Shown here: positions 1 through 64,000 of the stretch, piece after piece
Layout of the letters: each line of letters begins with the position of its first letter
Numbering within the stretch: the first letter of the stretch is position 1
Source of the DNA: Brevundimonas sp.
Lineage (GTDB): Bacteria > Pseudomonadota > Alphaproteobacteria > Caulobacterales > Caulobacteraceae
DNA length: 64,000 nt
Direction: 5' to 3'
NCBI RefSeq assembly: GCF_029945885.1
Contig: NZ_JAQSDK010000035.1
Span: 56,949 to 120,948, forward strand
Position numbers and translations under genes: made by a program
Notes under the pieces: model-generated
Told to the model about the DNA's origin: nothing
The model's input: only the letters and a program-made list of their open reading frames with translations
Database searches by the model: none

Positions 1-924
1 CAGAGCGCCTATCTGATCACCGTGCCGGAGTTGCGCAGCGGAACCTACCGGGACTGGCCGGACGCGGAAAGCACCGGCGTGTCGCTGGCGCATGCGCTCG
101 GGGCAAGGAATCCTGCGGCCCTGCGGGCGATGAGCGCAGAGGCCATCATCGAGGGCACCGCGCGGACAGCCTATTTTCCGCTCGGCAATATCGACGGGCA
201 CACCCTGCCGCACCAACTGATCGACGTGTTTGATCGCGGTGAGCAGGCTCCCGTGCCGATCCTGGCCGGGTTCAACGAGGGCGAGATCCGTTCGCTTCGG
301 TTCCTGCTTCCGCCCGCACCGGCGGACGCGGAAACCTATACCCGCGAGATCCGGGCGCGTTACGGCGATCTCGCAGACGCCTTCCTGAATCGCTATCCGC
401 CCGAGACCATGGGTGAGAGCATGCTGGAGACGACGCGCGACGCCATGTACGGCTGGACCGCAGAGCGGATGGTCGCAAGCCAGACGGCCATCGGTGAACC
501 CTCGTTCCTGTACTATTTCGACCATGGCTATCCGGCAGCCGACGACGGCGGCTTCCGCGCTTTTCACGCCTCGGAGATTCCGTTCGTCTTTGGTACGACG
601 GGCTCGACCCCGGCCTACTGGCCCGCCGTGCCCGACACGGCATCGGAGCGGCACCTGTCCGACGCCATGCTGAGCTACTGGGCGACGTTCGCGCACGACG
701 GCACGCCCCACGCACGCGGGGAGGCGGTGTGGCCACCCTATGGTCCGGATCGCGCCTATATGGCGTTTGAAGAGGTGCCGCGTCTGCACAATGGCCCGCC
801 GAACCGGTTCGCCCTTCATGAAGCGGTGGTTTGCAGGCGGCGCGGCCAGGGCGGCGTCGCATGGCATTGGAACGTCGGCCTGATATCCCCGCCGTTGCCG
901 CGCAGGTCTGCCGGATGTGACTGA
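1..924 (+). CDS. Carboxylesterase type B family protein, C-terminal part (5' end outside window)
   Basis: ORF open at the window edge; C-terminal carboxylesterase-like text (GFNEGE, FHASEIPFVFG, WPPYGPDRAYMAFEEVPRLHNGPPNRFALHE); nucleophile-elbow region not in window. Confidence 0.75.
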   Translation, partial: QSAYLITVPELRSGTYRDWPDAESTGVSLAHALGARNPAALRAMSAEAIIEGTARTAYFPLGNIDGHTLPHQLIDVFDRGEQAPVPILAGFNEGEIRSLRFLLPPAPADAETYTREIRARYGDLADAFLNRYPPETMGESMLETTRDAMYGWTAERMVASQTAIGEPSFLYYFDHGYPAADDGGFRAFHASEIPFVFGTTGSTPAYWPAVPDTASERHLSDAMLSYWATFAHDGTPHARGEAVWPPYGPDRAYMAFEEVPRLHNGPPNRFALHEAVVCRRRGQGGVAWHWNVGLISPPLPRRSAGCD

Positions 925-1085
925 TCGAGGCGGGCGAGGCCCACAGTCGAAGGATGGATGGTGTTTCGCAAGATCCCGCTTATGCGCATTTCGTGAACAA
1001 TGCGGGAGCATCGAGCGGGCAGAGTGGTGGGCCGCTTCGCGCCAGACTGATCTTCCCCCCGCAAGAGTGGACGGGGTTAAGCCGC

Positions 1086-1395
1086 TCAGAGTTCGGCCTC
1101 GGCGGGGCTGATATAGCCCGGTGACGCGTGCAGGCGACGGGGATTGTAGAAGCCCTCGATGTATCCGCACAGGTCCCGCCGCGCCTGGTCCCGGGTGGCG
1201 TAGATGCGGTGATGGACACGTTCGGTTTTGAGGGTGGGGAAGAAGCGCTCCATGGGCGCGATGTCCCAGCAGTCGCCCTTGCGGCCCATGGACGGGGTGA
1301 TGCCGCATCGGGCCAGGGCGGAGCAGTAGGCCTCGGCGGTATACTGTTTCCCGCGGTCGGAGTGGTGGATCAGGTCGGGCGCGGGCCACCAGACC
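1086..1395 (-). pseudogene. Truncated IS3-family transposase (OrfB, rve core C-terminal fragment)
   Basis: Minus-strand reading WPAPDLIHHSDRGKQYTAEAYCSALARCGITPSMGRKGDCWDIAPMERFFPTLKTERVHHRIYATRDQARRDLCGYIEGFYNPRRLHASPGYISPAEAEL; N-terminal part missing. Confidence 0.85.
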
Positions 1396-1563
1396 CCGCA
1401 TACCGGCGCGGCATATCAGCCGCTCCACGCGGGATCGACCGATCCGACGGTCATGCCGGTGCTCCAGGTTTGGACTGGCGGAACCCGCTAAACGGACATC
1501 GAGCCCGCGCTCTGTAATCGGAGTTGGGTCTGTTACCGGTACCGAAAATAACCACCCACACAA

Positions 1564-1593
1564 GCTACTGAATTATAACGATAATTCAGTAGC
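1564..1593. terminator. 13-bp perfect inverted repeat with 4-nt loop next to the left att core
   Basis: gctactgaattat-aacg-ataattcagtagc; exact complement checked by eye. Confidence 0.6.
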
Positions 1594-1595
1594 GA

Positions 1596-1609
1596 TGGCG
1601 GAGAGGGTG
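1596..1609. repeat. Left attachment-site core of the island
   Basis: tggcggagagggtg, identical to 15518-15531 (3' end of tRNA-Ser). Confidence 0.85.
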
Positions 1610-1756
1610 TCCGCCTGCATCGAACTCTTTATCGTCGCGACTCGCGGCAAAGCGGCGACTGTCACTTGGCAATACAGGCATTTGGTGGTGCAAGGCGTTG
1701 CATCTCAGTTCCACCCGTCGCAACATCAATGATGGGTGTGGAAATGGGTGTGACCG

Positions 1757-2989
1757 ATGGGGCGCAAGGCAACAGAACTGACGCCGCTTGCCGTAGCGCG
1801 GCTGACGGTTCCCGGCTTCTATTTCGTTGGCGGTGTCGCGGGGTTAGCCCTACAGGTTCTGCCCACGAGCGGACGGACTTGGATTCTGCGCGCGACCATC
1901 GGCGGCCGTCGACGCGACATGGGGTTGGGCGGCTATCCCGATGTCACCCTGGCTGGTGCCAGAGAAGCCGCTCGCCGGGCGCGAGAGTTGATCCGCAACG
2001 GTGAAGACCCCATCGAGCGGGCCAAGGCTGCCAGAAAGGCTCTCGCCGCTGACACGGCGAAGGCTTTCACGTTCAGCGAGGCGGCCGAGGCTTTCATTTC
2101 GGGTCAGAAGGCTGCCTGGCGCAACTCGAAGCATCGAGCCCAGTGGAGCAGCTCTCTCAACGCTTACGTCTATCCGGTCATGGGCAACCTATCGGTCGCT
2201 GACGTCGAGCTTGCGCATGTGAGCAAAGTGCTCGACCCGATCTGGACCACAAAGACGGAAACCGCCAGCCGAGTGCGCGGCCGCATGGAACAGGTGCTGG
2301 ATTGGGCCACCGCTCGAGGATATCGGACCGGCCCAAATCCAGCCCGTTGGCGGGGACACCTCGACAAGCTGCTCCCAAAGCCTTCCAGGGTTTCAAAGCC
2401 TACTCACCACCGCGCGCTACCCACCAAGGAGATCGGCCAGTTCATGGAGCGCCTTCGTGGTGCAGAGGGCATCGGCGCTCGTGCCCTGACCTTCGCCATC
2501 CTCACGGCCGCGCGATCTTGTGAGGTCCGCGGCGCCACTTGGGCCGAAATCGATATGGTTGGTCGGGTTTGGATCGTGCCGGCCTCACGGATGAAGGCCG
2601 GCCGGGAGCATCGCGTGCCGCTTTCGACATTAGCGATGGAGGTGCTTGAAACCCTACCGCGCATCGCTGGCAGCGATCTGGTGTTTCAGGCGCCGCGAGG
2701 CGGCCAGCTATCGGACATGACCCTCTCAGCGGTCCTGCGACGAATGCAGGTGCCCGCCGTGCCGCACGGGTTCCGATCGACCTTCAGGGATTGGGCAGCC
2801 GAGTACACGGCATTCCCGAGCGAGGTGGCTGAAATGGCCTTGGCACACACCGTGGGCAACAAGGTGGAGGCCGCCTATCGGCGTGGTGACTTGTTCGAGA
2901 AGCGCCGTCGGCTGGCAGAGGACTGGGCCGACTTCTGCTCCCGCCCTTTTTCGAGCGGCAGAATCGTGCCGCTGAGGGGGGCTCGATGA
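1757..2989 (+). CDS. P4-type tyrosine recombinase/integrase
   Basis: N-terminal DUF4102-like arm-binding region (GYPDVTLAGAREAARRARELIRNGEDPIERAKAAR); catalytic-domain motifs TAARSCEVRGATWAEID, HRVPLS, PHGFRSTFRDWA, LAHTVGNKVEAAYRRGD. Confidence 0.95.
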   Translation: MGRKATELTPLAVARLTVPGFYFVGGVAGLALQVLPTSGRTWILRATIGGRRRDMGLGGYPDVTLAGAREAARRARELIRNGEDPIERAKAARKALAADTAKAFTFSEAAEAFISGQKAAWRNSKHRAQWSSSLNAYVYPVMGNLSVADVELAHVSKVLDPIWTTKTETASRVRGRMEQVLDWATARGYRTGPNPARWRGHLDKLLPKPSRVSKPTHHRALPTKEIGQFMERLRGAEGIGARALTFAILTAARSCEVRGATWAEIDMVGRVWIVPASRMKAGREHRVPLSTLAMEVLETLPRIAGSDLVFQAPRGGQLSDMTLSAVLRRMQVPAVPHGFRSTFRDWAAEYTAFPSEVAEMALAHTVGNKVEAAYRRGDLFEKRRRLAEDWADFCSRPFSSGRIVPLRGAR

Positions 2990-3621
2990 ACCTGCCTTAC
3001 CACATCAGGTTCATCGTTCAGGCCAACGCGTTCAGCGCCTTTCAGAGCATGGCGGATGCGGAGGAGGGTGACTTGTCCCGGCTCGCGAAAAGAGTCGAGC
3101 GCGGTGCGGTCTTAAGCGATCAGGAACTCGCGTTTATCGCGAGGCATCTGAGAGGCGAGATCAAGAAACCCCGCCATCGTCCAGTGAAGCGCGCAACCCG
3201 GTGGTGCCAGGAGTCCATGGCGGCGATGGTCTACGTGCTCCAACATTTGCGCGGCGGTAAGCAGGACGCCGCGGTGATGGAAGCCGAAAGCCAGTTCAAG
3301 GTCGGCCGCAGCACCATCATGGAAGCATTGGCCATGAAGCGAAGGGATCCTGAGAGGGAACGTCTCTGCGACGAGATGACCAAGAAGGTGGCCGAAGCGG
3401 CCGTGACCGGCATTCCAGATTTGCCGGTGGTCGATGTGCCGCTATCCATACCGGGTGTCACGTTCGACCTCAGTCCAGTTAAGTCCGGCACTTCGTCGAC
3501 CGAGTCACCCGAGACAGGCGCGTCGTTGAGCGACAAGTCTCCTGCCGTCTCAAGCAGGAGCAAAGTTGATGCGAAATCTCCCCGAAACTTCCAGCGAGTT
3601 CCGGTTCGACGACCTTCCTGA
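2986..3621 (+). CDS. Hypothetical protein, translationally coupled to the integrase (ATGA overlap)
   Basis: ORF with ATGA junction at 2986; no recognised family. Confidence 0.6.
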   Translation: MNLPYHIRFIVQANAFSAFQSMADAEEGDLSRLAKRVERGAVLSDQELAFIARHLRGEIKKPRHRPVKRATRWCQESMAAMVYVLQHLRGGKQDAAVMEAESQFKVGRSTIMEALAMKRRDPERERLCDEMTKKVAEAAVTGIPDLPVVDVPLSIPGVTFDLSPVKSGTSSTESPETGASLSDKSPAVSSRSKVDAKSPRNFQRVPVRRPS

Positions 3622-3805
3622 CGCAGCCCATGTCCGGCTGCCGGTGGTCGCGACCCTCTATGCGACCTCCCCGTCAAACGTCTGGCGTTGGGTCAAGCAG
3701 GGTCTCATCCCTGCACCCCGAAAGCTGGGGCCACAGACCACCGTCTGGAACGTCGGCGATCTTCGGAAGGCTCTGGCCACTGGCGGCCAGAGTACTCGGC
3801 CGTGA
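3569..3805 (+). CDS. AlpA/MerR-like small HTH protein (putative excisionase/regulator)
   Basis: RLPVVATLYATSPSNVWRWVKQGLIPAPRKLGPQTTVWNVGDLRKAL. Confidence 0.65.
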   Translation: MRNLPETSSEFRFDDLPDAAHVRLPVVATLYATSPSNVWRWVKQGLIPAPRKLGPQTTVWNVGDLRKALATGGQSTRP

Positions 3806-3861
3806 GGCCCGTAACCATGGCGTCGATCGGGTGCTCCTCAAGCTGGACGCGGTGACCCGGC

Positions 3862-4389
3862 ATGGTCGGCCGTCGCCACGACAAGACCGGCCGCTCGACC
3901 GGGGCGATGGCCGCGTCGCGCTTCGCCAAACAGAACAGGCCTCCGCAGGGCGAGGGGTTTGTCTGGTTTACTCGCCAGATTATGCGAAGTCCGGCGTTCC
4001 GGGCGATGTCTCTGAACGCTCGCAAACTGGTAGACCGCGTGCTGATCGAGCACATGGACCACGGCGGTGCCCAGAACGGCGAACTTATCGTCACCTACGC
4101 CGATCTGGTCGACTGGGGCATTCGCCGGAACAGCATTCCGCCGACAATCGCCGAAGTGGTCGCGCTCGACATCCTGGAGCATCGCCCAGGCCGCCCCTCC
4201 CACATCGCTGGCAAGGGCCATCCGCAAGTTTTCCGGATCTCGTGGTTGCCGACCGCGGATGAGCCACCATCAACGAAATGGTGCGCTTTCAAGACGATTG
4301 AGCAGGCGAACAAGGTCGCGAAGGCGGCGCGGGCCTGCGGGACTGACGCTCGCCACAACGCAAAGCGAGACCCCCCACCCAAGATATAG
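3862..4389 (+). CDS. Winged-helix/replication-initiator-like small protein of integrative elements (function unproven)
   Basis: GFVWFTRQIMRSPAFRAMSLNARKLVDRVLIEHMDHGGAQNGELIVTYADLVDWGIRRNSIPPTIAEVVALDILE resembles proteins found next to alpA/integrases in alphaproteobacteria. Confidence 0.55.
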   Translation: MVGRRHDKTGRSTGAMAASRFAKQNRPPQGEGFVWFTRQIMRSPAFRAMSLNARKLVDRVLIEHMDHGGAQNGELIVTYADLVDWGIRRNSIPPTIAEVVALDILEHRPGRPSHIAGKGHPQVFRISWLPTADEPPSTKWCAFKTIEQANKVAKAARACGTDARHNAKRDPPPKI

Positions 4390-4395
4390 AAGGTA

Positions 4396-4492
4396 GTCTC
4401 GCCAACGACACGGGCTGTACGGTGTCGCGAACGACACCGACCGAGAGGTGATCAGGTCGCTAGCGACACTGCTTCGGTATCGTGAACGACAC
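4396..4492. repeat. Cluster of four related GTGTCG-NNNN-CGACAC-type palindromic repeats
   Basis: gtctcgccaacgacac (4396), gtgtcgcgaacgacac (4422), gtcgctagcgac (4456), gtatcgtgaacgacac (4477). Confidence 0.7.
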
Positions 4493-4965
4493 CGGGGTAT
4501 TCAAATCATTGGTGACGGTGGGCGCGCGCAGGGTGCCACCCCGGGTGCCCTCTGCGGACGGGTTCGGGGACCATTGCGCGGACGCTATAGGTCTCGGTTC
4601 GAAACCCTGCTCCTCCAGCGCTGGGTGAGCGGTGGCGCGGGGGTCCTGCGATCAGCACCAACGAACAAACCGCATCCCACAGCCCCTTTGAACGACCACC
4701 GAGGGGGTTGAATTATTATCGGGCGAGCCGGGAGGGATTCCCAGCATTCGGCGTTCTGTCGCCAACTGTGTCGAGGGGTTGCGAGCGTTCGCAACAGATT
4801 GCGTGTCGTGACGAGCCGCGGCCGAGCGCGCCTCGACTTCCTGCGAGGCTGCGGACCCGCGGCGCGTCGCCTGAGCCAATTGAATGAGAGATTGACCCTC
4901 GACATGGGCTACACGTAGGCGTTGATCTCCGGAGGTCCAACGCTACTGTGGTGTTCGGAGGGGCG

Positions 4966-7590
4966 ATGAATCAGGACAAGGGCAGTGGGGTCTCGCCTCA
5001 GGTCGAGATGTGGATCCGCCAGATCAGGAGTCAGATGGCCGCAGGGCTCCCTCTGCCGGCTGCCGCAAGCGCTGCGCGGCGAGAGCTGGAGCTGCTCCTC
5101 GGCGCGACGCTCGAAAGAGCCCAAGCGGATCAGTGGGCGGCGGCGCAGGAACACATCCGGGAAGGGCTGGAGCGCCCCATCGAATACCTGCGCCCACATT
5201 CGGTTCACAAGCCGCGTCGGCCCGAATGGTATGAGGGCAGCGCGGCCACGGACCTGCACTGGCCATCTCTGAAAGCCTTTCTCCTGCAGCGCCGCCGCTG
5301 GTCCGCGTCCACGGTGGACGGCATCGAAGACACCTCGGCCGAGGTGACCGGCATGCTCGAGGATCCCTCACTGGCCTCCTTTTCCGGCCGTGGCCTTGTC
5401 GTCGGTCATGTTCAGAGCGGCAAGACGGCGAACATGACCGCGGTCATCGCGCGTGCAGCGGACGCGGGCTATCGGTTTGTAGTCATCCTGTCGGGTCTGA
5501 CGAACGCCCTGCGCCGCCAGACCCAGTCCCGCTTAGTCAGCGATCTCATAGCCCGAAATCCGGAGCTCTGGCACCTTCACACGACTGTGGAGGATGACGG
5601 CGACTTCCAGACACCCCCCAACCGCTGGTTCTCCAGCATGGATCCGATCCAAGTCGCGGTGATCAAGAAGAACGTCACCCCGCTTCGTCGACTGATCACG
5701 GCGATTGAACGGACCAGCGAGACCCTCCGGGCGAGGATGCCGGTCCTGGTCATCGATGACGAATGCGATCAGGCGAGCGTCAACTCGAGCGGCAGCGCCT
5801 TCGACAGCACCGCCATCAACGAGGCCATTCGCACTCTGATCGCCCGCCTTCCGCGGGTCCAATATGTCGGCTATACGGCGACCCCCTTCGCCAACGTTCT
5901 GATCAACCCCCATACGGCAGAGGGAGCGCTGGACGACCTCTATCCGAGGGACTTCGTCACGGCCCTGCCCGCCTCTGACGAGTATTTCGGGACCGAGGCG
6001 CTCTTCGGTCGACCGCCGAACGACGCAGACGCCGAACAGCTCGAGGAGCAGGGGCTGGATATGATCCGGGAGGTCCCGGCCGCCGACGCGGCGGCGGTGC
6101 GCCCGGCCTCGAGGGCGCGCGCCGGCTTCTCCCCGACCGTGCCGCCCTCTCTCGAAGAGGCGCTCAGGTGGTTCGTGCTCTCCTCGAGCGCCAGGCTGGC
6201 GCGTGGTCAGGAGGGCCAGCATTTCAGCATGCTGATCCACACGACCGTCTATACCGACGCCCACGAACGGATCGCAGCGCTGATCCGCGAATGGAAGGCG
6301 GGCATCGAAGCGACGCTCACCCAGATCGAACCCGAGCTGGAGGCGCTCTGGGTCAGCGAGGCGGCTCGGGTGGACGGCAGGCGGTGGGGTCTGGATCCCC
6401 TGCCTTGGTCCTCTGTCCAGCCCTTCGTCAGAAGGCTCGTCGAGGAGCTCGAGATCATCGTGGAAAATAGCATCAGCGAGAGCCGGCTCGATTTCGGCCG
6501 GGGCACGCCGTGCCGCTACATCGTGGTCGGCGGCTCCGTGCTCGCGCGCGGGCTGACGATCGAGGGGCTGTCGGTAAGCTATTTTGTCCGCAGCTCGAGC
6601 CAGTACGACACCCTGCTCCAGATGGGGCGCTGGTTCGGCTACAGGCCCGGGTACCAGGATCTGCCCCGTATCTGGATGACGGCGGATCTTGCCGGCGCGT
6701 TCCGGGATCTTGCCCAGGTGGAGGCCGAGATCCGGCAGGACATCGCAGAGTATGCGCGGCGCGACCTCACCCCAATGGACCTTGCGGTTCGCATCCGCCA
6801 GATACCGGGAATGTCGATCACCTCGGCGGCCAAGATGATCGCTTCGGAGACCTGCGATGTCAGCTTCTCGGGCGAACACCTGCAGACCATCCGCTTCGCG
6901 AGCGACGATCTTGATCAGCTGAACCGGAACTGGGCGGCGGGCGCAGGTCTGCTCGACCGGATCTCCCAGGCTCGGGACGTCGAGACCGTCGCAAGGGGAC
7001 GACTTATCCGCGGGGCACCGCTCGATGCCGTCGCGGACTTCCTCGAGACCTACTCAGCCTCCAGTCGCGACGCCTTCGGAGCTCCCCTGATGGAGTGGAT
7101 CGCACGCGAGGCGGAAACCGGCCCGGCGTTCCGGACGTGGAATGTGGGCCTGATCGAGCCGGCGAAGGGCAGCCCGTCCATGGGCGCGCTCGGCACCATG
7201 GGACCGGTCCGCACGGTCCGGCGCGCGCGCCTGTCGGCGCGCCGGGGCGATGGTCTGGCCGACATCAAGGCGCTCATGTCCCGCCGCGACGTCCTGTTCG
7301 ACGTCGAAGGCAACACGGGTCCGGACGACTGGGCAGCCCTCAAGCGATACCGACAGAATGTCCTCGGCGACGAGATCCCCCTGCTTTTGCTCTACGCCAT
7401 CGAGGCGAGATCCGAGCCGACGCCGGGAACGACCTATCGCGCCCCCCTGGACGCGGCGACCGATGTGCTTGCGATCGGACTTGTCCTGCCCGACAGGGGC
7501 CAGCGCCGCAGCTTTGTCAGGGTCACCCTAGACCGTGAGGATGCCGACGAGGGCGAGGACCTGATGGCCGATATCGGCGGACTCCAGTGA
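4966..7590 (+). CDS. Z1 domain-containing SF2 helicase-like ATPase
   Basis: GHVQSGKTANMTAVIARAADAGYRFVVILSGLTNALRRQT; VLVIDDECDQASVN; YVGYTATPFANVLINP; GGSVLARGLTIEGLSVSYFVRSSSQYDTLLQMGRWFGYRPGY; RBS-like ggagggg before ATG 4966. Confidence 0.93.
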   Translation: MNQDKGSGVSPQVEMWIRQIRSQMAAGLPLPAAASAARRELELLLGATLERAQADQWAAAQEHIREGLERPIEYLRPHSVHKPRRPEWYEGSAATDLHWPSLKAFLLQRRRWSASTVDGIEDTSAEVTGMLEDPSLASFSGRGLVVGHVQSGKTANMTAVIARAADAGYRFVVILSGLTNALRRQTQSRLVSDLIARNPELWHLHTTVEDDGDFQTPPNRWFSSMDPIQVAVIKKNVTPLRRLITAIERTSETLRARMPVLVIDDECDQASVNSSGSAFDSTAINEAIRTLIARLPRVQYVGYTATPFANVLINPHTAEGALDDLYPRDFVTALPASDEYFGTEALFGRPPNDADAEQLEEQGLDMIREVPAADAAAVRPASRARAGFSPTVPPSLEEALRWFVLSSSARLARGQEGQHFSMLIHTTVYTDAHERIAALIREWKAGIEATLTQIEPELEALWVSEAARVDGRRWGLDPLPWSSVQPFVRRLVEELEIIVENSISESRLDFGRGTPCRYIVVGGSVLARGLTIEGLSVSYFVRSSSQYDTLLQMGRWFGYRPGYQDLPRIWMTADLAGAFRDLAQVEAEIRQDIAEYARRDLTPMDLAVRIRQIPGMSITSAAKMIASETCDVSFSGEHLQTIRFASDDLDQLNRNWAAGAGLLDRISQARDVETVARGRLIRGAPLDAVADFLETYSASSRDAFGAPLMEWIAREAETGPAFRTWNVGLIEPAKGSPSMGALGTMGPVRTVRRARLSARRGDGLADIKALMSRRDVLFDVEGNTGPDDWAALKRYRQNVLGDEIPLLLLYAIEARSEPTPGTTYRAPLDAATDVLAIGLVLPDRGQRRSFVRVTLDREDADEGEDLMADIGGLQ

Positions 7591-8603
7591 CGGCCTTCTC
7601 GATGTCGGAGGACTGGGCGCGGCTGAGGCGCGCGGGCCAGGACGCCGCGAGCGGCCTGCTCGGCCTCGCGTCGATGGAACTGGAGGCGCGTGCACCGGCA
7701 GGACGGCTGCGGCTGGCTGTGGGTCCGGCGGGTGAGCTTCTCCTGCTGGCTCCGGTCTCCGCCGCGTCCCCGCCCGGGGCGCTCCCGACCGCCGACGGCC
7801 TGCAGGTCGGCGAGGTCACGCTGCGTAGCGACGGCCGCTCGCAGCGGTTCCTGCAGCTCGCCTGCAGCGAACCCTCGCTAGAGGGCGTCTTCACGGACGT
7901 GGTGACCCAAGTTACGGCCCGCGTGGCCGACGGCGCTGCCCCGCTCGAGGCTATCGAGAGCACCATGCGCGACTATCGCGCCCTTCTGCGCAGGGCACCG
8001 GACCCGTCGCTGGACGAGGGACGGCTGATCGGCCTGCTGGGAGAGCTCCGCATCCTTGTGCGTATGCTCCAGACCCGTCCTGACGCTTGGCGCGCTTGGG
8101 CCCCACTGGCGGGTCGGCATGACTTCCGGGCCGGAGATCTCGCCCTTGAGGTCAAGACCACGCTCAGGTCGCAGGGGCGACGGGTCACGATCTCGTCGCT
8201 CGAGCAGCTTCAGGCGCCGGAGGGCGGGACTCTCGGACTGAACCTGCAGGTTCTCGAACGCGACATGAACGGCACTCTCTGCCTGTCGGCGCTCGGTCAC
8301 CAGGCGCTGGCCTTGGCCGGCGGCGCATCGGAGCTGGAGGTCCTGTTTGGCGAGTGCGGCTGGCGGCCGGACGCCTCGGAGACCGAACCGCGCTTTTCGC
8401 TCTATGTGGAAGAGACCTATGTGCTCGGCCCCGGCTTCCCTCAACTGACGCCGGGCTCTCTTCTAGAGGGAAGGCTACCCGCGGGCGTGTCGGGCGTCAC
8501 CTATGGCCTCGACCTTTCGACGGCCTCAGCCTTCCTTGTCGCCGAGGACCGGGCGCGTGCACTCGAGGAGGATCTGGCCCGTGCCCCTGCACCTCTTCGC
8601 TGA
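7587..8603 (+). CDS. PD-(D/E)XK motif (DUF4420-like) nuclease
   Basis: GTGA overlap with Z1 gene; GLLGELRILVRML...HDFRAGDLALEVKTTLRSQGRRVTISSLEQLQ. Confidence 0.82.
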   Translation: MTAFSMSEDWARLRRAGQDAASGLLGLASMELEARAPAGRLRLAVGPAGELLLLAPVSAASPPGALPTADGLQVGEVTLRSDGRSQRFLQLACSEPSLEGVFTDVVTQVTARVADGAAPLEAIESTMRDYRALLRRAPDPSLDEGRLIGLLGELRILVRMLQTRPDAWRAWAPLAGRHDFRAGDLALEVKTTLRSQGRRVTISSLEQLQAPEGGTLGLNLQVLERDMNGTLCLSALGHQALALAGGASELEVLFGECGWRPDASETEPRFSLYVEETYVLGPGFPQLTPGSLLEGRLPAGVSGVTYGLDLSTASAFLVAEDRARALEEDLARAPAPLR

Positions 8604-10374
8604 ACCGTTCCCGCCATCGGGCGCGCTGTCCGGTCGCGGCGCGCGCAAGCTGCTGGGAGCCCACTCCCTGACGCCGATCGAGGTGCTGGTCCGCGAGGCG
8701 GGCCAGAACGCCTGGGATGCGCGTCTTGAGGCCTCAGGCCAGATCCGGATGACGTTCCGTCTGCGCAGACTCCTCCCGGATCAGGCCGACATGTTGTTCG
8801 GAACAGTCCTTGGGGAACGCCCAAAGGCGGGCGGCGGTGCCGCGGGACTGGGACTGGCCGAGGCCGATCCGTCACCGCTGGTAATCGAGATCGCGGACTT
8901 CGGGACCCGAGGTCTCGGAGGGCCGACCCGTGCGGATCGTCCGGCGGCCAAAGACGAGGAGCGGAACTTCGTCAACCTCGTGCGCAATATCGGGGCCTCC
9001 GAGGACGAGGATGACCGTGGCGGAACCTACGGCTACGGCAAGATGGCCACCTTTTCGGCCAGCCGCTGCGCGACCCTAGTGATCGACTCGCTCGCGAGAC
9101 AGGGAGACGGCGAGGTCAGAAGGCTGATCGGCTGTCAGGTTGCGGACCCCTATGATGCAGGCGACCTCAGGCATACGGGCCGGCACTGGTGGGGTGAGCG
9201 CGAAGACGACGGCTTCGCCGCGCCCGTCGAGGGCCCGGACGCCGAGGCGCTCGCGCGCAGCCTAGGCCTGCCGGAGCGCGCGACTGGAAGCACGGGAACG
9301 ACGATTCTGATCGTCCACCCCGACGTCGATCCCGTCGAGGCCGCGAACGAAATCCGGCGCTCGCTCCTGTGGTGGTTTTGGCCCAAGATGATCGACCAAG
9401 GCGCGGGCCCGGCCATGACCTTCGATCTCGAACTCGAGGGCGAGATGCAGACCATTCCCTCGCCCGAGAGCACCGCTCCGCTCGACATTTACGTTGAGGC
9501 CTGGCGAAAGCTGAAGGCCGGTGACCCGGGCGTCATCAAGACCCGCGTGGCCAGCTATGGCAATCTCGTCACCGGCCAAGTTGCCACCGCCCGCGGCTTT
9601 CACCGGCCGAGGACCTTCCTGCAGACCGGACCGGCGAGCGAGAGATCGCACCACATCGCGCTGATGCGACCCGTGGAACTGGTGGTGACCTATCTGGAGG
9701 GCACGCCGCTCTCCGCCGAGGAGGTCGAATGGGGGGGCGTGTTCATCTGCGATGAGGCCAACGAGGTGCTGGCCGCCTTCACGGCAGCCGAGCCGCCCGC
9801 TCACGACGCCTGGTCGCCGGAGACCCTTCGCGGACGACCGTTCCGGATCGTAAACCGGAGCCTGGAACTTCTCAGGCAGGTGGCGAGGGAAACCGGCCAG
9901 CCAGTTCAGGTGATCACGGGCACGAGCGAGACCCAGCCGCCTCTCGCCATTCCCTCGCGGCTTCTCGGCCGACTACTGCCAGACGATCCGGACGCTGACG
10001 GCCCCGGTCGCAGGTCAAGGCCCATCAGGGGAGCCCGCAAGCGCTGGCAGGTCGAGGCGCCGGAATTCGTCTCGCTGGAGCAGGTCGGCGACCAAGTCCA
10101 TTCGCTCTTTTCCGTGAACGCCAGAAACTCCAGCGCGCGCCCGATTGTCGTCGAGGCCCGACCCGGCCTGTTCATCGACGACCGGCTGACCACGGAGACA
10201 GATCTTGCGGACGGCAGCCACATCCGGGGGCTCGGCTGGCAGAATGCCGAAGGGGACGTCCGATCCGACGGAACCCATGTCGTGATCGAGCCTGGCGCGA
10301 ACGAGACCCTGACTTTCCGGATCCTGATGTCCGGGCTGGCGGCCGTGGGCCTGACGCTCCGGGTCGAGGCCTGA
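8581..10374 (+). CDS. GHKL (MutL/MORC/Hsp90-like) ATPase
   Basis: REAGQNAWDAR N-box, EIADFGTRGLGG, GGTYGYGKMATFSAS; GTG start overlapping the previous gene (ORF-track start at 8503 is probably too early). Confidence 0.82.
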   Translation: MPLHLFAEPFPPSGALSGRGARKLLGAHSLTPIEVLVREAGQNAWDARLEASGQIRMTFRLRRLLPDQADMLFGTVLGERPKAGGGAAGLGLAEADPSPLVIEIADFGTRGLGGPTRADRPAAKDEERNFVNLVRNIGASEDEDDRGGTYGYGKMATFSASRCATLVIDSLARQGDGEVRRLIGCQVADPYDAGDLRHTGRHWWGEREDDGFAAPVEGPDAEALARSLGLPERATGSTGTTILIVHPDVDPVEAANEIRRSLLWWFWPKMIDQGAGPAMTFDLELEGEMQTIPSPESTAPLDIYVEAWRKLKAGDPGVIKTRVASYGNLVTGQVATARGFHRPRTFLQTGPASERSHHIALMRPVELVVTYLEGTPLSAEEVEWGGVFICDEANEVLAAFTAAEPPAHDAWSPETLRGRPFRIVNRSLELLRQVARETGQPVQVITGTSETQPPLAIPSRLLGRLLPDDPDADGPGRRSRPIRGARKRWQVEAPEFVSLEQVGDQVHSLFSVNARNSSARPIVVEARPGLFIDDRLTTETDLADGSHIRGLGWQNAEGDVRSDGTHVVIEPGANETLTFRILMSGLAAVGLTLRVEA

Positions 10375-10376
10375 TC

Positions 10377-11270
10377 ATGGCGTCCATCGCATTTCCCTAT
10401 CTTCGGATCCGGCCGGACAATGTCTTGGCCGACACTTGGACAATCGAACGCGGCGAGCACGTCAGCTATCTGACCGAGAGGCTCGAGGACTGGGATCCGA
10501 CCGAGGTTCTCCACCTGCGCCGCAGGATCCGGCTCAACTTCGACCAGGCGGCGCTAGCCCTGGGCGTGCCGGCCGGCAACCTCGTCATGCGCGCGAGCCT
10601 CATCTTCGGCACCGGAGGGCCACGGGGCGAGCGGCTCCGCACGATCCGCGAGTCGCATCTGCTCACCCAGGCCTCGCCCGAGGCCGAGTTCGCCTTGGTG
10701 CTGGAGGGAGACGAGGTGTCGGAGCGTCTAGCGCTGAGAACCATAATCACCCTGCACGAGACGGCTCCAGGGTCCGCCTTGTCTCCTGCCCGGCCGGGGG
10801 TGGAACTCTGGCACGACTTGACCCGCATGGGCCTAGAACCCGAGGAGCCGCGGTTCGCCATCCAGGTGGAGAGCTTCGCCTCCGTGTTCAGGGACACGCC
10901 ACACGCGCTCTGGCGGCTGGACTGGACTCCGGCCGTGATCGATCGGGACATGGCCGGAAACGTAAGGCTCTACGTCAACGCCGATCGCCCCGAGTTCGTG
11001 GAACGCGTTAGCGCCGGCGACGCTTCGACGATGAACATGATGACCGCGGCCGTGATGGAACAGCTGGTCTCCTCCGTCCTCGCCCATAACGCCGCCCCTG
11101 AAGGAGACGAGGCCCCGACCTCGATTGCGGTCACGGTCGGCGGATGGATCGAGCAGGCCTTCCCCGGCCAAGACGCGCCAAGTGTCCGGGAACTCGTCAG
11201 ACGGGACCCCGCCGCCTTCTCCGCCGGTCTGGCGACCCTCGCGGCCGAACTGGGACACGCAGATGACTGA
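10377..11270 (+). CDS. Uncharacterised protein of the Z1/GHKL operon
   Basis: ORF 2 nt after the GHKL stop; MASIAFPYLRIRPDNVLADTWTIERGEHVSYL; no recognised motif. Confidence 0.7.
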   Translation: MASIAFPYLRIRPDNVLADTWTIERGEHVSYLTERLEDWDPTEVLHLRRRIRLNFDQAALALGVPAGNLVMRASLIFGTGGPRGERLRTIRESHLLTQASPEAEFALVLEGDEVSERLALRTIITLHETAPGSALSPARPGVELWHDLTRMGLEPEEPRFAIQVESFASVFRDTPHALWRLDWTPAVIDRDMAGNVRLYVNADRPEFVERVSAGDASTMNMMTAAVMEQLVSSVLAHNAAPEGDEAPTSIAVTVGGWIEQAFPGQDAPSVRELVRRDPAAFSAGLATLAAELGHADD

Positions 11271-12018
11271 CGTCACGCCGCCACCTCCCCTCATGCCGCG
11301 CCTCTCTCTCCACGGCGTCCGGCGGCTGCTTGCTAGCGCCGAGCTGATGCAGGCTCCATGGAGGGAGCGCCGGGCCGCCGCTGAGCGCTGGACAACCCTG
11401 CCGCCAGTTGGCGGTGCAGTCGCCGGCGAGGCGGCTCTGGCGGCTTTGGCCGAGGATCTCTTGGCCATCGCGACCGCCAGCGGCTTTCCCGACGACGACA
11501 GGCAGGCGGCGGTCTTCGATGCCGAGGCCGCCGTCCTTCTCGGCCAGGGCGGTCACATGCGGGAAAGCGACGCCCTGCGAGACGACGTCTGGGCCTTTGT
11601 GGCCACCGTTTTGCTGCCAGAGATCGTGCGCTGGCGCTTCGGATCCCAAGAGGAGCGCTATCGCGGTGGCGTCCGCAACGTGTTCCAGCGGCTCTGGCTG
11701 CGCGCCATGGCCCTCGATCGCGGACCCCAAGCCGGAGAGGAGCGCTGGGACTTGGCTCGCGCTCTCAACGAGGACGCGATAGCGGCCATCATCGAGCGGC
11801 CCGGCTTGGCCGGCTCCCGGGCCGTGTCGCGAGCTCTCGGCGAGCGCTGGCACCAAGAACGTCTGACGGCGGGGCCGGGCGGCTTGGAGGACCGCATGCG
11901 CAGCGTGGCCCGCAACCTGCTGGTGACCAACCAGGTTATGCGTCTCGAGCTATTGGGAGCCGCCGACCTCGAGGCCGAGATCGATCGACTGTTTATCAGC
12001 GCGGCTGCAGCGCCTTGA
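11263..12018 (+). CDS. Uncharacterised protein of the Z1/GHKL operon
   Basis: ATG 11263 overlaps upstream stop (ATGACTGA); MTDVTPPPPLMPRLSLHGVRRLLASAELMQ. Confidence 0.65.
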   Translation: MTDVTPPPPLMPRLSLHGVRRLLASAELMQAPWRERRAAAERWTTLPPVGGAVAGEAALAALAEDLLAIATASGFPDDDRQAAVFDAEAAVLLGQGGHMRESDALRDDVWAFVATVLLPEIVRWRFGSQEERYRGGVRNVFQRLWLRAMALDRGPQAGEERWDLARALNEDAIAAIIERPGLAGSRAVSRALGERWHQERLTAGPGGLEDRMRSVARNLLVTNQVMRLELLGAADLEAEIDRLFISAAAAP

Positions 12019-13520
12019 AGCGGTTCGTCGCGCCCCGCAACGCGCGGATCAAAGCGGACGACAGCCGTTCGCTCGGGCGCTGGATGCTGCGCCGCATGCC
12101 TCTCGATGAGGAGGGCATCCGATGCGCATTCGAGCTCTCCCGTCTCGCGCCGTCGGGCGACGCGGTCATCGGCATGGTCCGGATCATGCGGAGCGGCAAC
12201 CGGGCAGGGCGCACCTTCCTGCCCGAGACCTTCGACGCGCTGGGGTCGCAGTATGCCTCCCTCGGTGCAGAGCCGGGCTTCTACGACCGGATTGTCGAGG
12301 TCGCGGGAGATCACCTCGCGCGCGAGGTGCTGGTCGCATTGAGGGACATCGCCATCGACCCGGCCGCTGCGGCGATTGCGGACGCGGATAATGCGATCCG
12401 CAGTGCGCTGCTTCGCACCTCGCCGGCCATCGCGGCCCGTGAGGAGGGCGGCAGCCGGTTCGCCAACCGGATCAGTCCGAGAGACCTCTCGCCGCGCCAC
12501 CTGCGCTTTCAGTCCTCATCGGGCGCGGATCTCCGTCTCGAGTTCACCTTCGATGACCTCCTGCCGGGCCGCGTCTGTGTCGTGGTGGGGCAGAACGGCT
12601 CGGGCAAGACTTGGCTTCTTGCCCGGCTTGCGCTCTGCGCTTTCGAGCCGGGCGCGTCGAAAGACAGCATCGAGGGTGACCTGTCGCTGACGCGCATCCT
12701 AGCCTTTTCGTACAGCGCATTTGACGAGTTCGACGTCCCTGGCGAGACGCTCGCGGAGCGGCAGGCCTACGTCCGCCAAGGCCCGAATGTCGGCTACGCC
12801 TATTTCGGTCTTCGAGATCTGTCGCGGAGCCGCAGGCAGGAGGACGCGCCCCTAAAGGGCTCCAGGAGCATCGCAGCCGACTTCGACGACGCCTTGTCGC
12901 TGGCAATGGATGACGACGACGGCCTGCTTCAGGAGCTCGTCACCCTGCTGTTCAAGGAGAGTTCGTTCGGCGGATTTCATGCAGCGCCCTCGGATGAGGA
13001 ACTCGCCGACCTGACCCTGCTGCGCCGACGCTTCCGGCGGTCCAGTACGGGACACAAGTTCGTCCTGCTGCTCATGGTCCAGCTGGCCGCCTTTGTGCGC
13101 AAGGGGACGCTGGTCTTGATCGACGAGCCCGAGGCGCATCTGCATCCGCCGCTCCTCGTCACCTTCCTGACCCTGTTGCGGGAGGTCCTCCTCCGACGCG
13201 ACGCTTGCGCGGTGGTCGCCACCCATTCGCCGCTGGTCGTCCAAGAGACACCCGCGCGGCATGTCTGCATCGTGGAGCGGGACATCGGCCTGACCGGAAT
13301 CCGCTCACCCGAACTGGAGACCTTTGGCGAGGACATCGGCGAAATCTCCCGCGAGGTCTTCAGGCTCCAAGCACCGATCGGCGACTATCCGGGCGTGCTC
13401 GCGCGCTTGGCCGACTCGATGACGCTGCAGGCGATCGAGGCCCTCTTCCCGCGGGGGCTGAGCGGACAGGCCAGAGGAATGATTATGGCCCGCCAAGCCC
13501 GACGGCGGGCAGGTCGATGA
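12015..13520 (+). CDS. ABC/OLD-like P-loop ATPase
   Basis: VVVGQNGSGKTWLL Walker A; SSTGHKFVLLLM signature-like; LVLIDEPEAHLHPP Walker B; VVATHSPLVVQE H-loop; TTGA overlap with upstream gene. Confidence 0.9.
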   Translation: MKRFVAPRNARIKADDSRSLGRWMLRRMPLDEEGIRCAFELSRLAPSGDAVIGMVRIMRSGNRAGRTFLPETFDALGSQYASLGAEPGFYDRIVEVAGDHLAREVLVALRDIAIDPAAAAIADADNAIRSALLRTSPAIAAREEGGSRFANRISPRDLSPRHLRFQSSSGADLRLEFTFDDLLPGRVCVVVGQNGSGKTWLLARLALCAFEPGASKDSIEGDLSLTRILAFSYSAFDEFDVPGETLAERQAYVRQGPNVGYAYFGLRDLSRSRRQEDAPLKGSRSIAADFDDALSLAMDDDDGLLQELVTLLFKESSFGGFHAAPSDEELADLTLLRRRFRRSSTGHKFVLLLMVQLAAFVRKGTLVLIDEPEAHLHPPLLVTFLTLLREVLLRRDACAVVATHSPLVVQETPARHVCIVERDIGLTGIRSPELETFGEDIGEISREVFRLQAPIGDYPGVLARLADSMTLQAIEALFPRGLSGQARGMIMARQARRRAGR

Positions 13521-14377
13521 GGTCCCTGCCGACCCCTGTGAGGGATGCGGAAGCTGACCTGCGCCTGTGCGCGCGCAGGGTCAGGAATGAGCGACGCCTC
13601 GTCATCCGGGTCCGGCTCGAGGACGCGCTCGCCCAGTACGACGACTATGTCGCCGGAAGGGGGCGACCGGACGCGGTCGCCGCCAGCCGGGATTGGCCCG
13701 AGAGCTCTGCGTACTTCGCTCTGTACGACTTTCTGGGCGAGCGCCGTGCGCTTGCAGGCCTGCGGCTGGAGCTGAGGGCGGCCGCGGGCGGACGCTGCCT
13801 GCTCTGCTCCAGCCGGTCCGTCGACGGCTTGGACCACCATCTGCCAAGATCAGACTATCCGGCGCTCTCGATCCTGCCGGTGAACCTCGTGCCGGCCTGC
13901 GCGCACTGCAACACCCTGAAGGGCAACAACTGCGATCCCGTGGTCGCGCGTCAGTTCGTCCACCCCTACTTCGACCGCCTCCCGCGTGACCAGCCCTGGC
14001 TGACCTGCGAGGCCTTCGACGCCGCTGGGGTCTGGTCGCCGGTGTTCAGTATCGACGATACCCATATCCTCGACCCGGAAACGCGGGCGCGCACGGCGTG
14101 GCAGTTCGACCAGCTGGAACTGGCCGATGAATATCACGAGTCCGCGGTCAAGCAGGTCGCGGGGCGTCTGCGCGAATGGAGCACTACGGTCAGGGATGGC
14201 GGGGTCCACACTCTGGCACGCCAGCTACGTCTCGAGATGATGTCTGAAGCGGACGAGTACGGAGCTAATCACTGGAAGCCCGTAGTCCTGCGCGGAATTC
14301 TCGCCGATCCCCGTTTTCACCGCGACCCCCTTCCCCTGTTCGGCAATCCCCGTCCCTTCCCCGGAGATTGGCGATGA
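13517..14377 (+). CDS. HNH endonuclease
   Basis: CLLCSSRSVDGLDHHLPRSDYPALSILPVNLVPACAHCNTLKGNNCDPV; ATGA overlap with the ATPase gene. Confidence 0.88.
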   Translation: MRSLPTPVRDAEADLRLCARRVRNERRLVIRVRLEDALAQYDDYVAGRGRPDAVAASRDWPESSAYFALYDFLGERRALAGLRLELRAAAGGRCLLCSSRSVDGLDHHLPRSDYPALSILPVNLVPACAHCNTLKGNNCDPVVARQFVHPYFDRLPRDQPWLTCEAFDAAGVWSPVFSIDDTHILDPETRARTAWQFDQLELADEYHESAVKQVAGRLREWSTTVRDGGVHTLARQLRLEMMSEADEYGANHWKPVVLRGILADPRFHRDPLPLFGNPRPFPGDWR

Positions 14378-14503
14378 TAGGTCACGTTCATCCGGCGACT
14401 GGACCCGTCGCGCAAGGAAGGACGACGACCTTCCGGGCCGACCCGACCGGCCGCGCGGCCGTCCGGGCGGACAGAGGGATCGACAGAACAGGGAGGAGAT
14501 CCC

Positions 14504-15199
14504 GTGGAGCGGATCGAAGACTTTAGCGACGAACGTCACAAGGCTTGGTGCATTCACTGCGGGGCGGTGCTGAACGACACCTTGACCAACCGGGATCACG
14601 CGCCGACGAAGTCGCTGCTCAATCGACCGCTCCCGCACCACGTCCCGCAGGTGCCAGTCTGCGCGTCCTGCAATAACGGCTTCTCGAAGGACGAGGCCTA
14701 TCTCGTGTGCTTCTTCAGCTGTGTGCTCACCGGTTCGACAGAGCCCGAGGCGCAGGTCATTGCGGCGGCCTCGCGCCTGCTCGAGAGCAATCCCGGCCTC
14801 AGGGCGCGTCTTGACCAGGCCCGCAGCACCGACGCCGCGGGGGCTAGCGTATGGGTGCCCGAGACGGCCCGGCTCAACAGGATCATCGTGAAGAACGCAA
14901 GGGCCCACGCCTTCTTCGAGCTAGGCGAACCGCTCCGTGACGAACCAACCGACGTGGTCAGCGTGCCCCTGAACGCTATGTCTGCCGAGTTGAGGCATAA
15001 TTTCGAGAGTGTGGTCTGGGAGGTCTGGCCAGAGGTCGGAAGCCGGCTGATGACCCGACTGGCAACCGGCGAGGGCCTCGTCGACGGCTGGATCGTCGTC
15101 CAGCCCGGGATCTACCGCTACGCCGTCCTGCAGGACGACGGCATCGTGGTCCGATCTGTTATTCGCGATCACATCGCCATCGAGACCCGCTGGGCCTGA
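14504..15199 (+). CDS. Second HNH/zinc-ribbon-like protein
   Basis: CIHCGAVLNDTLTNRDHAPTKSLL...VPQVPVCASCNNGFSKDEAYL; GTG start preceded by gggagg. Confidence 0.7.
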   Translation: MERIEDFSDERHKAWCIHCGAVLNDTLTNRDHAPTKSLLNRPLPHHVPQVPVCASCNNGFSKDEAYLVCFFSCVLTGSTEPEAQVIAAASRLLESNPGLRARLDQARSTDAAGASVWVPETARLNRIIVKNARAHAFFELGEPLRDEPTDVVSVPLNAMSAELRHNFESVVWEVWPEVGSRLMTRLATGEGLVDGWIVVQPGIYRYAVLQDDGIVVRSVIRDHIAIETRWA

Positions 15200-15517
15200 C
15201 GGGTGCCAAGAGCGGCGAAGGCCAAGAAGCCGCACCGTCGGCAACCGGCAGACTGCAGGCATCGGGCCATACGCGGTCGGTCCAGTCGTTCACCCACGAA
15301 AGCTAGGTAAAAATCATTGGCCGCCGCATGCATCTGCATTGCGGACGCATCCGCGAGGAGCATTGTCTCCGAAATAATTTTTCGCGGGCAGCCAACTCGG
15401 CCAGCGTGACCCCCACCCCCCCCTAAGATTCTCGAAGACAGAGACTTCGGCTTAGATGGGCGTGATGATGGGTGTTGACTCCATCCAGCCCGCATATTCA
15501 GCGGTGACCGGGGCCGG

Positions 15518-15607
<90 letters not shown>

Positions 15608-15698
15608 GCGAGGTCGAAAGTCGCTTGGTCGAGCGAGGGGCTTCTCTAATGGCAGCGGAGCCGGGCCGCAAGCGGGCAGGGCAAGAAAAGCGCCGCGC

Positions 15699-16637
15699 TC
15701 AGCGCTGGGCGGGCAGCGGCAGGCCCATGGCCTCGCCGCCCTGGCCCTCGGCACCGGAAACACGGAACAATTCGGCCGGGCGGCCGCCGGTGCCGGTCGA
15801 CAGTCGGCCGGTGGCCTCGACCAGGCCGGTGCGTTCGACACCGCGGCGGAAATTCTGCTTGTGCAGGGTCAGGCCGGCGACCGCCTCGGCGGCGGCCTGG
15901 AGCCCGGACAGGGTGAAGGCCGGGGGCATCAGGTCGAACAGGACCGGACGGTATTTGAGCTTGCTGCGCAGCCGGCCGAGACCGGTGGCGAGGATCCGAC
16001 GGTGGTCGGAGACCATGGCCCGGCCCGGAGCCGTCGCCGGGACCGGCCGCTCCTGATCGCGAGCCGCCTCGGCCACCAGCCCGGCCTCATAGAGAAGTTC
16101 ATAGCGTTCCAGCACCCGCCCCTCATTCCAGCGGTGGGCCGGGGTCAGGGCGAACAGGCTCTCACTGCGGGCGAGGCGGCGGGCGTCGTCACCGGCCCAG
16201 GCCCGCAGGCCCGCGATCAGGCTATCGCCGGCGACAGGGCCGCCCTGGCGGCGGTCCTCCCAAGGGAAGAAGTCCAGCGCCGGGGTCCAGCGCGCGTCGG
16301 CGGCGGGCGCGGCGGTCGAGTCCGCCGTCAGGGCCAGATAGCCGATCGAGATTTCGCGGCGATCGTCGGGGCCGGGGGTGGCGCGGGGGGAATCGCGACC
16401 GGCGTCACCGAAGGTATAGAGCTGTTCGACGAAGCCGAGGTGAAAGCCGGTCTGGGCCGTGACGAAGGCGCGCAGGGCCAGTTCGAAGGTGCGGTCGCGG
16501 ACCGGATCGAACGGGCCGAAGGGCAGGGCGGCGGTGCCGGCCTCGCCCTCGGTGGTCAGGACGCAGGCCCGGCGGTCGCGCAAGGCGATGACGACGGCGG
16601 AAAGGCTGATTCGCACGCCCTGTTCGCCGGTCGGCAT
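15699..16637 (-). CDS. NUDIX hydrolase / NrtR-like regulator
   Basis: N-terminal NUDIX-like and C-terminal LKYRPVLFDLMPPAFTLSGLQAAAEAVAGLTLHKQNFRRGVERTGLVEATG. Confidence 0.75.
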   Translation of the reverse strand: MPTGEQGVRISLSAVVIALRDRRACVLTTEGEAGTAALPFGPFDPVRDRTFELALRAFVTAQTGFHLGFVEQLYTFGDAGRDSPRATPGPDDRREISIGYLALTADSTAAPAADARWTPALDFFPWEDRRQGGPVAGDSLIAGLRAWAGDDARRLARSESLFALTPAHRWNEGRVLERYELLYEAGLVAEAARDQERPVPATAPGRAMVSDHRRILATGLGRLRSKLKYRPVLFDLMPPAFTLSGLQAAAEAVAGLTLHKQNFRRGVERTGLVEATGRLSTGTGGRPAELFRVSGAEGQGGEAMGLPLPAQR

Positions 16638-16641
16638 TCGC

Positions 16642-17334
16642 CTACTCCGTATGCCAGGCGTCGGGAGCCGGCAGGATGCCGACCGCCTCGGCCAGGACGC
16701 GGTAACGGTCGAGATAACGGGCCTGGGCCACCGAGGCGGGCAGGGGGTCGATGATCAGGTCATAACCGGCCGGCGGCGTGCCGAACAGGCGCAGGGATTC
16801 GCCCCGCTCGAACCCGGCCAGCTGGGTGGCCTCGAAGAAGGCGCAGGCGCGGTCGGCCTTCTTGATCAGGGTCTTGATGGCGACGGGGCTTTTCGGCGGC
16901 AGGCCGAAACGGACGTGGATGGCGCTCTCCAGCCGGGCCTCGAAAGCCTTGTAGTTGACGCCCAGGGCCGATTTGAACGGCGAGATCATGTCGCCGATCA
17001 CATATTCCGAGGCGTCATGGAGCAGGGCGGCCAGCCGCCATTTCGGCTCCAGGCCGGGCCTGATGTGGGCGGCAATTTCCTCAACCACACAGGAGTGCTG
17101 GGCCACGGAGAAGGCGTTCTCGCCGATGGTCTGGCCGTTCCAGCGCGCTACCCGGGCCAGGCCGTGGGCGATGTCCTCGATCTCGATGTCGAAGGGCGAC
17201 GGATCCAGCAGGTCGAGGCGACGTCCGGACAACATCCGTTGCCAGGCGCGGGGGGCCTTGCTGGAGGGGGTGGCTCTGGGGCGCTCGGCCAAGGTCGGGA
17301 ATCCTGCTCGGTTGGGCAGGGTCAGGTGACCCAT
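16642..17334 (-). CDS. HD-domain phosphohydrolase (YfbR-like)
   Basis: IAHGLARVARWNGQTIGENAFSVAQHSCVVEEIA...LAALLHDASEYVIGDMISPFK. Confidence 0.8.
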   Translation of the reverse strand: MGHLTLPNRAGFPTLAERPRATPSSKAPRAWQRMLSGRRLDLLDPSPFDIEIEDIAHGLARVARWNGQTIGENAFSVAQHSCVVEEIAAHIRPGLEPKWRLAALLHDASEYVIGDMISPFKSALGVNYKAFEARLESAIHVRFGLPPKSPVAIKTLIKKADRACAFFEATQLAGFERGESLRLFGTPPAGYDLIIDPLPASVAQARYLDRYRVLAEAVGILPAPDAWHTE

Positions 17335-17373
17335 CCGCGCCGTCTGATCAAGGCCAGGTGACGAAAACTCGTC

Positions 17374-18243
17374 CTATCGTCCGACGTTCAGGGTCACCAG
17401 GTCGCGGGCGTCGGCGAACACCCGGCCCCGTTCCTTGTCCCGGGACCGGATCGTGGCGATCACGACCGGACCGCCCTGGGGGCCACGCGCCTCAAAGCCG
17501 ACCAGACGCCAGCCGGCCTCCGAGGCCTCTGGGTCGGTGAGGATCCAGGTGATCCGGGTTGAATCCCCGCCGGTGCTGGTCCGCACCTCGGTGCTGTCGG
17601 CATGGGACTGGATGCTGACCCGGTCTTCGCCGGAGCGGATATTGACCGTGCCCGTGCCGTCATTGGACTGGATGTTGATACCGCCGATGCGCACGCTGGA
17701 CCGGTCGCCGTGGGATTCGATGTTTATGCCCGGCAGTCTGACGTCGGCGTCCTCGCCGCGGGTCTCGATATGGACGCCCGGGACACGCACCGTGGCGGAA
17801 TCGGCCGCCGCCGCGGCATCGGCGCGGGCGGCATCGGCGTCGGCCCGGGCCGCATCGGCATCAGCGTGGGCGGCCTCGGCCGCGGCACTGGCCTCGGCCG
17901 CGCGCAGTCGGGCGGTGGTCAGTGGCATTTCCCGCGACAACCGGGTCTCGAAAGCCTGCAACACCGTCTCGATCGACGTATTGTCCAGCCGGACCAGATG
18001 CAGGCTGACCTCGGCCCCCTTGGCCCCGGTATAGGTGCAGACGGTTCCACCGGCGCGGGCCGAGCCCTTGCGGGTCAGGGTGCCGATGGTCTGGGGGCAC
18101 TGCAGGGCGTCGACGATCTTGAGCACCCCGCGCGGGCCGTCGTCGCCGGTGTGGGTGCTGGTAATCCGGATCGTGCGTTCACCGTCGCAGGCCGCCGTCA
18201 GGGCGGACAGGGCGCAGATCATGACGAAGAGGGGACGTCTCAT
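17374..18243 (-). CDS. Putative lipoprotein with Ala/Asp-rich repeats and beta-repeat C-terminus
   Basis: MRRPLFVMICALSALTAACDG lipobox-like; ADADAARADADAARADAAAAAD; GINIESHGDRSSVRIGGINIQSNDGTGTVNIRS. Confidence 0.65.
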   Translation of the reverse strand: MRRPLFVMICALSALTAACDGERTIRITSTHTGDDGPRGVLKIVDALQCPQTIGTLTRKGSARAGGTVCTYTGAKGAEVSLHLVRLDNTSIETVLQAFETRLSREMPLTTARLRAAEASAAAEAAHADADAARADADAARADAAAAADSATVRVPGVHIETRGEDADVRLPGINIESHGDRSSVRIGGINIQSNDGTGTVNIRSGEDRVSIQSHADSTEVRTSTGGDSTRITWILTDPEASEAGWRLVGFEARGPQGGPVVIATIRSRDKERGRVFADARDLVTLNVGR

Positions 18244-18336
18244 TGTCGCCGGTTCCTGTTCATATCGCCATCGTGGTCTCTTTCCGGCGGCAATCCAGTG
18301 AAATCGCGGTAATTTCCCGGGCGACACCGGGCCGGA

Positions 18337-19209
18337 TCAGCTTCCCGGACGGGCTCCCTCGCGGCGGTTGAGGAAGGCCAGCCGTTCGAACAGATGGACG
18401 TCCTGTTCGTTCTTCAGCAGGGCACCGTGCAGCGGCGGGATCAGTTTGTTGGGGGATGTCTCGCGCAGGGTCGCGGGATCGACATCGTCGACGAGCAGCA
18501 GTTTGAGCCAGTCCAGCAGCTCGGAGGTCGAGGGCTTCTTCTTCAGGCCCGGCGTGTCGCGGATTTCGTAAAAGGTCTTCAGCGCCTCCGACACCAGTCG
18601 CGGCTTGATGCCCGGGAAATGGACATCGACGATGGCCTTCATCGTCTGGTCGTCGGGGAAGCGGATGAAGTGGAAGAAGCAGCGCCGCAGGAAGGCGTCC
18701 GGCAGTTCCTTCTCGTTGTTCGAGGTGATGACCACGACCGGGCGGATCCCGGCGCGGATGGTCTCGCCGGTCTCGTGGACGAAGAATTCCATGCGATCGA
18801 GCTCCTGGAGCAGGTCGTTGGGGAATTCGATGTCAGCCTTGTCGATCTCGTCGATCAACAGCACGGGGCGGACCGGGCTGGTGAAGGCCTCCCACAGCTT
18901 GCCCGGCTTCAGATAGTTGCGGACGTCGTGGACCCGCTCGTCACCCAGCTGGCTGTCACGCAGCCGGGACACGGCATCATATTCGTAGAGGCCATTGTGG
19001 GCCTTGGTCGTCGACTTGATGTGCCAGGTGATCAGGGGTGCGTTCAGGGCGGCGGCCATTTCGTAGGCCAGAACGGTCTTGCCGGTCCCAGGCTCGCCCT
19101 TGATCAGCAGCGGCCGCTCAAGGGCGACAGCGGCGTTGACCGCGATCTTCAGGTCATCGGTGGCGATATAGTTCGACGTGCCTTCGAACCGCTCGGTGGG
19201 CCGCTTCAT
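18337..19209 (-). CDS. MoxR-family AAA ATPase
   Basis: PLLIKGEPGTGKTVLAYEMA; VLLIDEIDKADIEFPNDLLQELDRMEFFVHET; VVITSNNEKELPDAFLRRCFFHFIRFPD. Confidence 0.92.
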   Translation of the reverse strand: MKRPTERFEGTSNYIATDDLKIAVNAAVALERPLLIKGEPGTGKTVLAYEMAAALNAPLITWHIKSTTKAHNGLYEYDAVSRLRDSQLGDERVHDVRNYLKPGKLWEAFTSPVRPVLLIDEIDKADIEFPNDLLQELDRMEFFVHETGETIRAGIRPVVVITSNNEKELPDAFLRRCFFHFIRFPDDQTMKAIVDVHFPGIKPRLVSEALKTFYEIRDTPGLKKKPSTSELLDWLKLLLVDDVDPATLRETSPNKLIPPLHGALLKNEQDVHLFERLAFLNRREGARPGS

Positions 19210-19286
19210 CGGATACTCCGCTCAATCTGCTGAGAGGCCTAGCCGATCCACCCCCGGGTTAACAACGATCAGTTTGAGCCGCGAGG

Positions 19287-19484
19287 TCAGGTGATGTGTT
19301 TCGGGGTCGGCGAATCGCTGGCGGGAAAGGTCTCCTCCACCGCCTCGTCGATCAGGGCCTCCTGGCGGTTTTCCGCACGGCGTTCCTTCTCACGCAACTG
19401 GTCGGGTTTGCCGGTCTGACTCGGGGCCGGGCGGCTGGACGGGGCGTCGACATCGGATTCGCTGTGATCGGGTTTGCGGGTCAT
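19287..19484 (-). CDS. Small hypothetical protein
   Basis: 65-aa ORF, charged; EETFPASDSP motif typical of short conserved alphaproteobacterial proteins. Confidence 0.5.
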   Translation of the reverse strand: MTRKPDHSESDVDAPSSRPAPSQTGKPDQLREKERRAENRQEALIDEAVEETFPASDSPTPKHIT

Positions 19485-19939
19485 GACGGGTTCCTTGAAA
19501 GATCGGGATCGGTATCGACCGCATCGGGGCCGTAGCCGAGATCGGCGATATCGTCGTCCGAGAGGCGTCTGGCCTCCCAGTGGGCGGCGCTGGCCTGGGC
19601 CCCGCGGACGTCGCGCATCAGCCCGGTGTAGACCAGTTCGATTTCGCCGGGCGCGACGGGTTCGTCGTCCTCATCGTCCCCGCGCGGCCGTCCGGTCTGG
19701 CCCAGCAGCACGTCGGCCTCGGCCTCGAAGGCCTCCGAGGCGAGGCGACGCTCGCGGTCGCCGCGTTCCGCCCCTGACGGCCGGTCGTCATAGCCGCTGT
19801 CGCCAGCGGCCCGGGTCACGTCGAGCACAGGGCCTGCCTCATCGAGAAGCAGGTCACCGTCACCCTCGTCATCGATATGGGTTTCGTCAAAGATCTCGGA
19901 CTGATCCTGAGCGTCGGGTTCGGTCACCGGGCCTGTCAT
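19481..19939 (-). CDS. Acidic hypothetical protein
   Basis: ORF upstream of and overlapping the 65-aa ORF. Confidence 0.45.
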   Translation of the reverse strand: MTGPVTEPDAQDQSEIFDETHIDDEGDGDLLLDEAGPVLDVTRAAGDSGYDDRPSGAERGDRERRLASEAFEAEADVLLGQTGRPRGDDEDDEPVAPGEIELVYTGLMRDVRGAQASAAHWEARRLSDDDIADLGYGPDAVDTDPDLSRNPS

Positions 19940-20096
19940 CGCCGCCTCCTGTTCAGGAAAGCAACGCCCGGCCGACCCGTGCCGTTCCGCATTTCTTTGG
20001 CGGCGTCACAAGGGATGGTTAACCACGGATGTTTAGCGTCTGTTGTTGTCCGTGCCCCTAGCGTCATTCTGCGGGCCAGTTGGAGATTTCCCGGAA

Positions 20097-20522
20097 ATGC
20101 CGCTCAAGCTGTCGCTCAAGCCCGGCGAGAAGTTCGTGCTCAACGGGGCTGTCGTCCAGAACGGCGACCGGCGGGGCGTGCTGATCCTGCAGAACAAGGC
20201 AAGCGTCCTTCGCGAGAAGGACATCATGCAGTCCAGCGAGGTCACCACGCCGGCCAGACGCATCTATTTCCCGGTCATGATGATGTACCTGGACGAAATC
20301 TCGGCCCCGAAATTCTTCGACGAGTTCGCCCAGCGGCTCTCGGAATTCATGAGCGCCACCCAAAACCCGGAAATCATGTCGGACTGTATCGCGGCGTCGC
20401 GGCACGTCCTCGCCCGGGAATATTACAAGGCCCTGATGTCGGCCCGAAAACTGGTTGAATACGAAGAGCAAAGGCTGGGCAATGTCCCTTCAGGCGTACA
20501 AGACAGCCTCGACGAGGGCTGA
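20097..20522 (+). CDS. flbT: Flagellar biosynthesis repressor FlbT
   Basis: [44 protein letters not shown]. Confidence 0.93.
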
Positions 20523-20847
20523 GTCCCCCCGGGCGATGGAGTACCGGCTGTTCGGCCAGGTGACGCGTGCCCTGATGCACGCGGCGACGGTTGACGCCTC
20601 TGACATCAAGACGCGGATCGACGCGCTGGACTGGAACCGGCGTCTCTGGTCGACTCTGGCCACCGACTGCAGTGATCCGGGCAATGCGATGGCCAAGCCG
20701 TTGCGGGCGCAGATCATCTCCATCAGCCTGTTCGTGGGTCGTCACTCGTCGCTGATCATGCGGGGGGATGATGATTTCCAGACGCTGATCGACATCAATC
20801 GCATGGTCATGCAGGGGCTGGCGGGGGCCGATCAGGCGGCCGCCTGA
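20482..20847 (+). CDS. flaF: Flagellar biosynthesis regulator FlaF
   Basis: [34 protein letters not shown]...[38 protein letters not shown]. Confidence 0.92.
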
Positions 20848-20939
20848 CCGGTTTGAACGACTAGGCAAACAGGGCCGTCACGACCGGGTCGGACTTGCCG
20901 GGTGGGGCGGTGCTGCTCCATAACCTGTTGAATTAAAAG

Positions 20940-20968
20940 AGGGGTCGATGCCGCATGCGTCGGCCCCT
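20940..20968 (+). promoter_or_regulatory. Stable 12-bp stem-loop in flaF-flagellin intergenic/leader region
   Basis: aggggtcgatgc-cgcat-gcgtcggcccct, with two G-U pairs. Confidence 0.55.
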
Positions 20969-21051
20969 TTCTTGCGTTGGACCTTCCCGAACCAGAACCG
21001 GTTCGCCGGCCAGAAGGCCGTTCCCCACCTCCAGAACGGAAGGATCCGCCG

Positions 21052-21876
21052 ATGACTTCGGTGAACACCAACGTGGGCGCAATGATTGCGCTCCAGAACC
21101 TGAACGCGACGAACGCCCAGCTGGAAATCACCCAGAGCCGGATCAACACCGGCAAAAAGGTCTCCAGCGCCAAGGATAACGGGGCCATCTGGGCAATCGC
21201 CCAGGGTCAACGGGCCGACATCGGCGCGCTGGGCGCGGTGAAACAGTCGCTCGATCGTGGCGTTGCCGCGGTCGATGTGGCGCTGGCGGCGGGCGAGACG
21301 GTCTCCGACCTCTTGCTGCAGATGAAGGAGAAGGCTCTGGCAGCGACCGATTCGTCGCTGAAGACTGCGGCACGGTCCGCGTTGAACGAGGATTTCAAGG
21401 CCCTTCGCGACCAGATCACCAGTGTAACCCAAAACGCCGAATTCAATGGGGTCAACCTGCTGGATACCGGCGCGGCCGGGTTCGGGGCTCTGGCCAATGT
21501 GAGCGGTACATCCACCCTGACCGTGGCCGCCGAGGTCATGGCGCTGGGATCGACCAACGTCTCCGTTTCGACCACCCAGGCGATCGACACCCTGTCGGCC
21601 GCCACGGCCTCCCTCACCGCCGTGAACGATTCCATCGATGCTGTTTCGGGCGCGCTCGCGCGTCTCGGCACCTCCTCGAAAGCGCTCACGACCCATATGA
21701 CCTTCGTCGGCAAGCTGACGGATGCTCTGGAAGCGGGGGTAGGTAACCTGGTCGACGCCGATCTGGCGAAGGAAAGTGCCAAGCTCCAGGCGTTGCAGAC
21801 GAAGCAGCAACTCGGAGTTCAGGCCCTGGGCATCGCCAATCAGTCGCCGCAGCTGATTCTGTCGCTGTTCAAGTAA
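21052..21876 (+). CDS. Flagellin
   Basis: MTSVNTNVGAMIALQNLNATNAQLEITQSRINTGKKVSSAKDNGAIWAIAQ ... NQSPQLILSLFK. Confidence 0.95.
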   Translation: MTSVNTNVGAMIALQNLNATNAQLEITQSRINTGKKVSSAKDNGAIWAIAQGQRADIGALGAVKQSLDRGVAAVDVALAAGETVSDLLLQMKEKALAATDSSLKTAARSALNEDFKALRDQITSVTQNAEFNGVNLLDTGAAGFGALANVSGTSTLTVAAEVMALGSTNVSVSTTQAIDTLSAATASLTAVNDSIDAVSGALARLGTSSKALTTHMTFVGKLTDALEAGVGNLVDADLAKESAKLQALQTKQQLGVQALGIANQSPQLILSLFK

Positions 21877-21891
21877 CGTTCAGGTCCAAAC

Positions 21892-21923
21892 AAGCGCCGG
21901 AGGGGGAAACCTCTCCGGCGCTT
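21892..21923 (+). terminator. Rho-independent-like terminator after flagellin
   Basis: aagcgccggag / ctccggcgctt hairpin, 16 nt after the stop. Confidence 0.65.
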
Positions 21924-21936
21924 CCGTTTGCGCGTG

Positions 21937-22578
21937 TCAAATCAGGTGGTTGAACCAGTTCAGCAGGCCGGTGATGACGGCAACCACCGTCGTCCAGACC
22001 AGCACGACATAGACGCCGCACATCACCGTACCGACGCCGCCGATCAGCACGGCCAGGCCATCGCGCTGGGTGATGGCCAGGCCGAAGATCGCGATCGTCA
22101 GGGCCGGCAGCATATCGCCCAGGGGTACGGGCAGGGCCAGCATCAGGGCCAGGACGAAGCAGATGACACCCGTAATCACATCGGCCATTTCGCCGGTCAG
22201 GATCGGCAGGCGCGGGCGTGTCAGTCGCTCGATGGCGCGAATGGCCCCCAGTACCCGACCGCCGCTGGCCTTGCGATAGGCCGCGCGGCTGACGGAGACA
22301 CGAAGCAGCCAGCGCGGAAGCCAGACGGTCTGACGCTGAATAGCCAGTTCCAGGGACAGCAGCATGATCGGTACGCTGAACACCGCCTTGCCGCCCGGAG
22401 GCCAGGGAAGCAGGGCCATCAGCGCCAGCATCAGCATCAGGGCCCCGAAGGCCCGCTCGCCGAAGGCCTCGACGACCTCGGCCAGGTTCAGCTTCGGATC
22501 GTCGCCATAGCCCAGGCTCTCGATCACTTCCGATAGCGTGCGCTTGGCGTCGGAGGGCTGGATCGTGAGGGGCGTCAT
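21937..22578 (-). CDS. ExoD-family exopolysaccharide synthesis protein
   Basis: LSEVIESLGYGDDPKLNLAEVVEAFGERAFGALMLMLALMALLPWPPGGKAVFSVPIMLLSLELAIQRQTVWLPRWL. Confidence 0.85.
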   Translation of the reverse strand: MTPLTIQPSDAKRTLSEVIESLGYGDDPKLNLAEVVEAFGERAFGALMLMLALMALLPWPPGGKAVFSVPIMLLSLELAIQRQTVWLPRWLLRVSVSRAAYRKASGGRVLGAIRAIERLTRPRLPILTGEMADVITGVICFVLALMLALPVPLGDMLPALTIAIFGLAITQRDGLAVLIGGVGTVMCGVYVVLVWTTVVAVITGLLNWFNHLI

Positions 22579-22680
22579 GGTCAAGCGAAGGATCCTGGCG
22601 GGAATGGCCGATGCCACAGGTAGGGGGGGGGAGCCTCCGACGCCACCGGCCGGTCCGAGGAATCGACCCGAAAGACCCGA

Positions 22681-22869
22681 TCAATCGCGATCGGCGTGGT
22701 CCGGAAGACCCCGGCGCGGGGTCTGCGCCAAATCTTCCAGCTGCTGTTCGGTCATGGAGGCGAACATCTCCCGGGACGCGCCCCGGAGTCCGGATTCAGG
22801 CGTGTCACCGCGTTTGGCCGACAGGGCGGCTCCGGCGGCTTTCTGCTGGGCAGCGGATCGGGCGGGCAT
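22681..22869 (-). CDS. Small hypothetical protein
   Basis: 62-aa ORF MPARSAAQQKAAGAALSAKRGDTPESGLRGASREMFASMTEQQLEDLAQT (DUF3008-like). Confidence 0.6.
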   Translation of the reverse strand: MPARSAAQQKAAGAALSAKRGDTPESGLRGASREMFASMTEQQLEDLAQTPRRGLPDHADRD

Positions 22870-22918
22870 GGGTCGGCTCCTTTCATAAAAAGGAACCGGT
22901 GAACGGGAGGCTGGTTCC

Positions 22919-24088
22919 TCAGCCTCCCAGGAGTTCGCGCCCGATCAGGAAGCGGCGGATCTCGTTGGTGCCGGCTCCGATGTCATACAATTTGGCGTCA
23001 CGGACCAACCGCTCGACCGGCCATTCCTTGGTGTAACCGGCCCCGCCGAGGGCCTGGACGGCCTCCAGCGATACCTTCACGGCATTCTCAGACGCCAGCA
23101 GGATCGCGCCCGCCGCGTCGTAGCGGGTGGTCTTGCCCTGGTCGCAGGCGCGCGCGACGGCATAGACATAGGCCCGGGCCGAGTTGAGGGCGACGTACAT
23201 GTCGGCGACCTTGGCCTGCATCAGCTGGAACGAGCCGATCGGCTTGCCGAACTGTTTGCGCTCGCGGACATAGGGCAGGACCACGTCCAGCGCCGCCTGC
23301 ATGATGCCCAGCGGACCGGCGGACAGCACGGCCCGCTCATAGTCGAGGCCGCTCATCAGCACACCGGCCCCGCCGCCGACCGGTCCCATGACATTCTCTT
23401 CCGGGACCTCGCAGTCCTCGAACACCAGTTCAGCGGTGTCGGAGCCGCGCATACCCATCTTGTCCAGCTTCTTGGAGACGCTGAATCCCTTCATGCCGCG
23501 TTCGATCAGGAAGGCCGTGCAGCCCCGTGATCCGGCTTCCGGGTCGGTCTTGGCATAGACGACGAGCGTGTCGGCCGAGGGGGCGTTGGTGATCCAGAAT
23601 TTGGTGCCGTTCAGCACATAGCGGTCGCCGGTCCTTACCGCCTGGGTGCGCATCGACATGACGTCGGAGCCCGATCCGGCCTCGGACATGGCCAGGGATC
23701 CGACGTGTTCGCCGGAAATCAGTTTCGGCAGATATTTGCGCTTCTGGGCCTCGGTGCCCCAGCGGCGGATCTGGTTGACGCACAGGTTGGAGTGGGCCCC
23801 GTAGCTGAGGCCAACCGAGGCCGAGGCGCGCGACACCTCTTCCATCGCCACCACGTGTTCCAGATAGCCGAGGCCGAGGCCGCCGAACTCTTCCTCGACG
23901 GTTATGCCGTGCAGACCCAGCTCGCCCATCTCGGGCCACAGGTGGCGGGGGAAGGTGTTGGTCTCATCAACCTCGGCGGCCATCGGGGCCAGCCGGTCTG
24001 CGGCCCAGCGGGCCGTGGTGTCGCGGATGGCGTCGGCGGTCTCGCCGAGGCCGAATTCCATCGATTGGGGGGCGTTGGGAATGCTCAT
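22919..24088 (-). CDS. ivd: Isovaleryl-CoA dehydrogenase
   Basis: Acyl-CoA dehydrogenase: [88 protein letters not shown]. Confidence 0.9.
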
Positions 24089-24142
24089 GGCGCGGGCGTA
24101 GCACCGGGACGAAGCCGGTGCAAAACCCAAACGGGGACCGGT

Positions 24143-25675
24143 TCAGTCCTTCCGGGCACGGCCCCAGCGCATATAGAGGTTCAGCGAGGAAACCACGACA
24201 CAGACGCCACCGATCACCGCCAGGGTCCAGGCGACGACCGTCGTCTCACCCATCGGGGACGGTTCCTCCAGGGCGAGACGGAAGGCTGCGGCCGAAAAGG
24301 CGCTCGCCAGCAAACCGACGCCGCCCATGATCAGGAAGGCCCCCGTCTGGCTTTTCTCGAACCGGGCCGGCGTGTCCGATTCGACCTCATGGCGCAGGAC
24401 GGCCAGGGCCGGCTCCTCCACGAACAGCGGTTCCTGGGTTTCGGCGGCGTCCGGACGCTGGGCCGCGGGCCAGACCGGGCGATCCTCGACGGGCGCGGTG
24501 TCGGTGTCCAAGGCCGTCAACACCAGCGGAGGCCCCCCGAAAGGCGCGGCGACAGGGGCGGGGGCAGCAAAGGGCTGGACGACCGTATCGTCGGTGAGGG
24601 TCACGGTGACGGCGGCGGCGGCGGTCGGCTCGACGATGTCCGGCGCTGCCGTCCCGGTCACGGGAGCGGCAGCCACGGACGGCTCAGGTGCCGGTTCCAC
24701 GACGGGACCTGTGTCCGTCAGCCCATCCGCTTGGACGACCACAGCCATCTTGATGCTCATGGCCACGGCTGCGGCCTGGAGGACCGGTGCGGTGGTCTCG
24801 GCTGGCAGGGTGGGGACCGGCGGAGTCGCCGGGACCGTCGTCAGTCCGGGCAGGGGTCCGACGATTCCCGCCGAATAGGGGGAATAGCGCTGGAACTGCA
24901 TCGCGCCGGTTACCGGAGGGGCGACTGACAGGGTCGAGGGGGCGTCGGCCGCGGGATCGCCCTTCGGCTCGACAGCCGGTTCGGCGGGCTGGCTGGCGGC
25001 GTCCGTGGAGGCGGACGGTGCCGCGCCCGTGTCGATCTCCGGCGCAGCAATCCCGGGCGTGGCGTCCGGTGCCGGTTCGTCCGTCTCGACCGCAGGCTCG
25101 CCCAGGAGGGTGGCCACGGCGGCGGCCCGGGCCGCCGTAGCGGCGACGGGGGGCACGTCAGTATCCTGCGGCTCGACCACCGGAGCCAGCGGCGCGGTCA
25201 GCAGATCAGCGAGATGCACCGGCCGGTCAGGGTCGGCGTTGAACAGGGCCCGTTCAGCGACCCGGCGCCGGGTGGCCGCATCCAGCGGCACCGGAGCGGG
25301 CCAGCCGATCAGGGCGTCGGCGGCCTGGATCAGCAGGCCGTCGTTCACGCGCTGCAGCACGTCGGAGCCGAGGAAGCGCTCTACGCCGATGGACAGGGCA
25401 AAGCTGGCGAGGGCGTCGAACTGATGCTGGTTGACCGGTCGGGTGACCCCCTGGTTGATCCCCTTGACCACCGGCATCAGGTCATATTGCAGCAGCAGTT
25501 CGGCATCAGCCTCGGCCACGGTCAGCCCTTCGCGGGCGGAAGCCGTGTGGCCGTAGCCGATGACCCAACGGCCATCCTCGCCGGGAACCGCTTTTGAGCG
25601 GAAGCCGACAAAACTCTTGATGAGGATGACGCCCTCACGGGAGACTTTCATGTGTTTCGTGGTCACTTCGGACAA
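24143..25675 (-). CDS. spmX: SpmX-like muramidase-domain polarity/stalk protein
   Basis: N-terminal GH24 lysozyme-like domain (SFVGFRSKAVPGEDGRWVIGYGHT), long Pro/Ala/Thr/Val-rich linker, two C-terminal TM helices. Confidence 0.82.
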   Translation of the reverse strand: MSEVTTKHMKVSREGVILIKSFVGFRSKAVPGEDGRWVIGYGHTASAREGLTVAEADAELLLQYDLMPVVKGINQGVTRPVNQHQFDALASFALSIGVERFLGSDVLQRVNDGLLIQAADALIGWPAPVPLDAATRRRVAERALFNADPDRPVHLADLLTAPLAPVVEPQDTDVPPVAATAARAAAVATLLGEPAVETDEPAPDATPGIAAPEIDTGAAPSASTDAASQPAEPAVEPKGDPAADAPSTLSVAPPVTGAMQFQRYSPYSAGIVGPLPGLTTVPATPPVPTLPAETTAPVLQAAAVAMSIKMAVVVQADGLTDTGPVVEPAPEPSVAAAPVTGTAAPDIVEPTAAAAVTVTLTDDTVVQPFAAPAPVAAPFGGPPLVLTALDTDTAPVEDRPVWPAAQRPDAAETQEPLFVEEPALAVLRHEVESDTPARFEKSQTGAFLIMGGVGLLASAFSAAAFRLALEEPSPMGETTVVAWTLAVIGGVCVVVSSLNLYMRWGRARKD

Positions 25676-25751
25676 CTGACTGACCCAAATCGAGACGGGC
25701 GCGGTCGCCCGATCAGGGAACCAGCAAGCGGCGGGCCGCGCATCTGTCGTC

Positions 25752-27173
25752 CTAGATCAGGACCAGGGCCGCGAGGCCGAGGAAGACGAAAAAGCCCACA
25801 GTATCGGTAATCCAGCTGACGAAAACCGGGGACGAAACGGCCGGGTCGCGATCGAGCTTGTCGAGCGCCAGGGGGATCAGGGTGCCGGCCAGGGAGGCGG
25901 CGAACAGATTGATGAGGACGGACAGGCCGATCACGAGGGACAGCATCGGCTTGCCGAACCAGATGGCGGCGATCCCGGCCATCAGGACCGCCAGGGTCAC
26001 GCCGTTGGTCAGGCCGACCATGACCTCGCGGCGAACGATCCGCAGGGCATTGGCGGCGGTCAGTTCGCGGGCGGCCAGGGCGCGCACCGCGACGGTCAGG
26101 GCCTGGGTCCCGGCATTGCCGCCGATGGAGGCAACGATCGGCATCAGCACGGCCAGGGCCACCAGGGTCTCGATCTGGCGCTGGAACAGGCCGATGACCG
26201 ATGAGGCCACCACGGCGGTGCCCAGGTTGATGATCAGCCAGGGAATGCGCGAGCGGACGATGTCCATAACGCTGCCGTCGCGCCCCTCGTCACTGACGCC
26301 GGCCAGGCGCAGGATATCCTCGCGGTTCTCCTCCTGGATGATGTTGACGATGTCATCGACGGTGATCTGGCCGACCAGCCGGCCGCCGTCGTCGATGACC
26401 GGGGCCGAGATCAGGTGATATTTCTCGAAGATGTAGGCGACTTCTTCCTGGTCGGTCCCGACCGCGATCTCGTTGATCGGCTCCATCAGGTCAGACAGCT
26501 TCACATCACGCCGGGCGCGCAGCAGCCAGCTGATCGGAACACCACCGATGGGACGGTTCAACGGATCGACGACATAGATGTCGAAGAACAACTCGGGCAG
26601 GTCGTCGGTCTGGCCGCGAACGTGGTCGATGGTGTCGCCGACGGTCCAGAACTGGGGCGCGGCCATCACCTCGCGCTGCATCAGGCGGCCGGCGGAGTCC
26701 TCGGCATAACCGAGCGAGGATTCGATCGCGGCGCGATCCGTCTCGGGCATGGCGGCCAGCACGCGTTCGCGCTGGTCGTCCTCGAGGTCCTCGACCACCG
26801 CGGCCGCATCGTCGGAATCGAGCTCCTGCAGCGCCTCGGCCAGGATCAGGTGGGGAACGCGTTCCAGTACCTCCTCGCGGATGCCGTCATCCAGCTCGGG
26901 CAGGGTCTCGGCCAGCAGCTCAGGCGGCAGCCACAGCACCACAACGCCGCGATGCTCGGACGTCAGGAACCCCATCAGGTCGGCCACGTCGGCCGGGTGG
27001 AGGTCTTCAAGGAGGGAGCGCAGTCGCTGGCCGTCGCCGTCATCAGCGGCGTCGACGACCTTTTCGACGAAGGAGGCCGTCAGGACGTAGTCCTCGTCGA
27101 GGGCCGAATGGTCCTCGACGAGGGTGTCACTGCCCTTGATCCGGCTCAGGGTGGCGGAGTCCGTGTTTTTCAC
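25752..27173 (-). CDS. mgtE: Magnesium transporter MgtE
   Basis: MgtE N-domain, CBS domains, TM core (MPIVASIGGNAGTQALTVAVRALA); GTG start with gggagg RBS. Confidence 0.93.
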   Translation of the reverse strand: MKNTDSATLSRIKGSDTLVEDHSALDEDYVLTASFVEKVVDAADDGDGQRLRSLLEDLHPADVADLMGFLTSEHRGVVVLWLPPELLAETLPELDDGIREEVLERVPHLILAEALQELDSDDAAAVVEDLEDDQRERVLAAMPETDRAAIESSLGYAEDSAGRLMQREVMAAPQFWTVGDTIDHVRGQTDDLPELFFDIYVVDPLNRPIGGVPISWLLRARRDVKLSDLMEPINEIAVGTDQEEVAYIFEKYHLISAPVIDDGGRLVGQITVDDIVNIIQEENREDILRLAGVSDEGRDGSVMDIVRSRIPWLIINLGTAVVASSVIGLFQRQIETLVALAVLMPIVASIGGNAGTQALTVAVRALAARELTAANALRIVRREVMVGLTNGVTLAVLMAGIAAIWFGKPMLSLVIGLSVLINLFAASLAGTLIPLALDKLDRDPAVSSPVFVSWITDTVGFFVFLGLAALVLI

Positions 27174-27234
27174 GTGTCTGCCTCCCTGATTGGTACAGCC
27201 TGATCTAGCCGGTGACTCGTCCTGTTTAGCCAGA

Positions 27235-27319
27235 TGGTGCGGTCGAGAAGACTCGAACTTCCACGGGTTGCCCCACAGCGACCTCAACGCTGCGCGTCTA
27301 CCAATTCCGCCACGACCGC
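27235..27319 (-). tRNA. tRNA-Leu(GAG)
   Basis: GCGGTCGTGGCGGAATTGGTAGACGCGCAGCGTTGAGGTCGCTG...GTTCGAGTCTTCTCGACCGCACCA. Confidence 0.95.
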
Positions 27320-27458
27320 TCGCATCGGAGCGGGGGCAATAGCGGAGAGATCAGCGAAAGGGAAGAGGACAATCCACCTGGTTGGCCTGCCCCCGGGTTT
27401 CCGGGCTGCGGATGGGTTCAGGCTGGGCTAGGCGTGGCTTTTGAACGCTGTCCGGCGA

Positions 27459-27755
27459 TCAGGCGGCACCGGCCATGAAATCATAGACGTCGGCGGTGCG
27501 GGTCACTGTGATGGCGATGCGATCCTCGCGGATTTCGATCTCGCCGCGGGCGACCGGATGGTTGTTGGCGAGGATCCAGACCTCATCGTGCTCGGAGGCG
27601 TCGAGCGGGATGACGGCCCCGCGCCCCATGCGCAGCAGCTGGCTCATCGGCAGGACCGACCGGCCCAGAACGACGGAAATCTCGACATCGACGGCTTCGA
27701 TCTGACTCACAACGCACTCTGATACTGGGGTCTGCGCGGACGGTTCATCTTGCAT
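27459..27755 (-). CDS. fliN: Flagellar motor switch protein FliN
   Basis: SpoA-type domain: VDVEISVVLGRSVLPMSQLLRMGRGAVIPLDASEHDEVWILANNHPVARGEIEIREDRIAITV. Confidence 0.85.
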   Translation of the reverse strand: MQDEPSAQTPVSECVVSQIEAVDVEISVVLGRSVLPMSQLLRMGRGAVIPLDASEHDEVWILANNHPVARGEIEIREDRIAITVTRTADVYDFMAGAA

Positions 27756-27784
27756 GGGGCCCTCAGGACCCACATTGAAGGCTC

Positions 27785-28501
27785 ATGCTTTCCCACACGT
27801 TAAATCCCGAGGCTTCCCCCCTGATTCGTTCCGACGGGGCGGTGATCGGCTGGGCGGTCTCTGATGGACAGGTCGATTATCCGGCGGCGGTCCAGGCGAT
27901 GGAGGCGCGGGTTGCGGCGATTGCGGCCGGCGAGGCCGGGGAGCTGATCTGGCTGCTGGAGCATCCGCCGCTCTATACGGCCGGAGTGTCCAGCAAGGAC
28001 GCCGACCTGCTGGATGCCGGCCGGTTTCCGGTGCACCGCACCGGGCGGGGCGGCCAGTTCACCTATCATGGGCCCGGCCAGCGGGTGGCCTATGTGATGC
28101 TGGACCTGAACCGGCGGGGACGCGACGTGCGCGCCTTTGTGCGGGGCCTGGAACAATGGCTGATCGGGGGGCTTGCCGTTTTCGGGGTCGAGGCCGGGGT
28201 CCGCGAGGGTCGTGTCGGGGTCTGGGTCGGACGCGGTGGTCCCGGCTGGAGCCGTGAGGACAAGATCGCCGCCATCGGGGTCAAGGTGCGCAAATGGGTC
28301 AGCTTCCATGGCGTCAGCCTGAATGTGGAACCCGATCTGGCCCATTTCAGCGGCATCGTGCCCTGCGGAATTGCGGAGCACGGCGTGACCAGCCTGGTCG
28401 ACCTCGGCGTCCTGGCCACGATGGACGAGGCGGATGCGGCCCTGAAGGCGTCAGCGCGGCAGGTGTTCGGTATGCTGGTTCCGGAGCGTCCACCGATCTG
28501 A
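27785..28501 (+). CDS. lipB: Octanoyltransferase LipB
   Basis: [21 protein letters not shown]...[61 protein letters not shown]. Confidence 0.95.
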
Positions 28502-28568
28502 ACCGTATGGGGACAAATACGCAAAAATCCGAGGCCGGAAGGGTGGGGTTAACCGTCACCGCTGCAGA

Positions 28569-30278
28569 GTGACGTGTCTGCAGCCTGACCTCGCCGGAGA
28601 AGTTCCCTTGATCCACAGGACGCCGTCGACCGATTTCGTCGCCGAAAGGTCGACACAAGACCAGAATTCGGCCGGACCGGACGCTGCGGCCGAACTGTCG
28701 CTGGATATTGCCACCTTCTTCGACGTGTCGCTGGATATGTTGTGTATTCGCGACCTGTCAGGCCATTTCGTCAAGCTGAACCAGGCCTGGGAAGCGGTGC
28801 TGGGCTACCCGCTGCACCAGCTGGAGGGGCGGCCGCTACTCCCGCTCATCCATCCGGCGGATGTCGAGACGACCGCAGCCCATATGGCCCGGCTCGACGA
28901 GCAGGAGCCGGATGGCGCGGTCATCGACTTCGTTAATCGTTATCGTCACGCCGACGGCAGCTATCGCCGGCTTGAGTGGCGGGCCCGTCGCTCCGGACAG
29001 CGGGTCTTTGCTGTGGCCCGCGATGTCACGGCCCGACAGGCGGTCGAGGACGAGATGGCCGCAGCGCGGGAGGCGGCCGAGGCGGCCAGCCTGGCCAAGA
29101 GCGAATTCCTGGCCAATATGAGCCACGAGATCCGCACGCCGCTGAACGGGATTATCGGTATTGCCGCCGCGCTGGAGCGCACCGGCCTGACCGAGGGCCA
29201 GCGCGAAATGGTCGGGCTGATCGAACAGTCGGGCGTCACGCTGGAACGGCTGGTTTCGGACATTCTGGACGTCTCCAAGGTCGAGGCCGGCCAGCTGGAT
29301 ATCGAAATCCACGAGATGGACCTGGTCACCGAGCTCGACATGATTGTCGATCTGGTGCGGGGACGGGCCGAGGCCAAGGGGCTGGAGTTCGTGGTCGAAC
29401 GCGGTGAAACGGCCCGTGGTGACTTCCTTGGCGACAGCACCCGGATCAAGCAGATCCTGTGCAACCTGTTGTCCAATGCCGTTAAATTCACCGAGACCGG
29501 CCGGGTTCGCGTCGGAGTGGGCATCCAGGACGACCATCCGTGGGCCGGGACGGCGCTGCTGACGCTGGAGGTCGAGGATTCCGGCGTCGGCTTCGGTCCC
29601 GAATTCGCGGCCAGCATGTTCCAGCGCTTCAGCCAGGCCGACGGGACCATTACCCGGCGCTTTGGCGGTACCGGACTGGGGCTGTCGATCTGCCGTTCGC
29701 TGGTCGAGTTGATGGGCGGCGATATCGAGGCCCGGTCAGAGCCCGGCAAGGGCAGTCTGTTCCGCGTGACCGTGCCGATGTCGCGCATTCGCTCGCTGGA
29801 AGACTACGACGCCCGCAAGGTCGAGGTTCAGGCCATGCCCGAGGCGGCAGAGTCGCTGCCGGTTACGTCTGATGGACCACGCGTGCTGCTGGCTGAGGAC
29901 CATCCGGTCAACCAGCGCGTGGTGCAGCTGATCCTCGCCGGCCGGGTCTCCGCCCTGGTTACCGTCGGCAACGGGGCCGAGGCTGTTGCCGCCTTTGAAC
30001 GCGAGACGTTCGATGTGGTGCTGATGGACATGCAGATGCCGGTGATGGACGGACTGGCGGCGACGCGAGCCATCCGGGCACTGGAACAGGCCGGTCCCGG
30101 GGTACCGCGCACCCCGCTGATCATGCTGAGCGCCAATGCCATGACCCGGCACCAGCAGGACTCGCTGGCGGCCGGGGCCGACATGCACCTGCCCAAGCCG
30201 ATCACCGCCGCCCTGCTGCTCGAAGGTATCGACGCGGCCCTGGCCGCCGCGGCCATTCCGGCACGTGCGGCGGGCTGA
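28569..30278 (+). CDS. PAS-containing hybrid sensor histidine kinase with receiver domain
   Basis: [18 protein letters not shown]-box, [21 protein letters not shown], receiver [11 protein letters not shown]...[12 protein letters not shown]. Confidence 0.93.
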
Positions 30279-30306
30279 CGGCCGGAGCGTCCCCGCTTCC
30301 CGGGTC

Positions 30307-31605
30307 TCAGTCGCGCTTGTCGCTGTCGGCGGCATCCCCGTCATCCGAGCCGAAGGGCCAGGATAGATACTCAGCCAGACCCTGGGGCGGCGTGGTGGCG
30401 GCAATCCAGACGTCAGGATCCGCCGCGCTTTCGACCGCGGCGTCGAAGGTGGCCCGCATGGCGGTGGTGTCGAAGCTGAGCCCGTTGCCCACTTCGGACG
30501 ACGCCGGTACCGAGGCCACGTCCAGCGGCAGGCCGGCCCCGGCGCAGAAGGCCGCGGCGGCGCTGATGGCCTGACGGTAGGAAAACCGCAGCATGGTGTC
30601 GAAGCTTCGGATCGCCACCGAGGCGGCATTGTCCGGGGTCGACAGCGATCCCGGGGCCAGCACCATGTTGACGATGATATGGACGCGGCCGCCGCGCAGC
30701 CGCCGCCCGACCTGTTTCCAGCGCAGCAGCGCGTCCGGGAGGACGAACAGGGGTGTGGCCACCCCGCCGTCGACATGCATTTCGTGGTAGATTTCACCGC
30801 CGCTCTCGCAGGCGATCAGCCGGGGCGGGAACAGACCCGGCAGGCTGGCCGAAGCGGCCAGCACCGTTCGAAACAGCGCCAGGGCGGCCTCGCCCTTGCC
30901 CTCGGTCTGGCCCTGGGTGGCGATGGCCCCCAGGTCCCAGATACTGGCCTGCTGGCGATCGAGGTCGGTGGTGCCGACGAACAGCCGGCGTCCCTCGTCA
31001 TGGGCAGCGGCCACGGCCTTCAGCACAGCGGCGTCGATGAAGGGTTCGATCAACCCGTCCAGGGCCGCGACCGGATACAGGCCGGCGCGGCGGCCGGGGA
31101 TCAGCCCCAACAGGCCCAGTCGGCGCTGGGCCAGGCCGCCGGTGAAGGCGCGGGTCAGTCGTTCGTCCCAGTCGGGGCCGAGGAAGGCGAAGGGGGCTAT
31201 CAGCGCGCCGGTGCTGATGCCGGTGACCACGGCGAAGGCGGGCCGCCGCCCGACCCGGGTCAAGCCGACCAGTAGTCCGGCCCCGAAGGCCCCGCCGGCG
31301 GCCCCGCCCGACACGGCCAGGATATTGATCGGGTCGCGCGCCCACGGCATCCGCGGCGGGGCAATGCGATCAGCCGCCGAGGTCAGGGCGTCATGGGCCT
31401 GGGACTCGGTCAGCCGAACGTTGTGGAAGCCGACAGGGTCCCCGCGCTCCGCCGGAGGGGGGGAGTCGGACGAGCGGGGGCGGGTCGGGCAGGAGGCGGA
31501 CATCCGGCAGTCATGCCCCGGCCGGGGCGGGACGGAAAGGGGGCAGAGCGTCAGGATGCCCGGCAGTGGATCGGCGGATGCGGGGCGCGTCCGGTTCCGA
31601 TCCAC
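30307..31605 (-). CDS. Patatin-like phospholipase
   Basis: ILAVSGGAAGGAFGAGLLVGL; VTGISTGALIAPFAFLG; MHVDGGVATPLFV. Confidence 0.85.
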   Translation of the reverse strand: MDRNRTRPASADPLPGILTLCPLSVPPRPGHDCRMSASCPTRPRSSDSPPPAERGDPVGFHNVRLTESQAHDALTSAADRIAPPRMPWARDPINILAVSGGAAGGAFGAGLLVGLTRVGRRPAFAVVTGISTGALIAPFAFLGPDWDERLTRAFTGGLAQRRLGLLGLIPGRRAGLYPVAALDGLIEPFIDAAVLKAVAAAHDEGRRLFVGTTDLDRQQASIWDLGAIATQGQTEGKGEAALALFRTVLAASASLPGLFPPRLIACESGGEIYHEMHVDGGVATPLFVLPDALLRWKQVGRRLRGGRVHIIVNMVLAPGSLSTPDNAASVAIRSFDTMLRFSYRQAISAAAAFCAGAGLPLDVASVPASSEVGNGLSFDTTAMRATFDAAVESAADPDVWIAATTPPQGLAEYLSWPFGSDDGDAADSDKRD

Positions 31606-31617
31606 CGCCGGGCGGGA

Positions 31618-32175
31618 TCAGGCCGCCGGGTCGGGCTTGATCAGCAGGGCGTCGATCGGCTGGATCACACCGTTCTTGGCCAACTCTTCACTGCCGGTCA
31701 GGTGAGCGCTGGCTCCGTCCGGGGCCGTGACGACGATGGTGTCGCCATCGCGCGTGAAGCTCAGCAGGGTGTCGGCCATGGTGCGCATCTGGACAGTACC
31801 GGTGCCATCGGAGTCGATGGCGGCACCGATATCGGCCCGGGTCAGGGCTCCGGGCACGATATGGGCCCGCAGCAGGGCCGCCGCCGGGGCGCGCATCGCC
31901 TCGGTGGTGAAGTCGGAGTCGCTGCCGGTCGACGTAAAGGCGGCGTCAGAGGGCGCGAACACCGTATAGGGACCCGTGCCCTCGAGCACTTCAGTCAGGC
32001 CGGCATTGGTCAGCACCTGCTCGAGGGTGCCGAAGGCCTCGTCGCCCTTGAGTGTGGCGGCCAGGGTCTGCGACGAGGGTTCGGTGGCACCGTCGGACTT
32101 GCCGTCGTCGCCTCCGCAGGCGGCCAGGGTCAGGACCGCAAGGGGGGCTAGCGCCCAGCGCATATGGCGTTTCAT
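31618..32175 (-). CDS. Fasciclin-domain lipoprotein
   Basis: LAACGGDD lipobox; GTGPYTVFAPSDAAF; LLRAHIVPGALT; VIQPIDALLI. Confidence 0.9.
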   Translation of the reverse strand: MKRHMRWALAPLAVLTLAACGGDDGKSDGATEPSSQTLAATLKGDEAFGTLEQVLTNAGLTEVLEGTGPYTVFAPSDAAFTSTGSDSDFTTEAMRAPAAALLRAHIVPGALTRADIGAAIDSDGTGTVQMRTMADTLLSFTRDGDTIVVTAPDGASAHLTGSEELAKNGVIQPIDALLIKPDPAA

Positions 32176-32198
32176 TGTTGACGTCTCCGGTCGCGGGA

Positions 32199-33125
32199 TC
32201 AGGTGAGAAGCTGGATTGCGGCCTGGATCAGGCGGGTCTTGGGGTCGACCTGATAGACGTAACCGTCGTTGTAGCGGTACTGGCTGGCGGCTGTGTCCGC
32301 GTACTGGCCCCGGTACGCATAGGGCACATTGTACGCGTCATAGCCGGCCGGCATCGGCTGGCCGACGGTGGGGCTCTGGCCTGTCAGCAGGGCAACGACC
32401 TGGGTGATGGCCTGGGTCTTGGGATCCATGGAGTAGACGGTACCGTCGGCATAACGATAGTCGTTGCGGTCGTTCAGACCGTAGTAGCCGGCCAGGTAGC
32501 TGGGCACGGGCTGGTAGTCGTACTGGGCCGGCCACGGATTGCCGCGGGACAGGGCACCACCCAGCACTGGCATATAGCCCAGCAGCGATCCCTGATTGTT
32601 CCGGCGATACAGATAGCCGTCCTCATAGCGGTAGGTGAAATCGTCGTTGTGCGGATTCCACAGCGAGTCGAAGCGGGCCCGGGTGGTCATCCGGCGGGCC
32701 TGGCCCGGCGGCAGGCAGCCATTGTCCTTGCGGGCCAGCCCGGGAGGGCAGCCGTTGATCAGGCCACGATTGCGCTCGTGGCGCAGCAGGACGACGGGCC
32801 GTCCGTCCTCATTGGAAATCACGGCCCGGCGGTCGTCACGGCGCTCCGTGCGGCGCTCGTTGCGGTCACGATCATTCTTGCGATCCTGGCGGTCCTCACG
32901 GCGCGCCTCGACGCGGATGTTCCGGTTGTCATCACGGCGCTCGGCCTGACGTTCGTTACGGTCATCGCCGCGATCGCTGCGGTCCTGATGGCCGCGTTCG
33001 GAGCCGCGGTCGCCCTTGTCGTGACCGCCATTGCCATTGCCATGGCCGTTGTTCTGGGCGGTGGCGACCTGGGGCAGACCCAGGGTCAGGACGAGCGCGG
33101 TGGCAAGGGGGAGAAGCCTGTTCAT
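32199..33125 (-). CDS. Secreted RcnB-like/hypothetical protein with Asp/Arg-rich N-terminal region
   Basis: Signal peptide MNRLLPLATALVLTLGLPQVATAQ; CPPGLARKDNGCLPPGQARR. Confidence 0.65.
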   Translation of the reverse strand: MNRLLPLATALVLTLGLPQVATAQNNGHGNGNGGHDKGDRGSERGHQDRSDRGDDRNERQAERRDDNRNIRVEARREDRQDRKNDRDRNERRTERRDDRRAVISNEDGRPVVLLRHERNRGLINGCPPGLARKDNGCLPPGQARRMTTRARFDSLWNPHNDDFTYRYEDGYLYRRNNQGSLLGYMPVLGGALSRGNPWPAQYDYQPVPSYLAGYYGLNDRNDYRYADGTVYSMDPKTQAITQVVALLTGQSPTVGQPMPAGYDAYNVPYAYRGQYADTAASQYRYNDGYVYQVDPKTRLIQAAIQLLT

Positions 33126-33217
33126 TCGGGACTCACTGGGGACCATCGACTACTCAATCGATCAGAGACCCAACGACCTCGCGGCCCAGGCAGTTCCGGA
33201 TTTGCCGGCTCAGACGG

Positions 33218-35212
<1,995 letters not shown>

Positions 35213-35402
35213 GCGTATGCCCGAAGCGCGTCCTGAACTGAATGTGATCTGTGCGTGAAGCGACCGCCCCGATTAGGCCGCGATCACTTGGGAGTAAACA
35301 AGGGTGGGGTGTTCGCCTCTTCAGGGTTCGGGGTTGGCAACCCGGTCCCGGATCGGCTTTAACTCCCCTACCTTCCCGTGACGGTTCCTGGAGTCCAGAT
35401 TG

Positions 35403-36884
35403 ATGCAACGCCTACTCACCGCCTCGACCGCCGGTCTAGCGCTCGCTGTCTGCGCCGGTGCCGCCTCGGCCCAGGACTTCCGTGCCCTGGCTCGCCAGGA
35501 CCTGGCCGCCGCCCATGACGCCCTGCGCGACAATCACCCCGCCGCCGTGCTGCCGGGTGCCGCCAGTGAGGATTTCCGTAGCTGGCTGGACGCCGGGCTC
35601 GCTGATGCCGTGGCCAAGGCCGGACAGGTCAACAGCGGCGACAGCCACGCCTATCTGATGCGCTATTATGCGGCCGGCTTCCGCGACTCCAATATTGAAA
35701 TCACCCCGACCTTTGAGGGCATGGGCCCCTATTTCGTGACCGGCTGGCCCGGATTCGCTACCGGCTGGCGCAACGGTGCCTATGAGGTGACCTATGTGCA
35801 GCCGGGCGTGCGCAATCTGCCGCCGGTCGGAGCCGTGCTGGTCGACTGCCTGGGCAACACCGCCGAGCAGATCGCCCAGGAGCGTCTGGACCGGTGGGAA
35901 GGCGACCTGACCACCGAGGCCGGACGCGTGCGTAGCGCCCCCTATCTGCTGTGGAACCGCAACAACCTCTGGACCGGCGGCGTACCGGCCCTGTGCAATT
36001 TCAAGGTCGGTAACCGCCGTCCGCGCGAATACCGCCTGCTGCCCCAGCCGCTGGACGCCGCCACCATCGAGACGGCCTACCGCGCCACGGTCTATATGCC
36101 GGGTGCCACGCCGCTGGCGGTTGAACAGGTCAACGGCCGTCCGTGGGTCCATGTCCATTCCTTCGCCGACAGCGCCGGCTGGGATGCGTTCAATGCCCAG
36201 ATCGAGGGCGACATCGCCTCGCTGCGCGGCCCCCAGGGCTTCGTGCTGGATCTGCGTGGAGCCTCGGGCCAGTCGTATCGTTCAACCACCCGCGGCTATG
36301 GCCTGGCCAACCGCATCTGGACCCCCGAATTCACCGTCAGCCGCCAGCCGGCGGCCGGAGAGATCACCTATCGCGCCACCGCCGGCAACCGTCAGTGGTT
36401 CGTCGAGACCCTGGCCCGGATGGAAGCCGATCCGCGCTTCGTCCAGGAAAGCGGCCCGGTGATCGAGGAAACGCGGGCCATCATCGCGGCCTTCGATGCC
36501 GCGCTTGAGGCGGACCAGCCGCTGTTCACCCTGGCCGGCCGTTCGGCTGTTCAGGATACGGGGGCTGCAAACCCGGTCCAGGGCCAGGTCGTGGTTCTGG
36601 TCGACAGCGGTTGCTCGGGCGGCTGCCTGGACACGCTGGACCTGCTGACCCGCCTGCCGAACGTGCGGCTGGTCGGGGCGACAACGGCCACTGACTCGAT
36701 CTTCATCGAGCGGACCAATGCGCGGCTGCCGTCGAACTATTCGGACCTGAGCTATGGCCACAAGGCCTGGACCTCGCGTCAGCGCCCCAGCCACCAGCCC
36801 TTCACCCCGGCGACGGGCCTGACCTTCACCGGCAATCCGACGGACGAGGCTGCCGTGCGGACCTGGGTCGGGACGTTGTTCTAG
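35403..36884 (+). CDS. S41-like secreted peptidase-family protein
   Basis: Signal peptide; GFVLDLRGASGQS; VVVLVDSGCSGGCLDTLDLLTRLPNVRLVG. Confidence 0.7.
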   Translation: MQRLLTASTAGLALAVCAGAASAQDFRALARQDLAAAHDALRDNHPAAVLPGAASEDFRSWLDAGLADAVAKAGQVNSGDSHAYLMRYYAAGFRDSNIEITPTFEGMGPYFVTGWPGFATGWRNGAYEVTYVQPGVRNLPPVGAVLVDCLGNTAEQIAQERLDRWEGDLTTEAGRVRSAPYLLWNRNNLWTGGVPALCNFKVGNRRPREYRLLPQPLDAATIETAYRATVYMPGATPLAVEQVNGRPWVHVHSFADSAGWDAFNAQIEGDIASLRGPQGFVLDLRGASGQSYRSTTRGYGLANRIWTPEFTVSRQPAAGEITYRATAGNRQWFVETLARMEADPRFVQESGPVIEETRAIIAAFDAALEADQPLFTLAGRSAVQDTGAANPVQGQVVVLVDSGCSGGCLDTLDLLTRLPNVRLVGATTATDSIFIERTNARLPSNYSDLSYGHKAWTSRQRPSHQPFTPATGLTFTGNPTDEAAVRTWVGTLF

Positions 36885-36885
36885 G

Positions 36886-36955
36886 GCGCTAACGCGCTTC
36901 GCGCTGCTTGAGCGCTCTCTCTGTCGCGCTATCGCGCTTCGCGCTGCTTGAGCGC
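36886..36955. repeat. Two copies of a 30-bp REP-like hairpin repeat (1 mismatch)
   Basis: gcgctaacgcgcttcgcgctgcttgagcgc (36886-36915) and gcgctatcgcgcttcgcgctgcttgagcgc (36926-36955). Confidence 0.9.
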
Positions 36956-37021
36956 GGTGGGAAACGGAAAGTCGGGCCGGATGGGGTGGAAGCCCTGTCC
37001 GGCCCTTCCCATATGTGGGCC

Positions 37022-37516
37022 ATGACCCAGACCCCCACTGCCACCGCTTCGTCCCGTTCTGCCTCCGGTTTCGACCTGACGCCGCCCGACGGGGCTGAGC
37101 GTGCCCGCCTGGAGGCCGATCTGTCGCCCGAGGAGAAGCGGGTCCTGCTGGCTCACGGCACCGAGGCCCCGTTCTGCGGCACCCTGCTGGGCGAGAAGCG
37201 GGCCGGGCTGTTCTGTTGTCGGGAATGCGGCCTGCCGCTGTTCCGGACCGGCAGCAAGTTCGAGAGCGGCACCGGCTGGCCCAGTTTCGCTGAACCGGCC
37301 GACCCCGGCCATGTCCGGGCGGTGCAGGACACAGCCTATGGCATGGTCCGGACCGAGACTCGCTGTGCCCGCTGCGACAGTCACCAGGGCCATGTGTTTC
37401 CGGACGGACCGCCGCCGACGGGGGATCGCTATTGTATCAACTCGGTGGCCCTGACCTTCGTCGCCACAGGCGAGCCCCTGCCGGATCCGCTGGGACGCGG
37501 CGACGGTATCGCCTGA
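37022..37516 (+). CDS. msrB: Peptide-methionine (R)-S-oxide reductase MsrB
   Basis: GLFCCRECGLPLFRTGSKFESGTGWPSF; CARCDSHQGHVFPDGPPPTGDRYCINSVAL. Confidence 0.93.
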   Translation: MTQTPTATASSRSASGFDLTPPDGAERARLEADLSPEEKRVLLAHGTEAPFCGTLLGEKRAGLFCCRECGLPLFRTGSKFESGTGWPSFAEPADPGHVRAVQDTAYGMVRTETRCARCDSHQGHVFPDGPPPTGDRYCINSVALTFVATGEPLPDPLGRGDGIA

Positions 37517-37567
37517 CCTTGGCCGCAATCGGGGCTAGGATGGTCCTCGTATCCGGGAGTATCGCCT

Positions 37568-38164
37568 ATGTTGACGGTCAGCCTTCTCACCGCCGTCGCC
37601 CTGCTCGCAGGCGGTGACCCCGACGGCGTCGTGGCGACCGCCCCGGCCACGGCGGTCCAGCTGGACGCCACGGACATGCCCGAGGCCGCATCGCCCGCCG
37701 CCGCGGCCCAGGCTTCGGCCCCGCATGGCCTGACAACCGACCAGCAGATCGCGCGCTGGGTCGACGACCGCTCGCCCGAGACCCTGCCGTTTGCGAACGG
37801 GATCACCTCCCGGCCGGTCGATGACCGCCAGATGCACAGCCAGGTCAGCGTCGGCATCGGGACCGGCGGTTATCGCGACTATGGCGTCGCCGTCTCTTTG
37901 CCCCTGGGCGACACCGGGCGGCTGAACCTCAGCTATCGGCAGGTCGAGAACGGCTATCCCGTCTATGGCTACGGCAACGGCTATGCGCCTGCCTATGGCT
38001 ACGGCATGGGTTACGGGTACGCGGCCCCCTATGCCGGCGAGACAGGCTATGCTCTGCCGTCTCCCGGGATCGACGGTGCGGCGGAAGTCGGGACGCCGGA
38101 CCGGCGTGTGGCGACTCCGCCGTGGCGACAGCTCGACTATTCAGCACGCCCGCACCGGGACTGA
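37568..38164 (+). CDS. Secreted Gly/Tyr-rich hypothetical protein
   Basis: N-terminal hydrophobic segment; YGYGNGYAPAYGYGMGYGYAAPYAGE. Confidence 0.6.
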   Translation: MLTVSLLTAVALLAGGDPDGVVATAPATAVQLDATDMPEAASPAAAAQASAPHGLTTDQQIARWVDDRSPETLPFANGITSRPVDDRQMHSQVSVGIGTGGYRDYGVAVSLPLGDTGRLNLSYRQVENGYPVYGYGNGYAPAYGYGMGYGYAAPYAGETGYALPSPGIDGAAEVGTPDRRVATPPWRQLDYSARPHRD

Positions 38165-38258
38165 CCCGGACACCGGGCATGAAAAAGGGCCACGCCCTTT
38201 TGAGGCGCAGCCCTGATTGCAGACCCGTCAGGCCCGCCCCGAAGGGCGGGCCGACCGA

Positions 38259-38612
38259 TCAATCGGCGGTGTAGCGGTATTCGCTGACGCGGCAGACGTT
38301 GATGCGATAGCGCTCAAGCACGTCACCGTCAGCGAAGCGGGCGCGGAAATCATAGACGCAGGCACCCGAGCCGTCGTCGATGTTGATCCGGACGGCCGCG
38401 CCGTTGGGCAGGACATCCGCGCCGAGGATGTCTTCCTGCCAGTCTTCCTCACCGGCGCTGGAGGCCCAGAAATGGGTCATGGTCACGCCGGTCGCATTGG
38501 TGACTCGGACGTGACGGTCCTGGCCGTCGTCGGACTGGAAGGCCATGGAGCCCAGGGCGACAGCCGAAACAGCAGCGGCCATGAAGGCGCGGCGAGCAAA
38601 TGTTTTGAACAT
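38259..38612 (-). CDS. Small secreted hypothetical protein
   Basis: MFKTFARRAFMAAAVSAVALGSMAFQSDDGQDRHVRVTNATGVTMTHFWAS. Confidence 0.6.
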   Translation of the reverse strand: MFKTFARRAFMAAAVSAVALGSMAFQSDDGQDRHVRVTNATGVTMTHFWASSAGEEDWQEDILGADVLPNGAAVRINIDDGSGACVYDFRARFADGDVLERYRINVCRVSEYRYTAD

Positions 38613-38763
38613 CTTGTTATCCTGAAAAAAAATGCGCCCCCTGCGCAGAGTTCCAAACTTACCATTGTTCTTTGAAGGGTGTCGATTCATTGAAGAGTTT
38701 AATGGCTACGCTTTCCCGGAGGCTTTGCCGGGCGGACGAACCGCAGGCCCTGAAACGCCAAAC

Positions 38764-38789
38764 GGGGCCTGACACGAATGTCAGGCCCC
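38764..38789 (-). terminator. Hairpin downstream of tRNA-Thr
   Basis: ggggcctgaca-cgaa-tgtcaggcccc perfect inverted repeat. Confidence 0.6.
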
Positions 38790-38803
38790 GCCAGGATCTC
38801 AGA

Positions 38804-38878
<75 letters not shown>

Positions 38879-39233
38879 GAAATCTGAGGAAGCGGCCGTA
38901 TAGCCAAACCACTCCCGGGGGGGAAGCCCTCTTTTCCAAGGCTTGAACAAAAGTTTCGCCGGGTCTCTGATGGCGGCCATGTCGAAACCGCCGCTGCCGC
39001 CTGCTGAAACCCCCGCTCCGCCGCCTTCAGCGGCGCTGACGGCGCGGAACGCGCGCCTGGCCGCGGCGTTGCGGGACAATCTGCGCCGACGCAAGGCGGC
39101 CGCGCCACCCCGACCCGTCAAGGACCGGAACTGAAAGTCATCGTCCGCGGCGCACGAGGACTTTCGCTCTGACCGGCCTCCGGGCTAGATAGCCACCCCC
39201 CGGCGCCCCCGCGGCGGGCGCTTCAAGGACCAA

Positions 39234-40523
39234 ATGGACAGTATTGCCATCCAGGGCGGCAGCCAGCTGAACGGGACCATCCCCATCAGCGGTGCCAAGA
39301 ATTCAGCCATCAAGCTGATGGCCGCGTCGATCCTGACCGACCAGCCCCTGCTGCTGACCAATATGCCGCGTCTGGCGGACACCAAATTCCTCGGGCGGTT
39401 GCTGCGCGAGTTCGGCATCGAGGTCACTGAGCGTGACGGTGCCGAGGGGCAGGAGACCCTGTTCCACGCCCGCGAGATCACCTCGACCTTCGCCCCCTAT
39501 GATCTGGTCCGCCAGATGCGGGCCTCGTTCAATGTGCTGGGTCCGTTGCTGGCCCGCACCGGCCAGGCCAAGGTCTCGCTTCCCGGGGGCTGCACCATCG
39601 GCGCGCGTCCGGTCGACCTGCACCTTCAGGCGCTGACCGCCCTCGGTGCGGAGATCGAGCTGGAGGAGGGCTATGTCACCGCCACCGCTCCCAATGGCCT
39701 GATCGGGGCCGAGATCGAGTTTCCGTTCGTTTCGGTCGGGGCGACCGAGCACGCCCTGCTGGCCGCCGTTCTGGCCAAGGGCACGACCGTATTGCGCCGC
39801 GCCGCGCGCGAGCCGGAGATTGGCGACCTGGCCCACTGTCTGGTGGCCATGGGGGCGAAGATCGAGGGGATCGACACGGATGTCCTGACCATCACCGGTG
39901 TGACCTCGCTGGGCGGCACCACCTGGTCGGTGATCCCCGACCGGATCGAGATGGGCAGCTATGCCGTCGCCGCCGCCATGGCCGGGGGCGAGGTGCGGCT
40001 GACGCGCTCGCGTCCGGGCCTGATCGACGCCCTGACCGACCGGCTGATCGAGGCCGGGGTCGAGGTGATCCCGACCGACGACGGCGTCATCGTCCGGCGC
40101 GACCCGGCCGTGCGGTTGAAGGCGGTCAATGTCACGACCGAGGTCTATCCCGGCTTCGCCACGGATCTGCAGGCCCAGTTCATGGCCTTGATGACCCTGG
40201 CTGAGGGCGAAAGCATCATCCACGAGAACATCTTCGAGAACCGCTTCATGCATGCGCCGGAGCTGATGCGGCTGGGGGCCGAGATCTCGGTCCATGCCGG
40301 CGAGGCCCGGGTCACGGGCGTCGAGGCGCTGCACGGGGCCCCGGTGATGGCCACCGACCTGCGCGCCTCGGTCTGTCTGGTCATCGCCGGGCTGGCGGCC
40401 GAGGGGGAGACGACGATCGGCCGAGTCTACCATCTGGACCGCGGATTCGAACGGCTGGAAGAGAAGCTGAGCGCCTGCGGGGCCGACATCCGCCGGATCG
40501 GAGGGGGCGGCCATGAACACTGA
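39234..40523 (+). CDS. murA: UDP-N-acetylglucosamine 1-carboxyvinyltransferase
   Basis: [78 protein letters not shown]. Confidence 0.96.
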
Positions 40524-40977
40524 CGCCAATCCCCCGGTGCCCGCCACTGCCCCCCCGCCGCTGCGGCTGCTGGCCGAGGATGCGACTGACCTGCAGATCA
40601 TGTCTGCGGCGCTGCAGGACGCGGTCCTGCGTCCGGCCGATGTGGTCTGGGAGCCCGGCGCGCGTACCGTGACCATCGCCCTGAGCCGGTTCTGCTGGGA
40701 ATGCGGCGGTACCCGGGTGATGGCGGCGATGCAGTTCGGGGATGTGCTGGCGGTCAAGAGCCGCCGTCTGCCGCGCGGGGCAGAGACGGCGCTGGAACTG
40801 CTGGCTATCGATTTCGAACCGGGCGAAGCGCCCGGCGGCCGGGTGATCCTGATGTTCGCCGGCGGTGGCGATCTGCGGATCGACGTGGAATGTCTGGATG
40901 CCGTTGTTGCCGACCTGTCGGAGCGCTGGCCGGCCAAGGTCTCGCCGGTCCATGACGACGGGACGGTGGAGGCGTGA
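40513..40977 (+). CDS. DUF2948 family protein
   Basis: [47 protein letters not shown]. Confidence 0.8.
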
Positions 40978-41441
40978 GCGACTCCCACAGACTGGCCTCG
41001 GTCGTGCTGGACGCCGCGACCCTGCCGGCGGCGAATGCCGAGATCGAGCATGAGCGTCGCGTCGCCATCTTCGACCTGGTCGAGAAGAACAGTTTCGAAC
41101 CGGCCGGCGGCCAGGGCGGTCCCTATGCCCTGACCCTGTCGCTGCAGGACAGTCGTCTGGTGTTCGACATCACCGGTCCCGACTTCGCCCGGGCCCATGT
41201 GCTGTCGCTGACGCCGATGAAGAAGGTGCTGAAGGACTATCTGCTGATCTGTGACAGCTATTTCGAGGCCCTGCGCGGCTCGTCGCCCAGCCAGATCGAA
41301 TCGGTCGACATGGGCCGTCGTGGTCTGCACAACGAGGGGGCCGAGCTGCTGAAGGCGCGGCTGGACGGCAAGATCACTATCGACCACGAGACGTCACGGC
41401 GGCTGTTCACCCTGGTGACGGCGCTGTACCGGCGGGGATAG
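40974..41441 (+). CDS. UPF0262 family protein
   Basis: IEHERRVAIFDLVEKNSFEP...GPYALTLSLQDSRLVFDI. Confidence 0.85.
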   Translation: MSDSHRLASVVLDAATLPAANAEIEHERRVAIFDLVEKNSFEPAGGQGGPYALTLSLQDSRLVFDITGPDFARAHVLSLTPMKKVLKDYLLICDSYFEALRGSSPSQIESVDMGRRGLHNEGAELLKARLDGKITIDHETSRRLFTLVTALYRRG

Positions 41442-41449
41442 ACGGGAAG

Positions 41450-41917
41450 ATGCAGGACCGGGCCAGAAGCTTCGCGGTCATCGCTCATGGCGACCAGATC
41501 TATGGCGAAGACCAGCCCTATGAGCGGCACCTGGCCGCGGTGGTCGAAGTCATCCGCGACTGGACCGACGATGCGGAACTGATCAGTGCCGCCTGGCTGC
41601 ATGACACCCTGGAAGACACGCCGACCCGCTTTGACGATCTCGCAGAACAGTTCAGCGACCGGGTCGCGCGTCTGGTCTGGGCGGTCACGGCGGAGGGTGA
41701 TGTTCGCGCGGAAAAGATGGACGCCATCTATCGCAAGATCGCGGCCTGTCCTGACGCCGCCCTCGTCAAACTGGCCGACCGCGTTGCGAACGTCGAAGCC
41801 GCACCGGCCGGGTCAAACCACAGTCGCCGCTACGTCGGCGAGCGCGAGGCTTTCGAGCAGGCCATCCGTTCTTTCGTCCCCGCAGACGCGTGGGATCGTC
41901 TTGATCGTGCCTACTGA
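41450..41917 (+). CDS. Small HD-domain (SpoT-like) phosphohydrolase
   Basis: FAVIAHGDQIYGEDQPYERHLAAVVEVI...SAAWLHDTLEDT...VKLADRVANVE. Confidence 0.8.
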   Translation: MQDRARSFAVIAHGDQIYGEDQPYERHLAAVVEVIRDWTDDAELISAAWLHDTLEDTPTRFDDLAEQFSDRVARLVWAVTAEGDVRAEKMDAIYRKIAACPDAALVKLADRVANVEAAPAGSNHSRRYVGEREAFEQAIRSFVPADAWDRLDRAY

Positions 41918-42027
41918 GCGTTACACCTCGACTATCGCCGCGTTTTGGGGCATGAGGCGCCCTCTTTTCGGCTCACACTCCGCCCGGTGTGGGCCCCGAA
42001 CCGTATTTTCAGGGCGCGAGAGGCCGC

Positions 42028-42246
42028 ATGGCTAAGGAAGAACTGCTCGAGTTTCCCGGTGTCGTCAGCGAACTGCTGCCGAACGCCACCTTTCGTGTGA
42101 CGCTCGAGAACGACCACGAGATCATCGCCCACACGGCCGGCAAGATGCGCAAGAACCGCATCCGCGTCCTGGCCGGCGACAAGGTGCTGGTCGAGATGAC
42201 GCCCTATGACCTGACCAAGGGCCGCATCACCTATCGCTTCAAATAG
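42028..42246 (+). CDS. infA: Translation initiation factor IF-1
   Basis: [72 protein letters not shown]. Confidence 0.97.
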
Positions 42247-42258
42247 GGGCGGGGCGAC

Positions 42259-42849
42259 ATGCCCGCCTCCGGGGTGCGCCCCGACCTGGTCCTGGCCTCG
42301 GCCAGTCCGCGCCGGATTGAGTTGCTGGCGCAGGTCGGGATTGTCCCCGATCGCATCGACCCCGCCGACATCGATGAAACCCCGCTGAAGGACGAGACGC
42401 CGTCGCGTCTGGCCGTAAGGCTGGCGCGAACCAAGGCAACCGTCGTGGCCGCTCGGTCGCCGGGTGCCGTGGTCGTGGCCGCCGATACGGTGGTGGCCCT
42501 GGGCCGCCGCCTGCTGGAAAAGCCTGCTGACGAAGCCGAGGCCGCGCATTTCCTGCGCCAGCTTTCGGGTCGCAACCACCGGGTCTTCACCGCCGTGGCG
42601 GTGGCCGCCGGTGACAAATTGATCAGCCGGGTGGTCGACACCCGGGTCAGCGTCAAATGCCTGTCCGAGCCCGAGATCGCCGCCTATGTCGCCACCGGCG
42701 ACTGGCGTGGCAAGGCCGGGGGCTATGGCATCCAGGGCCCGGCCGGGGCCTTTATCCTGCGCATCGTCGGCAGCCACCCGGCCGTGATGGGCCTGCCCCT
42801 GCCCGAGACGGTCAATCTGCTGTCCGGCATGGGCTGGCGGCGGTCGTGA
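42259..42849 (+). CDS. maf: Maf-like nucleoside triphosphate pyrophosphatase
   Basis: LVLASASPRRIELLAQVGI; VVVAADTVVALGRRLLEKPADEAEAAHFLRQLSGRNHRVFTAV. Confidence 0.93.
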   Translation: MPASGVRPDLVLASASPRRIELLAQVGIVPDRIDPADIDETPLKDETPSRLAVRLARTKATVVAARSPGAVVVAADTVVALGRRLLEKPADEAEAAHFLRQLSGRNHRVFTAVAVAAGDKLISRVVDTRVSVKCLSEPEIAAYVATGDWRGKAGGYGIQGPAGAFILRIVGSHPAVMGLPLPETVNLLSGMGWRRS

Positions 42850-43868
42850 GCGACGCGGTCGAGGTCTTCCTCGACGCCATGCCCGGCGAGACCCGGGGCA
42901 TGATCTTCCGCAACGGCTATCCCGAACATCTGCTGATCGAACGCGACAGCGACGTGCCCCAGCACCGGCTTGGCGCGCGCTGCGTCGGTCGGGTCACCGA
43001 GGTGAACGCCGGGCTGCGGGGCGCTTTCATCGACCTGGGCGCGGGCGACCCGGCGGGGTTCCTGCCACTGGCGCGTGAGGCCCCGATCCGCAACGGGGAC
43101 CGGATCGCGGTCGAGGTCACGGCCGAACCGCGTGACGGCAAGGGGCCGGTGCTGCGCCTTACCGGTGCGGGGGAGGGGACGCCCCGTCTGCTGGAGACCG
43201 GGCCTGACGTGGCCGCCCGGCTGGCGACCCTTGCTCCCGGCGTGGAAGTTGAAACGGGGCTGGCGGCGATCTCAGCCGGACATGAGGCGGTCGAGGCGGC
43301 GTTGGGCATGACGACGGTTATCCCGGCGATCGGGCTGGACCTGGCGGTACAGCGCACGCGGGCGCTCGTCGCGGTCGATATCGATCATGCGCCGGTGGCC
43401 GGGCGCGATGCGCGCAAGGGCCGCGAACAGGCCAATCGCGAGGGGCTGGTCCAGGCGGCGCGCCTGATCCGGCTCAAGCGCTGGGGTGGGCTGGTGGTTG
43501 TCGACCTGATCGGCACCGGCCAGGACGGGGAGATGATCCTGCGAACCGCAAAAGCGGCGTTCGGCGGCGATCCGGCGGTGGTGATCGGCCCGGTCAACCG
43601 GTTCGGGGTGCTGTCGCTGTCGCTGCCGTGGCGACTGCGGCCGATCGAGGCTGTGCTGGGCCGGACGCTTGAGGACCGGGCCCTGGACACGGTACGGGCG
43701 TTGCGGCATCGCCTGCTTGAGGATACGGCGACGCCGAGGTTGACCGCGGTGTGCCCGCCTGACGAGGCGGCGGTCGCCGCTCCCCTGGTCGCCCGGCTGG
43801 GACCGCGGGCCGCGCTGCGGGCCCAGACCGGCCTGCCGCCGGGTGCCGCACGCATCGAAGAGGACTGA
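42846..43868 (+). CDS. Ribonuclease E/G family protein
   Basis: GTGA overlap with maf; RCVGRVTEVNAGLRGAFIDLGAGDPAGFLP; QANREGLVQAARLIRLKRWGGLVVVDLIG. Confidence 0.85.
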   Translation: MSDAVEVFLDAMPGETRGMIFRNGYPEHLLIERDSDVPQHRLGARCVGRVTEVNAGLRGAFIDLGAGDPAGFLPLAREAPIRNGDRIAVEVTAEPRDGKGPVLRLTGAGEGTPRLLETGPDVAARLATLAPGVEVETGLAAISAGHEAVEAALGMTTVIPAIGLDLAVQRTRALVAVDIDHAPVAGRDARKGREQANREGLVQAARLIRLKRWGGLVVVDLIGTGQDGEMILRTAKAAFGGDPAVVIGPVNRFGVLSLSLPWRLRPIEAVLGRTLEDRALDTVRALRHRLLEDTATPRLTAVCPPDEAAVAAPLVARLGPRAALRAQTGLPPGAARIEED

Positions 43869-43870
43869 CC

Positions 43871-44035
43871 ATGGCCAACTGCCCGATCTGCCGCCAACGC
43901 CCGGCAGCGTCCGAATACAAGCCGTTCTGCTCCAAGCGTTGCGCCGATCTGGATCTGCAGCGCTGGTTTACCGGCAGCTACGCCATTCCGGCCGGTCCCG
44001 AAGGATCGGCGGAGGATGAGTCCGAACCCGGGTGA
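43871..44035 (+). CDS. yacG: DNA gyrase inhibitor YacG (zinc-binding), absent from supplied ORF track
   Basis: MANCPICRQRPAASEYKPFCSKRCADLDLQRWFTGSYAIPAGPEGSAEDESEPG (54 aa); CxxC...CxxxC and conserved RWFTGSYAIP. Confidence 0.92.
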   Translation: MANCPICRQRPAASEYKPFCSKRCADLDLQRWFTGSYAIPAGPEGSAEDESEPG

Positions 44036-44145
44036 TCCGGGGCGAAACGGTGGACTTCGGGTTCGATGTCCGGTTCGTTTCAAACCCCTATGGACACCCC
44101 CGGCGGCCTCGCCTATAGACGCCGCTCCCGCGAGCCGGTGCGCGC

Positions 44146-44221
44146 GCCTGGGTAGCTCAGTTGGTAGAGCAGCGGATTGAAAATCCGCGTGTCGGTGGTT
44201 CGAATCCGCCCCCAGGCACCA
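44146..44221 (+). tRNA. tRNA-Phe(GAA)
   Basis: GCCTGGGTAGCTCAGTTGGTAGAGCAGCGGATTGAAAATCCGCGTGTCGGTGGTTCGAATCCGCCCCCAGGCACCA. Confidence 0.96.
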
Positions 44222-44324
44222 TTTTCCCGAATATGAAAAAAGTCCCCTCCAGCCGGGGCCCCCGCCCAATGTGGTGGCGTGTTTGTCGCAGATACGGCGA
44301 TATTTTAATGATTGACCGTGCAGC

Positions 44325-46946
44325 GTGTCGGACTTCGTGTCGTCCGCTCGCGAGTTGTCCATCTTGTCCTTTTTCCTTCGACTCAGCATCCTTTGTCTGG
44401 GACTGCTCCTGTTTCCCTCCGGCGCGGATGCGGCGGCGGCGGAAGGTCGAGCCAAGGGCGCGAGCCAGACGATGGCGCTCGCGGGTATCGTTGAGTCCCG
44501 CGCGTCCCAGACCGATTTCGCGGCCCTGGAACGGTTCGGTGCCGCGGCGCAGCAGATGGACAGTCGTGAGGGGCTGAACCGGCTCTACCATGTCACCTGG
44601 CTGTTCCAGACCCAGGCCGACTACGACAAGGCGAAGCTGTGGAACGACCGGCTGGCCGCAGCGGCCGCCCGCGAACACGATGCGCGCTATCAGATGGTTG
44701 CTCGCCTGAACGCCCTGGCCGCCCGCTACACCCAGGGCGACCTGACGGTGGTGCCCGAGATCGCCGGCATTCATGCCACGGAACTGGACTGGTTTACCCG
44801 GGCCCATGCCGCCCGCTTGCAGGCATTGGCGATGATCGATGAGGGCCAGACCGGCCAGGCCCTCAGAATCCTGACCGATGCCGAGTCGGCCATTCCGATG
44901 AGCGGCCCCCAGGTCGACACGGCCCGGGCGGGAATCTGGGAAGTGGTCGGCATCGGCCTGATGCAGATCCATGACTATGAGGGCAGTGCCGCTGCCTTCA
45001 ACCGTTTTGAGGTGGAGTTCACCAACCCCCTCTATCCCCGTCCCGATTTCGACAGTCTGTACAATCTGGCCAAGATGGCGTCGCAGAGCGGCGACTTTGC
45101 CGTCGCGGATCGACTGGCTGCGGCTCACCACCGGCTGTCGGAGCGCACGGGGATGCACAGTCTGCAGCTCTGGGACGTCAATCTCTGTGCCCGGATGGCC
45201 AATGACCGCGCCGAGCCGCGCGCGGTTCTGCGGTGTATCGCCCCGGTCGGTGCCGAGCTGGCTCAACCGACCGCGATGACGACAAACCTGCTGCGCTTGC
45301 GCGCGGTTGCCCGCGCCCAGACGGGAGACGCTGCGGGTGCCCGGCGCGATTTTGAAGTGGTTCGCCAGCTGGATGCTGCGGCCGGCGACAATGAGGCCCG
45401 TCGGACCGACCTGATGAATGCCGAGGCGGAGGTCCTGTTCGCCGAGGGGCGGACCCGCGAGGCCTTCCTCAAGCTGCGGCGGTTCAACCAGCAGGAAAAC
45501 ATGCTGCAGCTGCAGACCTTCAGCAGCGGCATCCATCAGGTCACCGGTGACCTGGAAGTCCAGCTGGCCGAGCGGCGCAAGGCCCTGACCTCGGCCAATG
45601 CCCTTGCGGCGGCCGATGCCCGGATGCTGTTGATCGGTCGCTATTTCATCGTCCTGGTCGTGATTCTCCTGGCGTCGCTGCTCGGGGTTTTGTTCTGGCA
45701 GATCAAACAGGCGCGCCGCCTGAAGGCGGCAACCCGGCTGGCCGATGAGGCCAATCGCTCCAAGAGTGAGTTTCTTGCCAATATGAGTCACGAGATCCGG
45801 ACCCCGCTGAACGGGGTGATCGGTATCAATGCGGCCCTGGCCCGAACCGAGCTCACGCCGGAGCAGGCCAAGATGGTCGATCTGATCGCGACCTCGGGCG
45901 AGACGCTGGAAACCCTGCTCACCGATGTGCTGGATTTGGCGCGGATTGAATCCGGTCATCTGGAGCTCAAGGCCGAGCCGTTCGACCTGGAAGACTGTCT
46001 GGAGAGTGTCGTGGCCCTGTTTGAGGCCGGGGCGCGGCTGAAGGCTCTCGATTTCAGCCTGGATGTCGCCCCGTCGGTGGCCGGTGCATTCGTCGGCGAT
46101 GTGGTGCGAATCCGGCAGGTTGTCAGCAATCTGCTGTCCAATGCGGTCAAATTCACCGGGCAGGGAAGCATCGTCCTGAAGGCGACGCGGGACGACGAGG
46201 GGCGGGTGGTCATCGCCGTCACCGACACCGGAATCGGCTTTGATGCGGACTTCAAGGCGCGTTTATTCCAGCGCTTCGAGCAGGCGGACGGCTCGATCAC
46301 ACGGCGATTCGGCGGCACGGGCCTGGGTCTGGCGATTTCGCGGGCGCTGGCCGAGGCCATGGACGGCACCCTTGAAGCTGACGCCGAGCCTGGCGTGGGG
46401 TCGACCTTCACCCTGACATTGAATCTGGCCCGCGCGCCCGATGCTGCCGTGGTCAAGGCCTCGAGCCCCGTTCGGGCACGGCCACAGGAGGCTGGTGCCC
46501 CGCGCGTGCTGCTGGCCGAGGACCACCCGATCAACCGTAAGGTTGTAGAGCTCCTGTTTGACGGGACCGGCGTTCTGTTGACCAGCGTCGAAAACGGGGC
46601 CGAGGCCGTGGCCCTGTACGAGACGGAGGCGTTCGACATGGTCCTGATGGATATGCAGATGCCGGTTATGGACGGACTGACCGCCATCCGGCTGATGCGC
46701 GGCCGCGAGCTGGCCGAGGGGATTCCGGCGACCCCGATCTATACCCTGAGTGCCAATGCCATGCCCGAACATGCCGAGGCTTCGCTGCAGGCGGGAGCCA
46801 ATGGTCATTTGACCAAGCCGATCGCCGCCGCCAGCCTGTTCGCAGCGCTCGAGGCCGCGCTGAGTTCAGCGGACGGGGCAGGGCGATCGGCGGAAGCGGA
46901 GGGCGAAACCGACATCGCCGAGGCTGTCCTGGCGGCGGCGGGGTGA
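44325..46946 (+). CDS. Hybrid sensor histidine kinase with TPR-like N-terminal region and receiver
   Basis: [58 protein letters not shown]; receiver [12 protein letters not shown]...[12 protein letters not shown]. Confidence 0.9.
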   Translation: MSDFVSSARELSILSFFLRLSILCLGLLLFPSGADAAAAEGRAKGASQTMALAGIVESRASQTDFAALERFGAAAQQMDSREGLNRLYHVTWLFQTQADYDKAKLWNDRLAAAAAREHDARYQMVARLNALAARYTQGDLTVVPEIAGIHATELDWFTRAHAARLQALAMIDEGQTGQALRILTDAESAIPMSGPQVDTARAGIWEVVGIGLMQIHDYEGSAAAFNRFEVEFTNPLYPRPDFDSLYNLAKMASQSGDFAVADRLAAAHHRLSERTGMHSLQLWDVNLCARMANDRAEPRAVLRCIAPVGAELAQPTAMTTNLLRLRAVARAQTGDAAGARRDFEVVRQLDAAAGDNEARRTDLMNAEAEVLFAEGRTREAFLKLRRFNQQENMLQLQTFSSGIHQVTGDLEVQLAERRKALTSANALAAADARMLLIGRYFIVLVVILLASLLGVLFWQIKQARRLKAATRLADEANRSKSEFLANMSHEIRTPLNGVIGINAALARTELTPEQAKMVDLIATSGETLETLLTDVLDLARIESGHLELKAEPFDLEDCLESVVALFEAGARLKALDFSLDVAPSVAGAFVGDVVRIRQVVSNLLSNAVKFTGQGSIVLKATRDDEGRVVIAVTDTGIGFDADFKARLFQRFEQADGSITRRFGGTGLGLAISRALAEAMDGTLEADAEPGVGSTFTLTLNLARAPDAAVVKASSPVRARPQEAGAPRVLLAEDHPINRKVVELLFDGTGVLLTSVENGAEAVALYETEAFDMVLMDMQMPVMDGLTAIRLMRGRELAEGIPATPIYTLSANAMPEHAEASLQAGANGHLTKPIAAASLFAALEAALSSADGAGRSAEAEGETDIAEAVLAAAG

Positions 46947-47333
46947 GCGGTAAATTCTTGCGCCAGCCGACAGGCCGGATCGTCCGGACTCGTCGCAAAT
47001 TGCGATTTTTCCCCGTTTTGCGCGGGCAACTGCCAACCTGCTCCCCCGTGAGGGGAAAAGAGCCCCTGCGCACTTGACGCTCCGGTATGGGTTCTTCAAA
47101 GGAGCCTTACCGCTTCTTGAAACTAGCGGCCTCTCGCCTGAGAGTATGATATTCAAGGGCGCTTGACATCGTCACCGGAAGTCGCGAGGCAACCGGATGC
47201 GTAAGCAGGCGTTCCGTAGTCGACGGTCCAAGGACCGAGCCTGCGGGCGACATTTTCAATTGGGGTCGACCGCGCTCGTGGCGACGATCCTTTAGGCTTT
47301 CACGAGTCAGACCAAAGCAGGAACTGGCGAACT

Positions 47334-48236
47334 ATGCTCGATAGCAAAATGAAGAACACGCTTCTCGCTCTGGCCGGCGCCGCCGTGCTCATGGCGGGTT
47401 CGCCGGTCCTCGCGCAGGATGCGGTCCCAGCAACCCCAGCAACCGAGACCGCTCCGGCAGTCGACGCTGCGGCAACCCCGGCTCCCGAAGCCGCTGCCCC
47501 CGCCGCCGATCCGGAAACGGTCGCCGACGCTGTCAGCGGACACGGCGGCGGTGGCATCACCCCGATCTCCATGTTCATGGACGCGGGCATGGTGGTTAAG
47601 GTCGTGATGATCGGCCTGATCCTGGCCTCGGTCTTCTCCTGGACCCTGCTGCTGATCAAAATGTTTGAGTTCGGCGCGCTCGGCCGCACCACGGACCGCT
47701 TCCTTGAAGCCTTCCGCGGCGCTCGCACGATCGCCGACATGCGTCGCGTCGCCACCTCGGACGACTTCGACGGTAACCCGCTGGCCGATATGGCCGCCGC
47801 GGCCACCGAAGAAATCGAACTGTCGCGTCAGGCAGGCCTGAGCGTCACCGGTGAACACCGTGACTCGGCCATCCTCCGCGCCCAGACCGCCGTCCAGGCG
47901 GTCCAGGCCGGTCTCGCGGGTCGCCTCTCCGGCGGTCAGCAGTTCCTGGCCTCCGTCGGTTCGACCGGCCCGTTCGTGGGTCTGTTCGGTACCGTTTACG
48001 GGATCATGAACTCCTTCATCGGCATCGCCGAGTCCAACACCACCAACCTGGCGGTCGTGGCTCCCGGTATCGCCGAGGCCCTGCTCGCAACCGGTATCGG
48101 CCTGTTCGCCGCTATCCCGGCCGTGATCTTCTATAACTACTTCAACACCCGCATCTCGGCCTACGGCACGCGATCGGACGGCTTCAACGCTGAACTGATC
48201 AACGGCATCTCGCGTCAACTCGACAAGGGGGCGTAA
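47334..48236 (+). CDS. exbB: MotA/TolQ/ExbB proton channel family protein
   Basis: SVGSTGPFVGLFGTVYGIMNSFIGIAESNTTNLAVVAPGIAEALLATGIGLFAAIPAVIFYNYF. Confidence 0.93.
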   Translation: MLDSKMKNTLLALAGAAVLMAGSPVLAQDAVPATPATETAPAVDAAATPAPEAAAPAADPETVADAVSGHGGGGITPISMFMDAGMVVKVVMIGLILASVFSWTLLLIKMFEFGALGRTTDRFLEAFRGARTIADMRRVATSDDFDGNPLADMAAAATEEIELSRQAGLSVTGEHRDSAILRAQTAVQAVQAGLAGRLSGGQQFLASVGSTGPFVGLFGTVYGIMNSFIGIAESNTTNLAVVAPGIAEALLATGIGLFAAIPAVIFYNYFNTRISAYGTRSDGFNAELINGISRQLDKGA

Positions 48237-48241
48237 GACGG

Positions 48242-48676
48242 ATGGCCGCCAAGCTTTCAGGTTCCGGCGGCGGGAAGTATCACGTCGAGGCGAACGCCGA
48301 CATCAACGTCACACCCTTCGTTGATATCATGCTCGTTCTCCTGATCATCTTCATGGTGGCGGCCCCGCTCGCCACCGTGTCGGTGCCGGTGACCCTTCCG
48401 CGAGCCGTCGCGCCTCCGGCGCAGAACCCGCCGAAGCCGGTGTTTATCTCGATCCAGAATGACGGCGATGTTTTCATCGGTGACTTCCGGACGAGCGTAG
48501 ACAGCCTCGGTGCGGACCTGACGGCCCAGATTGGCCGCCGGAACCCCGCCGAGGAACGGATATTCATCCGCGCAGACCAGCAGACGCGGTACGGTGACTT
48601 CATGCAGGTCATGAACGCTCTCCAGGACAACGGCTTCTACAGCGTTGCTCTGGTTGGCGAAGACCAATCATCCTAG
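48242..48676 (+). CDS. exbD: ExbD/TolR family protein
   Basis: DINVTPFVDIMLVLLIIFMVAAPLATVSVPVTLP. Confidence 0.93.
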   Translation: MAAKLSGSGGGKYHVEANADINVTPFVDIMLVLLIIFMVAAPLATVSVPVTLPRAVAPPAQNPPKPVFISIQNDGDVFIGDFRTSVDSLGADLTAQIGRRNPAEERIFIRADQQTRYGDFMQVMNALQDNGFYSVALVGEDQSS

Positions 48677-48691
48677 GGGTCGGTCGAGAGT

Positions 48692-49405
48692 ATGACAGCT
48701 GAAACCCACGAGCATCGCGATCCAATTCTGGATCCGCCGCGTAAGAAGAAAAAGGGCCTTTCCACGGGCGCGATCATCGGCATCACCATGTCGGTCATCG
48801 TTCACCTGCTGGCCGGTCTCTGGCTCTACAATGAGAAGTTCGTGTTGAAGGAATTCAACTACACCGACGACGCCGTCGATGTGGAACTGATCGAGCCTGC
48901 GCCTCCGCCTCCGCCGCCGCCGCCGCCGCCGCCGCCGCCTGACACGCCGCCCCCGCCCAAGCTTCAGGTGCGTGAGCCGCAAATCAACACCCAGGCTCCG
49001 CCGCCGCCGGTCACGCTGCCGATCGAGCCGACGAAGAAGGAAGACCGCGTCGAATATACGGGCCCGCCCGTTATCGTCCCCGGTCCGCCGCCTCCGCCGG
49101 CACCGCCTGCGCCGCCGCGTCCGGCCGTGATTACCAACCCGAGCTGGGCTCGCCAGCCTTCGGTTGAATATCCGAGCCGTGCCCAGCAGCGGAACATCGA
49201 GAGCGGCACAGTGGTCATCAGCTGTGCGGTTCAGCCGAACGGCGATGCGACTGACTGCCGGGTTCTGTCGGAAGATCCGCAAGGAGCCGGGTTCGGTTCT
49301 GCCGCGCTCTCCGGTATGCGCCGGGCACGACTGAACCCCCGACAGGTCGACGGCGCTGCCGTTGGCGCAAGGGTGCAGTACACCATGCGTTTCCGCCTCG
49401 AGTAG
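48692..49405 (+). CDS. tonB: Energy transducer TonB
   Basis: N-terminal TM, Pro-rich linker, C-terminal VEYPSRAQQRNIESGTVVISCAVQPNGDATDCRVLSEDPQGAGFGSAALSGMRRARLNP. Confidence 0.92.
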   Translation: MTAETHEHRDPILDPPRKKKKGLSTGAIIGITMSVIVHLLAGLWLYNEKFVLKEFNYTDDAVDVELIEPAPPPPPPPPPPPPPDTPPPPKLQVREPQINTQAPPPPVTLPIEPTKKEDRVEYTGPPVIVPGPPPPPAPPAPPRPAVITNPSWARQPSVEYPSRAQQRNIESGTVVISCAVQPNGDATDCRVLSEDPQGAGFGSAALSGMRRARLNPRQVDGAAVGARVQYTMRFRLE

Positions 49406-49429
49406 TCGGACACACAAACTCATCGGAAT

Positions 49430-49460
49430 CGCCCCGGAGTTCGCTCCGGGGCGTTTTTGT
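49430..49460 (+). terminator. Rho-independent terminator after tonB
   Basis: cgccccggag-ttcg-ctccggggcg followed by tttttgttt. Confidence 0.92.
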
Positions 49461-49533
49461 TTGCGCGGAGGCCGCAGGGGAGGGAGCCTCCCTTGCGGTT
49501 AAGCGTTACGGTGGACCTTTCCGGAGACCATCC

Positions 49534-50268
49534 ATGACCCTGACCCGCTTCGTCCTGCCTGTCGCCCTGGCCGCCCTGACCCTGGGCGGCTGTGCCTATA
49601 ACGAGACCCTGGGCCGCAACCAGCTGCTGATCGTCGATGATTCGACCCTGGCCCAGCAGGCGGATGCCGCCTGGGCCGAGGCCCTGCGCACCCAGCCGGT
49701 GTCGCGCGATGCTACGATGAACCAGCGGATCCGACGGGTCGGTGACCGGGTGGTCGGCGGGGCGCAGCTGGGCGACCGCAGCTGGGAATATGCGGTCTTC
49801 ATCAGCGACAGCCCCAATGCCTTCGTGCTGCCGTCCTACAAGATCGGTGTGACGACCGGCCTGCTGGCCCTGGTGAAGAACGACGACCAGCTGGCGACGG
49901 TGATCGGCCATGAGGTCGGCCACGTCGTGGCCCGCCACGGGGCCGAGCGCGCCTCCAGCAGTGCCCTGGGCGGTCTGATCCAGAGTGGCGTCGGCAGCTA
50001 TGGTGAGACGGCCGGCGGTGTGGCCGGGGTGATTACCCAGTATGGTTTCCTGCTGCGCTATTCGCGGCGCGACGAGCTGGAAGCGGACCGGCTGGGCGTC
50101 GACTATATGCAGGCCGCCGGTTACCGGCCGTCGGAGGCCATCGCCCTGTGGCGACTGATGGGCGAACAGCGCCAGACGGCGACACCGGAGTTCGCCTCGA
50201 CCCACCCGTCCGACGCCTCGCGGATCGCCGCGCTTGAGCAGTATATCGCCAGCCGCGGCTGGAACTGA
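49534..50268 (+). CDS. M48-family zinc metallopeptidase lipoprotein
   Basis: LGGCAYNE lipobox; ATVIGHEVGHVVARHGAER; RRDELEADRLGVDYM. Confidence 0.92.
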   Translation: MTLTRFVLPVALAALTLGGCAYNETLGRNQLLIVDDSTLAQQADAAWAEALRTQPVSRDATMNQRIRRVGDRVVGGAQLGDRSWEYAVFISDSPNAFVLPSYKIGVTTGLLALVKNDDQLATVIGHEVGHVVARHGAERASSSALGGLIQSGVGSYGETAGGVAGVITQYGFLLRYSRRDELEADRLGVDYMQAAGYRPSEAIALWRLMGEQRQTATPEFASTHPSDASRIAALEQYIASRGWN

Positions 50269-50348
50269 CCCCGCAGGGATATAAAACCGGCCCGGTCGCT
50301 TGATCGGGTCGGGAAGTCCCGATAGAGAACGCCCCTCGCGTCGATAGC

Positions 50349-50425
50349 GCCGCCTTAGCTCAGTTGGTTAGAGCGCCGGTTTGTGGAACCGGAGGTCCTC
50401 AGTTCAAGCCTGAGAGGCGGTACCA
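50349..50425 (+). tRNA. tRNA-His(GTG)
   Basis: GCCGCCTTAGCTCAGTTGGTTAGAGCGCCGGTTTGTGGAACCGGAGGTCCTCAGTTCAAGCCTGAGAGGCGGTACCA. Confidence 0.95.
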
Positions 50426-50457
50426 TCGCTGTAACGGACGGAGGGCAAGCCCCGGCC

Positions 50458-51246
50458 ATGACAGACGCGACTCCCGAATGGGATCCCCGACAGTACGGCC
50501 GGTTCGACGGCGAACGCGATCGCGCCGCCCTCGATCTGCTGCTGCGCCTGCCCGCGGGCCTGAACCCCGGTGAGATCTGGGATCTGGGCTGCGGCACGGG
50601 GCAACATGCGGCCCTGCTGCAGCGCCGCCATCCCGGGGCCCGGGTCCACGGACTGGACACCAGCGCAGCCATGCTGGGCGAGGCCCGGCAACGCAGCGAG
50701 ATCATCGACTGGGTCCAGGGCGATATCGCCGGCTGGAGCCCCGCCCGCCCTGCGGATCTGATCTTCTCCAATGCCGCCCTGCACTGGCTGCCGGACCACC
50801 GGGTCCTGCTGGCGCGTCTCCTTGAGGCCCTGGCAGCCGGCGGGGTGCTGGCGGTGCAGATGCCGATGGCCCACGGCACGCGCCATCACGGCCTGTTGCG
50901 GGCGGTGGCCGGGACCGGGCCGTGGGCCGGGGCGCTGGCCGCCGTGCCGCGGATGGCCGCCCTGATGCCGAACGAGGCCTATTATGACGTCCTGGCCCGC
51001 GAGGCGGCCGGGGTCGACATCTGGTCCACGACCTATCTTCACGCCCTGACCGGGCCCGACGCGGTTCTGGAATGGATGAAGGGCACGGCCCTGCGTCCGT
51101 ATCTGAGCGCACTCGCAGGCGATGCGCCTATGCGGGGGGCTTTCGTTTCGGCGCTGGGCGCGGCGCTTTGCGAGGCTTTCCCGCCGCGCCCCGACGGGGT
51201 GACCCTGCTGCCGTTTCCGCGTCTGTTTCTGGTGGCGCAGCGTTGA
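50458..51246 (+). CDS. tam: Trans-aconitate 2-methyltransferase-like SAM methyltransferase
   Basis: WDPRQYGRFDGERDRAALDLL; IWDLGCGTGQHAALL; DLIFSNAALHWLPDH. Confidence 0.85.
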   Translation: MTDATPEWDPRQYGRFDGERDRAALDLLLRLPAGLNPGEIWDLGCGTGQHAALLQRRHPGARVHGLDTSAAMLGEARQRSEIIDWVQGDIAGWSPARPADLIFSNAALHWLPDHRVLLARLLEALAAGGVLAVQMPMAHGTRHHGLLRAVAGTGPWAGALAAVPRMAALMPNEAYYDVLAREAAGVDIWSTTYLHALTGPDAVLEWMKGTALRPYLSALAGDAPMRGAFVSALGAALCEAFPPRPDGVTLLPFPRLFLVAQR

Positions 51247-52972
51247 GGACGGCCTGACGCCGACGCAGATCGGTGACCGGCTTGTCCAGGGTGGCGAGGA
51301 CCTCGCGGGTGGCGTGATAGCCGGAGGCGATACCCGGATCGAACGCCTTCCAGTCGCGGATATCGACCCCTTCGGGCGTCGGCTGGATCAGCACATCGGT
51401 GGCCGCGCGTGATTGTTCCAGCTCGGAGTCCGTCGTCAGGGTCGCCGCCCGCATCAGGATCGAGACGATGGGCGGGCCACGTTTCCACGAGCCGGAGACG
51501 ATCATGTTCCAGATCGACTGGGGATGCTGGATGATGGCCGGGTCAACGCCGCGGGTGCGGGATACGTCGCAGCCGACGATGGGCCCGCCGGTCATCTGGC
51601 GCATGACGTCGGCCGGAAAATTCTTCAGCACAGCCCCGTCGACCAGCACCTGGCCGTTGATGACCACCGGCGGCATGACGCCGGGAATGGCGATGGTGGC
51701 CCGCATGGCCTGACGCATCAGGCCGCGCCGGTGAATTTCGATCCGGCCCGAGGTCAGGTTGGTCGAGACGGCGAAGAACGGGCGGACCAGGTCGGCCAGA
51801 TCGACCTCGCCATAGGCGTCCTTGAGCAGTTCGGCGACCTTGTGGGCCCGGGTCATGGCGACCAGGGGGAAGGTGATGTCGGACAGGGGGTCGCTATCGA
51901 CAAAGGCCTTGCGAATCCGTGCCTCCAGCTCCTCCTGGCACCAGCCCATCGCGGGGCCGGCGGCGACCACGGCCCCCATGGAGGAGCCGCCGACGAAATC
52001 GATCGGAACGCCGGCCTCATTCAGGGCCCGCAGCGCTCCGATATGGGCATAGGCCCGGGCCCCGCCGCCGGAAAAGACCACCCCGACCGCCGTGCCGGTG
52101 ATGACCCGGGCGATGCGGGCCGCATCGGCGGCGTCCCGCTCGATGACATGGAACCAGCGGCCGGGCTGGACCGTGTCCAGCCAGATGGCAGTATTGGCCG
52201 GCCGGCTCATGCGCGCGTCGCGCAGCAGGATCAGGTCGGTCCGCTGCTGGGCGTCCAGCACGCCCTTGTGGGGCAGGGGGTAGGCGGGCGGGGCCAGCAG
52301 GGTGTTGCCGACGATGAACAACCGGTCGACCTGGCGGGCGCACAGGGAGGCCCAGGCCCGTTCCTCGGACTCGGCGATATAGAGGACGAAGTCGTGGGCA
52401 TCCTCGACCCGCGAGAACCAGTCGGCGGCCGAGCTCAGGGCGGAACTGTCGATGATCTGGCAGGTAAAGCCCTGGCTGACGATGGCCGCCGCCACCTGTT
52501 CCACAAAGGCGCGGATCGGCTGATGCCGGGCGGCGATGAAGCCAAACACGCTGGGCTCGCCGCCGCCGGCGCTACGATCGCGGGCCCGCTGGATCATCAG
52601 CCGGGACAATTCGACCATCAGGTCCGGCTCGGTCCGGGCGGCCTCGAAAAAGGCCTCGCGCGGCAGGGCGACCATTTCGGAGTCGCGCAGGGCCACGACC
52701 CCGGCGGTGTGCGGCGTTCCCGCCAGCATGGCCATTTCGCCGACCGGCTCGCCCGGGCGGATGACGCCGACGAATTGGGCCGGGTGACCCTCCTCATGGC
52801 GGAAGACGCCGAGGCGGCCCGAGCGCAGCAGATACAGGACGTCCGACGGATCGCCCGCATTGAACAGGGGCTCGCCGCCGGTCAGGGCGAACCAGCTGGC
52901 ACGGGTGTTGCTGCCCCCGTCGAAGATACGGTGGAGGGCGTGTTCCAGCCGGTCGGATCGGGTGGGAGCCAT
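51128..52972 (-). CDS. NTE-like patatin phospholipase with N-terminal cNMP-binding domain (3' end overlaps tam)
   Basis: cNMP-binding-like LFNAGDPSDVLYLLRSGRLGVF; VFSGGGARAYAHIGALRALNEAGVPIDFVGGSSMGAVVAA; VLVDGAVLKNFPADVM. Confidence 0.88.
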   Translation of the reverse strand: MAPTRSDRLEHALHRIFDGGSNTRASWFALTGGEPLFNAGDPSDVLYLLRSGRLGVFRHEEGHPAQFVGVIRPGEPVGEMAMLAGTPHTAGVVALRDSEMVALPREAFFEAARTEPDLMVELSRLMIQRARDRSAGGGEPSVFGFIAARHQPIRAFVEQVAAAIVSQGFTCQIIDSSALSSAADWFSRVEDAHDFVLYIAESEERAWASLCARQVDRLFIVGNTLLAPPAYPLPHKGVLDAQQRTDLILLRDARMSRPANTAIWLDTVQPGRWFHVIERDAADAARIARVITGTAVGVVFSGGGARAYAHIGALRALNEAGVPIDFVGGSSMGAVVAAGPAMGWCQEELEARIRKAFVDSDPLSDITFPLVAMTRAHKVAELLKDAYGEVDLADLVRPFFAVSTNLTSGRIEIHRRGLMRQAMRATIAIPGVMPPVVINGQVLVDGAVLKNFPADVMRQMTGGPIVGCDVSRTRGVDPAIIQHPQSIWNMIVSGSWKRGPPIVSILMRAATLTTDSELEQSRAATDVLIQPTPEGVDIRDWKAFDPGIASGYHATREVLATLDKPVTDLRRRQAVLNAAPPETDAETAAGSPRRGAAGKPRKAPRPAPKRKPPA

Positions 52973-53060
52973 GCCTGCAATTAGCGCCGATTCGCACTTG
53001 CCGCCGCTGCTTTTGCGGCGACGGCTTCCCCGGGGCGCGGAACCGACCTAAACCAGCCCC

Positions 53061-54653
53061 ATGCCCAAGCTGACGTCAGCGGTCGATCCGCACAGTGAGG
53101 CCTTCAAGGCCCTTCATGCCCACAACAGCGCCCTGGTCGCGGCACTGCGTGACAAGGTGGCCCGGGCGGCCCTGGGCGGGTCCGAAAAATCCCGCGACCG
53201 CCATGTGGCCCGCGGCAAGCTGCTGCCCCGGGACCGGGTTGAACGTCTGCTGGACCCGGGGTCGCCCTTTCTCGAGGTCGGCCAACTGGCCGCTGACGGC
53301 ATGTATGACGACGCGGCCCCCGGCGCGGGGATGATCTGTGGCGTCGGCCGGGTCTCGGGCCGGGAGGTGATGATCGTCGCCAACGATCCGACGGTGAAGG
53401 GCGGGGCCTATTTCCCGATGACGGTGAAAAAGCATCTCCGGGCGCAGGAGATCGCCGAACAGAACAACCTGCCGTGCGTCTATCTGGTCGATTCGGGCGG
53501 AGCCAACCTGCCGCACCAGGCCGAGGTGTTTCCCGACCGCGATCATTTCGGCCGCATCTTCTTCAACCAGGCACGGATGTCGGCCAAGTCGATCCCGCAG
53601 ATCGCCTGCGTGATGGGCAGCTGCACCGCCGGCGGGGCCTATGTCCCGGCCATGTCGGACGAGAGCGTCATCGTCCGCAACCAGGGCACCATCTTCCTGG
53701 CCGGCCCGCCGCTGGTGAAGGCCGCCACCGGCGAGGTCATCTCGGCCGAGGATCTGGGCGGGGCCGAGACCCACGGCCGCAAGTCCGGCGTGGTCGACTA
53801 TGTGGCCGAGAATGACGAACACGCCCTGGAGATCGTGCGCACCATCGTCGACAGCCTGAACACGGTGAAGCGGGTCGAGATCGATGTGCGCGAGCCGCGC
53901 GCCCCGGCCTTTGACGCGGACGAATTGTACGGCCTGATCCCCGACGATGTGCGCGCGCCCTATGACGTGCGCGAGGTCATTGCCCGGCTGGTCGACGGGT
54001 CCGAGTTCGACGAGTTCAAGGCCCTGTACGGCACCACCCTGGTGTGCGGCTTCGCCCGCATCTGGGGTTATCCGGTCGCCATCCTGGCCAATAATGGCGT
54101 GTTGTTTTCCGAGAGCGCGCTGAAGGGCGCGCATTTCATTGAACTGGCCTGCCGGCGCAAGATACCGCTGGTCTTCCTGCAGAACATCTCGGGCTTCATG
54201 GTCGGCGGCAAATACGAGGCCGGCGGCATCGCCAAGGACGGGGCCAAGCTGGTCACCGCCGTCGCCTCGGCCGAGGTGCCGAAATTTACCGTCCTGATCG
54301 GCGGCAGTTTCGGGGCCGGCAACTACGGCATGTGCGGCCGGGCCTTCGGCCCGCGCTTCCTGTTCACCTGGCCCAACAGCCGGATCAGTGTGATGGGCGG
54401 GGAACAGGCGGCCGCCGTGCTGGCCACGGTCCACCGCGACGCCGACAGCTGGACCCCGGAACAGGCCGAGGCCTTCAAGGCACCGGTCCGTCAGAAATAT
54501 GAGGACGAGGGCAACCCGTACCATGCCACCGCGCGATTGTGGGACGACGGGGTCATTGATCCGGCCCAGACCCGCGATGTGCTGGGGCTGGCGATTTCGG
54601 CCTCATTGAATGCGCCGGTGAGCGAAACCACCTTTGGCGTGTTCCGGATGTAG
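53061..54653 (+). CDS. mccB: Methylcrotonyl-CoA carboxylase beta subunit
   Basis: Carboxyltransferase: [62 protein letters not shown]; followed by enoyl-CoA hydratase and MCC alpha genes. Confidence 0.92.
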
Positions 54654-54659
54654 GACTGC

Positions 54660-54679
54660 CCCCTCCCGGCCGGGAGGGG
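54660..54679. repeat. 20-bp perfect palindrome between mccB and liuC
   Basis: cccctcccggccgggagggg. Confidence 0.9.
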
Positions 54680-54697
54680 ATCAACTGAGGATAGGCT

Positions 54698-55606
54698 ATG
54701 ACTGACCGCAACACCCCCACCGAGGCCGACCTCAACGCCCTGGACGTCACCGACGCCGAGGCGGCGAAGATCAATGCCATCGTCCATCCGCTGCTGGCCG
54801 ATCCGGCCCCGGACGCCGATGACCGGCTGGTGCAGATCCGCTCGACCGCCGCGGGCATCGTCTTCATCACCATCAACCGGGCGGCGAAGAAGAACGCGTT
54901 CGACGCCCACACCGTCGCCGCCCTGCATGAGGCCTTCGAGACCCTGCACGGGGCCGACCACATTCGCGCGGTCTTCATCCGCGGCGCGGGCGGTACCTTC
55001 AGCGCCGGGGCCGACCTGCAATGGATGGCCGATGCCTCCGGCTGGTCCGAGAGCGAAAACCGCGAGGATGCCATGGGCCTGGCGAAGATGCTGAAGGCCC
55101 TGCACGACATCCCGGCCCTGACTGTGGCCCTGGTCGAGGGCGCGGCCATGGGCGGCGGCGCGGGCATCGTCGCCGCCTGCGACATGGCCGTGGCCGTCCG
55201 CGGGACAAAATTCGCCTTCTCCGAGGTCAAGCTGGGCCTGATCCCCGCGACCATCGCCCCCTATGTGGTCGAGGCTGTCGGCCCGCGTTGGGCCCGGGCC
55301 CTGTTCCTGACCGGCAATCTGTTCGACGCCGACCATGCCGCCCGGATCGGCCTGATCGATACGGTTCTGGCCGACGCCGACAGCATTGACGGCTATGTCG
55401 CCTGGGTCACCGAGGGGCTGGAGACCAGCGCGCCCGGGGCCATGGGCGATGCCAAACGCCTGGTCCATCACGTCGCCGGTCACCGCATCGACCATGCGTT
55501 GATGGAAGACACCGCGCACCGCATCGCCCGGGCCCGCGTCTCGGTCGAGGGCCAGGAAGGCGTCCGCGCCTTCCTCGACAAGCGCAAGCCGCGCTGGGCT
55601 GAGTGA
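54698..55606 (+). CDS. liuC: Enoyl-CoA hydratase / methylglutaconyl-CoA hydratase
   Basis: Crotonase fold: IRAVFIRGAGGTFSAGADLQWM; VEGAAMGGGAGIVAACDMAVA; operon context. Confidence 0.85.
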   Translation: MTDRNTPTEADLNALDVTDAEAAKINAIVHPLLADPAPDADDRLVQIRSTAAGIVFITINRAAKKNAFDAHTVAALHEAFETLHGADHIRAVFIRGAGGTFSAGADLQWMADASGWSESENREDAMGLAKMLKALHDIPALTVALVEGAAMGGGAGIVAACDMAVAVRGTKFAFSEVKLGLIPATIAPYVVEAVGPRWARALFLTGNLFDADHAARIGLIDTVLADADSIDGYVAWVTEGLETSAPGAMGDAKRLVHHVAGHRIDHALMEDTAHRIARARVSVEGQEGVRAFLDKRKPRWAE

Positions 55607-55644
55607 CAGTGGCGCGGGCGGGCACCGCACGCTAGGAACGGCTC

Positions 55645-57783
55645 ATGTTCAAATCCGTTCTGGTCGCCAATCGCGGCGAAATCGCCTGTCGTGTGTTCCG
55701 CACCGCCCGCCGCATGGGTATCCGGACCATCGCCGTCTATTCCGAGGCTGACGCCAAGGCCCTGCATGTGCGCGAGGCGGACGAGGCGGTGCTGATCGGG
55801 CCGGCGGCGGCGCGTGAAAGCTATCTGGACGCCGGCAAGGTGCTGGCTGCAGCGAAGGCGACCGGGGCCGAGGCCATCCATCCTGGCTACGGCTTTCTGA
55901 GCGAGAACGCCGACTTCGCCGAGGCGGTGATGGCGGCCGGGATCATCTGGATCGGCGCGCCCCCGGCCGCGATCCGCGCCATGGGGCTGAAGGACGCCGC
56001 CAAGACCCTGATGATCGCCGCGGGCGTGCCCGTCACCCCCGGCTATATGGGCGAGGACCAGTCGCCCGACCGGCTCAAGGCCGAGGCCGACGTCATCGGC
56101 TATCCGGTCCTGATCAAGGCGGTGGCGGGCGGCGGCGGCAAGGGGATGCGGCGGGTCGATGCCGCCGACGCCTTCCTTGATGCCCTGGCCTCCTGTCAGA
56201 GGGAGGCGGCCTCCAGCTTCGGCGACGACCGGGTCCTGATCGAGAAATACATCCTGTCGCCCCGCCATATCGAGGTTCAGGTGTTTGGCGACGCCCACGG
56301 CGAGGTCGTGCACCTGTTCGAACGCGACTGTTCGCTGCAGCGCCGCCACCAGAAGGTGATCGAGGAGGCCCCGGCCCCCGGCATGGACGCGGCGACGCGG
56401 GCGGCGGTGACGGCGGCGGCGGTCAAGGCGGCCAAGGCCGTGAACTATGTCGGGGCGGGGACCATCGAGTTCATCGCCGACGGGACCGAGGGCCTGCGGG
56501 CCGATCGTATCTGGTTCATGGAGATGAACACCCGGCTGCAGGTCGAACACCCGGTCACCGAGGCCATCACCGGCGTCGATCTGGTCGAATGGCAGTTCCG
56601 CGCCGCGGCGGGCGAGCCGGTGCCGCTGAAGCAGGCTGACATCGCTATGACCGGCTGGGCCATGGAGGCGCGGCTGTATGCCGAAGACCCGGCGAACGGC
56701 TTTCTGCCCTCAATCGGCAAGCTGGAGCATTTCGTCCTTCCTGAGCCCTCCCCCTTGAGGGGGGAGGGTTGGGTGGGGGTGGAGGCACCCCTTTTGGTAG
56801 AGGTTCGAGAGACTCCGGCGGAGTCTCCGCGGCCCACCCGCAGCAGCCTGCCTCCACCCCATCCCCCGACCCCTTCCCCCTCGAGGGGAAGGGGAGCGTC
56901 CTTGCGGATCGATACCGGGGTGGAGGAGGGGGGCGAGGTCAGCCAGTTCTACGACCCGATGATTGCCAAGCTGATCGTCCATGCGGAGACGCGGGAAGAG
57001 GCCGCCGAGGGGCTGGCGGAGGCCTGTGCCGGGGTTGAGGTCTGGCCGGTCAGGACCAATGCCGGGTTCCTGGTGCGCTGCCTGGAGCATCCGCGTTTCA
57101 TCGCGGGGGATGTGGATACGGGGTTCATCGGGGCGGAGGAGGCATCTCTGGCGGCCGCCCGGCCATCGACCAAGACAACCGCGGCGGCTCTGGCGACCGT
57201 GGGCCTCCGGGCCGATGAGGCCCTGCGCGCCAACGAACTGTCGCCGTGGACTGATGGCCTGTTCGCCTTCCGCATGAACGGCGAGCCCCATACGCCGGTC
57301 GTCCTCTATCGCAACGGCGAGCGGGTCGAGGGCCTTCTTTCCGGCGACTATCGCGGCGGGGCGCCGCGCCATTCAACCTTCGACGTCCACCTGGAAGGCG
57401 AGGCCTATCAGGCGATTGGCACGCCCGCCTATGTCTTCGTCGATGGCGAGCAGGTCTCGGGCGCCGACACCGGCGATGGCAGGGTCGTTGTCTTCGAAGA
57501 GGGCGACGCCTTCGAGTTCTCGCCCCGCCTGCGAGGCGGCTCAGGGAGCGGCACCGCCTCCGACGGCGCCCTCCGCGCGCCCATGCCCGGCAAGATCGTC
57601 GCCACGCCCGCCAAACCCGGCGACACGGTCACCAAGGGCCAGCCGGTCGTGGTGCTGGAGGCCATGAAGATGGAGCATGCCCTCGTCGCCCCGTTCGACG
57701 GGGTGGTGGGCGAGGTGGCCTTCGCCGTCGGGGATCAGGTGGCGGCGGATGCGGTGCTGGCGACCGTCGAGGGCAGCGACTGA
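55645..57783 (+). CDS. mccA: Methylcrotonyl-CoA carboxylase alpha subunit, with internal in-frame insert
   Basis: MFKSVLVANRGEIACRVFRTARRMG; EMNTRLQVEHPVTEAITGVDLVEWQ; biotin site VVLEAMKMEHAL; ~52-aa Pro/Arg-rich insert at 56746-56901. Confidence 0.93.
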   Translation: MFKSVLVANRGEIACRVFRTARRMGIRTIAVYSEADAKALHVREADEAVLIGPAAARESYLDAGKVLAAAKATGAEAIHPGYGFLSENADFAEAVMAAGIIWIGAPPAAIRAMGLKDAAKTLMIAAGVPVTPGYMGEDQSPDRLKAEADVIGYPVLIKAVAGGGGKGMRRVDAADAFLDALASCQREAASSFGDDRVLIEKYILSPRHIEVQVFGDAHGEVVHLFERDCSLQRRHQKVIEEAPAPGMDAATRAAVTAAAVKAAKAVNYVGAGTIEFIADGTEGLRADRIWFMEMNTRLQVEHPVTEAITGVDLVEWQFRAAAGEPVPLKQADIAMTGWAMEARLYAEDPANGFLPSIGKLEHFVLPEPSPLRGEGWVGVEAPLLVEVRETPAESPRPTRSSLPPPHPPTPSPSRGRGASLRIDTGVEEGGEVSQFYDPMIAKLIVHAETREEAAEGLAEACAGVEVWPVRTNAGFLVRCLEHPRFIAGDVDTGFIGAEEASLAAARPSTKTTAAALATVGLRADEALRANELSPWTDGLFAFRMNGEPHTPVVLYRNGERVEGLLSGDYRGGAPRHSTFDVHLEGEAYQAIGTPAYVFVDGEQVSGADTGDGRVVVFEEGDAFEFSPRLRGGSGSGTASDGALRAPMPGKIVATPAKPGDTVTKGQPVVVLEAMKMEHALVAPFDGVVGEVAFAVGDQVAADAVLATVEGSD
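56746..56901. repeat. REPIN-like double-hairpin palindromic element inserted in frame in mccA
   Basis: ccctccccc-ttga-gggggg left hairpin, gagactcc-ggc-ggagtctc centre, ccccttcccc-ctcg-aggggaagggg right hairpin. Confidence 0.85.
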
Positions 57784-57950
57784 TCAATAAGGTTATTAAA
57801 TACAGAAACTTGTTCGCTGTACCTGCCCCGCCCTGTGATTGCGGCGGCTGAGCCGGTTGCACTCGGAAAAAAACGGGTGCAATGCGTGCAAGTCGCTGAT
57901 TTTTCTGGATTTGATTTGCACTTTTTCGGACTCCATGAGTCCAACGGATT

Positions 57951-58077
57951 TGACCCTCTCCCATGGGGAGAGGGTGATCGTAGTGGCCCCTACAGACCCG
58001 TCCCGCGTCGCCTTGCCCGCCCCACCCTGTCGCTGCTTCGCATCGACGACCCTCCCCCGAAGGGGAGGGAGATGATA
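57951..58077. repeat. Intergenic double-hairpin (REPIN-like) element
   Basis: accctctccc-at-ggggagagggt at left and ccctcccc-cgaa-ggggaggg at right, ~80 nt between. Confidence 0.75.
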
Positions 58078-58088
58078 GTGCGACGTCC

Positions 58089-58487
58089 ATGCCTCTCCAC
58101 ATGATCAAGCTCTGTGTCGGCGTCGCCAAGGTCGAGACGCTGGAACGCCGCGCGGCCAAGGGGGACTGGCTGACCGTCAACACCCGGATGACGCCCAAGC
58201 GCGCGACCGAGCTGGAGGACGGCGGGTCGCTGTTCTGGGTCATGAAGGGCTCGGTCACCTGCCGGATGCCGATCCTCGACATTTCGACGAAGGGGGAGGG
58301 CAAGGCGTCGATGTGCCTGATCAAGCTGTCGCCCGAGGTGGTGCGCACGGCCCCGCAGGCCCGGCGGCCGTTCCAGGGCTGGCGCTATCTGGAGCCGAAG
58401 GACGCCCCGCCGGACCTGTCCACCCTCGACCCCGGTGACCTGCCGGACGACCTGGCCAAACACCTGCGCGCGATGGGGGCCTGGTAA
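58089..58487 (+). CDS. DUF1489 family protein
   Basis: MPLHMIKLCVGVAKVETLERRAA...FWVMKGSVTCRMPILDI...RRPFQGWRYL. Confidence 0.85.
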   Translation: MPLHMIKLCVGVAKVETLERRAAKGDWLTVNTRMTPKRATELEDGGSLFWVMKGSVTCRMPILDISTKGEGKASMCLIKLSPEVVRTAPQARRPFQGWRYLEPKDAPPDLSTLDPGDLPDDLAKHLRAMGAW

Positions 58488-58492
58488 AGGTC

Positions 58493-58515
58493 CCTTCTCC
58501 CTCAGGGGGAGAAGG
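58493..58515 (+). terminator. Hairpin after the DUF1489 gene
   Basis: ccttctccc-tcagg-gggagaagg. Confidence 0.55.
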
Positions 58516-58559
58516 ATCGTGTTGACGCCGGACCCGGGTCGTGGCCTTTGCCGCCTCCG

Positions 58560-59921
58560 ATGATCGCCCTCAGCGCCAAGACCCGTACCGCCATTCGCGA
58601 CCTGCTGACCCTGGCATGGCCGGTGGTGCTGGCGCGTATCGGCATCATGACCATGGGGCTGACCGATGTGATCGTGGTCGGCAACTGGTCGGCGCGCGAG
58701 CTGGCCTACAGCTCCCTGGCCCTGGCCCCCGTCACCATATTCGTCACCACGGCCGTCGGGCTGATGATGGGCGTCCAGGTAATGACCGCCCGCTATCTGG
58801 GCGAGGGCCGACGGCACGAGGTCGGCGGCGTGTTCCGGCGCGGCATGGCCTATGGGCTGCAGCTGGGCGTGGCCTCGATGCTGGCCATGATCGTGTTCGG
58901 CCCCTGGGCCCTGCGTCACATGGGTCTGGCCGACGGTCTGGGCGAGGGGGCCTCGCCGGCCCTGATCGTCTTCGCCCTGTCGATGCCGGGCTATCTGGTC
59001 AGTGTTGCGGCGCAATTTTTTCTGGAGGCCCTGCACCGGCCCAAGGCCGGGATGTGGGCCATGTGGGTGGCCAATGGCGTCAATCTGGCGCTGAACCTCG
59101 TGCTGGTGCCGGACCTGCTGGGCCTGGGCTTCAACGGGGCGGTGGCCTCGGCCTGGGCCACCTTCGGCGCGCGCACCGCCCTGGCCGTGTTCCTGATCGT
59201 CTATATCGTCCGCCTGCCCGAGGCCCGGGCCCTGGGTGTGTTCGCCCGCCCCGCCCGCAACCGCACGGCCGAGCGCGAGCAGCGCAAGGTCGGCTACGGG
59301 GCCGGCTCCAGCTATTTCATCGAGGTCGGGGCCTTCGCCGCCATGACCTTCATCGCCGGCCAGCTGGGCGCGCTGGAGACCTCCGCCTGGACCATTGTGC
59401 TGAACGTCACCGCGATCATCTTCATGGTGCCGATGGGGCTGTCGGCGGCCGCGGGGGTGATGGTCGGCAAGGCCTATGGCGAGGGTGACGGACGCGGCGT
59501 TCTGCGCGCCGGACTGGTCGGGATCGGCGTGGTCTCGGTGATCGGCTTCGCCATGGCCCTGGTCGTCTGGCCGGGGGCGGGCCTGATCGCCAGCGCCTAC
59601 AACCGCGATCCGGTCCTGCTGGCCGTGGTCGTGCCGGCCCTGGTGCTGACCTGCCTGTTCTTCGTCGCCGACGGCATCCAGGTCGTGGCGGCCCAGATCA
59701 ATCGCGCCGCCGGCGACGTCTGGTGGCCGACGATCATGCATTTCGTCGCCTATGGCGGGGTGATGATTCCGCTCGGCTGGTGGCTGGCCCACCGGATCGG
59801 CGTCAACGGCCTGGTCTGGTCGGTGATCATCGCCAGCCTGTTCTCGTCCGTGTTGCTGACCGGGCGGTTCCTGCGGGTGGCGCGACGCCTGCCGCAGCGG
59901 GTCGAGCCGGCCCCCCTGTAA
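58560..59921 (+). CDS. MATE-family efflux transporter
   Basis: LLTLAWPVVLARIGIMTMGLTDVIVVGNWSARELAYSSLALAP; multiple TM helices. Confidence 0.9.
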   Translation: MIALSAKTRTAIRDLLTLAWPVVLARIGIMTMGLTDVIVVGNWSARELAYSSLALAPVTIFVTTAVGLMMGVQVMTARYLGEGRRHEVGGVFRRGMAYGLQLGVASMLAMIVFGPWALRHMGLADGLGEGASPALIVFALSMPGYLVSVAAQFFLEALHRPKAGMWAMWVANGVNLALNLVLVPDLLGLGFNGAVASAWATFGARTALAVFLIVYIVRLPEARALGVFARPARNRTAEREQRKVGYGAGSSYFIEVGAFAAMTFIAGQLGALETSAWTIVLNVTAIIFMVPMGLSAAAGVMVGKAYGEGDGRGVLRAGLVGIGVVSVIGFAMALVVWPGAGLIASAYNRDPVLLAVVVPALVLTCLFFVADGIQVVAAQINRAAGDVWWPTIMHFVAYGGVMIPLGWWLAHRIGVNGLVWSVIIASLFSSVLLTGRFLRVARRLPQRVEPAPL

Positions 59922-59987
59922 CGACGGGGCTTGGCCGCGGGGGGCGGTCCTCTCTATATGGACGCCTTCCCGAACGTCTGGACTCCC

Positions 59988-61700
59988 ATGGCCCGTATCC
60001 TCATCACCTCTGCGCTGCCGTACATCAACGGCATCAAGCATCTGGGGAATCTGGCCGGATCCATGCTGCCCGCCGACGTCTGGGCCCGGTTCAAACGCGC
60101 CCAGGGGCATGAGGTCCTCTATATCTGCGCCACCGACGAGCACGGTACCCCGGCCGAGCTGGCCGCCGCCGCCGCCGGTCAGGACGTGCGCACCTATTGC
60201 GATGAACAGCACGAGATCCAGCGCAAGGCGGGCGAGGCCTTCGGTCTGAGCTATGACTGGTTCGGCCGCTCGTCCAGCGCGTCCAATCGCCGGCTGACCC
60301 AGCATTTCGCCGCCGCCCTCGAGGCCAATGGCCTGATCGAGGAACGGGTCGACCGGATGATCTATTCGATCGACGACGCCCGCTTCCTGCCGGACCGCTA
60401 TGTCGAGGGCATCTGCCCCCACTGTGCCTATCCCAGCGCCCGTGGCGACCAGTGCGACAACTGCGGCCGTCTGCTGGATCCGACCGATCTGATCGAGCCC
60501 TATTCCGCCGTGTCAGGTTCGCGCAATCTGGAGGTTCGCGACACCCGCCACCTGTATCTGCTGCAGACCAAACTGGCCGACCGCATCCGCGACTGGATCG
60601 ACTCGCGCATCGACTGGCAGACCCTGGCCCGCTCGATCGCGCTGAAGCATCTGGACGAGGGGCTGATCGACCGCGGCATCACCCGGGATCTGAAATGGGG
60701 GATCCCGGTGGTGGGTCCCGACGGCGGACCGCGCCCGGGCATGGAGGGCAAGGTCTTCTATGTCTGGTTCGACGCGCCGATCGAATACATCGGTGCCACC
60801 GAGGAATGGGCCGAGGCCAACGGCCTGACCTGGCGCGACTGGTGGCGCACCGACGAGGGGGCCGACGACGTTCGCTATGTCCAATTCATGGGCAAGGACA
60901 ATGTCGCCTTCCATACCGTCAGCTTCCCGGCCACCATCCTGGGCAGCGGCGAGCCGTGGAAGACGGTCGACACCCTGAAGGCCTTCAACTGGCTGAACTG
61001 GTACGGCGGCAAATTCTCGACCAGCCAGAAGCGCGGCGTCTTCATGGACCAGGCGCTGGAGCTGCTGCCGGCCGACTACTGGCGCTGGCGGCTGACCGCC
61101 TATGGGCCCGAACATGCCGACTCGGCCTTCACCTGGGAGGATTTCCAGGCCTCGACCAATAAGGACCTGGCCGATGTGCTGGGCAATTTCGTCAACCGGA
61201 TCGTCAAATTCACCGAAAGCCGCTTCGACGGCGTGGTGCCCGGGGGCGGGGAGCCGGGTCTGGTCGAGGCCCAGCTGGAGACCGATATCGCGGCCGGCAT
61301 CGCCGAGGCCACGGCCCAGCTGGAAGCCATGGAGTTCCGCAAGGCGGCCCAGGCCATCCGTGCTGTCTGGGTGCTGGGCAATGAATATCTGCAGGTCGCC
61401 GCGCCGTGGACCGCCTTCAAGACCGACCCGGTGCGGGCGGCGGTGGGTGTGCGTACCGGACTGAACCTGGTGGCCCTGTTCGCCCGTCTGGCGGCCCCGA
61501 TCATGCCGTCCAGCGCGGCGCGGATCGCCGCCACCGTGGGCGAGACCGATCTGAGCTGGCCTCTGGCCACCGACGACCTGCTGGACCGGCTGCCGCGCGG
61601 CCAGACGGTGGCGGCGGCCGAGGTGCTGTTCCGCAAGATCGAGGACGCCCAGGTGGCCGAATGGGCCGAACGTTTCGGCGGCGACGAGGCCGAAGCCTAG
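59988..61700 (+). CDS. metG: Methionyl-tRNA synthetase
   Basis: [34 protein letters not shown]-like; [36 protein letters not shown]-like. Confidence 0.95.
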
Positions 61701-62560
61701 GCGACCGGCTCGGGCGCGGCCGGCACCGTTCCGGCGTCCGGTGCTGCGCGCGCTGCCGGCGCGATCACCTCGACCGACGGCGTCACCGGCTCGGCCTCGT
61801 CGTCGGCACCGCGGCGGTGTTTGGCGGCTTCCTTCGGGGTGATGTCGAGGAAGGCCGGTGCTGAGGCATTGAAAGCATCCATGCGGTCGGTGCGCACGAT
61901 CACTGACCGGGCTCCGTCCCAGATCATGTGCAGGGCGACGTACAGGACGATGACCAGGCCGATATAGCCGATCCAGCGGAAGCGGTTCAGCATCCGGGCG
62001 ATGAAGCTGGCCGCCAGACCCATCAGGGCGATCGACAGGATCAGGCCGAACACCATGATCCACGGGTGGGCATGGGCCGCCCCGGCCACGGCCAGCACAT
62101 TGTCGAGCGACATGGTGACGTCGGCGATCATGATCTGCAGCAGGGCCGCGCCGAAGGTCTTGCGCTTCAGGCCCAGGGCCTCGGGCGTCGGACCGCCGCC
62201 GTGGTGGACCGACAGGGCGGCCTCCATCTCGACCGCGGCCTCGGCCTGGTCATGGGTGGCCTGTTCGCGCATCTCGCGCCACATCTTCCAGCAGACCCAC
62301 AGCAGCAACACCCCGCCCGCCAGCAGCAGGCCGATGATGGCCAGCAGCTGGACGGTGATCAGGGCGAAGCCGATGCGCAGCACCACGGCGGCGGCCAGGC
62401 CGATCAGGATGGCCTTGCGCCGCTGTTCGACCGGCAGGGCAGCGGCGGCCAGACCCACGGCGATGGCGTTGTCGCCCGCCAGGACCAGGTCGATCATCAT
62501 CACCTGGCCGAGAGCGGCGGCCTGGCTGGCGAGTTCAGGGGAGCTGAGAAATTCGAACAT
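61697..62560 (-). CDS. TerC-family integral membrane protein
   Basis: [22 protein letters not shown]...[19 protein letters not shown]. Confidence 0.93.
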
Positions 62561-62606
62561 GATGCGCTGTTAGGTCAGGAGGGATGGAGGGACAAGTCGC
62601 CCGGGC

Positions 62607-63494
62607 TCAGACGGGGCGCTGGGCCCGGGTGACTTCATACAGGGCCACGGCGGCGGCGTTGGAGACGTTCAGGCTTTCGAACCCGCCGGGCATGGGAATC
62701 CGGGCCAGGGTGTCGCAGTGTTCGGCGACCAGGCGACGGATGCCGTCCCCTTCGGAGCCGAGCACCAGAACGGTCGGGCGCGAATCAAGCACCGTCTCCA
62801 GGGTCTCGTCCGAATTGCCGTCGAGGCCAACCGCGCGCCAGCCGTGTTCGGCCAGGGTCTCCAGCGCGCGCGACAGATTGGTCACCCGGGCGCAGGGCAG
62901 GCGTTCGGTGGCACCGGCGGCAGCCTTGGCCAGGGCCCCGGCGAGGGCGGGGGAGTGCCGGTCCTGGACGATAATGCCGCGCGCCCCGAAGGCCAGGGCC
63001 GAGCGGAAGATGGCCCCGACATTCTGTGGATCGGTCAGCTGGTCCAGCATGACGATGACGCCCTCGGCCGGTTCGGCGATGTCGTCCAGGGCCACGCCTT
63101 CCAGCGGCTGGACCTTGAACACCAGCCCCTGGTGCACGGCACCGGCGGGCAGCATCCGGTCAAGCAGTTGCGGCTCCATCACCTCGACCACATGGCCGTG
63201 GGTCAGGTTATCGCGTTCCAGTTCGACGGCGCGGTCGGGACTGGCCAGCAGCCGGCCCATACCCTGACGGGCGGGATTGGCGAGGGCGGCCAGCACCGGA
63301 TGTCGACCCCAGACGAAATTGTCGGCGTCGACCTTGCCACGCGAGGGGCGCGGGGCGGCCGGGTTGAAGGCCTTGGTTGGGGGATTGGGGTTCCAGCCGC
63401 CTTTGCGTGGCGCATCGGAGACCTCCGGCGACTTGCCCCGGAAGCCCGGCTTTTTACCGGTTTTCCGGTCGTTGCGTTCTCGATTTTGCGACAC
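62607..63494 (-). CDS. rlmB: 23S rRNA (guanosine-2'-O)-methyltransferase RlmB/TrmH family
   Basis: VWGRHPVLAALANPARQ; DQLTDPQNVGAIFRSALAFGARGIIVQDRHS; LVLGSEGDGIRRLVAEHCD...IPMPGGFESLNVSNAAAVALYE. Confidence 0.92.
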   Translation of the reverse strand: MSQNRERNDRKTGKKPGFRGKSPEVSDAPRKGGWNPNPPTKAFNPAAPRPSRGKVDADNFVWGRHPVLAALANPARQGMGRLLASPDRAVELERDNLTHGHVVEVMEPQLLDRMLPAGAVHQGLVFKVQPLEGVALDDIAEPAEGVIVMLDQLTDPQNVGAIFRSALAFGARGIIVQDRHSPALAGALAKAAAGATERLPCARVTNLSRALETLAEHGWRAVGLDGNSDETLETVLDSRPTVLVLGSEGDGIRRLVAEHCDTLARIPMPGGFESLNVSNAAAVALYEVTRAQRPV

Positions 63495-63639
63495 TATAAG
63501 ACGCCCTCCGATTTGGAGCCCTGAGGCTTTCGGGTCCGGCGCACCCTGTATCGCAGGCAGCGCCGGAGACCGAACGCTTTTGTTGCTTTGGCCACCGAAA
63601 GGTTGCCGGGGCTTTGGTCCGACGGTTCGAAACGCGCTT

Positions 63640-63723
63640 GGGGGAATGTCCCGAGTGGCAAAGGGGGGGGACTGTAAATCCCCTGCGTAAGCTTCGCAGG
63701 TTCGAGTCCTGCTTCCCCCACCA
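63640..63723 (+). tRNA. tRNA-Tyr(GTA)
   Basis: GGGGGAATGTCCCGAGTGGCAAAGGGGGGGGACTGTAAATCCCCTGCG...GGTTCGAGTCCTGCTTCCCCCACCA. Confidence 0.95.
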
Positions 63724-63810
63724 CGCGCTTTTCGAGACGACGGGTCCGGCGACGAAGAGGGTCGGCGGCGAAGGTCAACCGGGCGACCGGGCGACTGACG
63801 CCGTCTCCGT

Positions 63811-63884
63811 GCGGGTATAGTACAATGGTAGTACAGCAGCCTTCCAAGCTGAATATGTCGGTTCGATTCCGTCTACCCGCTCCA
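63811..63884 (+). tRNA. tRNA-Gly(TCC)
   Basis: GCGGGTATAGTACAATGGTAGTACAGCAGCCTTCCAAGCTGAATATGTCGGTTCGATTCCGTCTACCCGCTCCA. Confidence 0.95.
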
Positions 63885-63945
63885 GATTTTTGAACTGAGC
63901 AGAAGCGCCCCTCCAAACCGGACCCGGGCCACCAGGAGTTTGGCG

Positions 63946-64000
63946 ATGGCCAAGGAAAAGTTCGAACGTAACAAGCCGCATTGCAACATCGGCACGATTG
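63946..64000 (+). CDS. tuf: Elongation factor Tu, N-terminal start (truncated by window end)
   Basis: MAKEKFERNKPHCNIGTI; downstream of tRNA-Tyr/tRNA-Gly as is typical. Confidence 0.93.
   Translation, partial: MAKEKFERNKPHCNIGTI

What the first reader, a model, noticed from the sequence alone, without database searches (positions are those of the whole stretch)
4966..15199. Eight-gene Z1-helicase / DUF4420 nuclease / GHKL ATPase / ABC-ATPase / HNH operon: candidate new composite anti-phage system
Seen: eight same-strand genes. The first seven overlap or abut (GTGA at 7587, GTG 8581 inside the previous ORF, 2-nt gap at 10375, ATGACTGA at 11263, TTGA at 12015, ATGA at 13517), which implies one co-translated unit. 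Established: Z1-type helicases linked to MutL/MORC-like GHKL ATPases and PD-(D/E)XK nucleases are known from MORC-type R-M contexts and from the Mza (MutL/Z1/DUF/AIPR) defence system. Inference: the Z1+DUF4420+GHKL core matches that family, but the AIPR gene is absent and an ABC/OLD-like ATPase, an HNH nuclease, a second HNH-like protein and two unknown proteins take its place. This looks like an undescribed subtype or a merged system.
Basis: partly seen in the sequence, partly recalled or inferred. Interest (0 to 1): 0.92.

Follow-up and report, generated by a model that had tools for sequence, protein, structure and literature searches.

The report
Restriction core with Septu-like effector pair
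A bacterial mobile island carries a widespread but experimentally untested ATP-driven restriction machine, normally paired with a cytosine methyltransferase that is missing here, to which one alphaproteobacterial lineage has added a second, Septu-like nuclease pair.

Summary
The eight genes are real, intact and arranged as described. They are not one new eight-part system but three layers.

(1) Core: Z1 ATPase, DUF4420 PD-(D/E)XK protein, GHKL ATPase, unknown "P4", DUF6339. This ordered five-gene core occurs in 74 of 89 loci from about ten phyla. Of the 89 loci, 81 also carry a cytosine-5 methyltransferase (Dcm; median gap 66 bp in ordered-core loci) and 70 a Vsr endonuclease. The GHKL protein carries the ExxxH motif that defines paraMORC2, so the core is the restriction-modification (R-M) type predicted by Iyer et al. 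2008. It is not Mza. PADLOC holds part of it as candidate PDC-M33.

(2) ABC-ATPase/HNH pair: PADLOC candidate PDC-M01, Septu-like, free-standing elsewhere. It joined this operon once, in a lineage of five loci (Caulobacteraceae, Rhizobiaceae plasmids), monophyletic in both gene trees.

(3) Last gene: an HNH-like accessory whose plasmid relatives mostly sit beside Dcm/Vsr/MORC genes.

Unusually, this copy has no methyltransferase or Vsr on its island (integrase, tRNA-Ser repeats); three Dcm genes lie elsewhere in the genome.

Verdict: new variant of a known but experimentally uncharacterised kind. No function was tested.

The parts
1593..1609 (.). left direct repeat of the island (putative att)
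   Evidence: 16 of 17 nt match to 15515-15531
1757..2989 (+). tyrosine integrase of the island
   Evidence: Pfam Arm-DNA-bind_3, Phage_int_M, Phage_integrase; PHROG integrase
2986..3621 (+). island gene of unknown function, 211 aa
   Evidence: no PADLOC or PHROGs match
3862..4389 (+). island ORF of unknown function, 175 aa
   Evidence: no Pfam, PADLOC, NCBIfam or PHROGs match
4966..7590 (+). core gene 1: Z1-domain SF2 ATPase (Walker A GHVQSGKT, DDECD, YDTLLQMGRWFG)
   Evidence: Pfam Z1 4e-63; 157 of 163 conserved columns kept
7587..8603 (+). core gene 2: DUF4420 PD-(D/E)XK protein
   Evidence: Pfam 4e-35; D, E and K conserved
8581..10374 (+). core gene 3: paraMORC2-type GHKL ATPase with EPPxHD
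   Evidence: GHKL motifs and ExxxH invariant in alignment A1; PDC-M33A 4e-16
10377..11270 (+). core gene 4: P4, beta-sandwich plus helical protein of unknown function
   Evidence: present in 87 of 89 loci; model pLDDT 92
11263..12018 (+). core gene 5: DUF6339-family all-helical protein
   Evidence: present in 87 of 89 loci; relatives hit PF19866 and PDC-M33C; model pLDDT 95.5
12015..13520 (+). added pair, gene 6: ABC ATPase (PDC-M01A / PtuA-like)
   Evidence: PADLOC 3e-79 and 9e-59; linked group monophyletic
13517..14377 (+). added pair, gene 7: HNH protein (PDC-M01B)
   Evidence: PADLOC 8e-45; PHROG HNH 2e-26
14504..15199 (+). gene 8: HNH-like accessory protein
   Evidence: weak HNH_5 similarity (0.027); plasmid relatives mostly beside Dcm/Vsr/MORC genes
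15515..15531 (.). right direct repeat, overlapping the 3' end of tRNA-Ser(cga) 15518-15607 (-)

Best explanation
A mobile island carries the restriction half of a paraMORC2-type, cytosine-methylation-linked, ATP-dependent R-M system, to which one alphaproteobacterial lineage has added a Septu-like ATPase/HNH pair as a second effector. Shown: gene content, intact conserved residues, conserved order, Dcm/Vsr linkage in relatives, single origin of the added pair, island borders, no linked Dcm here. Inferred: the paraMORC2 ATPase with P4 and DUF6339 recognises or clamps target DNA lacking the cognate 5-methylcytosine; the Z1 ATPase moves along DNA, as is proposed for the Z1 subunits of CglI/NgoAVII; the DUF4420 PD-(D/E)XK protein cuts; the PDC-M01 pair, coupled to the same alarm, cuts DNA or RNA as a back-up. 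Host protection must come from an unlinked methyltransferase (best candidate: the Dcm of the Dcm-Vsr-MvaI/BcnI locus on contig C37), or else the system does not act on unmodified self DNA.
For: The 89 loci were found by the GHKL protein or its neighbour P4 alone, yet they carry Dcm in 81, Vsr in 70, Z1 in 85, DUF4420 in 81, P4 in 87 and DUF6339 in 87. The ordered core is in 74; in those, Dcm lies a median 66 bp away and within 1 kb in 62. Pfam confirms representative Dcm and Vsr labels. The window genome has 3 Dcm loci in 3.1 Mb, so chance linkage is negligible. The 2008 paper predicts this helicase + RE-fold protein + paraMORC + Dcm + Vsr set. Z1 ATPases power restriction in CglI/NgoAVII, beside a 5mC methyltransferase (PMC4267653). 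The ABC-linked loci are one clade in the ABC tree (100/100) and in the GHKL tree (99), so pair and core were inherited together down to about 45-49% identity; in the window core and pair genes overlap or abut. DUF4420 is lost in 3 of the 5 loci with the pair against 1 of 80 other Z1-bearing loci, as expected if the pair can stand in for it.
Against: No bench test of any paraMORC2 system was found in the literature searched, so restriction is a prediction. The window copy has no linked methyltransferase; the C37 Dcm has its own restriction enzyme and is found in 24 of 131 genus genomes, mostly without this system. The DUF4420 losses in the pair-bearing clade are only about two events on the tree. 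The roles given to P4 and DUF6339 are guesses.
Confidence: 0.68

Rival explanations
1. The restriction core has lost its methyltransferase and now acts as a modification-independent infection sensor; the Septu-like ABC/HNH pair is its effector and kills or stalls the infected cell.
For: No Dcm or Vsr on the island or elsewhere on contig C35 while all genes stay intact; the pair is co-inherited with the core; PtuAB serves another sensor, retron-Eco7, and causes tRNA-Tyr degradation and abortive infection (PMC11555353).
Against: The sister loci L011, L142, L095 and L096 keep Dcm and Vsr, so the pair arose with methylation still in place; an unlinked Dcm may serve.
Confidence: 0.17
2. Two independent defence systems sit side by side: a paraMORC2 R-M core and a PDC-M01/Septu-like pair that do not interact; co-transcription is only a convenience.
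For: The pair stands alone in many genomes and plasmids and most cores lack it.
Against: A single acquisition followed by joint inheritance in two families, overlapping genes and preferential loss of DUF4420 argue for coupling.
Confidence: 0.3
3. It is a subtype of the Mza defence system.
For: MzaC and MzaD profiles match genes 1 and 2.
Against: No match to any other Mza protein; matches far below NCBIfam cut-offs; a different GHKL family with constant partners P4 and DUF6339, and Dcm/Vsr linkage.
Confidence: 0.03

Closest known systems
paraMORC2-containing R-M operons (Iyer, Abhiman & Aravind 2008, PMC2292703)
   Same: Z1-type SF2 helicase with the DThhQXuRhFG motif, RE-fold partner protein, GHKL + S5 ATPase with ExxxH, Dcm and Vsr neighbours, patchy mobile distribution
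   Different: P4 and DUF6339 are not named in the text read (the figure could not be read); the window lacks Dcm/Vsr and carries the ABC/HNH pair and an HNH-like gene
PADLOC candidate PDC-M33 (A/B/C)
   Same: A matches this GHKL family; DUF6339 relatives hit C; a protein in the place of P4 in L010 hits B
   Different: The window's own P4 and DUF6339 give no hit; none of the Z1 or DUF4420 proteins tested hit a PDC-M33 model; L010's B protein was not linked to P4 by my profile, only by place and size
PADLOC candidate PDC-M01 and Septu (PtuA/PtuB)
   Same: Genes 6-7 are an ABC-ATPase/HNH pair with near full-length matches to PDC-M01A/B and PtuA
   Different: Placed downstream of an R-M core in this lineage rather than alone or with a retron
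Mza (MzaC, MzaD)
   Same: Z1 and DUF4420 components
   Different: No other Mza protein found; different GHKL family; no AIPR
CglI / NgoAVII R-M (PMC4267653)
   Same: Z1-bearing ATPase, separate nuclease, 5mC methyltransferase
   Different: PLD nuclease with B3 domain instead of DUF4420; no GHKL, P4 or DUF6339
Corynebacterium diphtheriae BH8 island (PMC5379612)
   Same: Z1, DUF4420, Dcm-like methylase, EcoRII-like nuclease and three unclassified proteins, plausibly GHKL, P4 and DUF6339 as in L072 (C. xerosis)
   Different: Listed in passing, not named as a system; no ABC/HNH pair mentioned in the passages read

Membership tests
paraMORC2 R-M operons (Iyer 2008) | GHKL ATPase with a conserved ExxxH motif in the S5 region | tested here: met
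   EPPxHD invariant in A1, conserved in at least 90% of 89 sequences and kept in the window
paraMORC2 R-M operons (Iyer 2008) | SF2 helicase with the DThhQXuRhFG motif next to it | tested here: met
   YDTLLQMGRWFG in gene 1; Z1 4e-63
paraMORC2 R-M operons (Iyer 2008) | RE-fold partner protein | tested here: met
   DUF4420 with conserved D-x8-E-x-K
paraMORC2 R-M operons (Iyer 2008) | linked DNA methyltransferase, often with Vsr | tested here: not met
   Absent from the island and contig C35 in the window genome; met in 81 and 70 of 89 loci. The paper calls these genes frequent, not universal
paraMORC2 R-M operons (Iyer 2008) | restriction of unmodified DNA | not testable with these tools
   needs phage or plasmid assays
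Mza | MutL-type protein, AIPR and the remaining Mza genes together with Z1 and DUF4420 | tested here: not met
   Only MzaC and MzaD models hit, and below NCBIfam cut-offs
PDC-M33 (PADLOC candidate) | A, B and C components together | tested here: inconclusive
   A hit at 4e-16; C reached only through relatives, B only by position in L010
PDC-M01 / Septu | adjacent ABC-ATPase (A) and HNH (B) genes | tested here: met
   PDC-M01A 3e-79, PDC-M01B 8e-45, PtuA 9e-59
PDC-M01 / Septu | tRNA or DNA cleavage on infection | not testable with these tools
   tRNA-Tyr cleavage is reported for retron-Eco7 PtuAB and for Septu; needs experiment here

The most novel reading that the evidence does not exclude
A restriction core that lost its methyltransferase has become a modification-independent infection sensor that drives a Septu-like ATPase/HNH effector pair, so that a GHKL/Z1 R-M machine works as an abortive-infection switch.
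Probability: 0.18. Interest if true: 0.75.

Novelty: new variant of a known kind. Interest (0 to 1): 0.52.

Why it matters
The five-gene core with Dcm and Vsr is spread over about ten bacterial phyla (and, in a diverged form, a haloarchaeal plasmid), yet I found it only as a 2008 prediction and as a partial PADLOC candidate. Defining its gene set, including P4 and DUF6339 (a confident model with no match among solved structures), makes it testable and could show what MORC-like GHKL ATPases do in bacteria. The ABC/HNH lineage is a clear case of one defence system taking on another system's effector.

Tried and rejected
Mza membership: tested, not met. A linked or decayed methyltransferase in the window: tblastn of all cluster Dcm and Vsr proteins gave no hit. 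The C37 Dcm-Vsr as obvious partner: it has its own MvaI/BcnI-type enzyme and circulates in the genus independently; kept only as a candidate. Solved-structure sequence searches for P4, DUF6339 and GHKL gave nothing useful. Fold searches: DUF6339 none; P4 only generic beta-sandwiches. A scan with P4 over 240 alphaproteobacterial genomes found only the window, so the GHKL alignment was used. A joined-flank empty-site search: no genome matched across the joint, as the left flank is not adjacent to this tRNA in relatives; in most of 61 genomes the right-flank homology starts at the repeat, so the repeat, not an empty site, supports the border. Papers naming DUF6339: none; recent papers joining Vsr, GHKL and defence: none. 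DefenseFinder and REBASE were not available. First ABC tree included two distant ABC-UvrD paralogues and a long branch and was unresolved; rebuilt without them.
Full report
OBSERVATION. The genes lie on an island: integrase 1757-2989, tRNA-Ser(cga) 15518-15607, and a 17-nt direct repeat at 1593-1609 and 15515-15531, the second copy overlapping the 3' end of the tRNA. In most of 61 genus genomes homology to the right flank starts at this repeat.

FAMILIES. Gene 1: Pfam Z1 (4e-63). Gene 2: DUF4420 (4e-35). Genes 6 and 7: ABC ATPase and HNH. PADLOC hits are MzaC, MzaD, PDC-M33A (gene 3, 4e-16), PDC-M01A (gene 6, 3e-79; PtuA 9e-59) and PDC-M01B (gene 7, 8e-45); genes 4, 5 and 8 have none. NCBIfam gives MzaC and MzaD far below cut-off.

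RELATIVES. tblastn in plasmids found the core in Agrobacterium, Rhizobium and Synechococcus plasmids and distant forms in haloarchaea and Paenarthrobacter. An alignment of six GHKL proteins (A1) retrieved 80 loci from many phyla; three more came from the genus, where only 4 of 131 genomes, the window's included, have the system. Six-frame searches with iterated profiles over 89 loci gave: Z1 85, DUF4420 81, GHKL 89 (by design), P4 87, DUF6339 87, Dcm 81, Vsr 70, EcoRII-like nuclease 10, MORC 9, ABC 5, HNH 6. The ordered core Z1-DUF4420-GHKL-P4-DUF6339 is present in 74. Of those, 68 have Dcm, at a median 66 bp from the core and within 1 kb in 62. Representative Dcm, Vsr, EcoRII-C and MORC-cluster proteins were checked with Pfam. 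Several loci without Dcm are cut by contig ends; the window is not.

WHAT IT IS. Iyer, Abhiman and Aravind (PMC2292703) predicted R-M systems made of a distinct SF2 helicase with a DThhQXuRhFG motif, an RE-fold partner, Dcm, Vsr and a MORC or paraMORC GHKL ATPase; paraMORC2 is marked by ExxxH in the S5 region. The window has YDTLLQMGRWFG in gene 1 and EPPAHD in gene 3, both conserved in the family. The core therefore belongs to that predicted kind. A 2017 paper lists a Corynebacterium island with Z1, DUF4420, Dcm, an EcoRII-like nuclease and three unclassified proteins (PMC5379612), which I take to be the same core. P4 and DUF6339 are constant partners that no text I could read names. Z1-bearing ATPases are known at the bench from CglI and NgoAVII, where one drives a separate nuclease beside a 5mC methyltransferase (PMC4267653).

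THE ADDED PAIR. ABC-HNH pairs of this kind stand alone in other genomes and plasmids. In five loci (window, L011, L142, L095, L096) the pair follows DUF6339 directly. These five are one clade in the ABC tree (100/100) and in the GHKL tree (99): one acquisition, then joint inheritance. Three of the five lack DUF4420, against 1 of 80 other Z1-bearing loci (Fisher p = 0.0004); on the tree this is only about two losses, so it is suggestive. PtuAB pairs are known to serve another sensor, retron-Eco7 (PMC11555353), which makes recruitment plausible.

GENE 8. Nine plasmid homologues were found. Six lie near Dcm (five of them also near Vsr), one (L127) near a MORC-like ATPase and a helicase, one (L158) next to an ABC-HNH pair, and one (L128) has no such neighbour; L124 and L129 look like copies of one locus. 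Gene 8 is thus a travelling HNH-like accessory of this class of islands rather than part of the core.

NO METHYLTRANSFERASE HERE. The genome has three Dcm genes on other contigs and one Vsr. The C37 Dcm, 47-58% identical to Dcm enzymes of seven loci in the set, sits with Vsr and an MvaI/BcnI-family enzyme, and 24 of 131 genus genomes (the window's included) have a match. It could protect the host if specificities match; that is untested. The C4 and C14 Dcm enzymes are less similar to those of the set. The window genes keep nearly all conserved residues, so decay is unlikely.

STRUCTURE. DUF6339: confident all-helical model (pLDDT 95.5), no match in PDB or BFVD at E up to 0.001, with conserved arginines that may bind nucleic acid (inference). 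P4: beta-sandwich plus helices (pLDDT 92), weak generic matches.

MECHANISM. Most likely GHKL-P4-DUF6339 form the site-sensing or clamp part, Z1 translocates, DUF4420 cuts, and the Septu-like pair provides a second effector. Each functional step is inference from families; none was tested.

Noticed in passing
L097:13502-16811 (G000:C37, same genome as the window): Complete type II R-M in the same genome: MvaI/BcnI-family nuclease, Vsr and Dcm; 24 of 131 genus genomes have a match to this Dcm.
   Followed up: partly
L098:3207-8978 (G000:C4, same genome as the window): Probable further defence or R-M locus: a 440-aa ParB-like protein, a SNF2-type helicase, a 286-aa protein with an E-V-K motif, and a Dcm on the opposite strand (by eye except the Dcm).
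   Followed up: no
L095:15372-18033 and L096:18244-20905: A further ATPase plus UvrD-helicase-like pair directly upstream of the Z1 gene in the Agrobacterium and Rhizobium plasmids, with a MORC/HNH/EcoRII-like R-M downstream: a dense defence island.
   Followed up: no
L066, L069, L070, L077, L080: Actinobacterial loci carry both a paraMORC2-type and a MORC-type ATPase with Dcm and Vsr.
   Followed up: partly
L056 and L079: Cyanobacterial loci carry a second, reversed GHKL + DUF6339 set next to the Dcm.
   Followed up: no
L009 and L010: Haloarchaeal and Paenarthrobacter plasmids hold diverged GHKL + unknown + DUF6339 sets with Dcm but no recognisable Z1 or DUF4420.
   Followed up: partly
window 1128-1517: Looks like an IS3-type transposase remnant on the minus strand beside the island's left end (by eye).
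   Followed up: no
window 14442-14467: GC-rich palindrome between genes 7 and 8 without a T run.
   Followed up: no
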